Source: Bdellovibrio bacteriovorus | Lineage (GTDB): Bacteria; Bdellovibrionota; Bdellovibrionia; Bdellovibrionales; Bdellovibrionaceae | Length of the DNA: 64,000 nucleotides | Assembly (NCBI RefSeq): GCF_001592745.1 | Contig: NZ_LUKD01000006.1 | Span: 124,001-188,000 of the forward strand | Direction: 5' to 3' | Part shown: positions 1 through 64,000 of the stretch, piece after piece | Layout: the number at the start of each line of letters is the position of its first letter | Position numbering within the stretch: position 1 is the stretch's first letter | The notes under the pieces: model-generated | Told to the model about the DNA's origin: nothing | The model's input: the letters and a program-made list of their open reading frames with translations, nothing else | The model's database searches: none | Translations under genes and position numbers: made by a program

Positions 1-98
1 GCCGTTCTTCTTCATCTTCTGGTGGCGGTGATGATTACAATTTCCAAGATTTCGGACCAGAACCAAGTTTTGATTCGAACGACGAAATTCCGTTCTAA
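1..98 (+). CDS. ssb: Single-stranded DNA-binding protein, C-terminal end (partial)
   Basis: Only the last 31 codons are in the window, in the frame beginning at base 3. They encode a Ser/Gly/Asp-rich flexible tail ending in DSNDEIPF. This matches the acidic C-terminal tip of bacterial SSB (DDDIPF in E. coli), which docks repair and replication proteins. The low-complexity linker just before the tip is also typical. The OB-fold lies upstream of the window, so the identification rests on the tail alone. Confidence 0.8.
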   Translation, partial: RSSSSSGGGDDYNFQDFGPEPSFDSNDEIPF

Positions 99-122
99 TT
101 TTTTAAAAAATTATTGCAGGTC

Positions 123-156
123 AAAAGCCCCGAAGAAATATCGGGGCTTTTTATTT
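123..156 (+). terminator. Rho-independent terminator after ssb
   Basis: An 11-base stem (123-133 with 141-152, core AGCCCCGA/TCGGGGCT) is followed by a T-rich tract. It lies 25 bases after the ssb stop codon and in the right orientation to end that transcript. Confidence 0.85.
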
Positions 157-170
157 AGTCCAGTCTCCCC

Positions 171-176
171 TATAAT
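171..176 (+). promoter_or_regulatory. Perfect -10 box just upstream of the lipoprotein start codon
   Basis: TATAAT at 171-176 matches the sigma-70 consensus exactly and ends 9 bases before the ATG at 186. The predicted start of transcription is therefore about 183-186. The hexamer 17 bases upstream (148-153, in the terminator T-tract) is a poor -35. No Shine-Dalgarno sequence fits between box and ATG, so the mRNA may be leaderless or nearly so. Confidence 0.45.
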
Positions 177-185
177 TATAGATCT

Positions 186-578
186 ATGAAGTGTGCTTTA
201 TTTACTGCATTCATGGTTCTTACTTTAAGTGGTTGTACGATCTACCGTTCGGAAGGTCGTAAGCAATTTGAATCTGAAGCTCCCGGTAAAGTTTCTACCT
301 CTTCCAACTTCGAACTTAAAAGCTGCAAAAAAGAAAGCCGCATTGAAACTTGGTTTCATGAAGAGTTTCCGTCATCCAATTACGAAATGGTCGTGATGGA
401 AAATGATCTGGAAATCTGGCGCACGCACCGTGGTTCTAAAGTTGAAATCAAAGCCATTCAAAAATCAGAAACCTCTGTTCATTCTTGTATTTATGAATTC
501 GCGAATGACATCGTCTGGAACCTTTATAAAGATTCTTTTATCCGCGAGCTTGAAGACAACGTGATGACTCTTGAATAG
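186..578 (+). CDS. Small hypothetical lipoprotein
   Basis: A 130-residue protein with a lipoprotein signal: positively charged start, hydrophobic core and lipobox LSGC, giving Cys17 as the predicted lipidated residue. The mature part has two further Cys residues (about 48 and 101) that could form a disulfide in the periplasm, and mixed charged segments. I recognise no family. It is followed after 9 bases by the outer-membrane protein at 588, so the two are probably co-transcribed. The first ATG was chosen because the next one would cut into the signal sequence. Confidence 0.7.
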   Translation: MKCALFTAFMVLTLSGCTIYRSEGRKQFESEAPGKVSTSSNFELKSCKKESRIETWFHEEFPSSNYEMVVMENDLEIWRTHRGSKVEIKAIQKSETSVHSCIYEFANDIVWNLYKDSFIRELEDNVMTLE

Positions 579-587
579 GAAGCGCTG

Positions 588-1493
588 ATGTTTGGAAGAA
601 AGTTCTTTGCTGCACTTGTATTTTTACTAGGATGTTCTTCCGCGTTCGCCGCTTCGGTTTCCGCCGTCAAAGGACAAAAAGTTCTAATTACTCTGGACGG
701 TGAATCCGTCATGGAAGGCGATGAGTTCTTTCTGGTAAACCCGGGCACGACAAAACGCACGGCCATCATTCGCGTCAAACAAGTTAAAGGCAATAAAGCC
801 CTGGGCGAAATCTTAAAAGGACGTGCTGCTAGCGGATACACTCTGCAAGCCAAAGCGGCTTCGAAAATGAGTGCCGACGTCACGCCCACCGAAGAGAGCG
901 AAGAGAACACTCCTCGTCCGACTACAAATATTTCTCGTGTATTAAAAGACTCTTACGGCATTCTCGGTGGCTATTTAATGAACTCTATGGATGCAGATGT
1001 CAGTTATAAAGATGGCTTTGGCATCACACAAAAAGCCGCCGTCAAAATGAGTGGTTCCGGTTTTGGCGTTGGTGGATTTTATGACTATGTTTTCAGCCCT
1101 TCTTTTGTGGGAAGAGGATACGCCGCCATTGAACAGTTCAATGTTGCGGGCACGGCTTCTTCTGCGGCCTGCTCTGGTTCAACAAACTGTGATGCTAAGA
1201 TCAACTATCTCTCTGTGTACGGCCTTGCGAAATGGTATCCCTACATCGGGAAGTACCGTCCTTGGATCGGCGGCGGAATGGGTTATTTGTTGGCAGTTTC
1301 AAAATCCAGCACAGCCTTAAATCAGTCTCAGATTTCGACCAACTCGGTAATTACAGCGGCCTTTGGAACTGATATCCAAATGGATCGCAAAACTTATATC
1401 CCTGTCAGTCTTGAATACAATATGTTTCCTGCTTCGAGCACTGTGAAAGCCAGTCAGATTTTACTTAAAGCAGGATGGGCCTGGAATCTCTAG
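588..1493 (+). CDS. Outer-membrane beta-barrel domain protein
   Basis: 301 residues. An N-terminal signal sequence ends near SSAFA-AS; an LLGC motif at 13-16 makes a lipobox a less likely alternative. Residues about 25-90 form a small beta-rich domain of unknown role, followed by a Ser/Thr/Glu-rich linker. From about residue 110 the pattern of alternating hydrophobic strands rich in Gly and aromatics (YGILGGYL, GFGVGGFYDYVF, PWIGGGMGYLL) fits an 8-strand OmpA/OmpW-like barrel. A good ribosome site (AGGA) precedes ATG 588. The 3' end overlaps the convergent kinase gene by four bases. The exact function is unknown. Confidence 0.7.
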   Translation: MFGRKFFAALVFLLGCSSAFAASVSAVKGQKVLITLDGESVMEGDEFFLVNPGTTKRTAIIRVKQVKGNKALGEILKGRAASGYTLQAKAASKMSADVTPTEESEENTPRPTTNISRVLKDSYGILGGYLMNSMDADVSYKDGFGITQKAAVKMSGSGFGVGGFYDYVFSPSFVGRGYAAIEQFNVAGTASSAACSGSTNCDAKINYLSVYGLAKWYPYIGKYRPWIGGGMGYLLAVSKSSTALNQSQISTNSVITAAFGTDIQMDRKTYIPVSLEYNMFPASSTVKASQILLKAGWAWNL

Positions 1494-4102
1494 GCCTTTT
1501 CTTGAGGCAACCAGATCACAAAACGTGTCTTGGTCGAATTATCGTCAAGATAGAATTTACCCCCGTGAGACTGCACAATTCCTTGCGAGATGCTCAATCC
1601 CAAACCTACGCCCTTACCGACTTCTTTCGTTGTGAAAAAAGGTTCCATGATTTTAGATCGCAGATGATAAGGTACACCCGGGCCGGTGTCGGAAACAGTG
1701 ATTTCAACACCACCGTTACGCAGGGACGCCTCTAAAGAGACCTTTTTTACCGGACTTACCGCCACGGCATCCATGGCATTATTCAATAAATTTAAAAGAA
1801 CTTGAGAAATCTGATAAGGACGACCACGGATTTTTAAGTCCGGCTGAATTTGCGCGGCCAGCTCAACGCCTTCAGATTTAAATTTCTCGTGACAGAATGC
1901 CAAAGTGTCATCAACCAAGGACTCCACGGCAATCACTTCTTCATTTGTCAGATCCGTTTCGTGAGCATAGCTGCGCATTCCGCGAATGATCTTAGCAATC
2001 CGTTGAATCACCGATTCAATCGCATCCAATTTTTTCGTCACATCTCCATCTTGCGCCACCCCTTTTTGAGTTAGGACGCGACGAAGAACACTGACGTGAC
2101 CATTGATAATAGCCAAAGGATTATTGATTTCGTGAGCGATACCTGCGGCCATCTCACCGAGTGAAGCCAAACGAGACGACGCCAGAATTTTCAGCTCTTG
2201 TTCTTTCAACAGCTTTTCTTTTTCACGCAGCTGTGTGACGTCTTCAAGAATACCTAAATAACCAGTGATACGCCCTTGCTCATCCAGAATTTTACTTAAC
2301 GAAAGCACCATTGAATATCTTCGGCCCGTTTTCGAAATAATCGTCCACTCGGAAGCACGATTGTAGCCAAGCTTAAAAAAGTATTCGAAGTATTCAGGCC
2401 CTAGTTCGATGGTCTTTCCGACCTGCAAGGCCATTTTATCGCGGAAAGCGACGACTTCATTGAGGTCGTGAAAAATAGCTGGAGTTTCTTTCCCTTTCAC
2501 TTCATCTGTCGAGTATTCAAGAATTCGTTCCGCCGCCGAGTTCATTTCACGAATGAACGTATTTTCATCTAAAGAGATCATCAAAAGCGGTACACTGTTC
2601 ATCCCGGCTTGCTTCCACTCGAAGGCCTCTTTAGCTGCTTTTTCTGAATCACGAGCGCGCGTGAAAAAGCTCAAAGCGATTCCCAAAAGAACAGAAATAC
2701 TCACCCCAAAGAAAAGAACAAGGTTGGGTAATGAAGACGTGTTTTCACGAATGATTTCAGGGGATGGGATTAATAGAATCTCCCATTCCGCTCCCATATA
2801 GTGATAGCGGGATTTTGTTTTCCAGTCGCGCGCGAAAACCGCGTCAGCCGTACCAGTGGAAAAAACTTCGTGACCATCTTCATAAATCGTCACGTGATAA
2901 CCACTGAGGTCGATGATTTTTTCAAATACAGGTTTTGCTAAGAAAGCTCCACGAATGGTCCCAAGATATTTATCCTTGTTGTAGATCGGGGCAAACATCA
3001 CAAAGCCTTTGCCGCCCGTTCTAAGTTCCATGAACTTAGAAAGATAAGCGCGGTGTTCACTTTCAGCAATCGCCATGCGTTCTTTCACCGCCGCATCTGT
3101 CGAAACATTGGCTTTAATAAGCTTGCTTCCTCCCCGGTCTAACGGATACACCCACTGGACGATGTGTTTTTCATCTGCCCACAGAAGACGACGCAATCCT
3201 TCAAACTCGGTGAAGTAACTTTCTGCATCCGCGTACCACATTTTTTCATTCTCGTATGCACCCGCAGCAAATCGACGAGCCATGTGCTGCAAGGCTTTTT
3301 CTAGAGGCGCAAAAATATTTGTGATATTAGCTTTAATGCTTTCTGCTTGAATCTGCACCACACGGCGATTTCTGTCTTGATCGCGCAGAATTAAAAGATG
3401 CCAAATCAAAATGGATGTCAAAATTCCCACGATAAGAACATAGGATGGCACCGAAGTACGACGGCGGGCCTCGGGTAACTGGCGGTTTTCCACGCGAAGC
3501 TGCCAAAGCATTGCAAGCGCAAGAAGCACTTGCCCGATGGAAGTATGAACCGCCATACGAGAAAAACTTCCCCAGCCGTATTCAGAATTAAAGCCAAATG
3601 CGTAACCAAAAATTCCGATCAGGGAAAATCCGATAACCAATGAAGAAACCGTCACGATAATGATGTGAGACGAAAAATCACGTTTTTTAAAAAAACGCGA
3701 TAGCGAAATCATGATGAAACAAATCGCCGTGCTGATCGCCATGCGCCCGGAGATCACAGAGCCCACGCTCACGAAAGGATCTACAAAAAGTTTATCTATT
3801 CCTAAGCTGACACCTGTTAGGTACTGCACCAGCGTCAAACCTGATACAAGAAATACTATTGCGGAACAGGTCTTGGAAATAGTTTGATCTTTACGGTCTG
3901 AAAAAAGAAAACCTAAAGAAATTACGGCAAAACAAAAAGCCGTATTAAAAACCATCGGCGCGAAGTCGGCATGAATTTGCACGATGGTTAGATTCTTTAT
4001 CCACCATCCCGTCATGACCATGAGTCCTAAAGCCAAGGTTACGAAAGCAAATATTAGGTGCAGGCGGTTTGAAATTTTATTGGATGACACGAGTGACACC
4101 AA
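1490..4102 (-). CDS. Membrane sensor histidine kinase (CHASE-like, PAS, HisKA, HATPase)
   Basis: 870 residues. The N-terminal ~230 residues hold about seven membrane helices, followed by a periplasmic CHASE-like sensor region (about 250-450), another membrane helix (about 465-485), a PAS domain with PAC tail (about 500-640) and the kinase core. The phospho-acceptor H-box is GIAHEINNPL with His at about 657. The N-box (LLNLLNNAMDA), G1 (DTGPGVP) and G2 (GKGVGLGLS) ATP-binding motifs are intact, so the enzyme should be active. No receiver domain is fused and no response regulator lies next to it. The start overlaps the rsh stop by 26 bases, which suggests co-transcription and translational coupling. 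The ligand is unknown. Confidence 0.9.
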   Translation of the reverse strand: MVSLVSSNKISNRLHLIFAFVTLALGLMVMTGWWIKNLTIVQIHADFAPMVFNTAFCFAVISLGFLFSDRKDQTISKTCSAIVFLVSGLTLVQYLTGVSLGIDKLFVDPFVSVGSVISGRMAISTAICFIMISLSRFFKKRDFSSHIIIVTVSSLVIGFSLIGIFGYAFGFNSEYGWGSFSRMAVHTSIGQVLLALAMLWQLRVENRQLPEARRRTSVPSYVLIVGILTSILIWHLLILRDQDRNRRVVQIQAESIKANITNIFAPLEKALQHMARRFAAGAYENEKMWYADAESYFTEFEGLRRLLWADEKHIVQWVYPLDRGGSKLIKANVSTDAAVKERMAIAESEHRAYLSKFMELRTGGKGFVMFAPIYNKDKYLGTIRGAFLAKPVFEKIIDLSGYHVTIYEDGHEVFSTGTADAVFARDWKTKSRYHYMGAEWEILLIPSPEIIRENTSSLPNLVLFFGVSISVLLGIALSFFTRARDSEKAAKEAFEWKQAGMNSVPLLMISLDENTFIREMNSAAERILEYSTDEVKGKETPAIFHDLNEVVAFRDKMALQVGKTIELGPEYFEYFFKLGYNRASEWTIISKTGRRYSMVLSLSKILDEQGRITGYLGILEDVTQLREKEKLLKEQELKILASSRLASLGEMAAGIAHEINNPLAIINGHVSVLRRVLTQKGVAQDGDVTKKLDAIESVIQRIAKIIRGMRSYAHETDLTNEEVIAVESLVDDTLAFCHEKFKSEGVELAAQIQPDLKIRGRPYQISQVLLNLLNNAMDAVAVSPVKKVSLEASLRNGGVEITVSDTGPGVPYHLRSKIMEPFFTTKEVGKGVGLGLSISQGIVQSHGGKFYLDDNSTKTRFVIWLPQEKA

Positions 4103-6293
4103 TAATACCTTTGATCTTTTGGATCTCGTAGATAGCTTGGTTGACCTGACTTGCGTCTTTCACACTGACTTCGAAATGACAGACGGCTTTTTTATCCTTA
4201 GTCGTACGGATTTGCGCGGACTGGATATTGATTCCCTGTTGCGCAAAAGCTTCTGACATCAGCTTTAAAAGACCTGGCGTATCTTGAGAAATAATTTTCA
4301 AGCGGACAATGCGCTCTTGGCCGTCACCGGCCTGTTTCACATTCCAAGTGACATCGACCTTGCGAAGTTGATCGAACTCAAAAGCCTTACGACAGTCACT
4401 ACGGTGAATGGTGATACCGCGACCACGACTGATAAAGCCAACAATTGGATCTCCAGGGATAGGATGGCAACATTTTGCATAGTGAACCAGAACATCATCC
4501 ATGCCATCCACACTGATCAAAGAATTCGTCTTACGCGTTTTCTGAGTCGCCGCGCGCATGACTCTTTCCATGAAAGTCGTATTTTCAGTTTTCGCCGCTT
4601 CTTTTGCGATGTTTTCTGGGGACAGTCTTTCAACTAAAATACGTGTTTCAAGCTTCCCGTAGCCGACAGTGACGTAAAGCTCATCGAGGTCCGCAATGCC
4701 ATGGTCTTTCAGATATTGTTCGTAGGCCGGTCCTTTGAGGTATTTCGCCGCAGCCATACCGAACTTGCGGAATTCTTTTTCTAAAAGTTCTTTACCCAAC
4801 ATGATCGCGCGACGACGCTGTTCTTCTTTTACGAAGGCGCGGATTTTGGATTTGGCTTTGTTCGTGACAACAAACTTCAACCAGTCCTTGGAAGGCATCT
4901 GGGTTTTAGAAGTCATGATTTCAACAGAGTCCCCATTTTGAAGCTGATACTTCAAAGGAACCATCTTGCCATTCACGCGCGCACCGACACACTGATTTCC
5001 AAGCTCGGTATGCACGGCATAGGCAAAGTCAACCGGAGTCGCCCCTTCAGGGAACTCACGCACATCTCCGTTCGGAGTAAAGACGTAAATTTCTGTTTCA
5101 AATAAATCGGTCTTAACCGTATCGAGGAACTCATCCGAACTGCGCACATTTTGGTGCCATGTTACGAGGTCGCGCAGCCAATCTGCTTGCTGCACGTCCG
5201 AATCATCAATCATTTTACCGCGCTCTTTATACTTCCAGTGGGCGGCGATACCGCGCTCAGCGACCAAGTGCATTTCTGAAGTGCGGATTTGGATCTCGAT
5301 GCGCTCCCCGCCCGGGCCAACAACTGTCGTATGCAGGGATCGATAGTTATTGGCCTTCGGCATCGCGATGAAGTCTTTAAAACGACCTGGAATTGGCTTC
5401 CACAAAGAGTGCACTAAGCCCAAAGCGGCGTAACACTCAGCCACACTATCAACGATCACTCGAAACGCCAGAATGTCATAGACTTGATCGTAATCGATGT
5501 TACGTGATTGCATCTTACGATAGATAGACCACAAGTGTTTTGAACGACCGAAGACTTCGTACTTGAAGCCGGCTTTGTTCAACTCTTTTGAAATCAGATT
5601 CTTCACGTCCTCAATGTAACGTGTTTGCTCGGCTTCGCTTTTTTTAATTTGCTGAACAAGTTGGTAGTACATGTCCGGGCGATAGTAACGGAAGCACAGA
5701 TCCTCAAGTTCGATCTTGAGAGAACTAATACCCATACGGCCCGCAAGAGGACAATAAATTTCCAAAGTCTCTAAAGCAATGCGCTCTTGTTTTTCAAAAG
5801 GCATGAAGTTCAGTGTTCGCATGTTGTGCAAACGATCGGCAAGCTTCACTAAAACCACGCGCACATCTTTACCCATGGCGACGATCATCTTACGAATATT
5901 TTCGCCTTGTTTTTCGTGGCTGTTTTTAAATTTCATCTGACCGATTTTAGTAACACCGTCGACAAGATGAGCGATCACATCACCAAACTCACGGCGAATA
6001 TCATCCAAAGTAGCATGTGTGTCTTCCACGGTGTCGTGAAGAAGTCCCGTCGCTATCGTATCTAAATCCAGATGAAGATCCGCCAGAATGGCGGCTACAG
6101 AAAGGGGGTGAGAAATATAGGGCTCACCGCTGCGACGAATCTGCCCTTCGTGAGCTTTTTCTGAAAAAGAATAGGCCTTCTCGATCACCTTTAAATCAGC
6201 ATTCGGGTAAAAACTACGAATACGACTTAGAAGATCATCTAAGGTCTTAACGGGTTTATGGCTGACACCGGTCTCTTTCAGAGTCTCAAACAT
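4077..6293 (-). CDS. rsh: Bifunctional (p)ppGpp synthetase/hydrolase, RelA/SpoT family
   Basis: 738 residues, the usual length for a long RSH protein controlling the stringent response. The order is HD hydrolase domain (metal-binding HDTVED at 86-91), synthetase domain, TGS domain (EIYVFTPNGDV onward), helical and zinc-finger region (CC-H-C pattern), and C-terminal ACT domain. The synthetase carries the RFKD form of the RxKD/ExDD motif. That form marks bifunctional Rel/SpoT-type enzymes, in contrast to synthetase-only RelA. The intact HD motif agrees, so both activities are expected. It lies downstream of rpoZ but behind a terminator, so it probably has its own promoter. Confidence 0.95.
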   Translation of the reverse strand: MFETLKETGVSHKPVKTLDDLLSRIRSFYPNADLKVIEKAYSFSEKAHEGQIRRSGEPYISHPLSVAAILADLHLDLDTIATGLLHDTVEDTHATLDDIRREFGDVIAHLVDGVTKIGQMKFKNSHEKQGENIRKMIVAMGKDVRVVLVKLADRLHNMRTLNFMPFEKQERIALETLEIYCPLAGRMGISSLKIELEDLCFRYYRPDMYYQLVQQIKKSEAEQTRYIEDVKNLISKELNKAGFKYEVFGRSKHLWSIYRKMQSRNIDYDQVYDILAFRVIVDSVAECYAALGLVHSLWKPIPGRFKDFIAMPKANNYRSLHTTVVGPGGERIEIQIRTSEMHLVAERGIAAHWKYKERGKMIDDSDVQQADWLRDLVTWHQNVRSSDEFLDTVKTDLFETEIYVFTPNGDVREFPEGATPVDFAYAVHTELGNQCVGARVNGKMVPLKYQLQNGDSVEIMTSKTQMPSKDWLKFVVTNKAKSKIRAFVKEEQRRRAIMLGKELLEKEFRKFGMAAAKYLKGPAYEQYLKDHGIADLDELYVTVGYGKLETRILVERLSPENIAKEAAKTENTTFMERVMRAATQKTRKTNSLISVDGMDDVLVHYAKCCHPIPGDPIVGFISRGRGITIHRSDCRKAFEFDQLRKVDVTWNVKQAGDGQERIVRLKIISQDTPGLLKLMSEAFAQQGINIQSAQIRTTKDKKAVCHFEVSVKDASQVNQAIYEIQKIKGIIGVTRVIQ

Positions 6294-6390
6294 ACTTGTA
6301 ATAAGCTTACCTGAGTTGCAGAACGAGTTCCAACTACCTTTTCAATAAGGTCTTGGATTTATTTAGGTTTTGACGGAAGGGCCTAAAACG

Positions 6391-6420
6391 AAAAAAGGAG
6401 GCTGTTGAGCCTCCTTTTTA
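6391..6420 (-). terminator. Terminator after rpoZ
   Basis: The inverted repeat AAAAGGAGGCT / AGCCTCCTTTT has a very short loop and is flanked by A- and T-runs, so it can work on either strand. It lies 24 bases beyond the rpoZ stop and separates the mutL-rpoZ operon from rsh. Confidence 0.8.
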
Positions 6421-6443
6421 GATCCCCTTTAGATTGTAGGGTC

Positions 6444-6683
6444 CTATTTATTCAAATCTTTCTCGATTTGGCGGATAGCTTCCGCATTTTCCATAGCCTC
6501 AGTGTAACCTACGTTTCCGATAGCCACTTCGCGAAGCGCGCTCACAATGTATTTATTGCTACGAGTGGACACAGTCGCCTCGGCACCTTTAAGAAGCTGC
6601 TTCGCTCTTTTAGCAACCATAAGCACTAGAGCAAATCTATTAGGAACTTTTTCCAAGCAATCTTCAACGGTTACGCGAGCCAT
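6444..6683 (-). CDS. rpoZ: RNA polymerase omega subunit
   Basis: 79 residues starting [20 protein letters not shown], which is close to the canonical omega N-terminus, with the conserved KRAKQL segment. Omega helps assemble RNA polymerase by binding beta-prime and forms part of one ppGpp site. A strong ribosome site (TGGAGG) precedes the ATG. It is the last gene of the mutL-miaA-yicC-gmk-rpoZ run, 50 bases after gmk. The gmk-rpoZ-rsh order seen here, a GMP kinase next to ppGpp-related genes, is common in proteobacteria. Confidence 0.95.
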
Positions 6684-6733
6684 TCTGCCTCCAGGGACTA
6701 ATAAAGGAAAATACTGATCCGGCCAAGTTACCG

Positions 6734-7291
6734 CTAAGCTAGTAATTCTTCAACGATTTTTTTAAATTGAGCGTAGGAATGTTCAAAGACGTCGTTCACG
6801 ATCTGATAATCGAATTTAGAGGCCTCTCGCAGCTCTTTTTCCGCGTTCGCCATTCTCACTTCGATATCGGCCGGCATACCCCCGTCTCGTTTTGCAATAC
6901 GGCGACGCAGCTCATCAATTGAGGGAGGAAGAATGAAAACGGTCTTTGCATCCGGAAATTTAGCCTTAAAGGTCGCAACGCCTTGGATATCGATGTCCAT
7001 GATCGCGCACTTGCCGTGCTTCCAGGACGTCTCAATGCTGTCATAAGAAGTCCCGTAATAGTTCGTGTGAACGCGAGCCCACTCGACGAAAAAACCTTCT
7101 TCGATCTTTTTCTGGAAGTCCTCGGAACTGATAAAGTGATAAGGATGCCCTTCACTTTCACCCTTACGCATAGAGCGCGTCGTAAAAGTAATAATGTCGA
7201 CCAAGCGAGGATCTTCCTGGCTGATCTTTTCGACAAAACTACTTTTTCCAGCACCGCTTGGAGCGGCGACAATAATAAGACGCGTCTTCAT
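6734..7291 (-). CDS. gmk: Guanylate kinase
   Basis: 185 residues. It phosphorylates GMP (and dGMP) to GDP with ATP. The P-loop APSGAGKSS is at residues 10-18, the GMP-binding region with TTRSMRKGE follows at about 38-46, and the [12 protein letters not shown] segment is the GMP-binding lid. The length is typical. The start codon overlaps the yicC stop by four bases (ATGA), so translation is probably coupled. Confidence 0.96.
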
Positions 7292-8166
7292 TGAACGTTT
7301 TGTACCTGTTCTCTAAGTCTTTCAATAAGGGTTTTTGCTTCTACCACGGCTTGAGTGATCTTGGCTACCTGAGACTTGGAACCAATCGTATTCACCTCGC
7401 GGAGCAGCTCTTGGGTGTAGAAATCCAATTTCTTTCCTTCGGCCTGCTGAGATATCACGAGTTGGCGGTAGTTTTTAATATGCTCGCTCAAACGCGTGAG
7501 TTCCTCATTAATATCCGCTTTTTCAAGCTGAATAACGATCTCTTGGGATAAACGAGTCGGATCAATATCATTGCCTTTAAGACGAGCACGAATCTTCTGT
7601 TCGAACTTCTCTTGCAGCTGAGCGTTCGCTTCGCCACGCAGTTCACTGATTACTTTAACTTGTCTTTCTAACGACAAAAGAAGCTTCTCTAAATCACGAC
7701 GAAGAGCTTTCCCCTCACGTGTGCGTTCTGCGTTGCAAGCCTTGCAAGCCGCCGTGAAAGCTTTTTTAAGAATCTTATCTTCGCCCGTAAACATCTCGTA
7801 CGACTCTTCAACCTTGATGATCTCTGGAAGACGAGCCAAAGCTTCAAGATGCACTTGAAATGGAACACCTAACTCTTTGGAAAGATGCTTATATGCGGTC
7901 ATATACTTTTTCGCCAAAGTATCATTCACCGTCATTTGCGCCTTGGCGGCGGTATTACGAACACGACGAGAAACGAAGATATCAATCGTTCCACGCAATA
8001 AAGTTTGGCTTAAGATTTTTTTTAGTTCTGATTCCAGCGATACGAATTCGCGAGGAAGATGGAATCTTGGCTCTAAGAAACGGCCGTTCACCGCACGAAT
8101 GCTCACCTCTACGGTGACGTCTTTGGTTTGAACTCTTGCGGTGCCGTACCCTGTCATGCTTTTCAT
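7288..8166 (-). CDS. yicC: YicC family protein (endoribonuclease-associated family)
   Basis: 292 residues. The family hallmark MKSMTGYG lies 13 codons inside the longest reading frame. ATG 8166 was chosen because it gives this canonical N-terminus, has GAGG five bases upstream, and avoids overlap with miaA. The C-terminus ([13 protein letters not shown], after a segment rich in E, K and Q) is also typical. E. coli YicC has been reported as a stress-related endoribonuclease that targets the sRNA RyhB; whether that holds here is unknown. The next gene is gmk, a common neighbour of yicC. Confidence 0.92.
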   Translation of the reverse strand: MKSMTGYGTARVQTKDVTVEVSIRAVNGRFLEPRFHLPREFVSLESELKKILSQTLLRGTIDIFVSRRVRNTAAKAQMTVNDTLAKKYMTAYKHLSKELGVPFQVHLEALARLPEIIKVEESYEMFTGEDKILKKAFTAACKACNAERTREGKALRRDLEKLLLSLERQVKVISELRGEANAQLQEKFEQKIRARLKGNDIDPTRLSQEIVIQLEKADINEELTRLSEHIKNYRQLVISQQAEGKKLDFYTQELLREVNTIGSKSQVAKITQAVVEAKTLIERLREQVQNVQ

Positions 8167-8173
8167 AGTAACC

Positions 8174-9133
8174 TCATTCTCCAGCTTTCCCTTTCGTGGG
8201 GTCAAAAGGATTTAGGAATTCCTCGACCACGGATCTTGCTTGGGAAAAGCCTGTTTTTCCGTCGAACCACTGAATGTCTTTGTCTCGCTGAAACCAAGTT
8301 CTTTGCCGTTTAGCGAGCTGCCTTGTATTGGTGGAAATGTCCTCAAGAAGCTGCTCTTTGGAGATTTCATTCTTCAAGTAGGCGATGGTTTCTTTGTAGC
8401 CCACGCTACTCATCGGAGCCCATGACTCTAGACCTTCATCGAGTAGCTCTTTCACTTCCTCAACCAAACCCGCCTCGAGCATTTTGCGAGTGCGAAGATC
8501 AATGCGCTCTTTTAAGAGTTCGCGATCCCAAGAAGGCCCAATCTTCAAAAGAGGAAACGGAAAAGGCGCCCGCGATTCTTCGAATTCTTTTTGGATGGCC
8601 GTCACGCTTTTCCCTTGCGTGCGAATCAATTCGATTGCGCGACCTATACGGTAATGATCAGACAGGTGAATTTTGGCGCCATATTCGGGATCTTTTTCCA
8701 ACAGCTCCTGATAAAGTTTTTGGGCACCCAATTCGGTTTTAAGCTCTTCGGCCACTTGCTTTTGCACGGCCTCAGACACAGGCAAAACGGGATACATGCC
8801 TTTTTCAATGGCCATGAAATAAAAGCCCGTTCCTCCGACGACAAAAACCGGGGTGCCGTCGGGGATTTTTTCCATGACTTCATAGAAGTCGCGGCAATAC
8901 TGACCAGCGGTCATTTCTTGCGAGGGACTCACGTAATCCAGAAGATAATGGGGCACTAAGGCCTGTTCTTCTTTCGTGGGCTTTGCAGCACCAATATCGA
9001 CCTTTTTGTAAACTTGAATAGAGTCACAGTTGACGATAACGCCCTTAAATTCCTGCGCAAGTCGAAGAGCCCACTCGGACTTTCCGGTGGCCGTTGAACC
9101 AACAACAAAAATCACGGGCTTTGCTTTATTCAT
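8174..9133 (-). CDS. miaA: tRNA dimethylallyltransferase
   Basis: 319 residues. It transfers a dimethylallyl group to A37 of tRNAs that read codons starting with U. The P-loop GSTATGKSEW is near the N-terminus, followed by DSIQVYKK (the DS-Q-Y motif), VGGTGFYF, and the C-terminal RQLAKRQRTWFQRD motif that contacts tRNA. The frame can be extended one codon to TTG 9136, but ATG 9133 overlaps the mutL stop as TGATG and is preferred. The tRNA-Leu in this window reads UUG, so it is a possible substrate. Confidence 0.95.
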   Translation of the reverse strand: MNKAKPVIFVVGSTATGKSEWALRLAQEFKGVIVNCDSIQVYKKVDIGAAKPTKEEQALVPHYLLDYVSPSQEMTAGQYCRDFYEVMEKIPDGTPVFVVGGTGFYFMAIEKGMYPVLPVSEAVQKQVAEELKTELGAQKLYQELLEKDPEYGAKIHLSDHYRIGRAIELIRTQGKSVTAIQKEFEESRAPFPFPLLKIGPSWDRELLKERIDLRTRKMLEAGLVEEVKELLDEGLESWAPMSSVGYKETIAYLKNEISKEQLLEDISTNTRQLAKRQRTWFQRDKDIQWFDGKTGFSQARSVVEEFLNPFDPTKGKAGE

Positions 9134-11001
9134 CAAACGATGCGACCAAAATCTTTTTCAAGCTTATAGAACGGATACTCCACACTCACCGGGCGACCGT
9201 GAGGACAGAAACTAGAAAGAGGGAATTGATCCATGTCTCTTAAGAGTGATTTCATTTGATCCACCCCTAGAGCTTGTCCGGCACGCACCACGGAATGGCA
9301 GGCCATCGTGGCACAGATGTCTCCGACGACTCTTTCTAAAGAATAACTGCCGCCCTGCTCGACTATTTCGTTAGCCATTTTATCAAGGACGGTGCTTAAG
9401 ATGGACTCTTTGATCATTAAAGGTGCAGCTTTCACGCCGATCGTTCCCGGTCCTAGCGACTCGATGAAAACACCCAGGCGCTCTATGTCTTTACCTAATG
9501 TCAAAAGCGCTTCCACTTTTTCGGGAGACATATCAATAGCCAGTGGGAAAAGGAAGTCTTGCACATCGACCTTGCCCCCCTTCCACGCATTCATGAGTTT
9601 TTCGTAAACCACCCTTTCATGAGCGGCGTGCTGGTCCACGAAAACAATTTTGTCGCGGGCTTGAGTCACGATATAAGTGAGATTCGCCTGACCTAAAACT
9701 TCAAGTGACGACCAGTAACCACGAGGCGCTTCCGGCTCGGCCACCGCGGACGGCCCTAAGCTTTCGCGCGAGGACGCCGCTTCTGCCAAAGTCTGATAGC
9801 TGACCTTCGGTTGATTCACGGAAGAACTTGGGAAAGAAAAGTCCTTCTTTTGAAAGCTCGTGGCTTTCAGTGACGAATCATCGAAGGCCAGATTTTCTTT
9901 CGGCATCGCCGGCATTGCAGAGGGTGAATTCAGAAAATTCGGAAGCCCTTGAGTCGAGGGATAATCCGCAGAAGACACGTCCGAAAGGGGTGCCACGGGC
10001 TGCGGTCTCTGCTGAGCCGGCAACCAAGGCGCTTGCTCTAAAGTGCTGCGCAAAGCTCCCGCAACGGCACGGAAAGCTAATGAAGGTTCTTGAAATTTCA
10101 CTTGCGATTTTGTGGGATGAATATTCACGTCGACACAGTCGGGATCTGTTTCGACCCACACAACGGCAATAGGATATTCCCCGTGCATAAGAAGACTGCG
10201 GTAAGCTTCATTGACAGCCGCCTGCAAACTGCGATCTTGAATCCAGCGATTCTGCGCAAAGAGCCAAATATTTTTAGCCGTCTTCGCCACATTGTGAGGA
10301 TCCGCGAACACGGCATAGGCTTTCACGTTTTCACGCGAAGCTTCGCCGACGAAAAGAGGTTTGATTTCTAAAATTTGCTCAACACGATCCTTGCGATTTC
10401 TGCAAGCAGGCCAAAAACTGACAAGCTTGCCGTTTTCCTGAATGCGGAATTCCACGTCGTAGTGAGACAGGGCCATAGCTTTAAGCGTCGTTTTGATCGC
10501 TGTGTTTTCTGCGGCGTCGGATTTTAAAAACTTCAAACGCGCCGGAGTATTATCAAAAAGATTTTCAATTAAGATCGTCGTCCCTTGAGAGCCGCCCACT
10601 TTATCGATGTCTTTTTTGCGGCCGTATTCTGAAATGAGTTGATGAGCCTGTTCATCATCCGCACGACGAGACGTCAGCGTCAGCTTACTGACAGCGGCGA
10701 TACTTGCAAGCGCTTCGCCACGAAATCCAAAAGTTCTTAAGCGCCACAGGTCATCTGTTTTTGAAATTTTACTGGTGGCAAAACGCTCAAGCGCTTTCGG
10801 CAAATCTTCAGGTGCCATACCCTTCCCGTTGTCGATCACCTTAACAATGCGACCGCCGTCAAAGAACTCAACGTGCACGCGCGTGGCCCCCGCATCGATA
10901 CTGTTTTCAACAAGCTCTTTAACTAAGTGAGCAGGACGCTCCACCACCTCGCCTGCGGCAATTTGGTCGACGACTTCAGGAGATAAAACTTGAATGGACA
11001 T
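9133..11001 (-). CDS. mutL: DNA mismatch repair protein MutL with endonuclease motif
   Basis: 622 residues. The GHKL ATPase domain is complete: IAAGEVVERPAHLVKELVENS, DNGKGM, and GFRGEALASI at about 92-101. A Pro/Ser-rich linker covers about 325-430. The C-terminal dimerisation domain holds DQHAAHERVVYE at 456-467, which fits DQHA(X)2E(X)4E, the metal-dependent nicking site of MutL proteins from bacteria without MutH. A C-terminal CPHGRP motif also fits that class. This MutL is therefore expected to nick DNA itself. It is the first gene of the operon with miaA, yicC, gmk and rpoZ. Confidence 0.95.
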   Translation of the reverse strand: MSIQVLSPEVVDQIAAGEVVERPAHLVKELVENSIDAGATRVHVEFFDGGRIVKVIDNGKGMAPEDLPKALERFATSKISKTDDLWRLRTFGFRGEALASIAAVSKLTLTSRRADDEQAHQLISEYGRKKDIDKVGGSQGTTILIENLFDNTPARLKFLKSDAAENTAIKTTLKAMALSHYDVEFRIQENGKLVSFWPACRNRKDRVEQILEIKPLFVGEASRENVKAYAVFADPHNVAKTAKNIWLFAQNRWIQDRSLQAAVNEAYRSLLMHGEYPIAVVWVETDPDCVDVNIHPTKSQVKFQEPSLAFRAVAGALRSTLEQAPWLPAQQRPQPVAPLSDVSSADYPSTQGLPNFLNSPSAMPAMPKENLAFDDSSLKATSFQKKDFSFPSSSVNQPKVSYQTLAEAASSRESLGPSAVAEPEAPRGYWSSLEVLGQANLTYIVTQARDKIVFVDQHAAHERVVYEKLMNAWKGGKVDVQDFLFPLAIDMSPEKVEALLTLGKDIERLGVFIESLGPGTIGVKAAPLMIKESILSTVLDKMANEIVEQGGSYSLERVVGDICATMACHSVVRAGQALGVDQMKSLLRDMDQFPLSSFCPHGRPVSVEYPFYKLEKDFGRIV

Positions 11002-11023
11002 AGAGAGAGAATGTGCATGAGGA

Positions 11024-11047
11024 GCGCCAGCAAGTCCACTCTGGCGC
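11024..11047 (-). terminator. Hairpin between the secreted-protein gene and mutL
   Basis: The 7-bp GC-rich stem GCGCCAG/CTGGCGC with a 10-base loop lies in the 75-base gap between the two genes. There is no T-tract on the minus strand, so it may be a weak terminator or an mRNA-stabilising hairpin. Confidence 0.35.
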
Positions 11048-11076
11048 GGTGCGCATTGGGTAAAAATCGTCCGTCC

Positions 11077-11676
11077 TTATTCAGGGCGGCGGCATTCTCC
11101 CCAAGCCTGGCATTTTAGTAGCCTCATGCGTAGTTGCTTCAGCTCTGAAAGCGTCAATTCAAGCTCTGCATCAAAGCCTTTTTTGACGCCGCCGGCTTGA
11201 GAAAGGGAGCGGTACTGCGTGGAACTGTCAAACTGTGCTACGTTAAATGGAAGACCCTCATAAGAGTCAAACTGCATTTGCTGAGAATGTTTTTCTAAGT
11301 TCCATTGAAAGCGCAGACGCTGAGACTTTGCTTTATCCAACGCTTGCTGGAGGTTTCTCCAGCACTTTACTTCACTGACTAAGACCACCTTCTGAGTGGC
11401 GCGATCAATAACAACGATATCAAGTTCTCCGAGGGTGAGCACCCCGGTGCTGTATTCAACACCAGTAGTAATTAGAAACGGACCGGCGGGATATTCTTCC
11501 CTGTAGTGGAGCTTCGCCACTTGTTCGCAGATCGCGCCATCAGGTTCATAGTTAATCCCTGATTGTTTCAACGCTTCGAAGTAAGCCTCGGTGTCAGCAG
11601 CAAATGCAGAGATGGAAAACAAAACGGACGCGAAAAATAAAAGAAAACGCACGAAAATCCCCCTCAACGCCGTCAC
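11077..11676 (-). CDS. Secreted protein with PD-(D/E)XK nuclease-like motif
   Basis: 199 residues with a clear signal peptide ending near SAFA-AD (residue 26/27). GELDIVVID at 83-91 followed by SEVKCW at 101-106 has the spacing of the PD-(D/E)XK nuclease core (Asp86, Glu102, Lys104), with Glu51 as a possible helix-A acid. The following basic stretch (ALDKAKSQRLRFQWN) fits the next helix of that fold. Two to three cysteines could form disulfides after export. The start is uncertain: GTG at 11652 (residue 9) also gives a good signal peptide. The nuclease call is by motif only; a fold used for another purpose is possible. Confidence 0.55.
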   Translation of the reverse strand: MTALRGIFVRFLLFFASVLFSISAFAADTEAYFEALKQSGINYEPDGAICEQVAKLHYREEYPAGPFLITTGVEYSTGVLTLGELDIVVIDRATQKVVLVSEVKCWRNLQQALDKAKSQRLRFQWNLEKHSQQMQFDSYEGLPFNVAQFDSSTQYRSLSQAGGVKKGFDAELELTLSELKQLRMRLLKCQAWGECRRPE

Positions 11677-11731
11677 GATGTAACACCCCTCGTGTCACCT
11701 GCCAGTATATTTGCAATGCGTTATTGTGAGA

Positions 11732-12577
11732 TTAGAATTCCCAGCCAAAATTGAGACCGAAGCCATAGTACTTCGTTCGTTCCCAATAGTATTTAGCATC
11801 TGTTCGTATAGAGTAGCGCCCCAAACGCCATGAAAGGCCCAAGTCAAAAACCGCCCCCAAGGACATATCATCTGCGGAATAACTGAGTGTCTTTGTTCCA
11901 TTTGGAACTTCCAAAGTGAAGTGAGAGTACTTAAACATCGGGCCAAACCCGTAAAAGAAAATCGCGTTTTTCCCTTGTGGAAGAACGGTTTGAAATAAAA
12001 AATCCGCGAGGAAAACAAAACCGTCAGAGCCTTTTCCAGTGTAATCTGAATAATATTTCGGGGCTCCCACGTGAAAAAGGATATTTCCTTCAGTGTAGAT
12101 TTCTCCCGTGAAGATCGTATTAAATCCGGCAAACTTCACACCGTAAAAAGGAAGAAACTCCGAGCGCTCCTGACCTAAAGTGTCCTCAGTATAATTAATA
12201 AAATCCAAGGCCGGTCCACGATAGCGAGTCGCAAAGAAAGGTTTTCTTTTTTCGTCTTTTTTCTCGGCTCGCGATTCTTCTTTGGGAGTTTCTAACTTAT
12301 AAACTCCAGGTTTGATGTCGGTATCAGAAATCCACCCGACAGAACCCGGCTTAATACGGATTTTATAGAACGGACCTTTTTTACCTTTGGAAATACTATG
12401 AACAGCGCCACGTTTTAAAGTCGCGATAACGGGAGCATCAAAATCCGCATCTTGATACACCAGCGCCCCATCAAGAATGACTGTGGCCTGTTGCGCCTGA
12501 GCCCAGGAAAAAAGAGGAAGAAAAAGCAGAAGAGTAAGAGCCGCAAGACTCTTACTTAAAGCGCATAAGCCATACAC
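11732..12577 (-). CDS. Exported SH3-domain protein with C-terminal barrel-like region
   Basis: About 281 residues from GTG 12577, which has GAGG nine bases upstream; a TTG at 12592 is an alternative five codons earlier. A signal peptide ends near SWAQAQ. Residues about 30-95 form a bacterial SH3 (SH3b/SH3_3-like) domain, VILDGALVYQDADFDAPVIA through VGWISDTDI, of the kind that binds cell wall or peptides. A charged Glu/Lys linker follows, then beta-rich, aromatic- and Gly-rich sequence ending in the aromatic F of GWEF, as in outer-membrane barrels. It overlaps the end of the glycosyltransferase gene. Its target is unknown. Confidence 0.65.
   Translation of the reverse strand: MYGLCALSKSLAALTLLLFLPLFSWAQAQQATVILDGALVYQDADFDAPVIATLKRGAVHSISKGKKGPFYKIRIKPGSVGWISDTDIKPGVYKLETPKEESRAEKKDEKRKPFFATRYRGPALDFINYTEDTLGQERSEFLPFYGVKFAGFNTIFTGEIYTEGNILFHVGAPKYYSDYTGKGSDGFVFLADFLFQTVLPQGKNAIFFYGFGPMFKYSHFTLEVPNGTKTLSYSADDMSLGAVFDLGLSWRLGRYSIRTDAKYYWERTKYYGFGLNFGWEF
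12533..12556 (-). terminator. Hairpin plus U-rich stretch at the glycosyltransferase stop codon
   Basis: The stem AGTAAGAG/CTCTTACT (8 bp, 8-base loop) contains the stop codon of the glycosyltransferase and is followed on the minus strand by a T-rich run. That run also encodes the hydrophobic core of the next signal peptide. It could attenuate read-through into the downstream gene. Confidence 0.35.
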
Positions 12578-13247
12578 GATAGAAGGCCTCAATGACGATT
12601 TTTAAAGACATTTTGCTTTGTCCAACACGACGGTCTTCAAACACAATCGGTGACTCGGCTCCTTTAAAACCTTTTTTCATAGCTTTGTATTTCAATTCGA
12701 TTTGAAAGCTATATCCATTGGATTCAACCGTGGAAAGGTCTATGGCGTGCAGAACTTCTTTTTTCCAAGCGTTAAAGCCACCGGTCCAATCGTTCAACGG
12801 AAATCCCAGGATCAAGCGCGCGTAAATACCACCACCGCGGGAAATAATTTTGCGCAAGAGGCCCCAGTTCACAGTGCGACCTCCCTCGACATAGCGAGAA
12901 CCCACAGCGAAATCGTGAGTTTCTAATTTTTTAAGAAGCGGTCCCAGATCTTCGGGGCGGTGGGAAAAGTCGGCATCCATTTCTGTGATCGCATCGAAGC
13001 CATGATCCATACCCCAACGAAATCCCGCAATATAGGCTTTTCCCAAACCTTGCTTACCAGGACGTGATAACAAGTGAAGCTGAGGAATGTTCTTTTGCAT
13101 CTCACGAACAATGGCACCCGTTCCATCTGGAGAGTTGTCATCAACTACCAAGATCTCAACGCCTAAATTTTGTGCAAGGACGGCGGGAACAATCGCCTGG
13201 ATGTTTTCTTTTTCATTGTACGTAGGAATAACGATCAGTGTTTTCAT
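12552..13247 (-). CDS. Family 2 glycosyltransferase, polyprenol-phosphate mannose synthase type
   Basis: 231 residues, the usual size of soluble dolichol/polyprenol-phosphate mannosyltransferases (DPM1/Ppm1 type). The GT-A fold motifs are VIPTYNEKENI at the start, VVDDNSPDGT (nucleotide binding), GLGKAYIAGFRWG, and the metal-binding TEMDADFSHRPED. The likely reaction is transfer of a hexose from a GDP- or UDP-sugar to a lipid phosphate on the cytoplasmic face, for later use in envelope glycan or protein modification. No membrane helices are present. The sugar cannot be read from sequence. Confidence 0.88.
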   Translation of the reverse strand: MKTLIVIPTYNEKENIQAIVPAVLAQNLGVEILVVDDNSPDGTGAIVREMQKNIPQLHLLSRPGKQGLGKAYIAGFRWGMDHGFDAITEMDADFSHRPEDLGPLLKKLETHDFAVGSRYVEGGRTVNWGLLRKIISRGGGIYARLILGFPLNDWTGGFNAWKKEVLHAIDLSTVESNGYSFQIELKYKAMKKGFKGAESPIVFEDRRVGQSKMSLKIVIEAFYRVWLMRFK

Positions 13248-13292
13248 GCCCCCTTAAACTGGCATAAACCGGCCGACCTGGCAATCTTTAGA

Positions 13293-13733
13293 TCAAATGG
13301 AACGAGAGACTAAACGCCCTTTTCCCTTTTCTTGAAGAGCTTTCGCTTTCTCTGCAGGGATTGCGGGCAAATTTAACGGCTTGGCAAGAAGGTATTTAGG
13401 ATCTTGCTTGCGAACATCCAATTGAAAACGAACCTTGTCCGCCGCAGCCTGTGGATCTTTGGTGTAAAGAACGGGATCAAAACCACACGCTCTGCACACC
13501 ACAGAAAGACGCCAGCGGATTTTCACGAAAACTTCTGAAAAAGCCAGACACACCACAAACACAATCATCACACGAGGATCAAACTGCTGCCAGATGGCGA
13601 ACATTATCACGACCGACGCTAGTGCACTTCCCAACACGTTCATCAAAGAAATACTTTTCTTACGATAAATGCGACGAGGCGATTTGCAAAAAGCGCAGTA
13701 ACAATTGTGATGTTGGCGAAAACTCGGAAACAT
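13293..13733 (-). CDS. Small membrane protein with two CxxC pairs
   Basis: 146 residues. CAFC near residue 13 and CRAC near 79 flank two predicted membrane helices (about 32-70). This arrangement would let the two pairs form one metal-binding or redox site on the cytoplasmic side. The C-terminus is Lys/Ala-rich and soluble. I recognise no family. It lies upstream of the glycosyltransferase on the same strand with a 45-base gap. Confidence 0.6.
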   Translation of the reverse strand: MFPSFRQHHNCYCAFCKSPRRIYRKKSISLMNVLGSALASVVIMFAIWQQFDPRVMIVFVVCLAFSEVFVKIRWRLSVVCRACGFDPVLYTKDPQAAADKVRFQLDVRKQDPKYLLAKPLNLPAIPAEKAKALQEKGKGRLVSRSI

Positions 13734-13812
13734 ACTTCTAGTGTGCCAATAAAGAGGTCTAGAACGAAAGATGATTTTATGAAAAATGACAAAGCCTTGC
13801 TAGAATCAAGGA

Positions 13813-14469
13813 ATGCAAATATCAAAAGCACTCCAATTCGTTTTGATCGTTTTTTCGGTGTTCTCTTCTTCCACTTTAGTCCAGGCGGCTTCCTCTTCTG
13901 ACTATGAAGAAGTTTCCTATGACCAGCTTCTAGATGAGCTCAGCTCTAAGAAAAATGTCATGGCCGCTAAGCAAACGAGCTCTTTTGATGACGTGCGCTT
14001 ACATGCCGGGATTGGCTACGTGAACACCTTCACGAACATCGCGACTCAGAACAAAAATTTCAATCGCCATGCTAGCGGCATTCAACTGTCGATGGGAATG
14101 GACCTGTTTTCTCCGAACTGGTATTCCGAAGGTGTGTTTAGAAATTATGGTGTCACCTCTTCGGGAGCTGAAGAGCTCTCTTTGAAAGAGTTCGATCTGA
14201 AGATGGGCTACACGAACAAGCTTGAAAGTATTTGGAACTATTCTTTGAGCGCGGGTCTTTCCAATCGTTTTATGCGCTTCACCGACCCTACTCGCAATAT
14301 CGACGTGAATGACACCACTCCTTCATTGGTGGTTTCTTCCGGCTTCGCGGCGCAAGTGCACAAGAATCTTTCTTTAGGGGCGGAACTCAGCGCTCGCTCG
14401 GCTATGGTAAACCGTACGGCAGACAAAAACTCCTTTGACTTTGCCTTTCGCCTGACTACGTCCCTATAA
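13813..14469 (+). CDS. Exported beta-barrel-like protein
   Basis: 218 residues with a signal peptide ending near LVQA-AS. A short acidic segment (DYEEVSYDQLLDEL) is followed by beta-rich sequence with repeated strand patterns (LHAGIGYVNTFTN, GIQLSMGMDLFSP, SLSAGLSNRFMRF, LSLGAELSARS) ending FDFAFRLTTSL. This fits an outer-membrane barrel of about eight to ten strands. It starts a plus-strand run that continues to 15756 and is divergent from the gene at 13733. The function is unknown. Confidence 0.6.
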   Translation: MQISKALQFVLIVFSVFSSSTLVQAASSSDYEEVSYDQLLDELSSKKNVMAAKQTSSFDDVRLHAGIGYVNTFTNIATQNKNFNRHASGIQLSMGMDLFSPNWYSEGVFRNYGVTSSGAEELSLKEFDLKMGYTNKLESIWNYSLSAGLSNRFMRFTDPTRNIDVNDTTPSLVVSSGFAAQVHKNLSLGAELSARSAMVNRTADKNSFDFAFRLTTSL

Positions 14470-14476
14470 TGGGGAC

Positions 14477-15145
14477 GTGGATGTCGTAGTATTTTCTTTA
14501 AGTCTTTTAGTTTTCATTTTGGGCTTGGCGATTTTTTCAAATCGCGCCCGTGCTCGCCAAGAAATTCCTTTTGAGCTCAAACCCAACTGTCTGCTCACCC
14601 GTTGGCCTCTTCTTTTTGTAACCGGGCCGCGTTCGCTCTTTTACTTTAGCAAGTACTGGAATATCTATACTGTCTTTCTAGCGGAACATGGTTATGAAGT
14701 TTTCACTTTGCATCTTCCCTGGAAAAACTCTGAGCAGCGCAAAGAACGTTTTCGCCAGTTCTTGGAACAACAAGAAAAAAGTCAGCGCCGCTTTCATCTC
14801 GTATTAGATGCTCCCACCATGGACGAATTTTCAGACCTTCTAGCTTCGCGCCGGTCAGTCAGCGTCATCAGCATTACCGAGCTCGCGGATGCCGGAGCGG
14901 AGGACCTTCGAATCCAGTCATTGAAGGCTTACCCAATACCCAAAGAAATTATCGAAATTCCGACAAACTCAGCCTCTCTTTTGCTGGAGCTTTCGTATTC
15001 ACTTCATCGTCAGTCGGCTAAAAACAAAAAGCTCGCTTCCTTGAACGTGCTAGGTGCCAATACGAAAACCGCCTTGGAAAACAGTCATCGCCTGTTAACC
15101 CGCGCGCAAACATTGGCAGAGATGGACTTAAGAGAGTCTCTGTAA
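14477..15145 (+). CDS. Membrane-anchored protein resembling a lipase fold without a nucleophile
   Basis: 222 residues from GTG 14477, seven bases after the previous stop. One N-terminal membrane anchor (about 4-22) is followed by PLLFVTGPRSLFYFSKYW and LAEHGYEVFTLHLPW, which resemble the first strands and oxyanion loop of PGAP1/lipase-type alpha/beta hydrolases. The expected GHSxGG elbow after the next strand is replaced by FHLVLDAPTMDEF, which has no serine. If the fold assignment is right the protein is catalytically dead, perhaps a binding or scaffold protein. This is a pattern-based inference and could be coincidence. Confidence 0.45.
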   Translation: MDVVVFSLSLLVFILGLAIFSNRARARQEIPFELKPNCLLTRWPLLFVTGPRSLFYFSKYWNIYTVFLAEHGYEVFTLHLPWKNSEQRKERFRQFLEQQEKSQRRFHLVLDAPTMDEFSDLLASRRSVSVISITELADAGAEDLRIQSLKAYPIPKEIIEIPTNSASLLLELSYSLHRQSAKNKKLASLNVLGANTKTALENSHRLLTRAQTLAEMDLRESL

Positions 15146-15186
15146 ATCCCCTTGCGTAAGTTCTGCGCAAATGATGCAATAACGAT

Positions 15187-15756
15187 ATGACAGACTATAG
15201 AGACGTTACTCCCGGTGCTCACTCCGACAATGCCAAAGAAGTTCTTCGTTACATCGTGAACTACCTTCGTCACCCGATTGAAAAAATCAAAAACCTGCCG
15301 GACTGGAGTTGGACTACGTTGATCGTGACCTTAGTGGTTCTATCAATGGCTTCCGGCGTGTTAACGGGATTAGTACCACCGAACTTTTTTCGTTTGATGG
15401 GCGGATTCATCATCTCTCCACTTGTGGGTGTCACGACGACTTTTATCGGCGCACTTTTTATTTATTATTACTTCCAGGTTTATGAAAAACGCACCTGCTC
15501 TTTGCGAAAGATCTTCACCCTGATTCTTTTTGCCAATATTCCTTTCTTTGTTTTTCAAGTGGGTTCAGAGATCATTCCCCCGATTACTTTAGTGGGTTTT
15601 GCTTTCACCGCTTTACTGATGGCCGTGGGCCTGACGGAAAATTTCCAGATGGACAAGCGTCGCGCACTTCGTCTGGTTACGATTCTTTTTGCCATTGTTT
15701 TCATTCTTTGGCTTTGGAATCGTATTGATATTTCGCGCTTGGAAAGACTCGGTTAA
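15187..15756 (+). CDS. Yip1-like multi-pass membrane protein
   Basis: 189 residues with five predicted membrane helices after a soluble N-terminus of about 45 residues. The first helix begins with WTTLIVTLVVLSMASG. The layout, with a helix-breaking PP loop after helix 1 and a cytoplasmic RxCSLRKIF segment, fits the Yip1 domain family. Bacterial members have no agreed function. It is probably co-transcribed with 13813 and 14477, and a 172-base gap separates it from the biosynthetic cluster at 15929. Confidence 0.6.
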   Translation: MTDYRDVTPGAHSDNAKEVLRYIVNYLRHPIEKIKNLPDWSWTTLIVTLVVLSMASGVLTGLVPPNFFRLMGGFIISPLVGVTTTFIGALFIYYYFQVYEKRTCSLRKIFTLILFANIPFFVFQVGSEIIPPITLVGFAFTALLMAVGLTENFQMDKRRALRLVTILFAIVFILWLWNRIDISRLERLG

Positions 15757-15851
15757 ACCCCTTAACCTTCCTAATTTCGAATACAGCCTTGATGTCTCAA
15801 TCTTAGATGTGAGCCAACTGGACCTTTGTCGGTAAATACACCGACTCTCTT

Positions 15852-15880
15852 TTGGTCTGGTCGAAATCTGTCGATATAAG
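15852..15880 (+). promoter_or_regulatory. Candidate promoter for the 15929-22611 cluster
   Basis: The -10 box TATAAG (15875-15880) is a five-of-six match. The weak -35 TTGGTC (15852-15857) sits 17 bases upstream. The predicted start of transcription near 15887 would give a leader of about 40 bases with GAGG before ATG 15929. Confidence 0.35.
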
Positions 15881-15928
15881 TCCAGGAACACAGTTTGTTT
15901 AACTTCTGGAACGCATCGAGGTAGGTTC

Positions 15929-16669
15929 ATGAAAACCCTAGTTATCACTTCGGCCGTGACATTCGTGCCGGATAACTATGATGACTTAACGCTCGGCCTG
16001 GCCGACAACCCTTACGTACAAGGGCTCGTCGTTATTGATAACCGCAGTGCTGATATATACCTTAAAGCGTTTCTTTTGATGCTTTCTGGAGCGGGCCCCC
16101 TGATGGGATGGCATCTTCTTAAAAACAGCTTAGACAACTCCTTAGATCGAAAACAAAAGCGCTACGAAGCTTTGGGTAAAAAAGTGTGGGTCATTAAGGA
16201 CGTCAACTCTGACGAAACTATTCAGTTTCTTTCTTCGTTGGAACCCGATGTGATTTTAAATGCGCGAACTCGCTCTTTTTTCAAAAAGCGCCTTCTAGCG
16301 ATCCCAAAAATCGGCTGCATCAACATCCATCATGGGTTGCTTCCGCATCAACGGGGACTCATGTGCGATTTTTGGGCGCATCTTTTCGGCACCTCATTTG
16401 GTTTTTCTATTCACGAAATGACTTCGAAACTAGATGACGGCTCACTGCTTAAAGTGGTCGAAGTGCCTTCCGACAAAAAGAACTATCTGGAGTCATTAAA
16501 AAATGCCGCTCAACTAGAGACGTCAGCCGCGACGGAGGTGCTGCAGGAAATTGCACGCACCCGGAAAATTCAAGGCCTTGAGAACGCAAAAACAGACCAG
16601 ACCGTGTACCGATCTAACCCCGGTCTCATCGATTTTTACAAGCTACGCCTGCGAGGAATAAAGATATGA
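15929..16669 (+). CDS. Formyltransferase-like enzyme (GART/Fmt N-terminal fold)
   Basis: 246 residues. INIHHGLLPHQRG at 131-143 is the formyl-THF binding and catalytic signature (HxSLLPxxRG in Fmt), and a downstream KLDDG at 167-171 supplies the third catalytic residue. Asn132, His134 and Asp169/170 therefore correspond to the family triad. The usual C-terminal substrate domain of Fmt is absent, so this is not methionyl-tRNA formyltransferase; transfer of a formyl (or related one-carbon) group to a small amine is more likely. Its stop overlaps the next start as ATGA. It opens the four-gene cluster described in the findings. Confidence 0.75.
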   Translation: MKTLVITSAVTFVPDNYDDLTLGLADNPYVQGLVVIDNRSADIYLKAFLLMLSGAGPLMGWHLLKNSLDNSLDRKQKRYEALGKKVWVIKDVNSDETIQFLSSLEPDVILNARTRSFFKKRLLAIPKIGCINIHHGLLPHQRGLMCDFWAHLFGTSFGFSIHEMTSKLDDGSLLKVVEVPSDKKNYLESLKNAAQLETSAATEVLQEIARTRKIQGLENAKTDQTVYRSNPGLIDFYKLRLRGIKI

Positions 16670-19074
16670 AAACCATCATTGCTTTGCATGGAAACCCCGG
16701 TCATCCCGACGATTGGACTTTGCTTAAAGAAGCCGTTCAACCTTTGGGCTATACCCTTCACGCGGTGAAAGCCGACAGTGAGGAGTGGTTGAATCTTCTG
16801 ACTCAAGACTCGTCAAAGAAAATTCTTCTTGGCCACTCTTGGGGTGGCTACCGCATTTTAAAAACTTTGCCTGCTTACGAAAAGTATGTCGAGCAAGTGA
16901 TTTTAGTCACACCTTATTTAAAACCCGAACGCGAGATTTCACCGATAGCGGGCGCTTTGCTAAAGCTTCCTGTCTTGGGCGACGCTCTTATTAAATCGAA
17001 CTTTGCTAAATCCAAAGACACATTTCTAAAAGATCTTTTCCATCCATGGTCATTGGCGGACCACCCCTATTTACAAAAGATCACAGATCGTTTTGATTGG
17101 AATCTTTGGCAGAAAACGGCCTTCAATAAAATTAAAATGCAGGACAATCCGTGGACTGCCAAAGATGTCGTTAAAATACCTATCACCGTGGTCTATGGAA
17201 GTGACGACAAAATTACGGACGAGTCGATTCAAAATCAAATCGTCACTCAATATCCATCCCACAAAATCGTGAAAGCATCTAAGGCCGGCCATAGTCTTCT
17301 GTGGTCGCATATTCAAGACATCTTAAAAGTTTTGCAGGAGAAACCAGGAATGTCCCACCCTTCTGAAAAAATTGGTTACTACCCGGGTGCTGATGAACGT
17401 AATAACGTGATCAGCTACATGGAAAAACACTTACGCGAATTCCCTGACCGCGTCGCACTTTCGTGGGTTTCACGCGAAACCTTGGCAAAGTGGGATGGCA
17501 ATCCGCACACGCCTCTAAAGCATGATCAAATCACCTACAAACATTTCGCCGCAAGAATCAACTCTTTCGCGCGCGGACTCTTAGATATCGGTATTAAAAA
17601 AGGAGATCGTGTTATCATCTTCCTGCCGATGAGCCTTGACATGTACACGGCGATGTTTGCTGTACAACGTATTGGTGCTATTGCCGTGTTCTTGGATTCT
17701 TGGGCGCGCAGCCATCACTTAGGAGCTTCGGCAGAGTGCGTGGGCCCTAAAGCTATGATTAGTTTCAATATGGCTTTTGAACTTGTGAATCAGGTTCCTG
17801 AATTTCAATCCATGCCAATTCGAATTATGTATGGACCGGGCGACAAGTGCACTCACCGTTTCGAGGAACTTTTGAAAAAAGATCCGTCGCCGATCGCGGC
17901 CGTAGAAAGCGAGTTCACGGCATTGATCACATTTACGACGGGCTCAACGGGAAAACCCAAAGGAGCCAATCGCACGCATCGATTTCTGTCAGCGCAACAT
18001 CACGCGCTCTCGCATGTGATACCTTATACAGAAGTCGACAAAGACATGCCGGCCTTCCCGATCTTCAGTTTGAACAACCTGGCTTCTGGGGTGACCACGG
18101 TGTTACCAGCATTGGACTTAGCGGCCCCATCAGAAAGAGATTCGGCCATTTTGGCGTGTCAGATTTTAAATGAGAATATTAATTGCACGACGTTATCTCC
18201 AAGCATGCTTGTGGGACTGGCTCGGTACTGCAAAGAAAAGAATATCATCTTAAAAGGACTTCGTCGCGTCGTGACCGGCGGCGCTCCGATTTCTAAAGAC
18301 GATGTGAAAGCTTTCTATGACATCGCTCCTCAAACTGAGCTTTGGATTTTGTACGGCTCGACAGAAGCAGAACCTATGGCTCACATTGAAGGCCGGGATA
18401 TGCTGAAAGAAAGCAAAATCACCGATCCAGAGATTATCGAGGAAGGTGTGAACGTCGGCCACATCAGTGAAGACATCGATTTTAAATTCATCCGTATCAA
18501 AGACGGCCCCGTGGATTTGAAAGACTCTTCATGGCAGAAAATCGAAGTGCCGAATGGAGAAATCGGAGAGTTTATCTGTACGGGCGACCATGTCTGCCGC
18601 GACTACTATAACAACCCCGACGCCTTTAAAACCACAAAGATCTTGGATGAAAAGAACCGCGTATGGCATCGCACCGGGGATTTGGCCTATATTGATTCCG
18701 ACAAAAATCTTTGGATCGTGGGCCGTGTGAATAACGCCATCGAAAGAGCGGGAAAGTACTACTTCCCGGTGCGTTCCGAAGTTCTTTTGAAGCGTTTTGA
18801 TTTTACTTACCGCTGTGCCTTCTTAGGGGTTCCCGACTCCTCTCTGGGACAAGCGACTTACGCCGTCGTTGAATTAAAACAAGAAATCAACAGCCAAAGT
18901 TTTGACTTTGAGGCGGCCAAAAAAGAAATCCGCCGGGTTTTTGAAAAAAATAAAATTCCCGTGGATCAGATTAAGTTTGTTAAAAAGATCCCTATGGATC
19001 CTCGCCATCACTCGAAGGTGGAATACAAAGTTCTGCGCGATCAGTTGAATGATCCCGAGGTGATTATTGGGTAA
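16666..19074 (+). CDS. Alpha/beta-hydrolase fused to an AMP-forming acyl ligase
   Basis: 802 residues. Residues 1-225 are an alpha/beta hydrolase with nucleophile elbow GHSWGG (Ser58), acid YGSDD (Asp180/181) and KAGHS (His209), so a full Ser-Asp-His triad is visible. From about 230 an ANL-superfamily ligase follows: phosphate loop TTGSTGKPKG (424-433), YGSTE (563-567), GD at 671-672, hinge GRVNN (686-690), and C-terminal catalytic Lys in HSKVEYK (784 or 788). The ligase should activate a carboxylate as acyl-AMP, with CoA or another nucleophile as acceptor. The hydrolase may proofread or release the acyl product. An internal ATG at 17350 with its own ribosome site may also give a free ligase. 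Confidence 0.85.
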   Translation: MKTIIALHGNPGHPDDWTLLKEAVQPLGYTLHAVKADSEEWLNLLTQDSSKKILLGHSWGGYRILKTLPAYEKYVEQVILVTPYLKPEREISPIAGALLKLPVLGDALIKSNFAKSKDTFLKDLFHPWSLADHPYLQKITDRFDWNLWQKTAFNKIKMQDNPWTAKDVVKIPITVVYGSDDKITDESIQNQIVTQYPSHKIVKASKAGHSLLWSHIQDILKVLQEKPGMSHPSEKIGYYPGADERNNVISYMEKHLREFPDRVALSWVSRETLAKWDGNPHTPLKHDQITYKHFAARINSFARGLLDIGIKKGDRVIIFLPMSLDMYTAMFAVQRIGAIAVFLDSWARSHHLGASAECVGPKAMISFNMAFELVNQVPEFQSMPIRIMYGPGDKCTHRFEELLKKDPSPIAAVESEFTALITFTTGSTGKPKGANRTHRFLSAQHHALSHVIPYTEVDKDMPAFPIFSLNNLASGVTTVLPALDLAAPSERDSAILACQILNENINCTTLSPSMLVGLARYCKEKNIILKGLRRVVTGGAPISKDDVKAFYDIAPQTELWILYGSTEAEPMAHIEGRDMLKESKITDPEIIEEGVNVGHISEDIDFKFIRIKDGPVDLKDSSWQKIEVPNGEIGEFICTGDHVCRDYYNNPDAFKTTKILDEKNRVWHRTGDLAYIDSDKNLWIVGRVNNAIERAGKYYFPVRSEVLLKRFDFTYRCAFLGVPDSSLGQATYAVVELKQEINSQSFDFEAAKKEIRRVFEKNKIPVDQIKFVKKIPMDPRHHSKVEYKVLRDQLNDPEVIIG

Positions 19075-19930
19075 TTGGTGGATATTAATTAAAGAAAGAT
19101 TCAGCCCCGCTTCTTATGTGCCCATGATATTTCTTTTTTCATGGGCCAACGGGCTTTTCTTTTCTTCCACTTTAGGGTTGGAATGGAATTGGGGACGCTT
19201 TGCTTGCGTCTTCCTTTTGATGCTGTCGTTCTTTTTTCGCATGCGTCTTTTTGATGAGATCAAAGACTATGAAGTGGATTTGAAAGTCAATCCCACCCGT
19301 CCTTTAGCGCGCGGAATTTTGACGGTTCGACAAGTCAAGGTGGCCCTTCTTTTCCTCATTATTTTCGAGATTGGTCTTGCCAGCAATCTAGGCGTTTATT
19401 CTCTTCTGATTCACGCAGCGGCCATCGGCTACAGTCTTTTGATGTATGAGGAGTTTTTTATCGGCGACTCCTTGCGGCCGCATTTAACGACCTACGCGGT
19501 TACTCACACCTTTGTGAGCGTTCTCTTAGGTCTTTCTAGCGGTGTCGCCATGACAGGTGTCAATCCTCAAGAAATCACATTGCCGCTTTTGATATTTATT
19601 TTTATGAACTGGGCCTTCTTCAATCTTTTTGAGTTCGCTCGAAAAACGTTCGCGAGCTCCGAAGAAAGACCGCATGTGCCTTCTTATTCCAATATTTTTA
19701 CGGACAAAGGAGCCTTAGCCCTTTCTTTGAGCCAAGCAATCCTGGGAGTGGGGGTCGCTTACTACCTTCAGCCCCACTGGATTTGGCTGGTTTCTTTGTC
19801 AGCTTATGTCGTTCTAAGTTCGATTTATATTATTAAAAAAACCGCCCCTGCCGCGCAGTTCTTCCGTGCGATTTCCGGGGTCTATTTGCTGCTTCACTAT
19901 GCTCTAGTGATCTATATGTGGAGATCCTAA
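19067..19930 (+). CDS. UbiA-family prenyltransferase
   Basis: 287 residues from TTG 19067. The previous gene overlaps it by eight bases, and GAGGTG lies four to nine bases upstream. About eight or nine membrane helices are predicted. The first Asp-rich motif is present as DEIKDYEVD at 63-71, followed by NPTRPLARG, the standard continuation in UbiA enzymes. It would bind an isoprenoid diphosphate through Mg2+. The second Asp motif is degenerate (FEFARKTF), so the acceptor or chemistry may differ from quinone-making members. It should sit in the inner membrane and act on the product of its neighbours. Confidence 0.8.
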   Translation: MGNWWILIKERFSPASYVPMIFLFSWANGLFFSSTLGLEWNWGRFACVFLLMLSFFFRMRLFDEIKDYEVDLKVNPTRPLARGILTVRQVKVALLFLIIFEIGLASNLGVYSLLIHAAAIGYSLLMYEEFFIGDSLRPHLTTYAVTHTFVSVLLGLSSGVAMTGVNPQEITLPLLIFIFMNWAFFNLFEFARKTFASSEERPHVPSYSNIFTDKGALALSLSQAILGVGVAYYLQPHWIWLVSLSAYVVLSSIYIIKKTAPAAQFFRAISGVYLLLHYALVIYMWRS

Positions 19931-19932
19931 CT

Positions 19933-22611
19933 ATGCTTGTAACTCCAAAATCAACACTGTTCTTTGCTAAAAACGAAGCCGGAGGAAAAGGCTTTAATCT
20001 TTACCTCATGTCGCAAGCAGGACTTCCCGTTCCCGAATGGGTCGTGTTCGGTAAAAGATTCTTCCAAGAGTTTCTGGCGTCGCCTTCGGTGAAAACAAAT
20101 TTATCGCTGATTATGCAACGTCTTTCGGCTAAGGAACTCACGCCTCTTCAAGCGGAGGCGGAAGTTCGAGCTCTCTTTGAAAAAACCGATCTCTCCAAAA
20201 ATCTTTCAGAATCCTTGGACAAAGCATTGAAGGATTTGGGCGCAAACAATGTTTTTTCAGTGCGTTCGTCAGCCGCCGACGAAGACAGTCTTTCGCATTC
20301 TTTCGCGGGTCAGCTTTCAAGCTATCTTTATGTCTCAGGCAAAGAAGATATTCTTAAATACATTCGTCAATGCTGGATCTCCGCTTTTTCCGAGCGAAGC
20401 TTGGTCTATCGTTTGGAAAATGGCATCGACCTTCAGAAGATTTCTGTGTCGGTGGTTTTACAGCGCATGATTGATCCAGATAAATCCGGTGTTCTTTTCA
20501 CTTGTGATCCGGTCGAAAAGAAAATCGATCGCTATGTCGTTTCTTCCGTCTATGGCGTTGGTGAAGGACTGGTGTCAGGAACTTTGGATGCAGATTCTTT
20601 CTGGCTTGAAGCGCACAGCGGAAAGCTTTTAAAAGAAGAAGTCGTCGAGAAAAAAGAGATGATGAAGAAATCTTCTTCAGGTCACTGCTCGACTCTGCCT
20701 GTCCCAAGCAATCTTGTAAACACGGCCTCTTTGACCCAGGAAGAGCTTTCAAAGCTCTATCGTCTCGGGCACAAAATTCAAGAGCAGTATCATCGTCCGC
20801 AAGATATTGAATGGGCGATTGAAGGCGGTAAGATCTATATTTTACAAACTCGTCCCGTAACGACATTGCAGGCCGACTTGATTGGTTATCCGAATCTTTG
20901 GGACAATTCAAACATCATTGAATCCTATGGAGGTTTGACCTCACCTTTGAGTTTTAGTTTCGCCCTTAGAAACTATAAAGCCGTGTATGTGCAGTTCTGT
21001 GAAGTTTTAGGTGTTCCGAATGAGATCATTAAAGACATGGACTCTTACTTAGGATACATGCTGGGATCTTTGAATGGCCGTGTGTACTACAATCTTTTCA
21101 ATTGGTACAAACTTGTCGGCGTTCTTCCGGGCTTTAAACAGAATCGCGAGTTCATGGAAACCATGATGGGAGTTTCTGAGGCACTCAGCGAAGAAATCGC
21201 GGATCGTATCAAACCTCACCCTTCGTGGGACACGTTCAGCGGTCGTATCCGTAAAGCCATCACCGGATTTAATTTTATTAAATATCATTTCACTATTCAA
21301 AGCACCGTGGATGACTTTTTGGCGACTTTCCATCGCGACTACGACAAGTACCGAAGTCTGCCGTTAAAGCGGATGCGGGGCGATCAACTGATCCGCATTT
21401 ACATGGAGCTTGAGCGAAACATGCTGGGCCGCTGGAAGGCTCCCATCATCAATGACTTCTTGTGCATGGTTCACTTCGGCCTTTTGCGTAAGCTGACAAC
21501 CACGTGGCTCAAAGATTTGGATTCGACCATCCAAAATGACCTTCTTGCGGGTGAAGGGGGACTGGAAAGTGCCGAGCCGACAAAGGCTTTACTGCGCTTA
21601 GCAAATAAAGCCGCCCAAAATCCAGACTTACGCAAACTGATCGAGACCATCGATCCCGCCGAGGGTCTGGAGGCTTTAAATCAATCACCTTACCAAGAAT
21701 TCTATAAGTCCGTCTTAGACTATCTCGACAAGTACGGATTCCGCTGTATGAGTGAGATGAAACTTGAGGAGATCGATCTTCTCACAGATCCAAGTTACCT
21801 CTTTGTCTGTTTGAAAAACTATTTGAAGTCAGGTCAGACGGAGGTTCACGATGACTCTCACGAAAAGTCTTTGCGAACTCAAGCCGAAGCCAAAGTGGCT
21901 TCGCATCTGACTGGCTTTAAAAAGAAATTTTATTTCTGGGTCCTTAAACACGCCCGTAAAGCCGTGAAGAACCGCGAAAACACGCGTTTTGCGCGCACAC
22001 GTATTTACGGTATTGCCCGCACGATCTTCCAAACTATTGGTGAAGATTTGGCGACAATGAACGCGCTTGAGCAACCCCGCGATATCTTCTGGCTGACCAT
22101 CGAAGAAGTCTTTGGGATTTACAACGGCACTCTGCCCTCCTACAACCTGAAGGGCATTATCGAGCTACGCAAAAAAGATTATGGTCAATTCGCTGAAGAA
22201 ACGGACCCGCGCGTGATGACTCGAGGAGCGGTCTATTGGGACAACACGTTTATTAAAGAAGAGATTCCTCAGGTGGCTGAATCTGGCGACTATGACTTAA
22301 AAGGTCTGCCGTGCTGCCCAGGAGTTCTTGAAGGTGTCGTCAAGGTTATCTTAAATCCAAGTGATAACTTGGAACTGAATGGCGAGATTCTGGTGACAGC
22401 TCGTACCGATCCAGGGTGGGTCCCTCTTTATCCAGCGATCTCAGGGCTTTTGGTAGAGCGCGGAAGCTTGCTTTCTCACTCGGCCATTGTTGCCAGAGAG
22501 ATGGGAATCCCTGCGATCGTCAGCATCCCAGGATTAACAAAACGAATTAAATCCGGCATGCGCGTTCGCATTGATGCCAAGGCAGGTACAATTAAAATCT
22601 TAGACGAATAA
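19933..22611 (+). CDS. Dikinase of rifampicin-phosphotransferase architecture
   Basis: 892 residues from ATG 19933, two bases after the UbiA stop, with GGAG upstream. The N-terminal ATP-grasp domain has EAGGKG (15-20), VRSSAADEDSLSHSFAGQ (110-127) and a closing QTRPVT (about 315). A ~450-residue middle domain follows that I cannot match to a substrate. The C-terminal ~100 residues are a swivelling phosphohistidine domain, with SHSAIVAREMGIPAIV placing His849 44 residues from the end. PEP synthase has a further C-terminal TIM barrel after this domain, which is missing here. The order ATP domain, substrate domain, His domain is that of Listeria RPH. The likely reaction is ATP-driven phosphorylation of a small molecule; the substrate is unknown. 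Confidence 0.8.
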   Translation: MLVTPKSTLFFAKNEAGGKGFNLYLMSQAGLPVPEWVVFGKRFFQEFLASPSVKTNLSLIMQRLSAKELTPLQAEAEVRALFEKTDLSKNLSESLDKALKDLGANNVFSVRSSAADEDSLSHSFAGQLSSYLYVSGKEDILKYIRQCWISAFSERSLVYRLENGIDLQKISVSVVLQRMIDPDKSGVLFTCDPVEKKIDRYVVSSVYGVGEGLVSGTLDADSFWLEAHSGKLLKEEVVEKKEMMKKSSSGHCSTLPVPSNLVNTASLTQEELSKLYRLGHKIQEQYHRPQDIEWAIEGGKIYILQTRPVTTLQADLIGYPNLWDNSNIIESYGGLTSPLSFSFALRNYKAVYVQFCEVLGVPNEIIKDMDSYLGYMLGSLNGRVYYNLFNWYKLVGVLPGFKQNREFMETMMGVSEALSEEIADRIKPHPSWDTFSGRIRKAITGFNFIKYHFTIQSTVDDFLATFHRDYDKYRSLPLKRMRGDQLIRIYMELERNMLGRWKAPIINDFLCMVHFGLLRKLTTTWLKDLDSTIQNDLLAGEGGLESAEPTKALLRLANKAAQNPDLRKLIETIDPAEGLEALNQSPYQEFYKSVLDYLDKYGFRCMSEMKLEEIDLLTDPSYLFVCLKNYLKSGQTEVHDDSHEKSLRTQAEAKVASHLTGFKKKFYFWVLKHARKAVKNRENTRFARTRIYGIARTIFQTIGEDLATMNALEQPRDIFWLTIEEVFGIYNGTLPSYNLKGIIELRKKDYGQFAEETDPRVMTRGAVYWDNTFIKEEIPQVAESGDYDLKGLPCCPGVLEGVVKVILNPSDNLELNGEILVTARTDPGWVPLYPAISGLLVERGSLLSHSAIVAREMGIPAIVSIPGLTKRIKSGMRVRIDAKAGTIKILDE

Positions 22612-22613
22612 GT

Positions 22614-22645
22614 GAGGACGGGACCTCCCGTCTTCATTCTTTCAA
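22614..22645 (+). terminator. Probable terminator closing the biosynthetic cluster
   Basis: The stem GACGGGA/TCCCGTC, extendable to about 10 bp through a G-U pair, with a very small loop begins two bases after the dikinase stop and is followed by pyrimidine-rich sequence. Confidence 0.5.
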
Positions 22646-22733
22646 AAACTTTGTCATTTGATAGCCGCGAAAGAATCTGCAGTACTTCCTACAGCTTCGC
22701 TACTAGCCTAAATGGGTCCCCCAAGGAGGCCTT

Positions 22734-23171
22734 ATGAAATCACTTTTCGCTTTCGTGCTTCTGTTTGCCAGCATCTCTTACGGCAAAGTCGCGTGCTACA
22801 AAGCTTCCAATCCGCAAAGCATCACAATAAAAACTGAAAACGGAAAATCGGAAAAGGCCAGCGGCGCACAGTTGGTTTATCAAGATGAAAAAACCGTTGA
22901 TAGCGAAGGCGTAGAAACGCCTCCTCATATAAAACTTCGCGCCCAATCCAAGACTTTGAAGTTTTCGACTGTCGCCTATCAATTCGAAAATGGCGGCGAT
23001 TTCTTGGTGGAGTGTGATGGAGGAAAGACCTCGCTTATTAAAGAATCAAGCTCTTTGATTTTAACTTCCGACTATTTGGCCGGAGAAGTCAATTCCGCTG
23101 ACGAAGGTTGTTCAACCGGTGAGGTCGCTTATCGCAACCTCACCATGACACCTGCTCCGTGTGCAGATTAA
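22734..23171 (+). CDS. Small secreted protein
   Basis: 145 residues. A signal peptide ends near SYGKVA, and the mature chain has four or five cysteines (CYKASN, VECDGG, EGCSTG, PAPCAD) that suggest disulfides outside the cytoplasm. The composition is polar and beta-prone. A good ribosome site (AAGGAGG) precedes the ATG. No family is recognised. Its stop directly abuts the stop of the convergent SDR gene, with no visible terminator hairpin between them. Confidence 0.65.
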   Translation: MKSLFAFVLLFASISYGKVACYKASNPQSITIKTENGKSEKASGAQLVYQDEKTVDSEGVETPPHIKLRAQSKTLKFSTVAYQFENGGDFLVECDGGKTSLIKESSSLILTSDYLAGEVNSADEGCSTGEVAYRNLTMTPAPCAD

Positions 23172-23924
23172 TTAAAGAAACATCCCACCGGAAGCTTCAA
23201 TTCGTTGAGCATTGATCCAGGCATTATCTTCAGAAAGAAGAGAGGCAATCACACCTCCAATATCTTCAGGAACGCCGACTCGTCCTAAAGCCGTTTGAGA
23301 TGCGATGAATTTATTTACTTCAGGGTTATCCCGGACCACGCCGCCACCAAAATCAGTCTCAATGGCTCCAGGTGCTACGACATTGGCAGCGATGCCACGG
23401 GCTCCGAATTCTTTCGCCATATAGCGAGTCAGAACTTCGATCGCGCCTTTCATCGAAGCGTAAGCCGCTTTACCTGGTAAGGCGAAACGAGCTAGCCCCG
23501 AAGAGATATTCACAATGCGTCCGCCGTCTTTCATAAGGGGAAGAAGCTTTTGAGTTAAAAAGAAAGGACCTTTCAGATGAACATTGACCAACTTATCAAA
23601 GTCCTCTGCTGTGGTCTCCATGATCGAAGCCTCTAAAGCAGTGCCTGCATTATTAATAAGAAAGTCAAAGTCCGTACGATTCCATTTTTCTTTTAAAACC
23701 TGACGAACTGCCACGGCAAAGGCTTCAAAACTCTCCACCGCCCCAGCGTCAAGAGGCATGGCCACGGCCTTACGTCCTTGCCTTTCAATCTCGGCCACGA
23801 CTTGGTCTGCCTCGGCTTTCTTAGAATGATAAGTCAAGATAACGTCGTTCCCTTTTTGAGCTAGCTTCAAAGCGGTATTCTTACCCAACCCTCGGCTGCC
23901 ACCAGTGATAATTGCGATTTTCAT
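23172..23924 (-). CDS. Short-chain dehydrogenase/reductase
   Basis: 250 residues of the classical SDR type. The NAD(P)-binding TGGSRGLGKN is at 7-16, NNAG at about 90, and the catalytic Ser-Tyr-Lys appears as NISSG and YASMK (about 155-159). The best general description is a FabG-like ketoacyl or aldehyde reductase with NADPH; the substrate is not readable. AAGGAG lies six bases before the ATG. The gene is divergent from a LysR-type regulator, the usual arrangement for a regulator and its target. Confidence 0.88.
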   Translation of the reverse strand: MKIAIITGGSRGLGKNTALKLAQKGNDVILTYHSKKAEADQVVAEIERQGRKAVAMPLDAGAVESFEAFAVAVRQVLKEKWNRTDFDFLINNAGTALEASIMETTAEDFDKLVNVHLKGPFFLTQKLLPLMKDGGRIVNISSGLARFALPGKAAYASMKGAIEVLTRYMAKEFGARGIAANVVAPGAIETDFGGGVVRDNPEVNKFIASQTALGRVGVPEDIGGVIASLLSEDNAWINAQRIEASGGMFL

Positions 23925-23981
23925 AACAAACTCCTTTTAAATAGTGCTGGTTACATTTTTATTTTAGGAAGTTTGCCATAA

Positions 23982-24010
23982 TTGATAAACACCGATATTT
24001 TTGATACACT
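23982..24010 (+). promoter_or_regulatory. Promoter of the LysR gene
   Basis: The -35 TTGATA (23982-23987) and -10 TACACT (24005-24010) are separated by exactly 17 bases. Each matches consensus at four positions. Transcription would start inside the palindrome at 24011-24027. Confidence 0.55.
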
Positions 24011-24027
24011 GTTCACTATTACTGAAC
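24011..24027 (+). promoter_or_regulatory. Candidate LysR operator
   Basis: The perfect palindrome GTTCA-N7-TGAAC contains the T-N11-A core bound by LysR-type regulators. It lies directly after the -10 box, over the predicted transcription start, where binding would repress the regulator's own gene. The divergent SDR promoter is within about 90 bases. Confidence 0.5.
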
Positions 24028-24040
24028 AATCGAGGATGGG

Positions 24041-24940
24041 ATGGACCGTATAGAAGCTATGAAAGTCTACATGCGCGTAAGCGAATTATCGAGCTTCGTA
24101 AAAGCGGCAGAAAGCCTTGGAATGTCCAAGGCCCATATTTCTAACATCATCCAACAGCTTGAGGCGGATACGGGCACCAGACTTCTTCACCGCACCACCC
24201 GTCGCGTTCAGATGACTCAGGACGGAATGACTTACTATGAACGATGCAAAGATCTTCTGGCGGATATTGAGGAACTAGATGCTCTCTTTAAGAAAGACGC
24301 GGGTCGCCTGTCAGGAAGAATTCGCGTCGATATGTCGACAGGTATAGCAAAAAATTTGATCGTCCCGCGGATTCCGGAATTTTTGAAAGCCCACCCGGGT
24401 ATTGAGATCGAATTAAGCAGCACGGATCGTCGAGTGGACCTTGTCCGTGAAGGTTTTGATTGTGTTATTCGGGTAGGAAATTTGACGGATTCGGGACTTA
24501 TTGCAAGACCTCTGGGAAAGTTCACGGTCGTAAACTGTGTGAGTCCCCTTTATATCAAAAAACACGGTCGTCCTAAAAATCTGGAAGATTTATCAGAGCA
24601 CTTTCTGGTCCACTATGTACAAACCCTTGGAGCGAAGCCTGACGGTTTTGAATACTTTGACGGAGAAAAATTTCAGATCAAAAAAATGCGGGGTCAGATC
24701 ACGGTGAATAATGCCGAAAATTATCTGTCGGCATGTCTAGCAGGACTGGGAATTATTCAAGCCCCTAAAGCGGGATTGAAAGAGTATCTGAAAAATAAAT
24801 CCCTGATTGAGATTTTGCCGACCTTAAAAAGTGAGCCTATGCCGGTCTCTCTCGTTTATCCTCATCGTCGTCACGTTGCCAAACGTGTTCAGGTATTTAT
24901 GGATTGGGTGAGCGAAATCATGCGGGACTATATCGTCTAG
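24041..24940 (+). CDS. LysR-family transcriptional regulator
   Basis: 299 residues, standard length. The N-terminal winged helix-turn-helix has MKVYMRVSELSSFVKAAESL and the recognition helix region MSKAHISNIIQQLE, followed by the linker helix. A periplasmic-binding-like effector domain covers about 90-295. Sequence such as LLHRTTRRVQMTQDG is typical of the family. GAGG lies five bases upstream of ATG 24041. It is divergent from the SDR at 23924, which is its most likely target. Confidence 0.92.
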   Translation: MDRIEAMKVYMRVSELSSFVKAAESLGMSKAHISNIIQQLEADTGTRLLHRTTRRVQMTQDGMTYYERCKDLLADIEELDALFKKDAGRLSGRIRVDMSTGIAKNLIVPRIPEFLKAHPGIEIELSSTDRRVDLVREGFDCVIRVGNLTDSGLIARPLGKFTVVNCVSPLYIKKHGRPKNLEDLSEHFLVHYVQTLGAKPDGFEYFDGEKFQIKKMRGQITVNNAENYLSACLAGLGIIQAPKAGLKEYLKNKSLIEILPTLKSEPMPVSLVYPHRRHVAKRVQVFMDWVSEIMRDYIV

Positions 24941-25012
24941 AAGGACCTGACACGTCCTCGCATCACCGGAACCTGACTTGATTTCTAAGACGTCCTTGCC
25001 TATTGTAAAAAC

Positions 25013-25786
25013 ATGAAATTGATCACATGGAATGTTAACGGTCTTCGCTCGGTTCAACGTAAAAACTTTCGCGAATGGTTTGAAAATGAGAAGGCCGATA
25101 TCGTCTGCCTTCAAGAAATCAAAATTTCTGAAGAAGCTATTCAAGAAGACGAAACATTCTATCACCCGGCTCGCTATCACTCCACGTGGAACTTTGCTGA
25201 AAAGCCTGGGTATTCGGGGTTGGCACTTTATTCTAAAAAAGATCCTGATGCCGTTCGCCGAGGTTTAGGCATTGAAAAATTCGATCGCGAAGGCCGCTGG
25301 CTGGAAGCTGATTTTGGTTCCATCACAGTCGTGAACAGCTATTGGCCCAACAGCCAACGCGATCACGCAAGACTTCCCTTTAAACTCGAATTCTGTGCCG
25401 CTGCCGAAAAGCGTCTGCAAGCCCTTCGTAAGAAAGGCCGCGAAGTCGTCATCTGTGGTGACTTCAACATCGCCCACAAAGAAATTGATTTAAAAAATCC
25501 GAAAACAAATACCAAAAATGCCGGATTTCTTCCGGAAGAACGCGCCTGGATGACTCACTTCTTAGAAAAGCTAGAATGGGTCGACAGCTTCCGCAAATTC
25601 GAACAAGGCGCAGGTCACTACACCTGGTGGAGCTATCGCCCCGGAGTCCGCGAAAGAAACGTGGGTTGGCGCTTGGACTATTTCTTAGTAAATAAAGAAG
25701 CCTCCGACCGCTTAAAAGCCGTCAGTCACCTGCCGGATGTTATGGGATCCGATCATTGCCCTGTGCGCCTTACTTTAAAGAAGTAA
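25013..25786 (+). CDS. xthA: Exodeoxyribonuclease III (AP endonuclease)
   Basis: 257 residues of the EEP nuclease fold. Catalytic motifs are WNVNGLRS (Asn), CLQEIK (metal-binding Glu), SYWPN, GDFNIAHKEIDLKNPK (Asp and Asn), and the closing GSDHCPV (Asp-His). The length matches ExoA/XthA enzymes that incise at abasic sites and remove 3' blocks in base excision repair. No ribosome site of strength is seen before ATG 25013. It is a monocistronic gene between the LysR regulator and a secreted protein. Confidence 0.94.
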   Translation: MKLITWNVNGLRSVQRKNFREWFENEKADIVCLQEIKISEEAIQEDETFYHPARYHSTWNFAEKPGYSGLALYSKKDPDAVRRGLGIEKFDREGRWLEADFGSITVVNSYWPNSQRDHARLPFKLEFCAAAEKRLQALRKKGREVVICGDFNIAHKEIDLKNPKTNTKNAGFLPEERAWMTHFLEKLEWVDSFRKFEQGAGHYTWWSYRPGVRERNVGWRLDYFLVNKEASDRLKAVSHLPDVMGSDHCPVRLTLKK

Positions 25787-25832
25787 TGCAAGGCTGATTG
25801 AGTTTAGTGAAAGTTTCGTGATACGAAAAAGT

Positions 25833-26672
25833 ATGACGAAATCATGCTTTAAAACTTTTGTACTTTCACTTTTGTTGGCTCCTTTTACCGCGGCTCACGC
25901 CAAGGAAGTAGCACCTCCTGTGCTCATCAGCCAGACTTACTTCTATGACGACAAAGTCGCCAATGCCGATGATCTTTTTATCATCACCGTGCAAAACAAG
26001 CTGGGCATGATTGACTGGGACGGAACCACCGTTGAAATGAAAATCAATGATTCCTCAACAGTCAAAATCACATCAAAGAATCCAAAGAGCTTTAACGTGA
26101 TCGCCGATAAAAGCTATCCAAAGGATCTGGCGCTACCGACTGTAAAGATTCTGGAAGATCAAGTGCAGATCCAAGTTCCCCAGTGGCATATCGTTAAAAA
26201 TGGAAATCCGAAAATCAGTTACCGCTATGTCAATGGCCCAAACACCACACTTTGGGTGCAATTCCAAAACACGTTGCAACCGTTGCTAATACATCAGGAA
26301 GAAATTTCTCTTCCCGCAATTTTAAACTCGAAAGACAAAAAAGATTTAGAATCGTGGATCGATCTGCTTCTTACAAAGACCGCAGCGGTAGGACCTAATT
26401 TGACTTACTCATTCCGTGTTTCTTACGAATACACCGTCGGCCCTAAAGTCCCATGGATCGTCCAACCCGTCTTCTTAGCTCCGTCAAAACAATACGACAA
26501 AGCGGACGCCGCCGCGATGGCCGACGCCGTTGAAAACTTTTTCAAGGCAAACCAACCCTATAAGAACAATAGCAGCCAACTGGTTTTCTCAATCATAGTT
26601 TTCCAAAATCAGATTCCGCTACTAGAGGTCCAAGAATTCGAACTCCCTCTGGATCTAACAGACATAGATTAG
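25833..26672 (+). CDS. Secreted protein of unknown function
   Basis: About 279 residues from ATG 25833, with a signal peptide ending TAAHA-KE. An in-frame GTG at 25818 is an alternative start; neither has a strong ribosome site. The mature protein is polar, lysine-rich and beta-prone, with no cysteines and no motif I recognise. It has no clear partner; the next gene on either side is on the other strand or unrelated. Confidence 0.6.
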   Translation: MTKSCFKTFVLSLLLAPFTAAHAKEVAPPVLISQTYFYDDKVANADDLFIITVQNKLGMIDWDGTTVEMKINDSSTVKITSKNPKSFNVIADKSYPKDLALPTVKILEDQVQIQVPQWHIVKNGNPKISYRYVNGPNTTLWVQFQNTLQPLLIHQEEISLPAILNSKDKKDLESWIDLLLTKTAAVGPNLTYSFRVSYEYTVGPKVPWIVQPVFLAPSKQYDKADAAAMADAVENFFKANQPYKNNSSQLVFSIIVFQNQIPLLEVQEFELPLDLTDID

Positions 26673-26755
26673 AAATAGGCTGGACCAACAAAGACCTACT
26701 AAAATAAACCAACCACAACTGCCAAACAGTCAGGGTCGAACTTTGTGCCCGCGGT

Positions 26756-26780
26756 AAAACGCGCCGAGTGGGCGCGTTTT
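26756..26780. terminator. Strong bidirectional hairpin
   Basis: A perfect 10-bp stem AAAACGCGCC/GGCGCGTTTT with a 5-base loop lies between the convergent gene ending at 26672 and tRNA-Ala. A/T runs at the stem base allow termination from either side. Confidence 0.65.
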
Positions 26781-26795
26781 AGTGCGGAGCATGGA

Positions 26796-26827
26796 GCAAA
26801 ACAATCCGCGAAGGCGGATTATTTTGC
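26796..26827 (-). terminator. Second hairpin, probably ending the tRNA-Ala transcript
   Basis: A 14-bp stem (26796-26809 with 26814-26827) has a GAAG loop and a single non-Watson-Crick position that becomes a G-U pair in minus-strand RNA. It lies 83 bases beyond the tRNA 3' end. Confidence 0.5.
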
Positions 26828-26909
26828 GACGTCGTCAGGCTCGCATCCTGATCGTCCAAAGTCTCTACAAAGAATTTTCAAACGACAAAATAAAGAAGAA
26901 AAAAGAAGA

Positions 26910-26985
26910 TGGTGGAGACGATCAGGATCGAACTGACGACCTCAACACTGCCAGCGTTGCGCTCTCCCAGCTGAGCTACGTCCCC
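26910..26985 (-). tRNA. tRNA-Ala (anticodon GGC)
   Basis: 76 bases with encoded CCA. The acceptor GGGGACG pairs with CGUCUCC (one G-U), the D-arm is GCUC/GAGC, and the anticodon stem CAACG/UGUUG carries loop CUGGCAG with anticodon GGC. The T-arm has the UUCGAUC loop. The 5' end is only 17 bases after the dut stop, so it may be processed from the dut operon transcript. Confidence 0.95.
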
Positions 26986-27002
26986 ACTTAAAAATAAAAA
27001 AA

Positions 27003-27452
27003 CTAAGCGCGTCCCGTAGAACCAAAACCACCTGCACCACGCTCGGTAGTTCCCAATTCATCGACAACTTGGAATTGCGCCTGAAGAACCGGAGCAATCA
27101 CCAATTGAGCACAGCGCTCTTGATCACTGATTGTCACAGCTTCATTACCCAAATTAATCACGATGATTTTCACCTCACCACGATAATCAGCATCGATGGT
27201 TCCCGGTGTATTCAAAACCGTCAAACCACTTTTTGCGGCCCATCCACTGCGGGGACGAGCTTGGATTTCATAACCTAGTGGAATTTCAAAAGACAAACCT
27301 GTTGGAATCAAAGCTCTTTCGCCCGGATTTAAAATCACCGGACCCGCAAGCTGCGCGCGAACGTCGAAGCCGCTAGCACCCAAAGATTGATATTGCGGAA
27401 GTTCACCGTGGAAGTTTTCAAGTTTCTTTACTTTGACTGTGAGCTTTTGCAT
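27003..27452 (-). CDS. dut: dUTP diphosphatase
   Basis: 149 residues of the homotrimeric dUTPase family: dUTP to dUMP and pyrophosphate, which keeps uracil out of DNA. The five conserved motifs are seen in order: GFDVRA, RPRSGWA, NTPGTIDADYRGE, and the C-terminal ERGAGGFGSTGR that closes over the active site. ATG 27452 was preferred over a TTG two codons earlier. It is the last protein gene in the rimP-to-dut operon, 18 bases after the M16 peptidase gene. Confidence 0.95.
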   Translation of the reverse strand: MQKLTVKVKKLENFHGELPQYQSLGASGFDVRAQLAGPVILNPGERALIPTGLSFEIPLGYEIQARPRSGWAAKSGLTVLNTPGTIDADYRGEVKIIVINLGNEAVTISDQERCAQLVIAPVLQAQFQVVDELGTTERGAGGFGSTGRA

Positions 27453-27470
27453 TTTCAAATCCTTTTTCGA

Positions 27471-28742
27471 TTACAGAGTCAGTTCTTCAAACCAAGTTTT
27501 CAACTCGGTCACGCCCGGCCCTAATAAAACCCCGGATGCGGCGTTTAAATCAAGCTCTTCGCGAATATATTCATTCACCGAGTCGACCGTCACCGCTTTG
27601 ATTTCCTCTATCACGGATTCCACAGAACGGAAGCTGCCAAAAACGATCTCGTTGACCGCTAAAGACGTCATACGATTTTCGATATCATCAGAACTTAATA
27701 AAATGCTGCCAATAACTTGAGTCTTAAACATCTCCACATCGGCCTTAGAGACACCTTGCTTACGAATCTTCTGCAGTTCTTTAGAAATAAGATCGCCCAC
27801 TTTTTTGACATTCTTAGTTTCCGTTCCCGCATAAATAGTTAGCATCCCGGAATCAATGTGGGTGTTGAGGCTCGAATGAATTGTGTAAACCAGGCCTCTT
27901 TTTTCACGAACACTTTGATAAAGTTTGGAGGTCATGCCCCCACCCAAAAGGGTGTTCGCGATCACGGCTTCGAAACGACGTTTATCCTTGAAGCTTGCTG
28001 TCGGAAAGCCCATCAGCATGTGCACTTGTTCGGCTTGCTTTTCAACGACGTGACGACGTTTTAACCAGCGAGGGAACTTACGAGAGTTTTTAAGCACCGA
28101 CTGCTTTTTCTTTCCCAAACGCTTTTCAATACCAGCCATCAATTCGTCATGGTCCAAGCAACCGGCCGCACTGACGATGATGTTTTTTCCAGTGTAGTTT
28201 TTCTTGTAATAATCCATCACCTGATTCTGTTTCATCGTGGCGATAGACTTTGGAGTTCCCAAGATAGGACGAGCGAGCGGATTTTTTCCGTACACCTGCT
28301 CATAGAAGACATCATAAATAATTTCTTCGTGGCTATCTTCGGACATTGCGATCTCTTGCAAGATCACACCCTTTTCAAGGTCGAATTCTTTCTTGTTCAA
28401 ATGCATGTTGGATACTAGATCCGCCAAAACATCCAAGGCCTTTTCCCAGTGATCTTTTAAAACCAAAGCGTGGTAACACGTATATTCACGCGTGGTGTAG
28501 GCATTTAAATCCCCACCCAAGGCTTCTAAAGATTTTGCGATTTGATAGGCAGACCGAGTTTTAGTCCCCTTAAACACCAAGTGTTCAAGAAGATGCGAGA
28601 TGCCCGCATTCTCTGGCGACTCATCTCGAGTGCCGGTCAAAACCCAGATACTGATAGAAACGGCACGGGACCCTGGATGAAGTTCGCTCACCACTCGGAT
28701 CCCGTTAGAAAGTTCAGATTTTTTGAACTTAGTATTTGTCAT
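27471..28742 (-). CDS. M16 family zinc metallopeptidase
   Basis: 423 residues. The inverted zinc motif HxxEH is present as HLLEH at 50-54, with the second-ligand region LEKGVILQEIAMSED downstream and the substrate-binding R/Y segment (GGGMTSKLYQSVREKRGLVY) in the C-terminal half. The length fits processing-peptidase-like bacterial M16B proteins. A homologue occupies the same place between pnp and dut in Bacillus (mlpA). No signal peptide is seen, so it acts in the cytoplasm, probably on peptides or misfolded short proteins. Confidence 0.92.
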   Translation of the reverse strand: MTNTKFKKSELSNGIRVVSELHPGSRAVSISIWVLTGTRDESPENAGISHLLEHLVFKGTKTRSAYQIAKSLEALGGDLNAYTTREYTCYHALVLKDHWEKALDVLADLVSNMHLNKKEFDLEKGVILQEIAMSEDSHEEIIYDVFYEQVYGKNPLARPILGTPKSIATMKQNQVMDYYKKNYTGKNIIVSAAGCLDHDELMAGIEKRLGKKKQSVLKNSRKFPRWLKRRHVVEKQAEQVHMLMGFPTASFKDKRRFEAVIANTLLGGGMTSKLYQSVREKRGLVYTIHSSLNTHIDSGMLTIYAGTETKNVKKVGDLISKELQKIRKQGVSKADVEMFKTQVIGSILLSSDDIENRMTSLAVNEIVFGSFRSVESVIEEIKAVTVDSVNEYIREELDLNAASGVLLGPGVTELKTWFEELTL

Positions 28743-28758
28743 TGATTCTCTTTTAAAG

Positions 28759-28790
28759 ATGCTGTTTCAGCATGGCGGCCCTAGGCCGCC
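28759..28790 (-). terminator. Tandem hairpins between pnp and the peptidase gene
   Basis: GGCGGCC/GGCCGCC (loop CTA) and ATGCTG/CAGCAT (loop TTT) follow each other directly. Neither has a T-tract, so they more likely shield or process the mRNA than fully terminate it. Confidence 0.4.
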
Positions 28791-28811
28791 TCGCTCTGCC
28801 AGCGTCCGCGG

Positions 28812-30905
28812 CTATTGAAGAAGAGCCTTACGAGAAAGCTTGATACGGCCTGCACGGTCCACTTCAAGAACTTTAACATCAATCATTTCGCCTTCTTTAA
28901 GTACGTCAGTCACTGCGCGTACACGTTCGTTAGCGATTTCAGAGATGTGCAATAGACCTTGAGTGTTCGGCAAGATTTCAACAAAAGCACCGAATTCAGC
29001 AATCTTCACAACGCGACCTTTATAAGTCTTACCAACTTCAGCTTCAGCAACGATGTCGTTGATCATAGCGATCGCCTTTTTAGTTGCTTCAGGATCTGCA
29101 GAGGCAATGTGGATTGTACCGTCGTCTTCGATTTCAATCTTAACGCCCGTCGCTTCCGTGATACCACGGATCACTTTACCACCAGAACCGATCACTTCAC
29201 GGATCTTATCTGGTTTGATTTTGATTGTTTCGATACGAGGAGCAAATTCAGAGATTTGACCACGAGCTACTTTGATCACTTTTTCCATCTCATTCAAGAT
29301 GTGAGAGCGACCTTCTTTAGCTTGAGCCAAAGCCTGTTCCATCACGTCGAAAGAAACAGAGTCGATTTTGATATCCATTTGAAGAGCTGTGATACCTGTT
29401 GGAGTACCAGCTACTTTGAAGTCCATGTCACCCAAGTGATCTTCATCACCCAAGATGTCTGTAAGAACGGCTACGCGATCGCCTTCTTTAATTAGACCCA
29501 TTGCTACACCGGCAACGTTCCCTTTGATAGGTACACCGGCATCAAGCATCGCCAAAGTTCCCGCACAAACAGAACCCATTGAAGAGGAACCGTTAGACTC
29601 TAGAACTTCAGAAACGATACGGATTGTGTATGGGAATTTTTCGTGATCAGGAAGAACGGCTTTCAAAGCGCGCTCTGCCAAGTTACCGTGACCGATTTCA
29701 CGACGACCTTGACCACCGAAACGACCCACTTCACCGACTGAGTATGGAGGGAAGTTGTAGTGAAGCATGAATTTGCGTTTTTGAGTTCCCAAAAGCGCGT
29801 CAACCATTTGCTCATCATCACCTGTTCCCAAAGTCACTGTGCCCAAACATTGAGTTTCACCACGAGTGAACAAACCAGAACCGTGCGCACGAGGAAGAAG
29901 ACCCACTTCATTCGCGATAGAACGAACCGTTTTCACGTCACGACCATCGATACGAACTTTGCGGTCCAGGATCATCGAACGAGCTTCATTGTATTTAAGC
30001 TCTTCAACGATTGCGCCGATTTCTTTCTTGCGTTGTTTAGCAAGATCTTTGTCAGTGATAGAAGCAAGGAACATCGCCTCTGCTTCAGCTTGAGCAGCCG
30101 CTGCCGCTGCATAACGGTCTTGCTTAATTTTGATACCAAGAGCCGCAGCGATTTTTGGTTTCAAGAAAGACTCTACTTGTCCTTTGAAATCAGCGTCGAT
30201 AGTCGCTGGAGTGAAAGAACGTTTTGTCGCCGAACCAAACTTTTCACGCAATTCGTCTTGCGCATTCAAAAGTGGCATCATGGATTGGTGACCGAATTTC
30301 AAAGCCGCCAAAACGTCTGCTTCAGAGATGAATTTTGTTTCACCTTCAACCATCAACAAACCATTGCGAGTTCCCGCAACGATGATATCCATGTCGGATT
30401 TTTCCATTTGTTGAGGAGTTGGATTCGCAACGAATTGACCATCAACGCGACCTACTTGAATCGCTGCTGTTGGACCGTTGAATGGAATGTCAGAAAGATG
30501 AAGAGCTGCAGAAGCACCCAAGCTTGAAAGAATCTCAAGAGGGAATGCACCGTCTGCAGAAAGAACCGTCGCCACAACTTGAGTTTCGTTTCTGTATCCT
30601 TCTGGGAACACAGGGCGGATCGGACGGTCGATCAAACGCGCGATCAGAACAGCGTCTGTCGTAGGTTTACCTTCGCGCTTGAAGTAGCCACCTGGGATTT
30701 TACCGGTAGCGTAGAATTTTTCGATATATTCCACAGTCAGTGGGAAGAAATCTAGTTCAGAGGCTTTTTTGCTAGATACTGCCGTAACAAGAACCATGTT
30801 GTTACCGCAAGAGACTAGAACAGATCCATCTGCTTGTTTTGCCAAACGGCCTGTTTCGATGGTGATTTGTTTTCCGCCCACCGATGTAGTTACAGTCGTT
30901 TTCAT
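28812..30905 (-). CDS. pnp: Polynucleotide phosphorylase
   Basis: 697 residues with the full domain set: two RNase PH domains (about 1-220 and 310-530), the alpha-helical linker, KH domain (IREVIGSGGKVIRGI, about 560) and S1 domain (GRVVKIAEFGAFVEILP, about 625). It phosphorolytically degrades RNA from the 3' end and is the core of the degradosome. GGAGA precedes ATG 30905. The rpsO-pnp order is conserved across bacteria, and a hairpin lies between them. Confidence 0.97.
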   Translation of the reverse strand: MKTTVTTSVGGKQITIETGRLAKQADGSVLVSCGNNMVLVTAVSSKKASELDFFPLTVEYIEKFYATGKIPGGYFKREGKPTTDAVLIARLIDRPIRPVFPEGYRNETQVVATVLSADGAFPLEILSSLGASAALHLSDIPFNGPTAAIQVGRVDGQFVANPTPQQMEKSDMDIIVAGTRNGLLMVEGETKFISEADVLAALKFGHQSMMPLLNAQDELREKFGSATKRSFTPATIDADFKGQVESFLKPKIAAALGIKIKQDRYAAAAAAQAEAEAMFLASITDKDLAKQRKKEIGAIVEELKYNEARSMILDRKVRIDGRDVKTVRSIANEVGLLPRAHGSGLFTRGETQCLGTVTLGTGDDEQMVDALLGTQKRKFMLHYNFPPYSVGEVGRFGGQGRREIGHGNLAERALKAVLPDHEKFPYTIRIVSEVLESNGSSSMGSVCAGTLAMLDAGVPIKGNVAGVAMGLIKEGDRVAVLTDILGDEDHLGDMDFKVAGTPTGITALQMDIKIDSVSFDVMEQALAQAKEGRSHILNEMEKVIKVARGQISEFAPRIETIKIKPDKIREVIGSGGKVIRGITEATGVKIEIEDDGTIHIASADPEATKKAIAMINDIVAEAEVGKTYKGRVVKIAEFGAFVEILPNTQGLLHISEIANERVRAVTDVLKEGEMIDVKVLEVDRAGRIKLSRKALLQ

Positions 30906-30975
30906 TAAATCTCCTTGAATTGATGCCAGAGCCTTATGCTCTGAGTGTACGAGAATTTCCTGTCGAGGAAAAGAT

Positions 30976-30998
30976 TGAAGGGGCTCTTCGCCCCTTCA
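30976..30998 (-). terminator. Hairpin between rpsO and pnp
   Basis: A 9-bp stem TGAAGGGGC/GCCCCTTCA with a 5-base loop begins 12 bases after the rpsO stop and is followed on the minus strand by ATCTTTTCC. In E. coli this gap holds a partial terminator and an RNase III site that controls pnp. Confidence 0.6.
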
Positions 30999-31009
30999 GG
31001 AATGTCAGA

Positions 31010-31279
31010 TTACTTACGGATATCAAGAGCCTTGATAAGGTCTTGGTAGCGTTTCACATCTTTACGATGTAGGTAGTCCAAAAGTTTTCTTCTTTTGTTA
31101 ACCAAAGTCACAAGACCGCGACGGCCGTGGTGATCTTTTTTGTGAGTGCTGAAGTGCACAGTCAAATCGTTGATTTTTGCTGTCAAAAGCGCCACTTGCA
31201 CTTCTGGAGATCCAGTATCTAGATCTTTCGTTTGGAATTTCTTAACGATTTGGTTTTTTGTATCTTTAGTGACTGCCAT
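31010..31279 (-). CDS. rpsO: 30S ribosomal protein S15
   Basis: 89 residues, exactly the usual S15 length. [22 protein letters not shown] and [21 protein letters not shown] are family signatures. The reading frame is open 42 codons further upstream, but ATG 31279 is preceded by AGGAG and gives the canonical N-terminus MAVTKD. S15 binds 16S rRNA early in 30S assembly and often regulates its own mRNA. Confidence 0.97.
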
Positions 31280-31423
31280 TAAAGTCTCCTGTTCTTTTAA
31301 AAATTGCTTAGTTTTCGAACAAACCCCGCAGTCGTCATGGCTGTCGATCTGTAGAGTGTTGTTTATAAGTTTTAAGGTTCTACCCCGCATCCCCACCCCG
31401 GTCAAGGCAAAGAGGACGCAGGC

Positions 31424-32356
31424 CTAATATTTAAAGACCCTTTTAAGGACAAAACCGCGTCCCTCTTCAAGCCCCACCAGCGCCAATAAATGCCCGGTGT
31501 CTTGAGCTAAAACTTGGACATATTGGTCCTCGGAAGGCCGAAAGGCCGTGATCAGTTGGGAGCGCAAGTCATGGCTGATCTGTCCGTTCCCCAAAAGGAC
31601 TTTGTCCTGCCCTTTAATACGAATACGTTTGATCTGAGGCAAGGCATGATCCATCCCCACAAAAGCCGTCCCCCAAGGAGGGGCTCCCGTATAAGCCTGT
31701 TCGATCTGTTCCAGGGTTTGTGCCTGAGGCAAATGATAAGGTGCCGACCACGTTCTGCGCAAAGAACTCATCGCGGCTCCGCATCCCAAAGCCTTTCCTA
31801 AAAGGTCGACCCAGGTGCGGATGTAACTGCCTTTGCTGCATTTAATATCAAACTCGGCCCAATCGGGACCGATTTCAACCGCTTCCACATCCCAGAAGTT
31901 CATCATTTTTTTGGGGATGACGACTTGTTCTTCCTGACCTTGGCGAGCGTATTCATAAAGTTTTTTACCCTGAACTTTAATCGCAGAGTAAATCGGAACT
32001 TCAAGTTCCATCTCTCCCTGAAGCTTAAAGGCTTCGGCTAAAATACGTTCTTTAGGAAACTCGACAGAGACTTTTTCTAAAACCTCACCCGTCGTATCCA
32101 AAGTGTCTGTGCGCACACCCAGTTGAGCACGCACGCGGTAACCCTTATCGCCTTCAAGAATATATTGGCTGAGCTTTGTACCTTCATTCACAAGGCACAC
32201 CATCAAGCCTGACGCCATCGGATCCAAAGTTCCTGAATGACCTACGGCCTTTGTTTTTAGAATACGTCGAAGCCTTGCCACGACATCATGGCTGGAAATC
32301 CCTGAAGGTTTATCAACCAACAAGAGACCATTAAAAATTGTTGGATTATTCGTCAT
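31424..32356 (-). CDS. truB: tRNA pseudouridine-55 synthase
   Basis: 310 residues. The catalytic segment HSGTLDPMASGLM contains the essential Asp, preceded by LLVDKPSGISSHD. A C-terminal PUA-like region follows. It makes pseudouridine 55 in the T-loop of tRNAs. The start overlaps the rbfA stop by 11 bases, so the two are translationally linked. It is part of the nusA-infB-rbfA-truB-rpsO-pnp order common to bacteria. Confidence 0.96.
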   Translation of the reverse strand: MTNNPTIFNGLLLVDKPSGISSHDVVARLRRILKTKAVGHSGTLDPMASGLMVCLVNEGTKLSQYILEGDKGYRVRAQLGVRTDTLDTTGEVLEKVSVEFPKERILAEAFKLQGEMELEVPIYSAIKVQGKKLYEYARQGQEEQVVIPKKMMNFWDVEAVEIGPDWAEFDIKCSKGSYIRTWVDLLGKALGCGAAMSSLRRTWSAPYHLPQAQTLEQIEQAYTGAPPWGTAFVGMDHALPQIKRIRIKGQDKVLLGNGQISHDLRSQLITAFRPSEDQYVQVLAQDTGHLLALVGLEEGRGFVLKRVFKY

Positions 32357-32747
32357 CAGATTCGTCGTCGGAAGTTTCGCCTTTAGCTTTTCTCTCTAAC
32401 TCAAGTTCATGAAGGATTTTTTCCACCTTCAAAACCTGATCCGTTGCGTGATCCGCATAGAAAGTCAGCTTCGGGCAATAGCGCATTTTGAGTTCTTTAC
32501 CGATAAAGTTTTGAATCTCAAAAGCTCTTTCTTGAAGAAGCTCCAACGCCTCAGTTTTCTGAGCGTCGGAACCTAATACACTGATATAAACTTTGGCTGC
32601 GCGAAGGTCGGCTGGCATCTTTACGGAAGCCACCGTCACCAAACCTGGTAACGGTGATTTAAAACCGCGAAGCAAAAACTGAGCGATAGTAGCTTGAATT
32701 TCTCGTTCTACGCGAGCGACTCGGCGCCCATCACCCATGTTCTTCAT
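32346..32747 (-). CDS. rbfA: Ribosome-binding factor A
   Basis: 133 residues. RRVARVEREIQATIAQFLLRG and AKVYISVLG are typical of RbfA, a KH-like protein that helps mature the 5' end of 16S rRNA and the 30S subunit. The C-terminus is a short acidic tail (DDESDDE). The start overlaps the infB stop (TAATG). Confidence 0.95.
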   Translation of the reverse strand: MKNMGDGRRVARVEREIQATIAQFLLRGFKSPLPGLVTVASVKMPADLRAAKVYISVLGSDAQKTEALELLQERAFEIQNFIGKELKMRYCPKLTFYADHATDQVLKVEKILHELELERKAKGETSDDESDDE

Positions 32748-35674
32748 TACTGCAAGCTCCCGTCCAATTCACGAGCAACTTCTTTTTTCACGTAAGCTTC
32801 CATCATATCGCCGACTTTAACGTCATTGTAGTTTTCAATGCCGATACCGCACTCGTAGCCTTGAGCCACTTCTTTGGCGTCGTCTTTGAAACGTTTAAGG
32901 GAAGCGATCTTACCTTCGTAAACGATTTTATTTTCACGAAGAAGACGGATCATATTATTACGTTGGATCTTACCGTCGATCACGAAGCAACCTGCAATCG
33001 TGCCCACTTTAGGTACGTTGAAGGTATTACGAACTTCCACGCGACCCATAACTTCTTCAACTACATCCGGAGTCAATAGACCCGCCATAGCTGCTTTCAT
33101 TTGGTCGATCAATTCATACACGATCGAGTAAGTTCTGATATCCACACCCATTTGTTTCGCTTTGGCTTGTGCGCCCAAGTCAGGACGTACGTTGAAACCA
33201 AGAACGATACCTTTAGCGGTGTGAGCTAGAACAACGTCACCTTCATTGATACCACCCACTGCAGAGTGGATGACTTTCGCCTTCACCTCTGGAGTCGACA
33301 ATTTCGACAACATGCCGTTGATAGCTTCCAAAGAACCGTGAACGTCTGCTTTCAGAACGATCGCAAGCTCTTTCACATCTCCGGACTTCACTTTCGCGAA
33401 GATATCTTCCAAAGACATTTTCGACGCTGGCGTCGTCGCGGCTTTTTCAGCCTGCTCTTTTCTTAGAGTAGAAACTTCGTTCGCTGTCGCTTCATCTTTG
33501 ACGATGTCAAATTTGTCGCCCGCAGCTGGAACGGCTTCAAGACCCAAAACCTCTGCTGGCAAACCAGGTCCTACGGATTCAATTCTTTCACCACGATCGT
33601 TCACCAAAGAACGAACACGGCCTTTCATTGTACCCGCTACGATGTATTGACCTACAGACACAGTTCCATCTTTAACAAGAAGAGTAGCAACCGGTCCTTT
33701 GCCTTTTTCCATTTTCGCTTCAATCACGATACCCGTGCCTGAACGTTTTGGATTGGCTTTAAGTTCTGCAACCTCAGCAAGAAGTTTCACTTGCTCAAGA
33801 AGTTCTTTGATACCTGTTTTCTTCAAAGCTGAAACTTCACAGAAGATCGTGTTTCCACCCCATTCTTCTGGAACGATTTCAAGCTCAGTCAATTGCTGTT
33901 TAATACGGTCTGGATTTGCACCTGGCTTATCCATTTTGTTCACCGCTACGATCATCGGTACACCCGCCGCTTTGGCGTGGTTAATCGCCTCTTGAGTTTG
34001 AGGCATCATACCGTCGTCTGCCGCCACCACGATGATCGCGATGTCTGTCGCATTCGCACCGCGCGCACGCATGGCCGTGAAGGCTTCGTGGCCCGGAGTA
34101 TCTAGGAATGTGATCAAAGAACCGTCGTCGATTTTAACACTGTAAGCACCAATGTGCTGAGTGATACCGCCGGCTTCACCTGCGGCTACATCCGCATTGC
34201 GAATGGCATCCAACAAAGATGTTTTACCGTGGTCGACGTGACCCATCACTGTCACAACTGGAGGACGAATTACGGCTTCCGCACTCAAATCACCAAACGC
34301 TGTTTCTTCTGCCACTGCGTCGGCTGTTTTAAATACGTTTTGCGCTTCCCACCCAAACTCCGGAACGATCAAAGCGATCGTATCGAAATCCAGATCGGTA
34401 TTCATGTTCGCCATCACACCGTTTTGCATAAGAACCTTCACCAATTGAGGAGCTTTCAAGCCCATCTCCATGGCAAGGTCGCTTAGCTTCATCGTGTTGT
34501 TAACTTTAACTACACGTTTGTGAGCAGAAGGAGTCGTGATCTGAGTTTTTTGCGCTTCACGATCCAACATGCCTTTTTTCTTCTTAGGCTGGAAGACCAT
34601 CTCACGCTTACGGAATTCAACCGCGTTGAATACCGCTACTTCTTCTTCCTTCTCTTTTTCTTTTTCACGAGTGGTTGCAGATCCTGCACCCGTTCCCGGA
34701 CCGACTTTTTTACGGCGGTCGAAATCATTTTTCTTAAAGTCATTTACATCCGGCATTGGCTCGGGTGTTTGATTCGCAGCCACGAAACCCGTACGGATAT
34801 TGCGTGTTGGAGCACCACCTGAAGGACGGTTGAAACCGCCCGGACGAGGTTGATATCCGCCACCGCCTTGAGGACGGTCGCCACCACCGGCGCCACGAGG
34901 TTGGTAACCACCTTGCGGTCTGTCACCTTGTTGGCGCTGCGGAGTTTGCGGTTGCACGCGGGAAAGGTCCATACGACCGATAATATTTCTTTTTACAGTC
35001 GTCGCTGGAGTCGAAGAACTGGATACGCCACTAGTGCCCACAACAACCTCTTTTTTACGGGCTGCTGGAGCTGGAGCCGCCGGTTCTGGCGCTGGAGGAG
35101 CTGCCGGAGTTTCTTTTGCCACCACAGGTTCAGGTTTCGCCTTCACCTCAGGAGTTGGAGCTTCCTCTTTTACCACGACTTTTGCCGCTGGAGCCGGTTT
35201 TTCAACAACCGGTGCTGGCGCAGGAGCCGCTTCTTCTGCAACAGGAGCTTCTTCAGCTTCTGCTTTCGCGGCTGTCTTCTTCACCACCACACGAGTTGTC
35301 TTAGCGGGAGCTGCTGATTCTTCTGTTTCAGCCTCTTCTGCTTTTGCGACGACTTTCGCTTTTGGAGCTTCGTCTTCTTTTTTACGACGAATAACAGGGG
35401 TTTTTGCTGGCGCTGCTGCCGCCGGCGCTTCCCCTTCTGAAGCAGCTACGGCTTTTTTTGGTGCCGCTTTACGAGTTGCTGCTTTTTTCGGTTTAGCCTC
35501 TTCAGCCGGTTTATCGCCGCCTGAGAGTTTAATTTTAATTTGCTCTAGAACTGTCGGATCCAGCTCTGCCATGTGACTTTTCACAGGCAAATTCCACTCG
35601 CGGATTTTATCCATGAGGGCTAGCGGGGTCATCCCGATCTCTTTTGCAAATTCAAAAACCTTTGGATTACTCAC
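32747..35674 (-). CDS. infB: Translation initiation factor IF-2
   Basis: 975 residues. The N-terminal ~370 residues are a low-complexity Ala/Pro/Lys/Glu region, then a Gly/Gln/Arg-rich part, as in IF-2 of many proteobacteria; the first 50 residues form the IF2_N module. The G domain starts near 470 with GHVDHGKTS, then DTPGHEAF and NKMDKPGAN. Domains II-IV follow, including the fMet-tRNA-binding C-terminal domain. It places initiator tRNA on the ribosome with GTP. A hairpin lies in the 95-base gap after nusA, and no ylxR gene is present there. Confidence 0.97.
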
Positions 35675-35769
35675 TCAGTCTCCCTGTTTTCTTTTAATCC
35701 AATTCAATGTTGCTTACTGCTTCAGCTTCGGCGGCTCAGGCCGCCACTGCTATACCGACTTGCGCCGGA

Positions 35770-37167
35770 TTATTCCTCGTCCGCTTCTTGCGCATCAAGT
35801 TTTTGCAATTCTTGTTTAAGAAGTGCATCTGCTTGAGCTTTCGCTGAAACATTCGATTTGTTGTCTTTAGCTGCTGTTGGAGCTGTTGGAACTGGAACAC
35901 CTTCAGCTTCATATTTCGCAACCAAAGCTTTCGCTTCTTTCGACAATTTTTCAGCTTTATCTGGATCGTCGTAACCAGGAATTGTCATCAATTCGTCTAC
36001 ACCCGCCGCTGCCACAGCCTGGAATGAACCGAAGCCGGATTGGAAGATGTTTTGTGCCATTGTCTCGTTCATACCTGGGATCAACATCAAGTTGAAGATG
36101 GATTCCGCAGTACGAGAAGCAGCTGAAGATTCAGAAATGATATCCAATTTCCAACCTGTCAATTTCGCTGCCAAGCGCACGTTTTGACCACGTTTACCGA
36201 TAGCCAAAGACAATTGAGAATCTGGAACTACGATTTCCATCTCTCTGTTCGCGTCGTCTAGGAACACGCGAGAGATTTCCGCCGGAGCCAAAGCGTTGCA
36301 CGCAAAACGAGTGATATCTTCGTCCCAAGGAACGATATCAATCTTCTCGCCACGAAGTTCTTGTACGATGTTTTGTACACGAGAACCCTTCATACCTACG
36401 CAAGCGCCCACTGGATCTACAGAATTGTCTTTAGAACGAACCGCGATTTTTGCGCGTTGGCCGGGCTCACGAGCCGCCGCCATGATCTCAACAACACCGT
36501 CGTAGATCTCTGGAACTTCCATTTCAAAAAGTTTCATCAAATAACGCTCGTCCGCGCGAGACATGATGATTTGCGGACCACGCGTTGTTTGACGAACTTC
36601 AGACAAATAACCTTGGATGCGATCGCCTGGCTTGTATTGTTCACCTGGGATTTGTTCACGAGGCGGGATGTAAGCTTCCGTGCGACCCAAGTCGACAACG
36701 ATAGCGCCTTTTTCCACGCGACGAGCAATACCAGATGCGATCTCACCTTTACGCTCTTCGAACTCATTGAAGATGATAGAGCGTTCTGCATCACGCACTT
36801 TCTGCATGATGATTTGTTTCGCAGTTTGAGCTGCGATACGACCCAAATCCGAAGCCTCTAGCTTGATACCGATAGAGTCATCCAGTTGCACATTTGGATC
36901 CAATTTTTGCGCTTCATCGTAAGGAATTTCAACTTCCTCATCGATGTATTTTTCACGAGGGACGACTTCTTTGAACTCAAAAAGTTCAACTTCGCCAGTT
37001 TCTTCATTATAAGCGGCTTCAATTTCACGGTAAGTACCGTATTTTTTACGAGCAGCTACCAACATACCTTGAGTGATTGCATCGATAACAACTTGTTTGT
37101 CGATACCTTTGTCTTTTCCGACCTGATCAATCACTTTAGAAAGATCTGAAAACATATTTTCAGCCAT
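35770..37167 (-). CDS. nusA: Transcription termination/antitermination factor NusA
   Basis: 465 residues. Order: NusA N-terminal domain (polymerase contact), S1 domain (GAIVVDLGRTEAYIPPREQIPGE), two KH domains (VGACVGMKGSRVQNIVQELRGEKID and SLAIGKRGQNVRLAAKLTGW), then one C-terminal helix-hairpin-helix-like segment with an acidic tail. It modulates pausing, termination and antitermination. It sits second in the operon, 15 bases after rimP. Confidence 0.97.
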   Translation of the reverse strand: MAENMFSDLSKVIDQVGKDKGIDKQVVIDAITQGMLVAARKKYGTYREIEAAYNEETGEVELFEFKEVVPREKYIDEEVEIPYDEAQKLDPNVQLDDSIGIKLEASDLGRIAAQTAKQIIMQKVRDAERSIIFNEFEERKGEIASGIARRVEKGAIVVDLGRTEAYIPPREQIPGEQYKPGDRIQGYLSEVRQTTRGPQIIMSRADERYLMKLFEMEVPEIYDGVVEIMAAAREPGQRAKIAVRSKDNSVDPVGACVGMKGSRVQNIVQELRGEKIDIVPWDEDITRFACNALAPAEISRVFLDDANREMEIVVPDSQLSLAIGKRGQNVRLAAKLTGWKLDIISESSAASRTAESIFNLMLIPGMNETMAQNIFQSGFGSFQAVAAAGVDELMTIPGYDDPDKAEKLSKEAKALVAKYEAEGVPVPTAPTAAKDNKSNVSAKAQADALLKQELQKLDAQEADEE

Positions 37168-37182
37168 GACTTTCCTCTCTCG

Positions 37183-37704
37183 TTACTTTTTTTGACCTTT
37201 AGTAAATTCAAACACCAATTTAGCTTTGTCGATGAGCGCGTACGGGATTTTGATCTCGACGTTATCTACGACAAATCGAACACCCTCATTATCTGCTGAC
37301 TCTAAAACCTGTTCGACAGTTTTAGTCGCTTTCCATTTCTTATCCGTGACCCCAACACTTTCCAAAGCTTTGGAAGTTTTGATGTACACTTTCTTGCCCA
37401 CGACTTTTTGGAAATGCCAAGGCTTGTTCAAATGGCGATCCAAACCTGGAGTGGAAACTTCCAAGTTATAGGCTTCACCAGGAATAATATCTTCATCAGT
37501 ATCTAAAATGGCGTTCAGACCTTTGGAGACATTGGAGCAATCATCCAGCGAAACGTTTCCATCTTCTTTGTCGATGAAAACGCGCAATGTTCTGCCCTTA
37601 CCCACACCAACGAATTCGATGTCATAAAGAAGGCAACCTTCGCGGTCCGCCACTTCGTTGGCAATCTTTTCTACTTTATCCATCCAAGATGGGGTTTTCG
37701 ACAT
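37183..37704 (-). CDS. rimP: Ribosome maturation factor RimP
   Basis: 173 residues. RTLRVFIDKEDGNVSLDDCSNVSKGL and YNLEVSTPGLDRHL are the RimP signatures. It assists 30S subunit assembly around the central pseudoknot. It is the first gene of the large operon that runs to dut. No clear promoter with good spacing was found, although AT-rich TATATA sequence lies about 15-20 bases upstream of the start. Confidence 0.95.
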   Translation of the reverse strand: MSKTPSWMDKVEKIANEVADREGCLLYDIEFVGVGKGRTLRVFIDKEDGNVSLDDCSNVSKGLNAILDTDEDIIPGEAYNLEVSTPGLDRHLNKPWHFQKVVGKKVYIKTSKALESVGVTDKKWKATKTVEQVLESADNEGVRFVVDNVEIKIPYALIDKAKLVFEFTKGQKK

Positions 37705-37846
37705 TTACAGCAATCCTTATATAGCATACTTCTCAGCACGCACGAGTCCAGTTCACGGCAGCGCACGCGAGCAACAAAATCCAACTGTAAGAGGGAATTG
37801 CTTTGGCTGACCACCCGTCGATGTTTCAACCAGCCGCCGCCGCGGC

Positions 37847-37873
37847 AAAAAAAAATGGGCCTGCTGGGCCCAT
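37847..37873 (-). terminator. Rho-independent terminator after rimI
   Basis: The stem ATGGGCC/GGCCCAT with a 5-base loop is followed on the minus strand by nine T residues. It lies 80 bases past the rimI stop and isolates it from the rimP operon. Confidence 0.85.
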
Positions 37874-37952
37874 GAGAACGACTCTGAAACTAGCAAGAAA
37901 ATCCAGACAATGCAAGGGTTTATCTGACCTTCCCTCGAGCGAGGCAAGGTTC

Positions 37953-38390
37953 CTACGCTAATGAGTACAAAATAGCCGTCGCCCCGTCACCATAATAGCG
38001 GGGACGCCGACGAACCTCTTTAAACCCCAGTTTTTCATAGAGTTTTTGTGCTGAGACGTTTTCTTCATGCACCTCAAGCCAGAGCTGTTTGTCCTGACCC
38101 TTCGCAGCAACCATATAGGCAAACAGTCTCTCCATATACCCTCGGCGCCGAAATCGAGGATGACTCGCCACCAGAGAGATCTCCCAAGCATCCGGCAAAT
38201 CACGATAAAGAACAAAACCCGCTAAATCCTCGCCTTCAAAAACTCCGAAGGCCTCAGCTGTCGCAAGCTCCGCACCTAAAAGATCCGCCGGCCAGTAAAA
38301 CTGCGGAAGCAACCCTTGATCGGAGTGAACGGCCTCCACCAAAGCTCGCATTGCCGGTTTATCTGAGCCCTGAAGAATTCGAATATCCAT
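37953..38390 (-). CDS. rimI: GNAT N-acetyltransferase, RimI-like
   Basis: 145 residues with one GNAT domain: RFRRRGYMERLF is the acetyl-CoA-binding R/QxxGxG/A loop, and LEVHEENVSAQKLYEKLGFKEV is the typical RimI C-terminal motif. RimI acetylates the N-terminal Ala of ribosomal protein S18. Small GNATs are hard to separate, so another protein or small-molecule target is possible. It starts two bases before the stop of the gene at 38392, so the two are co-transcribed. Confidence 0.75.
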   Translation of the reverse strand: MDIRILQGSDKPAMRALVEAVHSDQGLLPQFYWPADLLGAELATAEAFGVFEGEDLAGFVLYRDLPDAWEISLVASHPRFRRRGYMERLFAYMVAAKGQDKQLWLEVHEENVSAQKLYEKLGFKEVRRRPRYYGDGATAILYSLA

Positions 38391-38391
38391 A

Positions 38392-39021
38392 TTATTCCGA
38401 AATAAAAGTGCGCACTTTATATTTGCGCTTAATCACTTCAAACCAAGAGCGAATACGCTCTTCCAGCTGCTGTTGCGCCAGGAAGGATTTGATATTGTCT
38501 TTAAAGGACGAAAACGGATGACTGCCAAACTTCACACGGTTTTTATCGTAATAAGCCTGCGCTTCTTGGTCCGTGATAATTCCCGTCATTGAACTGGTCT
38601 TAAACGCCAAAAAACTTTTCGCCGTCATTTTGCGGGTCACAAGTTTCTTAAGTTGCACGGGCGAGACCTCGAGCTGGGCCCAATAAGGCTTCCCCGCCGT
38701 GGCTTTTTCAACTTTCGTTAATGCCGTTGAAATTTCGCTTTCCGAAATCGCGGCGACATTGAAGTTTTCAGCCTCTAAAGCCAAAACCGACTCCAGCAAA
38801 ACCGCCGTCACTGCCGTACGAAACTCCGGCTGGCCCGGGCGCACTTCATAAAGTCCTTTTAAAGGAGTCTTGGGAGGATAAAGAATATTTTCAATGACCA
38901 TTGAGATCTGAACTTCCCGCGACGTCACGACATGATCTGCCGCCTGCCCGACCGTTTCAGTCACCACTGTGGTCGCCGCCGAAGCCTGAATACAAAATAA
39001 AAGAGAAAGAAGAAATCTCAT
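38392..39021 (-). CDS. Exported SurA-N-like chaperone-type protein
   Basis: 209 residues from ATG 39021, giving a clean signal peptide MRFLLSLLFCIQASA. A TTG six codons upstream is less likely. The mature part is mostly helical, and TDQEAQAYYDKNRVKFGSHPFSSFKDNIKSFLAQQQLEERIRSWFEVIKRK resembles the N-terminal chaperone region of SurA/PpiC proteins, especially the helix pair after the catalytic domain. No parvulin PPIase domain is seen. It may be a periplasmic chaperone for outer-membrane proteins; this is inferred from similarity of pattern only. Confidence 0.55.
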   Translation of the reverse strand: MRFLLSLLFCIQASAATTVVTETVGQAADHVVTSREVQISMVIENILYPPKTPLKGLYEVRPGQPEFRTAVTAVLLESVLALEAENFNVAAISESEISTALTKVEKATAGKPYWAQLEVSPVQLKKLVTRKMTAKSFLAFKTSSMTGIITDQEAQAYYDKNRVKFGSHPFSSFKDNIKSFLAQQQLEERIRSWFEVIKRKYKVRTFISE

Positions 39022-39063
39022 AGAGTCACTATGAGCCAAGAAGAACTTAAAGTCCAGCAGACC

Positions 39064-39097
39064 AAAAAAACAAACCCCGCTTTTAAGGGCGGGGCTT
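39064..39097 (-). terminator. Rho-independent terminator after the barrel protein gene
   Basis: On the minus strand AAGCCCCGC pairs with GCGGGGTTT (one G-T wobble), followed by seven T residues. It lies about 40 bases after the stop at 39139. Confidence 0.85.
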
Positions 39098-39138
39098 GTA
39101 AACCACTGAGGAATTAATAATTAACTTTTTCTATTAGA

Positions 39139-40338
39139 TTAGAAATTTACGCGTCCGACAAGAGACATCACATAGTACTGCAACTTTTCGAGTGAGTTGC
39201 TGTACTCAGGTCTAGAAATCCATGTGTTATCATCCGCATTCACACGGCTTGAAAGATTCCACATGTATCTGAAATCCACACCCAAAGAATACTTCGGAGA
39301 GAATTCCAAGTCCGCACCCACCACAGTACCGATATCGATAGCGTGAGAGTTGGCTTTTGTATCGTTCACGTATCCATATGGATTCTTGTTATCCCAAGAG
39401 TATCCGCGGTAAGAGTAAGCCACCACACCACCGAATACAGGCTTGATGATACCAGAGAACAATTGAACTTTGGCAGCCAAAGAACCTGTGTACTGTTGTA
39501 CGTCGATAGTGTCTGGGATGTAAGTTCCACCAGAGTAAGGATATCCGTAACCATAACCGTAGTTGCCAGTGTAGTAACCTTGGCCTTCTACTGTGTAGTT
39601 AGAGTAAAGGAATGAACCCTCTACGATGAAGTTATCGTACTTAGTACCGAAAGCCACACCCAGAGCATAGTTTCCTTTTACTTGGCGAGTGTCTGGATAG
39701 TCACCGATACCAAGGATACCTGCTACGTATTTAGTTTCAAGAGGAGCTAAAGGAGCTTCTTCTTCCACTTTCATCGCCGCTGCGATTTCTTCACGAACGA
39801 TGTCGCGCGTGTTTTCTTTAGGCTCTTGAACTTGTTGAACCTGAACAGGTTGAACAGCGACAGGCTGTTGATACTGCTGTTGAGGTTGTTGTTGGGATTG
39901 ATCCAACTGATTAAATTTATCACCAAAAAGAACGCCGGCACGTTTCTTCTCGTCTTCCATACGAGAGTGCTCAAGTTTTTCGACGATTCTTTGTTCTGTT
40001 TGCAGCTCAGCATCTTGACGAGCACGACGGATTTGTTCCGCGCGAGACTCTGTCAATGGAGAAGCTTCAATCACAGTTGTAGGCTGTTTTTGAATTTGTG
40101 ATTGTTGCAACTGAGCATTGGAAGTCGGAGTCGCCTGATTCAAGATATAGATAGGCTGTCCGCTTACAGGTGCTGTGTTCGCAATTCCTGCCTGTGGAGC
40201 AGAAGCTGCTGCTGGTGCGGCCTGCTGGCTTGAATACATTTGATCAAGCTCCGCATCAACATCACTTTCTAGGCTCTGAGCAAGCGAATAAGTAGGCGCG
40301 ATGCTCAAGGCCGCAAGGATATAGAAATACTTTTTCAT
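39139..40338 (-). CDS. Outer-membrane beta-barrel protein with Gln-rich N-terminal region
   Basis: 399 residues. A signal peptide ends SLAQ-S. Residues about 25-180 are low-complexity, Ala/Gln-rich with a charged helical segment (about 95-140), and may be a periplasmic or coiled-coil stalk. From about 200 the sequence has alternating strands, many Tyr/Gly (YYTGNYGYGYGYPYSGGTY is an exposed loop) and a terminal aromatic, VMSLVGRVNF, the signature of barrels inserted by BAM. GAGGAG precedes ATG 40338. A strong own terminator suggests a well-expressed monocistronic gene. Confidence 0.75.
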   Translation of the reverse strand: MKKYFYILAALSIAPTYSLAQSLESDVDAELDQMYSSQQAAPAAASAPQAGIANTAPVSGQPIYILNQATPTSNAQLQQSQIQKQPTTVIEASPLTESRAEQIRRARQDAELQTEQRIVEKLEHSRMEDEKKRAGVLFGDKFNQLDQSQQQPQQQYQQPVAVQPVQVQQVQEPKENTRDIVREEIAAAMKVEEEAPLAPLETKYVAGILGIGDYPDTRQVKGNYALGVAFGTKYDNFIVEGSFLYSNYTVEGQGYYTGNYGYGYGYPYSGGTYIPDTIDVQQYTGSLAAKVQLFSGIIKPVFGGVVAYSYRGYSWDNKNPYGYVNDTKANSHAIDIGTVVGADLEFSPKYSLGVDFRYMWNLSSRVNADDNTWISRPEYSNSLEKLQYYVMSLVGRVNF

Positions 40339-40615
40339 AGGGTCTCCTCGTGGTACTGGTTTAAAAAACCTTTTTAAGTCATTCAGGCGTAGAGCAAGCC
40401 GGATGCCAACCTGGCCGAAAATCGTCCCCGGCGTCTAAGTTATTGATATCTAAAGTAAGTGCCTAACTCCCCCGAAAACCCGCGCCCCGTCCCCTGACCA
40501 CAAATGTGACAACTTACAAGACGGTTTCTGAAATTCTTGCAAACGGAGCCATTTGGTCACTGAGTGTGGAAGGATTCTGATAAAACTACCCACTATATAT
40601 TAAGGAGACCCCTTC

Positions 40616-41521
40616 ATGTTTAAGCCGTTGTTCCGTATTTGCTCTTTGGCTTTATCTCTTTCGACTCTAGCAGCATGCTCTGGTGGCGGCGGAGGGGGAG
40701 AAAATCTCACGAACACCGTTGAACCTTCTGCGTGCGAAGTTTCAGGACACTCTTATGGCATCGTCGGCGGAAATACTTTGGGATCCGGCAACGAGCTCAG
40801 CTCTAGCACCGTCTTAGTTGTCCATATAGATGACGAAAAAAATGAAGGCATTTGCACCGGCACTCTTATAGATAATGATAAAGTCCTGACAGCTGCCCAC
40901 TGTACTGAAAGATTTGGTGGGACGACGGTTGTAGCTTTCTCAAACAATGTCGATTGCGTTGTGAATGCCCCAAAAAGAACTCTGCGTTTGGTAACAGATA
41001 GAGCGATTCCCAACGAATACCGCTACTCTAAAAATACCAACTGGGACAACTCAACATATGATTTAGCCATCCTCAAATTTAAAGGTGGCTTAGCTCCAGG
41101 ATATAAAGTGCGGGCTCTTCCAAGCGCAGGTTTCACGATCAATCAAACAGATGAGATGGTGATGGCGGGCTACGGAGTGACGTCAGAAAAAGCCAAAGAC
41201 TCAGGTGTACTAAGATATACAACAGCATCGGCAACAAGAGTTTCAACCCGTTTTCACCTAGCGCTTATCAACAACACAGTATCTATCCCGAACACTCTAG
41301 TTTTAGACCAAGTTCAAAACGGTGTCTGCAAAGGAGACTCTGGCGGTCCGCTTTATGCGAAAACCAAAGACGGCCTGACTCTAGTAGGCATCACCTCTAT
41401 GGGCATCGACAACCGCGCAAAAAAAGAACAGGATTCCCGCGTATGTCATGGCGTCGGTATTTTTGCTGACGTTCGCGAAAACCTAACGTGGATCCGCGAA
41501 AAAATGGAAGCGATGAAATAG
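40616..41521 (+). CDS. Trypsin-like serine protease lipoprotein
   Basis: 301 residues. Lipobox LAAC predicts a lipidated Cys21, followed by a Gly linker. The S1 domain begins at YGIVGG (48-52), as in activated trypsin, with His95 (LTAAHC), Asp149 (YDLAIL) and Ser242 (GDSGGP) forming the full catalytic triad. Six or more cysteines are spaced as in trypsins. It should be an active protease anchored in the outer membrane or facing the periplasm. Such proteases are abundant in predatory bacteria, where they digest prey proteins. AAGGAG lies before the ATG. Confidence 0.92.
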   Translation: MFKPLFRICSLALSLSTLAACSGGGGGGENLTNTVEPSACEVSGHSYGIVGGNTLGSGNELSSSTVLVVHIDDEKNEGICTGTLIDNDKVLTAAHCTERFGGTTVVAFSNNVDCVVNAPKRTLRLVTDRAIPNEYRYSKNTNWDNSTYDLAILKFKGGLAPGYKVRALPSAGFTINQTDEMVMAGYGVTSEKAKDSGVLRYTTASATRVSTRFHLALINNTVSIPNTLVLDQVQNGVCKGDSGGPLYAKTKDGLTLVGITSMGIDNRAKKEQDSRVCHGVGIFADVRENLTWIREKMEAMK

Positions 41522-41543
41522 AGCCATCGCTCCGAATAAAAAT

Positions 41544-41576
41544 AAAAAACCCGAGGCATGAGCACTCGGGTTTTTT
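41544..41576. terminator. Bidirectional terminator
   Basis: A perfect 12-bp stem AAAAAACCCGAG/CTCGGGTTTTTT with a 9-base loop lies between two convergent genes and has T-runs for both directions. Confidence 0.9.
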
Positions 41577-41608
41577 ATTTTTGAGGGACCTGCTTTGAAG
41601 GGCCTACT

Positions 41609-42034
41609 CTACTGACGAACACACTCAACAGGTTCGCTCTTTCCAAGAAGAGGCCCATGTTTATAAGTAATCACCCCACGAGAAGTTTCATGTATCACAG
41701 TCCCGTCACCCACATCTTGCCAAGGTGAGATAATAAGTTGAAAAGAACCACCCTTCGAGTTAGCCCCAGTAAAAACCAAAGTCCCCGCGCCCCCATGACG
41801 AACCCCACCAATGTCTTCTTCAACGTCCAAAAAATAAGCCGTATAAGAAGATTCATCTCCGTCCTTAGAAGAAAGCACAAAAAGCGATTGAGAATAACGA
41901 GAATCCTCTCCCAAATAAGGAGATTTCTCCGTAAGAACGACGCGCTCTCCAGTGCAAGTCAAAGTAGCCACCTGATCCGCCAAAGCAAAACCAGAATTCA
42001 AAACCAACAAAAAGACAAAACCCAAAAGTCGCAT
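41609..42034 (-). CDS. Small secreted protein
   Basis: 141 residues from ATG 42034, which has GGAGG upstream. The open frame extends 32 codons further but that part looks non-coding (Cys/Phe/Trp-rich). A signal peptide ends SGFALA-DQ. The mature chain contains two cysteines (TLTCTGE and VECVRQ) near the two ends, so one disulfide is likely, and beta-rich polar sequence. No family is recognised. Confidence 0.65.
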   Translation of the reverse strand: MRLLGFVFLLVLNSGFALADQVATLTCTGERVVLTEKSPYLGEDSRYSQSLFVLSSKDGDESSYTAYFLDVEEDIGGVRHGGAGTLVFTGANSKGGSFQLIISPWQDVGDGTVIHETSRGVITYKHGPLLGKSEPVECVRQ

Positions 42035-42357
42035 AAAATCCTCCAATGAGAAAGGATATAAACAACTCAACCAAACACCACAACAGCAGAAGCCCACACC
42101 ACGAAAATAAGAAAGGACCCTTACAAACAATTAAGAACAATAACCAAGAAAAAAGAAGAAGCACAAAAAACTACCCAATCTCTCCCCCTCCGGCGAAGCC
42201 CAGAAAAGAGCGACCAAATCTTCCCCATCAAAATTCAAGTTCCACAGCAACCCAAAACCAACACGAAGCCGAAAAACCACGACGAAGCAAAGAAACCCTA
42301 AACAAAGAGAAACAAAAAAGAGCGAGGACTGTCCGAAGAATTTTGATGGGGAAGATT
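42035..42357. other. 323-base gene-free stretch beside tRNA-Leu
   Basis: No convincing gene is seen. The plus strand is strongly purine/adenine-rich (minus strand pyrimidine-rich), and reading frames here run into the tRNA or lack start signals. The stretch contains most of a 24-bp perfect inverted repeat (42213-42236 and 42338-42361), annotated separately. Confidence 0.6.
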
Positions 42358-42361
42358 TGGT
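42213..42361. repeat. Perfect 24-bp inverted repeat abutting tRNA-Leu
   Basis: Bases 42213-42236 and 42338-42361 are exact reverse complements, separated by 101 bases. The right arm ends inside the tRNA 3' end: its last four bases are the discriminator and CCA. A short direct repeat AGAGCGA also occurs beside each arm. It could fold into a long stem in the tRNA read-through transcript. Confidence 0.9.
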
Positions 42362-42443
42362 GCGGGTGGAGGGACTTGAACCCCCACGGACGTGAATCCA
42401 AGAGATTTTGAGTCTCTCGTGGCTACCATTACACCACACCCGC
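42358..42443 (-). tRNA. tRNA-Leu (anticodon CAA)
   Basis: 86 bases, class II tRNA with encoded CCA. The acceptor GCGGGUG pairs with CACCCGC over all seven positions. The anticodon stem AGAGA/UCUCU carries loop CUCAAAA, giving anticodon CAA that reads UUG. A long variable arm follows, then a normal T-arm with UUCAAGU loop. It is a likely substrate for the MiaA encoded at 8174-9133 because A36-A37 follow the family rule. Confidence 0.96.
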
Positions 42444-42455
42444 GTAGAGGGATAT

Positions 42456-42484
42456 TTTTTAAAGAAATTACCCCAAATACTCAA
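42456..42484 (-). promoter_or_regulatory. Candidate promoter of tRNA-Leu
   Basis: On the minus strand TTGAGT (42484-42479) and TAAAAA (42461-42456) are 17 bases apart, each four-of-six to consensus, and the tRNA begins 12 bases downstream. Confidence 0.45.
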
Positions 42485-42626
42485 GATCTTTTTTTAAAAT
42501 CTGCCGCGAAAACCCAAAAAAGCCCGCATTTAAGCCAATATTGCCTAAAAACCAGGCTTCTTTCTGAGGTTTCCATGAGGCAAACACCCTTCGCAATCCC
42601 TTTTCAGGCTTCGAAATGAACTAAAC

Positions 42627-43358
42627 TTATTTTTTAGCGTAGCCCAGATAAGATAAGAGCAATGAAGACGACAGTTTAAACTTCAGCCCTTCCGGAACGA
42701 CGCCAGAAAAATAGTTTTTTAAAGGAATCGTTGAGAAATCCATTTTTAAACCCGTCATTTCTTCAACTCTCATGTCAGCCCTTTTGCAGTAGTCTCGCAA
42801 TTCATCAGGCTTAATAAAATATTCTATCACGTGCATATCTTTGGGGGTGTTCTTCACCATCCACTCGATCATTTTGATGACGAGAAACCACGAAAGCCAA
42901 TGACGATTGAAAGTGTTAAAGAAAAACAAGCCGCCGGGCTTAAGAACCCGTGAGGCCTCTTTGATGAAAACTTGGGGATTTTCAATATGCTCCAAAAAAT
43001 CCATGGCCGTTACGACTTCAAAATGTTCATCGGGAAACGGCAAATGAAACGCATCGGCCTTCAAGTAACGGACTTTCTGAGTGACGTCATACTTTTTAGC
43101 GATCTGTAAAGAGGCTTCTGAAATATCAATGCCCGTGACTGTGAAACCCTCTTTAGCCAGAGCATTGCTGACAAAACCTCCCCCGCACCCCACATCCAGA
43201 ATATGGGCTTGAGAAAAGTGCTGGCGAATTCTTACAAGAGCCCACGGAATTTTGACGTCAGACTCAGCTCGCAAGAGTGCGACTGGGTCATCAAATGCCG
43301 TGTACCAGCGATCGCCGTAGCTTTCGTAAAAGGAATTATTCACTTTGTGCAGTGGCAA
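42627..43358 (-). CDS. UbiG-like SAM-dependent methyltransferase
   Basis: 243 residues from TTG 43358, which has GGGAG upstream. The SAM-binding site is ILDVGCGGGFVSNALA, followed by VTGIDIS (motif post I), and the motif ALKxGGL-type strand VLKPGGLFFFNTFNRH. The N-terminal NNSFYESYGDRWY and overall layout resemble 2-polyprenyl-6-hydroxyphenol O-methyltransferase UbiG, but UbiG-like enzymes also act on other substrates. No quinone genes are adjacent, so the target is uncertain. Confidence 0.75.
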   Translation of the reverse strand: MPLHKVNNSFYESYGDRWYTAFDDPVALLRAESDVKIPWALVRIRQHFSQAHILDVGCGGGFVSNALAKEGFTVTGIDISEASLQIAKKYDVTQKVRYLKADAFHLPFPDEHFEVVTAMDFLEHIENPQVFIKEASRVLKPGGLFFFNTFNRHWLSWFLVIKMIEWMVKNTPKDMHVIEYFIKPDELRDYCKRADMRVEEMTGLKMDFSTIPLKNYFSGVVPEGLKFKLSSSLLLSYLGYAKK

Positions 43359-43445
43359 GGCTCTCCCTTTTCGTGGTCTTCTTTAACAGCATTCGCTGTC
43401 AGCGCCCGAATGGGAACATGTTTTTTCTCGCTTCACGTTCTAGTT

Positions 43446-46400
43446 CTAATTAGTGAGACCAAAAACAGTGCGAGGGTGCACCAACGTATCGCCAGTTCCC
43501 AGAACTCCGGTCGAATTATCGCCCATGCACTTAAGTTCTCCCGTACTTAACACAAAGCAAGTGGCATTTGCTCCGGTACTTACGTCAACCACTCCTGCTG
43601 AAACTACGGTGGCAGGACCTCCCGACCAGCAGACATTGGATGTATGGCCCACACCGAGTTCACCACTTGAGTTCGTACCCCAGCATTGCAATTTACCTTC
43701 ATCTCCCGTGATCACACACACAGCATAAGGGCCCACTGAATACTTACGAACATCTGCCATCATAAACTTAGGCGTCGATGAGTTTGTTCCAAGACATGCC
43801 GGCTGTCCTGCCCCCCAACAACTGAGGTCGCCATTCTTCTGAAGAGCACAGCCGATGGGTTGGGAAAATCCTCCACCAAGAATCACACTGCTGACGTCTT
43901 CTAAAGTCGGTGTTGTCGGCAGTGTGTTTTGCGCTGTCGTCGTTCCGTTACCCAGTTGGTTGTTCTGATTTTTTCCCCAGCAATAAAGTTTGTCATCCAT
44001 GGAAACGTAACAGGCACTGCTGTACTCCATTTCCACATCGCGAACTCCACTGGCTTTAACTACAACTGGTGTCGGCTGAAAAGTCGTAGAGCCCGGCTTA
44101 GCTTGCCCGTCACTATTGGCACCCCAGCAGCGAAGCTCACCGCTTTTGAGGACTGCGCAACCACCGTCTTCATTCAGGCTGACTTTTTCTACGTTCTTAT
44201 CAATAAGAAGTTTTGGCGATTTATAACTTGCCATCGCTCCCATGCCCATACTTCCTAAAGCCGAGTTCTGTCCCCAACAACGAAGTTCACCGAAAGTGGA
44301 AATCGCACAGCTGCGCTCGCGATCTGTGATGATTTGACTTTGGTTGCGTGCCAGAGCCTGCGTCGGAACCAGACGGTTGATGATCGTGCGATCTCCAATT
44401 TGCCCCCCATTGTTGCGTCCCCAACATTGAACTTCGCCGGTAGCCAGTAAAGCGCAGATATGACGATAAAGACCGTTTCCATGTACGGCAATCTTCGCAA
44501 CACCCGAGGGAATCACGGTCACCGGCGTCTTGCGAGTCAAGCTCTCGCTGCTGGCTCCCCAACAACGCACACTGGAATCACTCATCAACACACATTTAGG
44601 AGGGCTTAAACGATAGGTCACATCTAAGAAGGACGAAACTCCTTCAGGAATAATTTTAGTGGGCGCCAAATTTGCCAAGCTGTTATAGCTGGGCACATCC
44701 ACGCCCCATCCCCAACACCACATAGATCCATCTGTTTTAATCCCACAAATAGCCGAACCCACGGGCATGGTTTGAACGTAATCCGTCGGCATCTGCACCG
44801 GTGTGGAAATATGTGTCGGCGTCGCCGTACCGGGAGTGAGTTGTGCGTTGTAATTGGAACCCCAACAATAGTTCGTGCGGGTCAACGGAGCGCCCTCTTC
44901 CTTCTGGGTGCAGATATTGGTATTATTCATGAAGAACGACGTGACGTTTGTATCGATAGGGGCCGCAGGAAAAGTTTTGATTTGGGTCGCCGACGCCGTC
45001 TGTGTGCCGTTGTGCCCCCAACAGTAAAGATCTTTGTTCGTTTTTATCACGCAGATACTTTCAACTGCTCCAGACATGATTTTCACTTTCGCCACTTGGT
45101 CGGTCACCTTTATAGCACTGGCGAAAGGGCGGTTCTGAGCGGTGTTCCCTTGCGCCATGATTCCGGTCGATTCATATCCCCAACACATCAAATCTTTTGT
45201 GGCGTTATTTTTAACATAGCAAATGACATTGGGATGTAAGGTAAAGGTCAAAACTCCCGATGCGATGACTTTGACAGGATTAGGATGAAGCTTGCCGCCC
45301 GAAGATCCCGGGAACAAAAGACCCATATTGTCTTTTCCCCAGCACCACAGCTCTTCACTGGAGTTTAAGGCGCAAGCCACACTGTGACTCAATTCAAAAT
45401 GTTCGACGTCACTGATGACAACCGAACTCACAGAAGAGGTGGAAGTGTAAGTCCCATTTCCCAACTGCCCAGAAGAGTTATCTCCCCAGCACTTCAAATC
45501 TTTATTTGAAAAAAGGGCACAACTAAAATCATATCCCTTGCTCATCGACACGACGGCGGGAGCGACACCACTATCATTGTCTTTAATATGAATTTCATGG
45601 AAAGAGACATCTCCGCCATTGCCTAAAGAGTTTCTTGAGAGCACTAAACGCAGGCGCTCTTCACTTTCTGGCACAGTATCTTCGGTGATTTGCACAGTCA
45701 GATACTTCAGTTGATCGCCGACGGCAAATTGCACTTCGCGAGACGATAAAACATAGTCGCCGCTATCGGCCTCACCCAAAACACTGATACTGACTTTAAA
45801 AGGAATCGGTGCGGGCGCACTTAAACTGATAGGTACGTTGATGCTCCCCACGTTTTCACTGACGATTTGAGTACTGGAAAGAAAGGACGCCGTTAAAGGT
45901 GTCGTGTAAGTCAAAACACCCGTTGTATCTTTAACGGGAAGATCAATCACCGCAGTTTCATTGGCTGGGTTTACGATGGAACCGCCATTCAGATCAATTG
46001 CCGTGGGAAGCTCAATTCCATCTGTGTCGTTGTCTCCGACGACAACTTCATAACGGAATAAAAGTTCTGAATCTGAGATTTGTGAAATCAAATTCACTAA
46101 GCGTGTGTTGCCCGCGACCTTCACCGGAATGCGCGGCGATCCTGTCACCGTGATCGGTTGGTCATATTTAACAATGATCTCTAAACTTGTTCCATCTAGA
46201 TAGACGTCTGTTTGCGGGGCGCTGAGTTTTTTTACTTCGGGAATTGTACGAATCAGAATCGGCGTTGTTTTCGACAGCGACTCATCCGCGCCCGGATCTG
46301 GCAGCTTTGTCAAATTATTGAAATCTTCGGTCGTACCTTGGACTTCTTGGGCCGGCTCGATAGTTCCGCCATTCAAAGACAACGCGGTGGAACTGGTGTA

Positions 46401-46796
46401 ATCCAAAGTCGGCGCTGAATCACCCGCCACGACAGAATACTCAAAAGTTAAAATGTCAGTGCCCGTACCGGAAACGTAATAGGCCGTTCTTTTCACACTA
46501 CCCGTTTCAAGCTCGATACTAGGAACGCCCGTAACATTCACAGGCCCAGAAAAATGCACCTGGATGGGGACGATCTGCGCCGTCGTAAATCGAGGAACTG
46601 AAAAAGCCGAGACTGACGAAGCTCCCGCGGTGTCGGCATCTACTTTGGTCACTTTAGGAACGGGAGGCAACGCAGGCGTCGACGGAAGAATCTCTTTCGT
46701 CATCCGACCAAAAAAATCAGCGCGCATTTGTCCACACCCCGTTAGCAGACACAAAAGTCCCGCCGCGAGTGTTCGTCTTAAAACGCTCCTCTTCAT
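43446..46796 (-). CDS. Large RCC1-repeat lipoprotein with Calx-beta-like domain
   Basis: 1116 residues from ATG 46796. The open frame is 15 codons longer, but this start gives a lipoprotein signal with lipobox LTGC. Residues about 40-320 contain two or three Ig-like repeats, then a Calx-beta-like domain (about 310-405, ending in HIKDNDSG). From about 420 to the end there are 14 RCC1-type repeats, each with C-x(8-16)-CWG (the last has CMG). Fourteen blades would make two seven-bladed propellers, each blade with a likely disulfide. It is probably a surface or periplasmic binding protein; the ligand is unknown. Confidence 0.85.
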   Translation of the reverse strand: MKRSVLRRTLAAGLLCLLTGCGQMRADFFGRMTKEILPSTPALPPVPKVTKVDADTAGASSVSAFSVPRFTTAQIVPIQVHFSGPVNVTGVPSIELETGSVKRTAYYVSGTGTDILTFEYSVVAGDSAPTLDYTSSTALSLNGGTIEPAQEVQGTTEDFNNLTKLPDPGADESLSKTTPILIRTIPEVKKLSAPQTDVYLDGTSLEIIVKYDQPITVTGSPRIPVKVAGNTRLVNLISQISDSELLFRYEVVVGDNDTDGIELPTAIDLNGGSIVNPANETAVIDLPVKDTTGVLTYTTPLTASFLSSTQIVSENVGSINVPISLSAPAPIPFKVSISVLGEADSGDYVLSSREVQFAVGDQLKYLTVQITEDTVPESEERLRLVLSRNSLGNGGDVSFHEIHIKDNDSGVAPAVVSMSKGYDFSCALFSNKDLKCWGDNSSGQLGNGTYTSTSSVSSVVISDVEHFELSHSVACALNSSEELWCWGKDNMGLLFPGSSGGKLHPNPVKVIASGVLTFTLHPNVICYVKNNATKDLMCWGYESTGIMAQGNTAQNRPFASAIKVTDQVAKVKIMSGAVESICVIKTNKDLYCWGHNGTQTASATQIKTFPAAPIDTNVTSFFMNNTNICTQKEEGAPLTRTNYCWGSNYNAQLTPGTATPTHISTPVQMPTDYVQTMPVGSAICGIKTDGSMWCWGWGVDVPSYNSLANLAPTKIIPEGVSSFLDVTYRLSPPKCVLMSDSSVRCWGASSESLTRKTPVTVIPSGVAKIAVHGNGLYRHICALLATGEVQCWGRNNGGQIGDRTIINRLVPTQALARNQSQIITDRERSCAISTFGELRCWGQNSALGSMGMGAMASYKSPKLLIDKNVEKVSLNEDGGCAVLKSGELRCWGANSDGQAKPGSTTFQPTPVVVKASGVRDVEMEYSSACYVSMDDKLYCWGKNQNNQLGNGTTTAQNTLPTTPTLEDVSSVILGGGFSQPIGCALQKNGDLSCWGAGQPACLGTNSSTPKFMMADVRKYSVGPYAVCVITGDEGKLQCWGTNSSGELGVGHTSNVCWSGGPATVVSAGVVDVSTGANATCFVLSTGELKCMGDNSTGVLGTGDTLVHPRTVFGLTN

Positions 46797-47025
46797 CTCA
46801 AAAGGCCTCCACAATGTTCCATCCAGGGGCTCATCGGTCAAAAGTGAGCCCTTTTATAGGTAAAAATACGAAGTTACCGCCTAGGGATGCGAATCAAGTC
46901 CGTGAACTTCCATGACCGTCTCATATTCATTCGAATTGTTTCCGGAAAGGAAAAACTCAATTCGGTTTTTACCGGATTGTTTCTGGTTCAAAACTAACCT
47001 AGGCTAAATACCGTTAGGAGATGCT

Positions 47026-48048
47026 ATGGAATACAGAAAATTATTAGGCAGTGGTCTTGACGTACCTGTGATGAGCTTTGGAACAGCGACTTTCGGCGGC
47101 GGCAATGAGTTTTTTAAAGCGTGGGGAAGTACGGACCTCAAAGAAGCCCAACGGCTGATCGGAGTTTGCTTAGACAATGGCTTGAACCTTTTTGATACCG
47201 CCAATGTTTATTCTCAAGGCATGTCCGAAGAAATTTTGGGTGCCGCCATTGAAGGTAAGCGCCATCAAGTTTTGCTTTCAACAAAGTCAACTTTCAGGAT
47301 GGGAGAAGGTCCCAACAAATCAGGATCGACTCGTTGGAACATCATGAAGGAATGCGAAGACAGCCTTCGCCGTTTGAAAACGGATTATATCGATCTTTAT
47401 ACTATGCATGGATTTGATGCGAATACTCCCGTGGAGGAAACTCTGCGCGCGCTGGATGATCTGATCACTGCGGGTAAAATTCGCTATATTGGGGCCTCCA
47501 ATTTTTCAGGCTGGCATTTAATGAAATCACTGACGGTTTCAGAACGCTATGGATGGAGCAAATATGTAGCTCACCAAGCCTACTACTCTTTAGCCGGCCG
47601 TGAATTTGAATGGGAATTGATGCCACTTGCATTAGATCAAAAAGTGTCGACATTTGTTTGGAGTCCACTAGCTGGAGGCGCTCTCTCAGGAAAATTCCGT
47701 CGCAATCAGCCTCCTCCCGCAGGAAGCCGTTCCTCACAAATTGATTTTGTGGTGTCTGCGAAATCAGATGCTTTACACAATATCGTCGATGCTTTGGATG
47801 AAATTTCCAAAGAAACCGGTAAGACGATTCCCCAAGTGGCGCTAAACTGGGTGATGAATCGCCCTTCTGTGACAAGCATTGTGATTGGTGCGCGCAACGA
47901 AGAACAACTCAAGCACAATTTCGGAGCTTTGGGTTGGAAGTTGTCAGCAGAGCACGTAGCAAAACTTGATAAAGTCAGTGCCGTAAAACCTATTTATCCG
48001 TACTGGCATCAGCATGGTGACAGAGAGCTTATTCCTTCACCAATCTAG
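47026..48048 (+). CDS. Aldo/keto reductase
   Basis: 340 residues. The (alpha/beta)8 AKR signatures are NGLNLFDTANVYSQGMSEEILG (catalytic Asp and Tyr), LLSTKS (Lys), and the NADP-binding C-terminal segment SIVIGARNEEQL. It resembles the YajO/YhdN-type group, which reduces aldehydes and ketones with NADPH. AGGAGA precedes ATG 47026. Its stop is directly followed by the stop of the convergent hydrolase gene. Confidence 0.92.
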   Translation: MEYRKLLGSGLDVPVMSFGTATFGGGNEFFKAWGSTDLKEAQRLIGVCLDNGLNLFDTANVYSQGMSEEILGAAIEGKRHQVLLSTKSTFRMGEGPNKSGSTRWNIMKECEDSLRRLKTDYIDLYTMHGFDANTPVEETLRALDDLITAGKIRYIGASNFSGWHLMKSLTVSERYGWSKYVAHQAYYSLAGREFEWELMPLALDQKVSTFVWSPLAGGALSGKFRRNQPPPAGSRSSQIDFVVSAKSDALHNIVDALDEISKETGKTIPQVALNWVMNRPSVTSIVIGARNEEQLKHNFGALGWKLSAEHVAKLDKVSAVKPIYPYWHQHGDRELIPSPI

Positions 48049-49077
48049 TTAGAAGTTCTTAAAGGCGCCCTCCTCAGTGAGGGCGTCTGCCATTTTCTTT
48101 AAGGCTTTTTCTGCCCCCGCCTGATCAAGATACTTTTCCGCACAAGCCACGATCACTGTCTTTTGTTGCGCATTCTTTTTGGAAGTGACAATTCCCACAT
48201 TGCACATGCGAGCGACCTGAGTCCCCGTCTTTTGTGCAAAAAGGATGTCGTTCGGAAGGCCGGCTTTCAGTCGATTTTCGCCCGTTTTCATTTTTTGCAT
48301 GTAAGTTAAAACAAGCTCTGTGTGCTTTTTATTAAGAATTTGTCCTTGGGAAAGCTTTTCTAACAACGACCCGAAACTTCGTAAGCTTGTCGAATTCAAT
48401 CCACGCGCATAATATTTTTCAAAAGCCTCTTCGATACTGGTCGCTTTTAATTCACTAGTAGGAACTTGAATCCGTTTAACGAAAGCTTCATAGCGTTTTG
48501 AAACGGGAAATTTCTTCAGCTCAATAAAATCTATGTTGGACAGTGTGCGCGCTTTGGGATGAATTTCTGAATAGGCATCATAACGCACTTGCAGAATGGT
48601 GGTTAAAGGAGCAAAGTCCGGCGCTAATTCATGGGTGGTCTTATTGAGAGTCTCTATTCCCATCAATTTGATCAACATGTCAGTCGCCGTACTGTCGGAT
48701 TGTTCCAGCATATTTCTTAGCAGATGTTGCACGGTAAAACTTTTTCCGGGATCCTGCCAAAGTAAGTCTCCAGCGCCGTCGACGTAATCACTTTGCTTTA
48801 ACGTCAGTTTTTTTTGCAGATCTATGTGTCCCTTTTCCACTTCTTTAAGCAGAGCAATCGCCACCGGGATCTTGATGGTCGAAGCCAGATACCATCTTTT
48901 ATCAGCTTGAAATTCGCAGATAGATCCGTCCTTCAAAGATTTTACGAAAATCCCGAGATCTCCCGGAAAGGAGTCATCAAGCTGCGACATATTCGTCAAA
49001 CAAGAAGCCGTCCAATTTTTCTGAGCCACCGCAGGAAAGGCCAATAGCCATGTCAGAAAAACGACGGCGAATTTCAT
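48049..49077 (-). CDS. Exported class A beta-lactamase-like serine hydrolase (copy 1)
   Basis: 342 residues with a signal peptide ending FPAVA-QK. The SxxK motif is STIK (Ser66, Lys69) and the KTG motif is intact (FAQKTGTQ). The SDN motif is replaced by SDS (EQSDSTATD). The family acts on peptidoglycan-like or beta-lactam substrates in the periplasm. A glutamate for the deacylating water is not obvious, so a carboxypeptidase or other role is possible. It overlaps the upstream paralogue by four bases (ATGA). Confidence 0.75.
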   Translation of the reverse strand: MKFAVVFLTWLLAFPAVAQKNWTASCLTNMSQLDDSFPGDLGIFVKSLKDGSICEFQADKRWYLASTIKIPVAIALLKEVEKGHIDLQKKLTLKQSDYVDGAGDLLWQDPGKSFTVQHLLRNMLEQSDSTATDMLIKLMGIETLNKTTHELAPDFAPLTTILQVRYDAYSEIHPKARTLSNIDFIELKKFPVSKRYEAFVKRIQVPTSELKATSIEEAFEKYYARGLNSTSLRSFGSLLEKLSQGQILNKKHTELVLTYMQKMKTGENRLKAGLPNDILFAQKTGTQVARMCNVGIVTSKKNAQQKTVIVACAEKYLDQAGAEKALKKMADALTEEGAFKNF

Positions 49078-50114
49078 AGAATGCCCGCCTTATGTAAAAC
49101 CGTGCCGACACTTCTTAAAGCGGACTCCGCCATGTCCAAGGATTCAAAGTCTTTGACACAAGCGGCGATCACAATCCCTGTTTTCAGTTCGGATTTTTTA
49201 TCCCAGGCGATGCCGAAATCACAAATACGCGAATGCTGTGTCCCCGTTTTATGAGCAAAGGAATATTTCTTGGGAAGTCCTGCTTTGATGCGACGTTGAC
49301 CGGTTTGCACTTTCGTCATCGTATCGATCAGAAACTTCTGTGTGGAATCCCCCAATATTTTTCCTTCAGCCACTTTCTCTAGAAGTTCAGCATAGGCTTT
49401 CAAGGTCGCGGAATTGAGTTTCTTAGAATAGTAATTGTCGTAAGCCTCGTCCAAGGTTTTACATTTAAACTCTTTCGTATCCACACCTAGCATTTGTGAC
49501 AGACGACGAAATTTCACTTCATCCCCTTGTGAACGCTTTAGCAAAATAAAATCCGGCCCTTGAAGTTTTTCTGACGACGGATGCACTTCGGAATAAAGAC
49601 GGCGGCGAACATCGGCTAATGTGGTGATCGCGGTGAATCCGCCAGGAACTAAATCCTGAACACAGCTGTTCACAGACTCTAATCCGGCCTGGCGAATCAA
49701 AAGATCACTCGCGGTATTATCGCTATATATAATGGCTTGCTCCATTAGAAATTTTACGGAGAGTTTGCTTCCGGCTTTTTTTGAGTTCGTGTAACCCGCG
49801 CCATCCACGAAGTCCTCTTTGCGAAGTTCAATCTGCGAATCCAAAGTGTACTTCTTCTGATCCACCTGACGAAGATTTTCCAATACAATTGGAAGCTTCA
49901 CTCCTGAAGCCACATACCACAAGTCATCACCACGATAGGAAAGAATTTCTCCGGTGCTTAGATTTTTGACAAAGACGCCCAATTGAATTGGTTGTTTTGC
50001 CTCAAGCTCTTTCAAACTTTCTTCAAAGGTCTTCGAACTCGCCCATGCCGGCGCTTTCACCAATGTCACAGTCAAAGCAAAGGTTATGGCTCTTAAGATT
50101 CTTTTGAAATCCAA
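49074..50114 (-). CDS. Exported class A beta-lactamase-like serine hydrolase (copy 2)
   Basis: 346 residues from TTG 50114, which has AAGGG seven bases upstream; a TTG six codons earlier (50132) is an alternative. A signal peptide ends PAWA-SS. The SxxK motif is SGVK (Ser70, Lys73 by this start), SDN is intact (YSDNTASD) and KTG is intact (HKTGTQ). It is a clear paralogue of the downstream gene, which has the same length and order of motifs. It follows the acyltransferase gene with a short overlap, so the three form one operon. Confidence 0.75.
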   Translation of the reverse strand: MDFKRILRAITFALTVTLVKAPAWASSKTFEESLKELEAKQPIQLGVFVKNLSTGEILSYRGDDLWYVASGVKLPIVLENLRQVDQKKYTLDSQIELRKEDFVDGAGYTNSKKAGSKLSVKFLMEQAIIYSDNTASDLLIRQAGLESVNSCVQDLVPGGFTAITTLADVRRRLYSEVHPSSEKLQGPDFILLKRSQGDEVKFRRLSQMLGVDTKEFKCKTLDEAYDNYYSKKLNSATLKAYAELLEKVAEGKILGDSTQKFLIDTMTKVQTGQRRIKAGLPKKYSFAHKTGTQHSRICDFGIAWDKKSELKTGIVIAACVKDFESLDMAESALRSVGTVLHKAGIL

Positions 50115-51154
50115 TTTTTTACCCTTATCCAAATGGCCGTTAGTAAAATTAATAACAAGGTGAGATTCAAAGCGTGTTGATAGGTTATTTTATGCCAATA
50201 ATCGAATAAATACCTATAGAAAACGAAGATCACAAAGATGTGAAAGACGAAGGCGCCCAACGCATCAGACCCGATGATGGTCACGGGTTTCAAGACCAAA
50301 GCCAGAAGATTTCCTCCCGCTAAACTGAGAGACACTATGAAAAATGCCAACGCCATGCTGAATAACATAAATGAAGCGTCGGGAGGATGTTTGCCTTCGT
50401 TCATAGCTAACGAAATCAAAGTTTCTTGCAGATTTTCTGGCGCATGCAAGACGAAAGCGACCGCCAGAAGAAGGCCTCCCGCAAAAACTGAAGCCGCGAG
50501 TATCATTCTTCTTTTGATGCTTTCATAACATTTTCGAGTCATTTCACCTAACATCAGTCCGACCATCACAATCGGTAAACGTGTCAGCTGTCCCCAGGTG
50601 TAAAAATCCTCGTGCTCAACCAGAATGGCTTTAAGTCCCACACTGCCGAAATCAAAATTGTTGAAAAGATAAATCGCGGTGTACGTTGTAAAGCCTATAC
50701 AGATCAACTGCCCCCACCACCGCAGCTTTTTCCACAACGGAAGGAAGAACGGAATCCATAATAAAGCGATCCCATAGAACCCCAGAATTTCTGAATAAAC
50801 GGCGAAGGCGCGATACAAAAGAACGTCGAGGATTTCCTGACGTTCATACAAAGAAAACATTTCGACGATACATAGAACCTTATACCAAAAAAGAATTTTC
50901 AGCCCGCGAAAGAACAACCTCTTTCTTTTTTGGGGCCAGTCTTCGCGATCCACGGCCGGAACAAATGCCACTGCCAAAGTGATTCCGAAAACCAGAAAAA
51001 AACACGTGGAAGCTCCTTTCGTTAAAAGATGAATTGGAACGAGCCCCCATGAGGGGAACTCTTCGAATGGAACAAGCCCTTTAATCCCATGACTTAGGAT
51101 CATAAGAACGACCGCAATTCCTCGTGCTAAATCAATGGCTCTGATTCTTTCCAC
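50093..51154 (-). CDS. Multi-pass membrane acyltransferase (OpgC/DUF1624-like)
   Basis: 353 residues from GTG 51154. RIRAIDLARGIAVVLMILSHG at the start is the hallmark of integral membrane acyltransferases of the HGSNAT/DUF1624/OpgC group, with a catalytic His in LSHG. About ten membrane helices follow. It probably moves an acyl group to a sugar or lipid outside or in the membrane. It leads an operon with two beta-lactamase-like hydrolases, which suggests a cell-wall or glycan modification role; the substrate is unknown. Confidence 0.7.
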   Translation of the reverse strand: MERIRAIDLARGIAVVLMILSHGIKGLVPFEEFPSWGLVPIHLLTKGASTCFFLVFGITLAVAFVPAVDREDWPQKRKRLFFRGLKILFWYKVLCIVEMFSLYERQEILDVLLYRAFAVYSEILGFYGIALLWIPFFLPLWKKLRWWGQLICIGFTTYTAIYLFNNFDFGSVGLKAILVEHEDFYTWGQLTRLPIVMVGLMLGEMTRKCYESIKRRMILAASVFAGGLLLAVAFVLHAPENLQETLISLAMNEGKHPPDASFMLFSMALAFFIVSLSLAGGNLLALVLKPVTIIGSDALGAFVFHIFVIFVFYRYLFDYWHKITYQHALNLTLLLILLTAIWIRVKNWISKES

Positions 51155-51280
51155 AGGATATTTTCGCTACTCATTGTCCTCAGAAGTAGCTGTTTTCCAG
51201 CAGAAACAACCACTTAGCTGTGACGCAATGGACCGAGGGTGGAGCTTGAGGCAAGATTCTATCTATCGTATAAAACCAAC

Positions 51281-51919
51281 ATGTTGAAAAAAGAAATTGC
51301 CCGCCTTCTTACTGGTTTTCGACAATTCAAAGAAAAATTCTATGCAGGGGAAGACTCTGTTTACAGCAAACTGCAAAATGTCCAAAATCCTAAGACGTTG
51401 ATCATCGGATGTTCGGACTCACGCGTGGATCCTGCGATTCTTTCATCGGCAGGACCAGGCGAACTTTTTGTGGTTCGTAACGTCGCGAATCTTGTTCCTC
51501 CTTGTGATCCCGATGGCGGTCGTCACGGTGTGAGTGCGGCGATTGAGTTTGCAGTCGTCAATTTGCGCGTAGAAACGGTGATCATTCTTGGGCATAGTCA
51601 GTGCGGCGGCATTCGCGCCCTTTTAAATCCGGAAAACATCATAGCGGGTGGCTTCCTTCACCAATGGGTGAAGATTGCGGAGCCGGCGAAAAAGCGTGCT
51701 ATTGCCTTGGCTTCTTCCGATGACTCCGTTCCTTTGTGGAGACTGTGCGAGCACGAAAGTATTCGCACATCGCTAGAGAATCTCAAATCCTTCCCCTTCG
51801 TGGCGGAGGCCATTGAAACACGTGGTTTGACACTGTTAGGGATTTACTTCGATATCGAAAAAGGTGAGCTCTTAGAGTTCAACGAAAAAACGGAATCCTT
51901 CACCCCGATTCCTTATTAA
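51281..51919 (+). CDS. Beta-class carbonic anhydrase
   Basis: 212 residues from ATG 51281. The frame can be extended 14 codons to GTG 51239, but that adds no typical sequence. Zinc ligands are Cys44 (CSDSRVDP, with Asp46-Arg48 dyad), His105 and Cys108 (LGHSQCGG). It interconverts CO2 and bicarbonate. No strong ribosome site is seen. A terminator follows at once. Confidence 0.94.
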   Translation: MLKKEIARLLTGFRQFKEKFYAGEDSVYSKLQNVQNPKTLIIGCSDSRVDPAILSSAGPGELFVVRNVANLVPPCDPDGGRHGVSAAIEFAVVNLRVETVIILGHSQCGGIRALLNPENIIAGGFLHQWVKIAEPAKKRAIALASSDDSVPLWRLCEHESIRTSLENLKSFPFVAEAIETRGLTLLGIYFDIEKGELLEFNEKTESFTPIPY

Positions 51920-51934
51920 AATCTGGATTGTAAC

Positions 51935-51960
51935 AAAGGCTCTGCAAAGAGCCTTTTTCA
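51935..51960 (+). terminator. Terminator after carbonic anhydrase
   Basis: The stem AAAGGCTCT/AGAGCCTTT with loop GCAA is followed by T residues, 15 bases after the stop codon. Confidence 0.85.
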
Positions 51961-52023
51961 TTTGCGAACCTACAAATTTACAAGGCCTCTTCCTCGCGAG
52001 ATACTGACGGCATCGGAGGACGC

Positions 52024-52158
52024 ATGCCTGAAGAAAAAGATAAGAACCGAAAAGATGTTCCTGCACCCTTTAAGTTTTTTCTGGCTCACTCTGTTTGGCT
52101 ATTTATTATCGGAATTATTCTGGCGGTCGCCGCATACTATAGCTTCTTCAAAAGCTAG
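52024..52158 (+). CDS. 44-residue single-pass membrane protein
   Basis: A short reading frame, below the usual ORF length limits, with a near-perfect ribosome site (GGAGGA, three bases before the ATG). The N-terminus is charged (MPEEKDKNRK), then DVPAPFKFFL, and one membrane helix runs from about residue 20 to 40, ending FFKS. A terminator follows within 5 to 40 bases, so the unit is compact and self-contained. The function is unknown. The pattern fits small membrane proteins that regulate larger partners. Confidence 0.75.
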   Translation: MPEEKDKNRKDVPAPFKFFLAHSVWLFIIGIILAVAAYYSFFKS

Positions 52159-52161
52159 AAC

Positions 52162-52199
52162 AAAGAATCCGTCCCTTTTCAAGGACGGACCTTCTTTTA
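52162..52199. terminator. Terminator between the small protein gene and the DUF4142 gene
   Basis: The stem TCCGTCC/GGACGGA with an 8-base loop, extended by AAAGAA/TTCTTT across a small bulge, lies between two convergent genes. It can serve both. Confidence 0.7.
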
Positions 52200-52205
52200 T
52201 TCCCA

Positions 52206-52745
52206 TTACATAGTCTGATTTGTGGGGGCCATTTTTTGCTGAATCTCTTGAGCTTTCGTCAAGTGCTCTTGCACGTGCGTTTTTGTCTCTTCCAAGAAAG
52301 TTTTCAACTTTGGATCTTGCGCTGAAGGAATCAAACTTGAATCCAACTCTGTCAAAAGAGTTTGATGCATTTCGATTTGTTGAGTGATGTAAGTCTTATC
52401 GAAGTTTTCATCCTTCATTTTTTTAAGACCGCTCAACTTATTCTTCGCGTCTTTTTCCATCTCTTTACTTTTTGCGCTGGATTTCATTTTAATCTTAGAG
52501 TCTTTAGAGACGGACTTTCCTTCTTTTTTATTTTTCTTATGCTCATCCATCATATGCTTAGCAAAGTCTTTCACTTCGGAATTCTTCGCTTTATCTTCAG
52601 CCACATCGCCCGCATCGATTTCCGCTTCATTTGCCACTTTCATGATTTCCATGATCTCACCGTCGGTATAAGTCGCCGCATGCGCTGTTGCGAAAGTGAA
52701 TGAAGTCGCTAGCAATAAAGCCGATACACATTGTTTTGTATTCAT
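52206..52745 (-). CDS. DUF4142 exported helical protein
   Basis: 179 residues. A signal peptide ends AHAA-TY. The mature part starts TDGEIMEIMKVANEAEIDAGDVAEDKAKNSEVKDFAKHMMDEH, characteristic of DUF4142, a ferritin-like four-helix family, and ends in a second His-containing helix (HQTLLTEL, HVQEHL). It is very Lys/Glu/Met-rich. DUF4142 proteins are often linked to stress or envelope genes; the molecular role is not established. GGAG precedes the ATG. Confidence 0.85.
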   Translation of the reverse strand: MNTKQCVSALLLATSFTFATAHAATYTDGEIMEIMKVANEAEIDAGDVAEDKAKNSEVKDFAKHMMDEHKKNKKEGKSVSKDSKIKMKSSAKSKEMEKDAKNKLSGLKKMKDENFDKTYITQQIEMHQTLLTELDSSLIPSAQDPKLKTFLEETKTHVQEHLTKAQEIQQKMAPTNQTM

Positions 52746-52865
52746 GAGTTCTCCTTGTTGGTTTTTGTTAGTGGTCCCATGCTCAAGGTTTCGTTAAAGA
52801 AGCTCAATTGACAAAAAAGTAACGTGTTAATTAACGGTGGGCCGAATCTTGCATCGATTCAAAGC

Positions 52866-53087
52866 ATGAGCACACTAAAAGGACTATTCATACTATCATT
52901 GGGTGTTTGTTTGGGGGCCGCAGCCTCGATGACGATGGCTAAAAAAGCGACTTTGAGCAAACGAAGAGAAGCATTTCGCGATGAGGACGAATATGACGAG
53001 GTCAACGAAAGTTCGATGGAGTCATTTCCGGCCAGTGATCCTCCGGCATGGAGCAAGACTCCCAAAAATCCTGACGAATATCACTGA
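52866..53087 (+). CDS. Small membrane-anchored protein with SFPASDPPAW motif
   Basis: 73 residues from ATG 52866 (the frame extends 14 codons upstream without support). One N-terminal membrane helix (about 5-24) is followed by an acidic segment (DEDEYDEVNESS) and the motif ESFPASDPPAW near the C-terminus. I recall this motif from short uncharacterised proteins of many proteobacteria; its function is unknown to me. It is divergent from the DUF4142 gene. Confidence 0.6.
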   Translation: MSTLKGLFILSLGVCLGAAASMTMAKKATLSKRREAFRDEDEYDEVNESSMESFPASDPPAWSKTPKNPDEYH

Positions 53088-53133
53088 GGCGTCGGTGATT
53101 TGACGGGGCGAAATGTCCACTCGACCTGGGGCA

Positions 53134-53164
53134 AAATAAAAAGGCTCTTGATTTCTCAAGAGCC
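53134..53164 (-). terminator. Terminator after the RND transporter gene
   Basis: The stem GGCTCTTGA/TCAAGAGCC with a 4-base loop is followed on the minus strand by a T-rich run, 28 bases beyond the stop at 53192. Confidence 0.85.
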
Positions 53165-53191
53165 CTTCTGACTTTTTGCATCTACTAAGGC

Positions 53192-56100
53192 TTATGCTTC
53201 GACTTCATCGCGATGTTTTTCACGACGGTCCCAGCGTGCAAAAAGACTGTACACACAAGGCACCACATAAAGAGTCAGGAACGTCGAAACAAAAACGCCC
53301 CCGATCACCGCGATGGCCATCGGTTGACGAGCTTCCGCTCCCGGTCCAAGACTGAGTGCTGCTGGCACCGCACCGGCAATGGTCGCAAATGAAGTCATCA
53401 AGATAGGACGCAGACGTGTCGGACAGGCTTCGATCAAAGCCTGATGAACCGAAACATGTTCGGTGTCGCGACGTTGATTCGTAAAGTCCACGAGCAAGAT
53501 CGAGTTCTTTTTCACGATACCCATGAGCAAAATCAAACCAATCATACTAAAGATATTGAGCGACTGACCGCCGATCAAGAGCGCTAGGAAAGCACCCGAG
53601 AAGCTGAACGGCAACGCCATAAAGACTGTGATCGGATCAATAAAGCTATTGAACTGCGACGCAAGTACCATGTAGGCGACAACAAATCCCATGATCAAAG
53701 CAAAGATCAAGCTGATAAAGCTTTGCTGGAACTCTTCAGCCGACCCGCTGATTATGACTTTATATTCTTGCGGCAGAATTTTTCGAGCCGCCGCCATCGC
53801 TTGATCGGAAGCCTGCTGCTGACTGAGCCCCGGTCCCATATTTCCGTAAATGATGATCGAACGTTGACGATTCTTACGAGAAATCGTCGAAGCCACCGAC
53901 GCTTCTTTGATATCAACAACATCCGCAATGGGCACAAGCTCGCCACGGTTGTTGCGGACCTTCAACTGACGAATGCGTTCGTGAGGTGCTTGTCCGTTTT
54001 CTGCCATCTTCACGCGAATATCATAGCGGTGGCCCCCTTTTTCGTAGCTGCCCACAACAACCCCACCCATCATCGCATTGAGGACTTCACCGATAGCGAT
54101 AACACTCACGCCACGGTCGGAAGCCTTTTTGCGATTCGGGATGACTTGGATTTCTGGAGCACCGGCTTGATAGTCCGAACTTACGTCGGTCATGATTTTC
54201 TTATTCTTAAGCTCCTCAACGATGGTTTCTGAGTACTTACCCAACTCATTCCAGTTCGGCCCTTGAATACTGAATTCAACGGGGAAGCCCTTACCACCGC
54301 CCCCACCGAATCCTTGTGTCGATGGATCCTGCACCTGAGGCTTTGCCTCTGGAATGGTTTTATTAAGGTATTCACGCACCACTTCGATGAACTGCTGCTG
54401 TGAAAGCTCTTTTCCTTTTTCTGGATCCTTCCCACGCTCGCCTTTAGGCTTTAGGTCCACGAAAATGATCGCGTTATTCGCTTCACCACCCGTAAAACCA
54501 CCCGCCGCAACGAATGTCGATTTCACTTCATTTCTTTTATGAAGGAAGTCCTCGATGATCTTTACTTTTTCATCTGTAAAAGAGATCGCCGACTTCGGCG
54601 GATTGCTGATTTGAATCATCAAAGAGCTTTGATCTTGGGCGGGCTGGAACTCCCCTTTGAGGAAAGCCACAGAGCCAAAACTTAGAACAAAGAAGATCAA
54701 AGAGGCGAAGATCACCTTCCAACGGTGATTCAAAGAGACCTTCAATGAGCGGGTGTAAAGATCATGCAGGCGTTGATAACCCGCTTCGAAAGTTCTGCCA
54801 ATTTTAGTTGTTCTTTCACCCGACTCAACAAACTGCGACGCACGCATCGGAGTCAACGTCAGAGCTTCCAGAAGTGAAATCATCACCGCCGCACTCATCG
54901 TGACACCGAACTGGAATAAGAAGCGACCGATCAGACCTTCCATGAAGGCAATTGGTAAAAAGATCGCCACTAAAGACACAGAGGCCGCCATCGCCGCAAA
55001 TGTGATTTCCCTAGCTCCGACAAGCGCCGCATCCTTTTTCTTTTTTCCCATCTCTAAGTGACGGATGATGTTTTCTAAGACCATGATCGCGTCGTCGACA
55101 ACGATACCGATCGCCAAACTAAGTCCCATCAACGTGAAGATGTTCAGCGTAAAGCCCGCAAAATAAAGAATGATAAAACTTCCTAAAACGGAAGTCGGAA
55201 TCGCCAACAAGACGTTGAACGTCGAAGACCAAGATCCTAAGAATAGCCAACACACTAAAGAAGTTAAAATTGCGGCCAAAATCAAAGTCAGAACCAATTC
55301 GTGAACGGACTCTTCAACGAACTTCGTTCCATCATAGTTCACGACAATTTGCATGCCCTCAGGCAAAGTCTTTTGAATCTCGACGATACGATCTTTCACC
55401 GCGTGAGCGACCGACACCGCATTTGATCCACGTTGTTTAACTACGCCAAGACCGACGGCAAACTTTCCATTGGCACGTGCAAACTGGACAACGTCGACGG
55501 TGCCTTCTTTAAAGTCAGCGACGCGCTCTAAAGGAATCGGACTGTAGTTGGGTCCCCCGCCGCGAGAATTCACTAGAATATTATGGAATTGATCTAGCTT
55601 TTTCGCTTCACCCAAGGTGCGCAGACTGTATTCCGTCTTATTATACTCTGCTCGACCCGCCGGTGGTTCTGCATGTTCGTTACGTAAGGTCGTGACGACA
55701 TCGGAAACAGAAAGGGCATATTTATGCAAATCTTCATTACGCACCCACACGCGCAGGTTCGGCTCTAAATAACCAGGCATCCACAGATTTCCGACTCCAG
55801 GAACTGTGGTTAAGCGATCGCGAATCTGGTCGTTCACGTAAACCATCATATCCTGCAAAGGCATTTGGTTACTCGAAACCGACAGCCACATGATCGGGAA
55901 ATCTTCCGGATTGATTTTCATCACGGTCGGAGGATCCATATCCTGAGGAAGGGCGCCTTGGATTTGCGCCATCTTCGCCTGTACGTCCTGGAAGGCCACA
56001 TCAATATTGACCTCAAGATCAAACTCAATAGTGACGTCGGCCGTACTGTTTCGAGCAATCGACGTGATATTTTTCACTCCTTGAATACTGATCAAGGCAT

Positions 56101-56305
56101 CTTCGATCGGATCGATCACATCGGCTTCCATCACTTCTGGTGCCGCCCCTTCGTATCGAACTGAAAGAGAGATGACTGGGAAGTCCACATCTGGAAGTTC
56201 ACTGACCCCCATGCGCATAAAGCTGATCGCCCCGAATACGATCAAGCCAAACATCAACATCCAAGCAAATACGGGCTTACGGATTGATAAATCGGATAAA
56301 GTCAT
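53192..56305 (-). CDS. RND family efflux transporter, inner-membrane subunit
   Basis: 1037 residues, typical of HAE1/MdtB-type proton-driven pumps. The order is TM1, periplasmic porter domain, TM2-6 with the FTLNIFTLMGLSLAIGIVVDDAIMVLEN proton-relay segment (two Asp), second periplasmic domain, and TM7-12 with GLILLMGIVKKNSILLVDF. It exports drugs, dyes or other hydrophobic compounds together with an outer-membrane channel. It directly follows the TolC-family gene (3-base gap). No membrane-fusion (HlyD-type) subunit is in this operon. Confidence 0.95.
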   Translation of the reverse strand: MTLSDLSIRKPVFAWMLMFGLIVFGAISFMRMGVSELPDVDFPVISLSVRYEGAAPEVMEADVIDPIEDALISIQGVKNITSIARNSTADVTIEFDLEVNIDVAFQDVQAKMAQIQGALPQDMDPPTVMKINPEDFPIMWLSVSSNQMPLQDMMVYVNDQIRDRLTTVPGVGNLWMPGYLEPNLRVWVRNEDLHKYALSVSDVVTTLRNEHAEPPAGRAEYNKTEYSLRTLGEAKKLDQFHNILVNSRGGGPNYSPIPLERVADFKEGTVDVVQFARANGKFAVGLGVVKQRGSNAVSVAHAVKDRIVEIQKTLPEGMQIVVNYDGTKFVEESVHELVLTLILAAILTSLVCWLFLGSWSSTFNVLLAIPTSVLGSFIILYFAGFTLNIFTLMGLSLAIGIVVDDAIMVLENIIRHLEMGKKKKDAALVGAREITFAAMAASVSLVAIFLPIAFMEGLIGRFLFQFGVTMSAAVMISLLEALTLTPMRASQFVESGERTTKIGRTFEAGYQRLHDLYTRSLKVSLNHRWKVIFASLIFFVLSFGSVAFLKGEFQPAQDQSSLMIQISNPPKSAISFTDEKVKIIEDFLHKRNEVKSTFVAAGGFTGGEANNAIIFVDLKPKGERGKDPEKGKELSQQQFIEVVREYLNKTIPEAKPQVQDPSTQGFGGGGGKGFPVEFSIQGPNWNELGKYSETIVEELKNKKIMTDVSSDYQAGAPEIQVIPNRKKASDRGVSVIAIGEVLNAMMGGVVVGSYEKGGHRYDIRVKMAENGQAPHERIRQLKVRNNRGELVPIADVVDIKEASVASTISRKNRQRSIIIYGNMGPGLSQQQASDQAMAAARKILPQEYKVIISGSAEEFQQSFISLIFALIMGFVVAYMVLASQFNSFIDPITVFMALPFSFSGAFLALLIGGQSLNIFSMIGLILLMGIVKKNSILLVDFTNQRRDTEHVSVHQALIEACPTRLRPILMTSFATIAGAVPAALSLGPGAEARQPMAIAVIGGVFVSTFLTLYVVPCVYSLFARWDRREKHRDEVEA

Positions 56306-56308
56306 TGT

Positions 56309-57583
56309 CTAGTCTTCCTTCACTGCCGGCGCTATCATTTCAGCCGCGGCAATTTGCAAACGTACAAGTTCAGATTGAGCCGCAAAGCGCGCTTGGTCTA
56401 AAGCGCGCGAAGCCACGCGGAAATCCGTCAACGCGATTTGCACATCGACGTTACGGGACAGGCCGCGACGATAATCACGCTGAAGAACTTGGTAGTTCTT
56501 CTCGGACAGGCTGGTGGCTTTTTCTAAAGCCGCCACCTGATTTAAACGCGATTGATAATTTTCATAGTAGGCGCGAATCTCCTGATCCGCTTGGCGACGC
56601 AAACGGGTTAAAGTTAAATCCGCTTCAATTCTTCGAGAGGCGGCCTCGCGCACTTTGGCTTGAGTCGTGCCCCCTTCAAAAATCGGCAAGGTCAACGTAA
56701 ACTGCACGTCCCACTTTAAGTCTTCACTGAATCCTTCAGGACGCTTCAGGTAATAATTCCCGGCAACATCCAAAGAAGGCCAGTGTCCACCTTTAGCGAT
56801 TTTCACTTCTTCCTCGGCGGCAGTATACAATTCGCGCGCCGACTTCACGTCATAGCGTTCTTCAATCCGTTTCAAATAATAATCCAAAGAATTGATGCTC
56901 TTATTCTTCGTCAGCGCAGGGTCCGTTAAAGTCTCATTCGCTGGAAGGCCGGTGATAAACGCGAACAGTTCGCGGGCCATTTTTAGGTTTCCACTGACGA
57001 TTTGCGATTCCGCTTTCAAGCCAGCCTGGCTGGATTGTGCCGTCAAAACCTCTGAAGAGTTGGATTCACCACGACGTACACGTCCGCTCAACTCAGACAC
57101 ACGTTCGTCATAGAGCTTGATTTGCACTTCCAGGTTTTTTAAATCCTGCTCAAGCGTTAGAATGTTCAGATAAGAATTTGCCACATCTTGATAAAGCTGC
57201 AAAAGGGCCTGATTGCGGGCCTCTTCCTGGGACTCTAAAAGATCTTTTTGCTGGCGAATCCCAGCAAACTCGCGCAGGCCGCGAAACAAAACTTGATTCG
57301 CAGAAAGCGCCACCGTTGTTTGTCGGTCCGGAAAGATCTCTTGGGCTAAAGGATCTTTGGCTTCCGGTTGCATGAAGTAAGTCGCTTTGGCCGAGATTTG
57401 TGGGTACAAACCGCCGCGCAATTGCGAAACACGTTCTTTCGCTTGCGTGACTTTTGCGTTTTGCAAGCCAACAGTTTCGTTCTTCTGTAAAGCTGACTGA
57501 TAAGCTTCTTGAAGTGTGGCTGAAAATGCAGGGCTTATTGTTAAAAAAGGAATTATCAACGATAGAAGTGCATGTTTTGACAT
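56309..57583 (-). CDS. TolC-family outer-membrane efflux protein
   Basis: 424 residues with a signal peptide ending PAFS-AT. The sequence consists of two similar halves of long amphipathic helices with the repeated LxxAxxxALxxN pattern (TLQEAYQSALQKNETVG at the start) and barrel strands, as in TolC/OprM. It forms the outer-membrane and periplasmic channel for the RND pump encoded next. The start ATG is preceded by only a weak GGGG ribosome site. Confidence 0.93.
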   Translation of the reverse strand: MSKHALLSLIIPFLTISPAFSATLQEAYQSALQKNETVGLQNAKVTQAKERVSQLRGGLYPQISAKATYFMQPEAKDPLAQEIFPDRQTTVALSANQVLFRGLREFAGIRQQKDLLESQEEARNQALLQLYQDVANSYLNILTLEQDLKNLEVQIKLYDERVSELSGRVRRGESNSSEVLTAQSSQAGLKAESQIVSGNLKMARELFAFITGLPANETLTDPALTKNKSINSLDYYLKRIEERYDVKSARELYTAAEEEVKIAKGGHWPSLDVAGNYYLKRPEGFSEDLKWDVQFTLTLPIFEGGTTQAKVREAASRRIEADLTLTRLRRQADQEIRAYYENYQSRLNQVAALEKATSLSEKNYQVLQRDYRRGLSRNVDVQIALTDFRVASRALDQARFAAQSELVRLQIAAAEMIAPAVKED

Positions 57584-57659
57584 GGCCCCATTCTTACTTA
57601 GAGCTGGAATTTTTCAAAACAAAGATTTTTTATGGCCTCACTGCGGCACGCGGAGCGGA

Positions 57660-57692
57660 TAAGCGGTCGACGACGAGATCATCGGCCGCTTA
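57660..57692. terminator. Hairpin between the efflux operon and the baeRF-like gene
   Basis: The stem TAAGCGGTCG/CGGCCGCTTA (one G-U in plus RNA) with a 13-base loop follows the stop at 57702. It has no T-tract, so terminator function is uncertain. Confidence 0.4.
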
Positions 57693-57701
57693 GTCAGCTA
57701 A

Positions 57702-58163
57702 TTAGATAGTTGCAGAGCGTAAATCAGACATCGGCCACAGGCGCTCTTTTAAGTCCGTCGTGGTCGCAGCGGTCACAAGATCTTTGGGAATCTCTTGAAC
57801 AATGCATTGCCGTACTTCCTTACTTAATAGTCCTCGTAAGCGACCGAGGCACTGGGGCTCGGCAATAAGTACGAGTTCTTCAAACAAGTGCTGCTGGCAA
57901 GAATCGTACAAGAATTGCGAAACCTGTTTGGCAAACTCTTGGGCGACGTGTTCCGTCGGAGAATCAATCTTCTCACGCCCCATTCCGTGAGTGGTAAAGC
58001 CAGAAACAAAGCTTCCAGGCTTATCAGCGTTGATATCCTGCGCTTTTAATCGGCCTCGAGGATTCGACAGTTTTGTGACGAATTGCACATCTGCGGAGCG
58101 GTTGTTTCCATGTTCAAAAATCTTAGCTTCAGAACGGTTGACGACACAAATCCAAGTTTTCAT
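57702..58163 (-). CDS. Host-attachment-protein family member (baeRF-like domain)
   Basis: 153 residues from ATG 58163, which has GAGG six bases upstream; the ATG two codons earlier sits directly against the GAGG. KTWICVVNRSEAKIFE begins the domain, and later LSKEVRQCIVQEIPKDL matches the family once named protein required for attachment to host cells. It is related to the eRF1-like bacterial baeRF group. It may bind ribosomes or RNA; the attachment role is from an early annotation. It is head-to-head with a second baeRF protein. Confidence 0.8.
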   Translation of the reverse strand: MKTWICVVNRSEAKIFEHGNNRSADVQFVTKLSNPRGRLKAQDINADKPGSFVSGFTTHGMGREKIDSPTEHVAQEFAKQVSQFLYDSCQQHLFEELVLIAEPQCLGRLRGLLSKEVRQCIVQEIPKDLVTAATTTDLKERLWPMSDLRSATI

Positions 58164-58299
58164 GTTCATCCTCTCTGCTGTAAGTTTGAGGGCCTTCTTT
58201 CATTGTAGTGAACTTGGGAATTTTTCCCCACATGACTCCTCACACTGGACTGTCAAATGACTTTTTGTGTTCCTTGTCGGTTGAGAGGATAATGGACAC

Positions 58300-59433
58300 A
58301 TGATTGAAAAGATGACACACGATGATCTTTTACGTCTTACATCCGTCCAGGATGGTCCCTGTATCTCCATTTACATTCCGGCGATGCCGTCGAAAACTTT
58401 GCAAATGGAATACGAGGCACTGGTCCGTCGTGCCGTGCATCTGCTTTCTTACGACCAAAGAAAAGAACGACACCAAGAACTTCTCGACGCTCTTTATAAC
58501 TTTAATCCGGCTGAATTTTTGGAATCTGAAAAAGAAGGTCTGGCGATCTTTGTTAATAAGCATTGGACCGGGTACTACGTCGCAGGTCACGAGTTGCCTT
58601 CGAAAGTCGTCGTGGCGGAATCCTTCCACTTAAAACCTCTGATCGAGGATTTGCAAGGACACAACACCTATCACGCCTTGGTATTAACGCCGTCTGAAGC
58701 GGTGCTTTTCAGTTGCGACGGCAGCCGGGGCAGCGAGATCCACACCTTCCTTTATCATCATGGCCAGCACAGCAATAGCATGCACTGGAAATATCAGGAT
58801 GAAACTGAAACCTTCCAAATACCGCATTTAAAATCTCATTCGCGTGGTCGCGGTACTCAGGACAATCACCTCAAGAAAAAATCCAGCGGGAAATTATTCT
58901 TGAAATGGATTGAATCGAAAATCTCTAAAGAGACCGGTTATAAAACTTTACCTCTGTTCGTATTTACTAGCGATATTATATTTCACGCTTACAAAGAAGT
59001 GTCGGCTCACGCGGAGCCTGTTTTGTGTAAAGTGGACCCGACGAAGGGAATTCCTCGTATCGAGGCCATCACTCACCAAGCGAATTTACATATCCAAAAG
59101 AATCAGTCCCAACAGCGCAATGTTTCGACGATGGACATTGATGAGATGGCCCGTCAAAAAAGGGTTATCGATGATTTGGTGAAAATCTCACGCGCCGCTT
59201 TAGGTGGAAAAGTACGAACTCTTTTCATTCGCGATAACAGTGAGATCTGGGGGCAGTTGCATCGAGGCAGCGCGGAAATCACTTTCCATGAAAAACAGCA
59301 GGATGCCAAAGACGATGATATTCTTGATGACATCGCCTGTGAAGTCATCCGCCACGGAGGAGAAGTCATTGTCCTTAATGATAAGGACATGCCGACATCT
59401 TCACCGGCTGCGGCGATTCTCAATCTTCAGTAA
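58300..59433 (+). CDS. Bacterial eRF1-like protein (baeRF family 3 type)
   Basis: 377 residues. The order of beta-rich segments (CISIYIPA, GLAIFVNKHWTGYYV, ALVLTPSEAVLFSCD, TLPLFVFTSDIIFHAYKEV, VRTLFIRDNSEIWGQ) fits the baeRF family related to archaeal/eukaryotic release factor eRF1. A His-rich loop follows the third segment (HSRGRGTQDNH, about 180-190), in the region that holds GGQ in eRF1, but no GGQ is present. It is probably cytoplasmic and involved in ribosome rescue or stress, by family analogy only. Confidence 0.75.
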   Translation: MIEKMTHDDLLRLTSVQDGPCISIYIPAMPSKTLQMEYEALVRRAVHLLSYDQRKERHQELLDALYNFNPAEFLESEKEGLAIFVNKHWTGYYVAGHELPSKVVVAESFHLKPLIEDLQGHNTYHALVLTPSEAVLFSCDGSRGSEIHTFLYHHGQHSNSMHWKYQDETETFQIPHLKSHSRGRGTQDNHLKKKSSGKLFLKWIESKISKETGYKTLPLFVFTSDIIFHAYKEVSAHAEPVLCKVDPTKGIPRIEAITHQANLHIQKNQSQQRNVSTMDIDEMARQKRVIDDLVKISRAALGGKVRTLFIRDNSEIWGQLHRGSAEITFHEKQQDAKDDDILDDIACEVIRHGGEVIVLNDKDMPTSSPAAAILNLQ

Positions 59434-60435
59434 TTATTTCGATTGAAGGCTCTGGTAAATAAGTCCTTGTCCTAAAGACGCTTGCACCGTCTCGACTTTT
59501 GAAATCTTTAAGGCCTGCATGTATCCCAAAACCAAAGCTAAGTTAGACACATCCGAAATTTTATAATCGCCCTCAAGCTGGCTGTCGTTCAGTTGAGCGC
59601 GTTTATTTAAAGCCTCCCCAAGCTGGCCAGACGTAAACTCGTGGGCGCCGGAATGAGCCTGTCTTTGTACGGACGCTGACAACACGCCGCCTACGCCAAT
59701 CCAACGAGCCTTCGATGCGATCTCTTTAAAGTACTTCGGAACGTTCAAGTATGCGTGATTCTTGGCTAGCTGCAAAGCGGCTTCTTTTTGCATTCCCAGG
59801 GGATTCGGCGAAGACACCTCTGCAGGATTTTTAAACTGCAGAACTTGCAAAATTTTATTCTTAAAAGTCACCGAAGCCAGGTCACCTTGATAGATGTGAA
59901 CCTTGCCGTGATCGCGAGAATACATCTGCATAGATCCACCACCGATGTCCCATACAACCATAAGCTCTGTCGGTTCTATCTTCTTTTGTGCCAGGGCCGA
60001 CCAATACCCGAGTTCTGCCTCGCGCTCTTGAGAAATAACTTGCACCGGAATACCGATTTCTTCCGAAATCTTTTCTGCTGTCGTCTTCCCGTTTTTAGCG
60101 ACTCGGAATACAGAAGTGGCCACGCCTTCAATGCGCGTGACTTGAAGCTCTTTCATTTTTGCGACGAAGTTTTTAATTTTTGGATAGGCGGCTTGAACTG
60201 TCGCTGCTGGAATTTCTTTTGTAGAAGATTTTTCCAGAGCCTCATTTAAAGCTAAAGGCAAACGGTCTTCATACAGCACAGAGACGATTTTCTTCGCACA
60301 AATATCAACTACCGCCGCGAAGGCCTTTGTCGTTCCCGATCCAAAATCAAGAGCACCCCTTCTTTCTTCACAATTGTTTGCAAAAGCGAAACTGGCACTG
60401 AAGAAAAGGCTTAAAATGAGGATTGATTTTTTCAT
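59434..60435 (-). CDS. Exported Ppx/GppA-family protein
   Basis: 333 residues from ATG 60435, which overlaps the antiporter stop as ATGA; an ATG five codons earlier is possible. A signal peptide (MKKSILILSLFFSASFAFA) is followed by the actin-like ATPase fold: phosphate-1 ALDFGSGTTK (about 28-37) and phosphate-2 VVWDIGGGSMQMY. Ppx/GppA enzymes hydrolyse polyphosphate or pppGpp and are normally cytoplasmic. The C-terminal HD domain of Ppx is absent. Export means these substrates would be met outside the cytoplasm, or the protein has another role. Confidence 0.75.
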   Translation of the reverse strand: MKKSILILSLFFSASFAFANNCEERRGALDFGSGTTKAFAAVVDICAKKIVSVLYEDRLPLALNEALEKSSTKEIPAATVQAAYPKIKNFVAKMKELQVTRIEGVATSVFRVAKNGKTTAEKISEEIGIPVQVISQEREAELGYWSALAQKKIEPTELMVVWDIGGGSMQMYSRDHGKVHIYQGDLASVTFKNKILQVLQFKNPAEVSSPNPLGMQKEAALQLAKNHAYLNVPKYFKEIASKARWIGVGGVLSASVQRQAHSGAHEFTSGQLGEALNKRAQLNDSQLEGDYKISDVSNLALVLGYMQALKISKVETVQASLGQGLIYQSLQSK

Positions 60436-62243
60436 GGCTCGTTGCTCCATGCCTCTGTGCGCTCTAAATAATGGTTTTCCTGCTGGAACATTTTTTCTAA
60501 ATCATCACGAGCCTGCTTAGAACGAGAGACCATTTCATCCGGGTTGTCACGACGACGGTGAAGCTCTTCCAACATTTGATTGTTGTGGTCCCGGAAAATA
60601 TTCGCAGCGATCACACTTTGGTACGCCGGCCATCCCAGAGCTCTTAACACGGAAGATCCCATACGCAACGAAGATTCGTAAAGCTCGCGTTCAAAGTTAA
60701 AGACGTCGCGATCCATCAAGCGGTACACGTGATCAACATTGCGGGCACGAGCAAAGATTTTTAAATGCGGAAAGGCCTCGCGCGCTGAATCGATCAGCTT
60801 CAGCCCGTCATCCATGTCATCAATGGCGACAACCAGAATTTTTGCATGCTGAGCTCCCGCAGCTTCCAGAAGATCCATGCGTGTGGCATCTCCATAATAA
60901 ACTTTAAATCCAAAACGACGAAGCATTTCAATCTGACTGGGCTCATGATCTAAGACCGTGGCCTTCACGCGATTGGCATAAAGAAGACGACCAATGATCT
61001 GACCAAAACGGCCAAAGCCTGCAATGATAACCGGACTGTGTTCGTCCTCGATCTTATCTTCTTCCATTGTCGAAGCACCGGCGACATAACGAAGATAGAC
61101 TTTGTCGTAAAGAAGAACGGTTAAGGGAGTGAACAACATTGAAAGAGCGACTACGGCCGTCAAAGTTCCTACGGTATTCGTATCTAAGACCTTCAAACCT
61201 TGAGCCGCACCTAGTAACACAAATGCAAACTCCCCAATTTGAGAAAGAATAATGGCGAAGAAAGGGATCTGCGCTCGCGGCGTTTTAAATAAAAATGCCA
61301 ATCCCGCGTGCACGGCTGTTTTAACTAGGAAGACTAGAAGAACCAACAGAATAAACTGCAAAGGGCTTTCAAGTATCTGCAGCAGATTGACACTCATACC
61401 CACAGAGATAAAGAAAAGACCCATCAATAAACCTTTGAAGGGTTCGATATCAGTTTCTAAAGCATGTCGATACTCGCTATCCGCTAAAAGGACCCCGGCC
61501 ATAAAGGCACCTAAGGCCATCGAGATTCCCAATCTTTGCATCAGAAAAGACATCCCGATCACAAGAAACAGGGCAAAAGCCGTGAAGATCTCTCGTAAGT
61601 GCAAAGCTCCGATCCAACGCAAGAGATGACGGAGCAACAAGCGACCTAAAACAATAATGGTCGCTAGAACCATCACCACCTCTAAAACACTTGCCCACGG
61701 ATTTCCGGTGGATTCAGAAGCTGCCGCATTCACAGTCAAAAGAGGAAGTATCGCAATCATCGGGATGACGGCGATATCTTGAAACAATAAAATAGAAAAA
61801 GCAGAAGAGCCTGAAGTTGTAGCTAAAAGCTTCTTTTCAGACAGGATCTGCAGACCGATCGCTGTCGATGAAAGCGCAAAGGCCATTCCGATGAGAATAG
61901 AGACAGCCGTGGTTTGCGCAAAAAAGAACTTCACGATCAAGCCAATCACAACGCTTACTGAAAGAACCTGCAAGCCGCCCAACCCAAAAATAGACACCCG
62001 CATGTCCCACAGTTTTTTGGGTTCAAGCTCAAGGCCAATCAGGAACATCAAAAGCACCACACCAAATTCGGAAATGTGCATGATGTCTTCGACACCGGCG
62101 ATAACCTTAAGACCATAAGGGCCGATGATCATTCCCGCCAGGAGATACCCCAGAACCGATCCCAACCCTAAGCGTTTACAAATCGGCACGCAGATCAAAG
62201 CCGAAACCAAGAACACTAAAATATAAAACAAACCAGATTCCAT
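60432..62243 (-). CDS. CPA2 cation:proton antiporter with RCK domain (Kef type)
   Basis: 603 residues. About twelve membrane helices (1-380) carry the Na+/H+-exchanger fold, with the LLADSEYRHALETDIEPFKGLLMGLFFISVGM stretch typical of KefB/KefC. A TrkA-N (RCK) domain follows (HSPVIIAGFGRFGQIIGRLL, NAD/nucleotide binding) and a C-terminal charged helix. Kef systems release K+ in response to glutathione adducts. The gene directly follows an NADPH quinone oxidoreductase-like gene, as kefF/kefG are linked in E. coli. Confidence 0.9.
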   Translation of the reverse strand: MESGLFYILVFLVSALICVPICKRLGLGSVLGYLLAGMIIGPYGLKVIAGVEDIMHISEFGVVLLMFLIGLELEPKKLWDMRVSIFGLGGLQVLSVSVVIGLIVKFFFAQTTAVSILIGMAFALSSTAIGLQILSEKKLLATTSGSSAFSILLFQDIAVIPMIAILPLLTVNAAASESTGNPWASVLEVVMVLATIIVLGRLLLRHLLRWIGALHLREIFTAFALFLVIGMSFLMQRLGISMALGAFMAGVLLADSEYRHALETDIEPFKGLLMGLFFISVGMSVNLLQILESPLQFILLVLLVFLVKTAVHAGLAFLFKTPRAQIPFFAIILSQIGEFAFVLLGAAQGLKVLDTNTVGTLTAVVALSMLFTPLTVLLYDKVYLRYVAGASTMEEDKIEDEHSPVIIAGFGRFGQIIGRLLYANRVKATVLDHEPSQIEMLRRFGFKVYYGDATRMDLLEAAGAQHAKILVVAIDDMDDGLKLIDSAREAFPHLKIFARARNVDHVYRLMDRDVFNFERELYESSLRMGSSVLRALGWPAYQSVIAANIFRDHNNQMLEELHRRRDNPDEMVSRSKQARDDLEKMFQQENHYLERTEAWSNEP

Positions 62244-62254
62244 CGTCTTTGTTC

Positions 62255-62791
62255 CTAAATATCTTTACACACACCGGTGGCACAATAATCAATCATTCTT
62301 CGGCGAACGGCTTCGGCATGAAGAAGGATTTGTTCTTCTGTAGCCCTTCCTGTTCCGGTCATCACAACAGGTTTGTGCCATTTCATTCCGCACTGCTCAA
62401 TCGTCTGACGATAAGGCGGGAAGAAATCTTCCACAGAGCCAGGAGAAGAGGGGTCCCCCCAACCGCCCGTCGTAATCGACAAAAAGAAATCTTTCCCGTG
62501 AAGTTTATTTCCCTCCGGTCCATAGGCAAAGCCGCGGCGTAAAACCTCATCACACCAGAGCTTCATCAAAGGCGGCATCGAAAACCAATAGAAAGGATGC
62601 TGCCAAACTACAAGATCATGCTCTAACAAAAGTTCCTGCTCTTTTTGAACCTGAATATGGAAGTACGGGTACTCTTCATAAAGATCATGGACACGAACAT
62701 GTTTTAGTTCGCGAAGCTGATCCATGATGGCGCGATTAACTCGGGATTGTTTCGAAAAGGGATGCGCGAAAAGGACTAGGGCTTTTTTCAT
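62255..62791 (-). CDS. KefF/KefG-like NAD(P)H oxidoreductase
   Basis: 178 residues from ATG 62791. The frame is open 45 codons further but those lack homology. LVLFAHPFSKQSRVNRAI is the flavin-binding loop, and VVWQHPFYWFSMPPLMKLWCDEVL is the hallmark of the quinone reductase family that includes KefF and KefG. It probably binds FMN and controls the adjacent antiporter, as in E. coli. It is the first gene of the operon with the antiporter and the exported Ppx/GppA. Confidence 0.88.
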   Translation of the reverse strand: MKKALVLFAHPFSKQSRVNRAIMDQLRELKHVRVHDLYEEYPYFHIQVQKEQELLLEHDLVVWQHPFYWFSMPPLMKLWCDEVLRRGFAYGPEGNKLHGKDFFLSITTGGWGDPSSPGSVEDFFPPYRQTIEQCGMKWHKPVVMTGTGRATEEQILLHAEAVRRRMIDYCATGVCKDI

Positions 62792-62965
62792 CACGACATC
62801 GTCAACCGGCGAACGACAAAAGTCAAATGGGGCAAGAATCCCAGAGGAAAAAGGGATTATTACCTCCGTCTGCAACTCAAAATCGCCTCTACCGGATTTC
62901 GAGTTGGCATCCTTCCTGCTTTGCATTGATTAGTGGTTACCAACAACACAAAAAGGAGTGGATTC

Positions 62966-63205
62966 ATGGAAACGACCCCAAACGATTTCAGAAGCAACCT
63001 TGGCAACATCAAAGAAAATGTGAAACAAGGTGTGAAGCAAGAACTTGATAAAAGTGGCTGGACTGACACTTACAATATGGCCCAAGACAGAGCCCGTGAA
63101 GCTATGGACGCTTCGGAGGAATTTGTTAAGGCTCATCCCTTTTACACAGTCCTTGGCGCAGCTGCAGTGGGTCTGGTGGCCGGTCTGCTAATCCGTCGTA
63201 GATAA
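62966..63205 (+). CDS. DUF883/ElaB-type membrane-anchored protein
   Basis: 79 residues from ATG 62966, preceded by AAGGAG. The frame is open 11 codons further upstream without a ribosome site. A helical soluble part (NLGNIKENVKQGVKQELDK) is followed by EEFVKAHPFYTVLGAAAVGLVAGLLIRRR, the characteristic C-terminal anchor of ElaB/YqjD proteins, which can hold ribosomes at the membrane in stationary phase. It is a likely stress or stationary-phase gene. Confidence 0.85.
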   Translation: METTPNDFRSNLGNIKENVKQGVKQELDKSGWTDTYNMAQDRAREAMDASEEFVKAHPFYTVLGAAAVGLVAGLLIRRR

Positions 63206-63223
63206 TTCAAAATAATAATTAAT

Positions 63224-63250
63224 TAGGAGGTCCCGGTTTCGAGACCTCCT
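63224..63250 (+). terminator. Hairpin between the DUF883-like gene and the next gene
   Basis: The stem AGGAGGTC/GACCTCCT with a 10-base loop lies 18 bases after the stop. With no T-tract it may adjust the ratio of the two proteins instead of ending transcription. Confidence 0.4.
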
Positions 63251-63270
63251 CAACATCGCAGGGAGTCCCA

Positions 63271-63828
63271 ATGAAGTGGTTAGCTTTAGTCTTGTCGTTC
63301 GTTTTCGGTCGCTTAAACATGAGACCCCGCGGCTTTAAGGATGCCGCCATTGAAATTTTTGATGAGGTTTCTTTCCGCAGTCGCCGCATGGTGACACTTA
63401 TTCTTGTCGGTGTTGCCTCCGTCATCTTTTTTACCGGTGGGCTTTTTATTTCTCTTTTGGATCTGTCGATGCAGTGGGATCGCACAGGTTCTATTGTTTG
63501 GTCCGCAACCCTCAGCACGGGCGTCGGTTTGATTTTGCTCGCCTCGGCAGCCTTTGCCGTCGTATTCCTGCGCGCATGGCCGGGAGCCACAAAAGCCAAA
63601 CAACAAATCAAACGAAAGCATAAACACGAGCAGGAAGAAGAAGAAATGGATCGCAAACGTCCAACCTCTTTAGAACATGCTCTATCCGCTTTGGTGATGG
63701 ATTATGTAAAAGAGCGTGAAATCCGTCGGGCAGCTCGAGGCCCCGAAACATCGGCATACGCCGGTGAAAATGTGGCTGGTGGCACCACAGCACCGAACCG
63801 CGAAACTCCCCGCTCGCACGTGCACTAA
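63271..63828 (+). CDS. Two-helix membrane protein with long charged tail
   Basis: 185 residues. GGGAG lies five bases before the ATG. A short amphipathic start (FVFGRLNMRPRGFKDAAIEIFDEVSFR) precedes two membrane helices (about 40-62 and 75-97). The cytoplasmic tail is very charged (KAKQQIKRKHKHEQEEEEMDRKRP). It resembles small membrane partners such as YqjE-type proteins that are encoded beside ElaB/YqjD-like genes, but this is a weak match. Its end overlaps the convergent gene by four bases. Confidence 0.6.
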   Translation: MKWLALVLSFVFGRLNMRPRGFKDAAIEIFDEVSFRSRRMVTLILVGVASVIFFTGGLFISLLDLSMQWDRTGSIVWSATLSTGVGLILLASAAFAVVFLRAWPGATKAKQQIKRKHKHEQEEEEMDRKRPTSLEHALSALVMDYVKEREIRRAARGPETSAYAGENVAGGTTAPNRETPRSHVH

Positions 63829-64000
63829 GCACGTTGCTGATGCGGATGGTGAGTTTTGCGGTACAAAGTTTTTCGGTCAATCCCTAAGTCTTTTGCAGTT
63901 TTCTCTCGTGCGCCCTTATTCACTTGAAGGGCGTACTCGATATACTGCCGAGCCATTTCTTCCAACGAAAGCAAACGCCCCTCTTTGTGACAAAGGCGCT
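63825..64000 (-). CDS. Sigma-54-type activator, C-terminal end (partial)
   Basis: The last ~58 residues, in the frame ending with TAG at 63825. LSLEEMARQYIEYALQVNKGAR and EKTAKDLGIDRKTLYRKT form a Fis-type helix-turn-helix, the DNA-binding domain at the end of NtrC-family enhancer-binding proteins, which activate sigma-54 RNA polymerase. The AAA+ and any receiver domain would lie beyond the window. A His/Gln-rich end (HHPHQQRA) follows the HTH. Confidence 0.85.
   Translation of the reverse strand, partial: RLCHKEGRLLSLEEMARQYIEYALQVNKGAREKTAKDLGIDRKTLYRKTHHPHQQRA

Follow-up and report, generated by a model that had tools for sequence, protein, structure and literature searches.

Four adjacent genes of Bdellovibrio bacteriovorus encode a formyltransferase-like protein (FT), an alpha/beta-hydrolase (HYD) fused to an AMP-forming ligase (LIG), a UbiA-like membrane protein (UBI) and an RPH-type dikinase (RPH), which raises the question of what such a set of enzymes makes. 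The enzyme families are all known; we know of no pathway that matches the combination. An earlier note on this DNA likewise named no pathway with this set, and a literature search on the gene combination, on HD100 locus tags near this place and on Bdellovibrio lipids, which left most subscription papers outside its scope, found no matching published pathway and nothing on this cluster.

Organization and location of the cassette

The window analyzed here is a stretch of 64,000 nucleotides from contig C6 of a 3.76-Mb genome, in which the cassette lies at C6:139929-146611. According to ORF calls within the window, the cassette consists of four ORFs on the plus strand that overlap or touch (Table 1). 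The FT and fusion genes share an ATGA at 16666-16669, the fusion and UbiA-like genes overlap by eight bases (19067-19074), and the UbiA-like and dikinase genes are separated by a two-base gap (19930-19933). The earlier note had described the same layout, which the ORF list and coordinates reproduce to the base, and had given family assignments for the four products with which Pfam and NCBIfam agree. The dikinase most likely starts at the ATG at 19933; the ORF list also contains an earlier GTG start at 19918. The arrangement is best explained by translational coupling of the four genes, as part of a two-part lipid pathway which, taken as a whole, we consider probable (see below). A promoter and terminator scan was uninformative, with no promoter signal above chance. 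A role in anti-phage defence was rejected after PADLOC gave no match.

Table 1. Features of the cassette and of the surrounding segment (window coordinates).
Feature	Position	Strand	Description
FT	15929-16669	+	246 aa, N-terminal catalytic domain only; PF00551 1.5e-12
Hydrolase-ligase fusion gene	16666-19074	+	802 aa; Abhydrolase + AMP-binding
Alpha/beta-hydrolase domain	16666-17349	+	Residues ~1-228, Ser-Asp-His triad; PF12146/PF00561
AMP-forming ligase domain, OleC-like	17350-19074	+	NCBIfam PRK09274 366 bits; adenylation motifs
UbiA-superfamily membrane protein	19067-19930	+	287 aa, TTG start; PF01040 5.3e-12
RPH/PEP-synthase-type dikinase	19933-22611	+	892 aa, ATG start; PPDK_N 4.7e-77, PEP-utilizers 1.7e-22
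Relocated segment, ~11 kb, approximate	15757-27000	.	Right boundary approximate; absent from this place in five related genomes

In five related genomes (L109-L113), the gene for an M16 peptidase (window 27471-28742) comes 0.5 to 5 kb after that for a Yip1 protein (window 15187-15756), and none of the window genes tested between these two is found at that place. Because the cassette is missing from its place in these genomes, we conclude that in the window it sits within a relocated segment, whose cargo also includes genes for a small protein, an SDR, a LysR regulator and an Exo_endo_phos protein. No convincing repeats were found at the ends of the segment.

Occurrence of the cassette in bacterial genomes

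The fused ligase occurs in 18 of 100 related genomes and in 13 of the 23 other genomes of the same genus. Where the contig extends far enough, it always has the other three genes around it, in unchanged order. The dikinase is absent from 8 of 24 same-genus genomes, or about one third. When contigs from one genome per species were scanned with the ligase alignment, 42 loci were obtained, 41 of them close relatives. The order FT-(HYD)-LIG-UBI-RPH on one strand is found in 24 of these loci, many of the others being cut by contig ends; the 24 come from Bdellovibrionota, Oligoflexia, Verrucomicrobia (Akkermansiaceae), Planctomycetota, one Gammaproteobacterium, and others. Two loci (L056 and L064) have the different order LIG-UBI-RPH-FT. 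The pairwise identities of FT, LIG, UBI and RPH correlate with each other (Spearman 0.66-0.85), those of the hydrolase less so (0.34-0.48). The grouping of these genes is not due to chance. The earlier note's proposal could have failed if the genes were scattered in relatives or if the cluster matched a known pathway; both the 24 loci and the same-genus genomes keep the four together, and the literature search described above yielded no such pathway.

A second module accompanies the cassette

In approximately 18 loci the cassette adjoins a second module, often divergently transcribed, with genes for a DAGK/YegS-type lipid kinase, an NAD_binding_4 SDR, an AAR-like protein and a DUF3419 protein. 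The AAR-like protein is about 690 amino acids long; its C-terminal half resembles acyl-ACP reductase and PigE in both sequence and fold, and its N-terminal half has about 310 residues. DUF3419 is the annotation carried by an algal homologue of betaine-lipid synthase (PMC10685587). In Bdellovibrio the module additionally encodes a LolA-like protein, an ABC ATPase with an FtsX/MacB permease (LolCDE/MacB-like), and a predicted outer-membrane protein.

The two modules are inherited together. Among 100 genomes covering most of the order, 29 contain both RPH and the AAR-like gene, one contains RPH only, none the AAR-like gene only, and 70 neither (p=2e-24); among 241 genomes of the phylum the corresponding numbers are 69, 7, 4 and 161 (p=7.5e-47), both p-values being inflated by shared ancestry. 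Both genes are thus present in 69 of the 80 phylum genomes that have either, and in 52 of these 69 they lie no more than 20 kb apart. The co-inheritance nevertheless extends over 33-34 genera and is also seen in repeated absences inside a single genus. PF11899 (DUF3419) scores over its cut-off in nearly the same genomes as RPH (28 of the 100 with both, 2 with RPH only, 3 with DUF3419 only, 67 with neither), and the Bdellovibrio proteins form a divergent branch of this family.

In the genome from which the window derives, the two halves are unlinked, with the second module at approximately C1:704400-713630 and the cassette on C6, and both have been kept; a BLAST search of the window gave no match to module-2 genes. 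In a related genome (G006) the two are neighbors, and at two loci (L032 and L033) no second module was recognizable nearby. The old cassette place in the window's genome retains an MFS gene, and a similar gene lies inside a variant cassette described below (that of G020). We conclude from the co-occurrence that the cassette is only half of a system, and that the pathway exceeds four genes.

Predicted functions of the cassette proteins

FT consists of Formyl_trans_N only, the Fmt C-terminal domain being absent according to Pfam. The closest solved structures are Fmt, ArnA and sugar N-formyltransferases. FT has in common with Fmt and the sugar enzymes the N-terminal domain and the catalytic Asn-His-Asp, here N132/H134/D169, which is invariant in 24 sequences and identifies FT as a formyltransferase of the PurN/Fmt fold. 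It differs from them in its missing C-terminal domain, in a similarity of only about 50 bits, and in its gene context, which is that of a lipid rather than of a sugar or tRNA.

In the fusion protein the adenylation motifs of the ligase are invariant in relatives, including the Lys in PMDPRHHSK, and the hydrolase triad S58/D181/H209 is kept in 25 sequences. The hydrolase is a gene of its own in five loci (L035, L043, L047, L054 and L063), and the system therefore really comprises five activities. An alpha/beta-hydrolase joined to an OleC-like ligase is reminiscent of OleBC, and the SDR of the second module is weakly similar to OleD; a pathway for long-chain olefins or beta-lactones, built on an OleB-OleC fusion with accessory enzymes, is nevertheless very improbable. 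The ligase scores 366 bits against NCBIfam PRK09274, below the cut-off of 478, and 214 and 211 bits against two OleC models, the first of them named olefin beta-lactone synthetase, whose cut-offs are 900 and 850. OleB resembles the haloalkane dehalogenases, with an Asp nucleophile. In all 25 aligned hydrolases from the cassettes the nucleophile is instead a Ser, in the motif G/A-x-S-x-G. PMC7158056 gives a reference for the haloalkane-dehalogenase-like OleB. Furthermore, no OleA-like thiolase was recognized among the recurring neighbors of the cassette, and the Ole pathway has no role for the three unrelated partners, FT, UbiA and RPH. We rejected this pathway on the grounds of the low OleC scores and the wrong nucleophile.

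The UbiA-like protein clearly has the UbiA fold (PF01040 over the cut-off; AlphaFold model with pLDDT 92.6). The model is closest to DGGGP synthase (7bpu/6m31), followed by ApUbiA and other UbiA members, with TM 0.63-0.67 and 15% identity. In common with DGGGP synthase and other UbiA enzymes it has the first DxxxDxxxD motif (D63-x3-D67-x3-D71), which is invariant in 30 sequences. UbiA prenyltransferases have two Asp-rich Mg-diphosphate motifs; here the second is replaced by E189-x2-RK-x5-EE, again invariant in the 30 sequences, so that ordinary prenyl-diphosphate chemistry, and hence prenyl transfer by this protein, is uncertain. The same features bear on whether the product could be an archaeal-like ether or prenyl lipid, with the UbiA-like protein placing a prenyl chain on a glycerol phosphate backbone in the manner of DGGGP synthase, which is both its best profile match and its closest fold. 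This reading, which we regard as improbable, would also suit one locus (L052) in which a CDP-alcohol transferase is fused to a CarS-like domain and adjoined by an HMG-CoA reductase gene. It fits poorly with the 15% identity and the replaced motif; moreover, no GGGP synthase was noticed, and what most loci contain is a gene for a fatty-acyl reductase, not genes for isoprenoids. The Lipocone/YfiM-UbiA operon (PMC12419801) was also considered and rejected, its gene set being different.

The dikinase has the RPH/PEP-synthase-type architecture of an ATP-grasp PPDK_N domain and a PEP-utilizers phospho-His domain, with the catalytic H849 in a motif, SH849SAIVARE, that is conserved in relatives. With 1326 bits it falls into NCBIfam PRK06241.2-2, which bears no more specific name than 'phosphoenolpyruvate synthase'. 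The prodigiosin ligases PigC and RedH and the rifamycin phosphotransferase Rph have the same two domains and catalytic His, but the dikinase belongs to its own family and reaches only some 380 bits against equivalog cut-offs of 1000-1350: 379 for PigC (cut-off 1300), 388 for RedH (1350) and 367 for RIF_Ptrans (999). Being equally similar to the two groups, it may catalyze a condensation instead of a phosphorylation.

The main alternative to a structural membrane lipid arises from this similarity: the product could be a secreted or cell-associated natural product with a lipid tail, a pigment or signal, for which RPH would act as a PigC-like ligase condensing two halves, the AAR/PigE-like enzyme would supply an aldehyde, and the ABC exporter would secrete the result. 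We consider this unlikely, while giving it more weight than the prenyl lipid. It would account for the PigC and RedH scores, for the AAR-like reductase domain being nearest to PigE among the NCBIfam models, and for the patchy presence within the genus. However, those scores fall far below the cut-offs and are almost equalled by the rifamycin phosphotransferase score, no pyrrole genes were seen, and the presence of a LolA-like protein, a lipid kinase and CDP-alcohol genes speaks for a membrane lipid.

Variant cassettes and front ends

Four genomes with the second module that had looked cassette-free (G013, G020, G071 and G083) contain a variant, here called type B. It has a ligase of approximately 470-550 residues (25-27% identity), an RPH (41-44%) and, where recovered, a UbiA-like gene (29-31%). 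These cassettes lie at the corresponding place and have a GNAT-like protein, confirmed by Pfam in G013 and G020, instead of FT and the hydrolase, neither of which was seen; that of G020 also holds a cytochrome P450. This composition suggests that the ligase, UbiA-like protein and dikinase are the core and that FT or GNAT is an exchangeable part. It is plausible that FT and GNAT both modify an amine.

Loci of the Omnitrophota type have genes for an HMG-CoA reductase, a DUF3419 protein and a polytopic membrane protein ahead of the core, the reductase and membrane protein standing where AAR/SDR and DAGK stand elsewhere. Of ten such genomes, nine have a DXR match and one has mevalonate kinase over the cut-off, figures from MAGs, whose incompleteness limits what they imply. 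On these numbers we rejected isoprenoid supply as the role of the reductase, which may instead serve the present pathway. When the membrane protein (c10) was compared with the PDB by profile search, no match was obtained, and its reading as dolichol/phytol-kinase-like therefore comes from inspection only. Single loci add genes for a CDP-alcohol phosphatidyltransferase, a CarS-like protein, a cytidylyltransferase (CTP-transferase) and an acyl-ACP--phospholipid acyltransferase.

Proposed pathway

We propose that a specialized membrane lipid, exported to the outer membrane, is probably made by a pathway in two parts, of which the cassette is the second. A lipid pathway as such is well supported by gene context. 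The earlier note's suggestion that the genes make or modify a lipid is borne out by genome-wide co-occurrence and, in the majority of genomes, adjacency with genes for the lipid kinase, the AAR-like and DUF3419 proteins, the LolA-like protein and the ABC exporter; its specific scheme of activation, linkage, prenylation, phosphorylation and formylation is unproven.

The individual steps set out here are drawn from knowledge of the families, and their order is a guess. The AAR-like enzyme would convert acyl-ACP to a fatty aldehyde, which the SDR would reduce to an alcohol, and the DAG-kinase-type enzyme would phosphorylate the lipid alcohol. The DUF3419/BtaA-type protein would then add an aminocarboxypropyl group from S-adenosylmethionine, so that the lipid would bear both an amine and a carboxylate; this transfer can only be assumed, the Bdellovibrio DUF3419 proteins being a divergent branch. 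FT would cap the amine with a formyl group, a capping that GNAT would carry out with an acyl group in the variant cassette. LIG would adenylate the carboxylate, with the hydrolase as an esterase or proof-reading partner, the UbiA-like protein would transfer a group in the membrane, and the RPH-like dikinase would use ATP to phosphorylate or condense. Finally, the LolA-like protein and the LolCDE/MacB-like transporter would carry the product to the outer membrane.

One near counterpart is the synthesis of betaine or homoserine lipids by BtaA-BtaB, which has in common with the present system a lipid context and a DUF3419 protein, here co-inherited with the cassette. The present system differs in that the DUF3419 protein of Bdellovibrio is divergent and is accompanied by formyl- or GNAT-transferase, ligase, UbiA-like and dikinase genes; no BtaB-type N-methyltransferase was recognized among the recurring neighbors. 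We suggest, more tentatively and as a possibility about which we are doubtful, that the product is an unrecognized class of outer-membrane lipid with an N-formylated or N-acylated head group derived from aminocarboxypropyl, made in many phyla with interchangeable cassettes (FT or GNAT) and front ends (acyl-ACP reductase and DAG kinase, or an HMG-CoA-reductase-like protein and a polytopic membrane protein).

There is a real chance that the lipid class is new. If the proposal is correct, B. bacteriovorus, a cultured and genetically tractable predator, carries a whole lipid pathway that appears in current annotation as no more than isolated 'ligase', 'UbiA' and 'PEP synthase' entries. Since about one third of the genomes in the genus are without the cassette, strain comparison could reveal both the lipid and its weight in predation. 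The carriers among Omnitrophota, Planctomycetota, Verrucomicrobia and other groups would then tie this lipid to unassigned environmental lipids.

Genomic setting of the cassette

Comparison of the site between the Yip1 and M16-peptidase genes showed five genomes of the same genus to lack, at that place, the segment of about 11 kb that holds the cassette. The ends of this segment were checked for repeats, and none convincing was found. At the ancestral site, a Ser/Thr kinase-like gene adjoins the FadD11-like acyl ligase gene (loci L079 and L027), and in kdesi-like and HD100-like genomes the ligase gene shares a four-base overlap with the gene for the formyltransferase-like protein (FT). In two pairs of related MAGs (L036/L037 and L034/L041), additional conserved genes recurrently flank the cassette.

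Coordinates of the segment, ancestral-site genes and AAR-like domain
Feature	Location	Strand	Remark
Segment, ~11 kb	window 15757 to about 27000		holds the cassette and genes for a small protein, an SDR, a LysR regulator, an Exo_endo_phos protein and an unassigned 284-aa protein
FadD11-like acyl ligase gene	L079:1678-3459 (genome G000, contig C1)		ancestral site of cassette
FadD11-like acyl ligase gene	L027:6796-8577		ancestral site of cassette
N-terminal domain of AAR-like protein	L050:4295-6373, residues 1-310	-	

Variants and associated genes

Type-B cassettes, with a GNAT-like protein, adjoin module 2 in L088, L089/L084, L090 and L094; that of L090 additionally contains a cytochrome P450. 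The unassigned N-terminal domain of the AAR-like protein of module 2 has stand-alone copies elsewhere in genomes G125, G139, G205 and G245.

Genomes G054, G069 and G077 have DUF3419 genes and are missing the cassette core. The G077 protein matches the family profile much more closely, and may be an ordinary BtaA.

An HMG-CoA reductase gene lies near DUF3419 and/or core genes in L049, L056, L057, L059, L064 and L065. Most genomes with this arrangement use the MEP pathway, and a non-isoprenoid role for the HMG-CoA reductase of these loci is possible.
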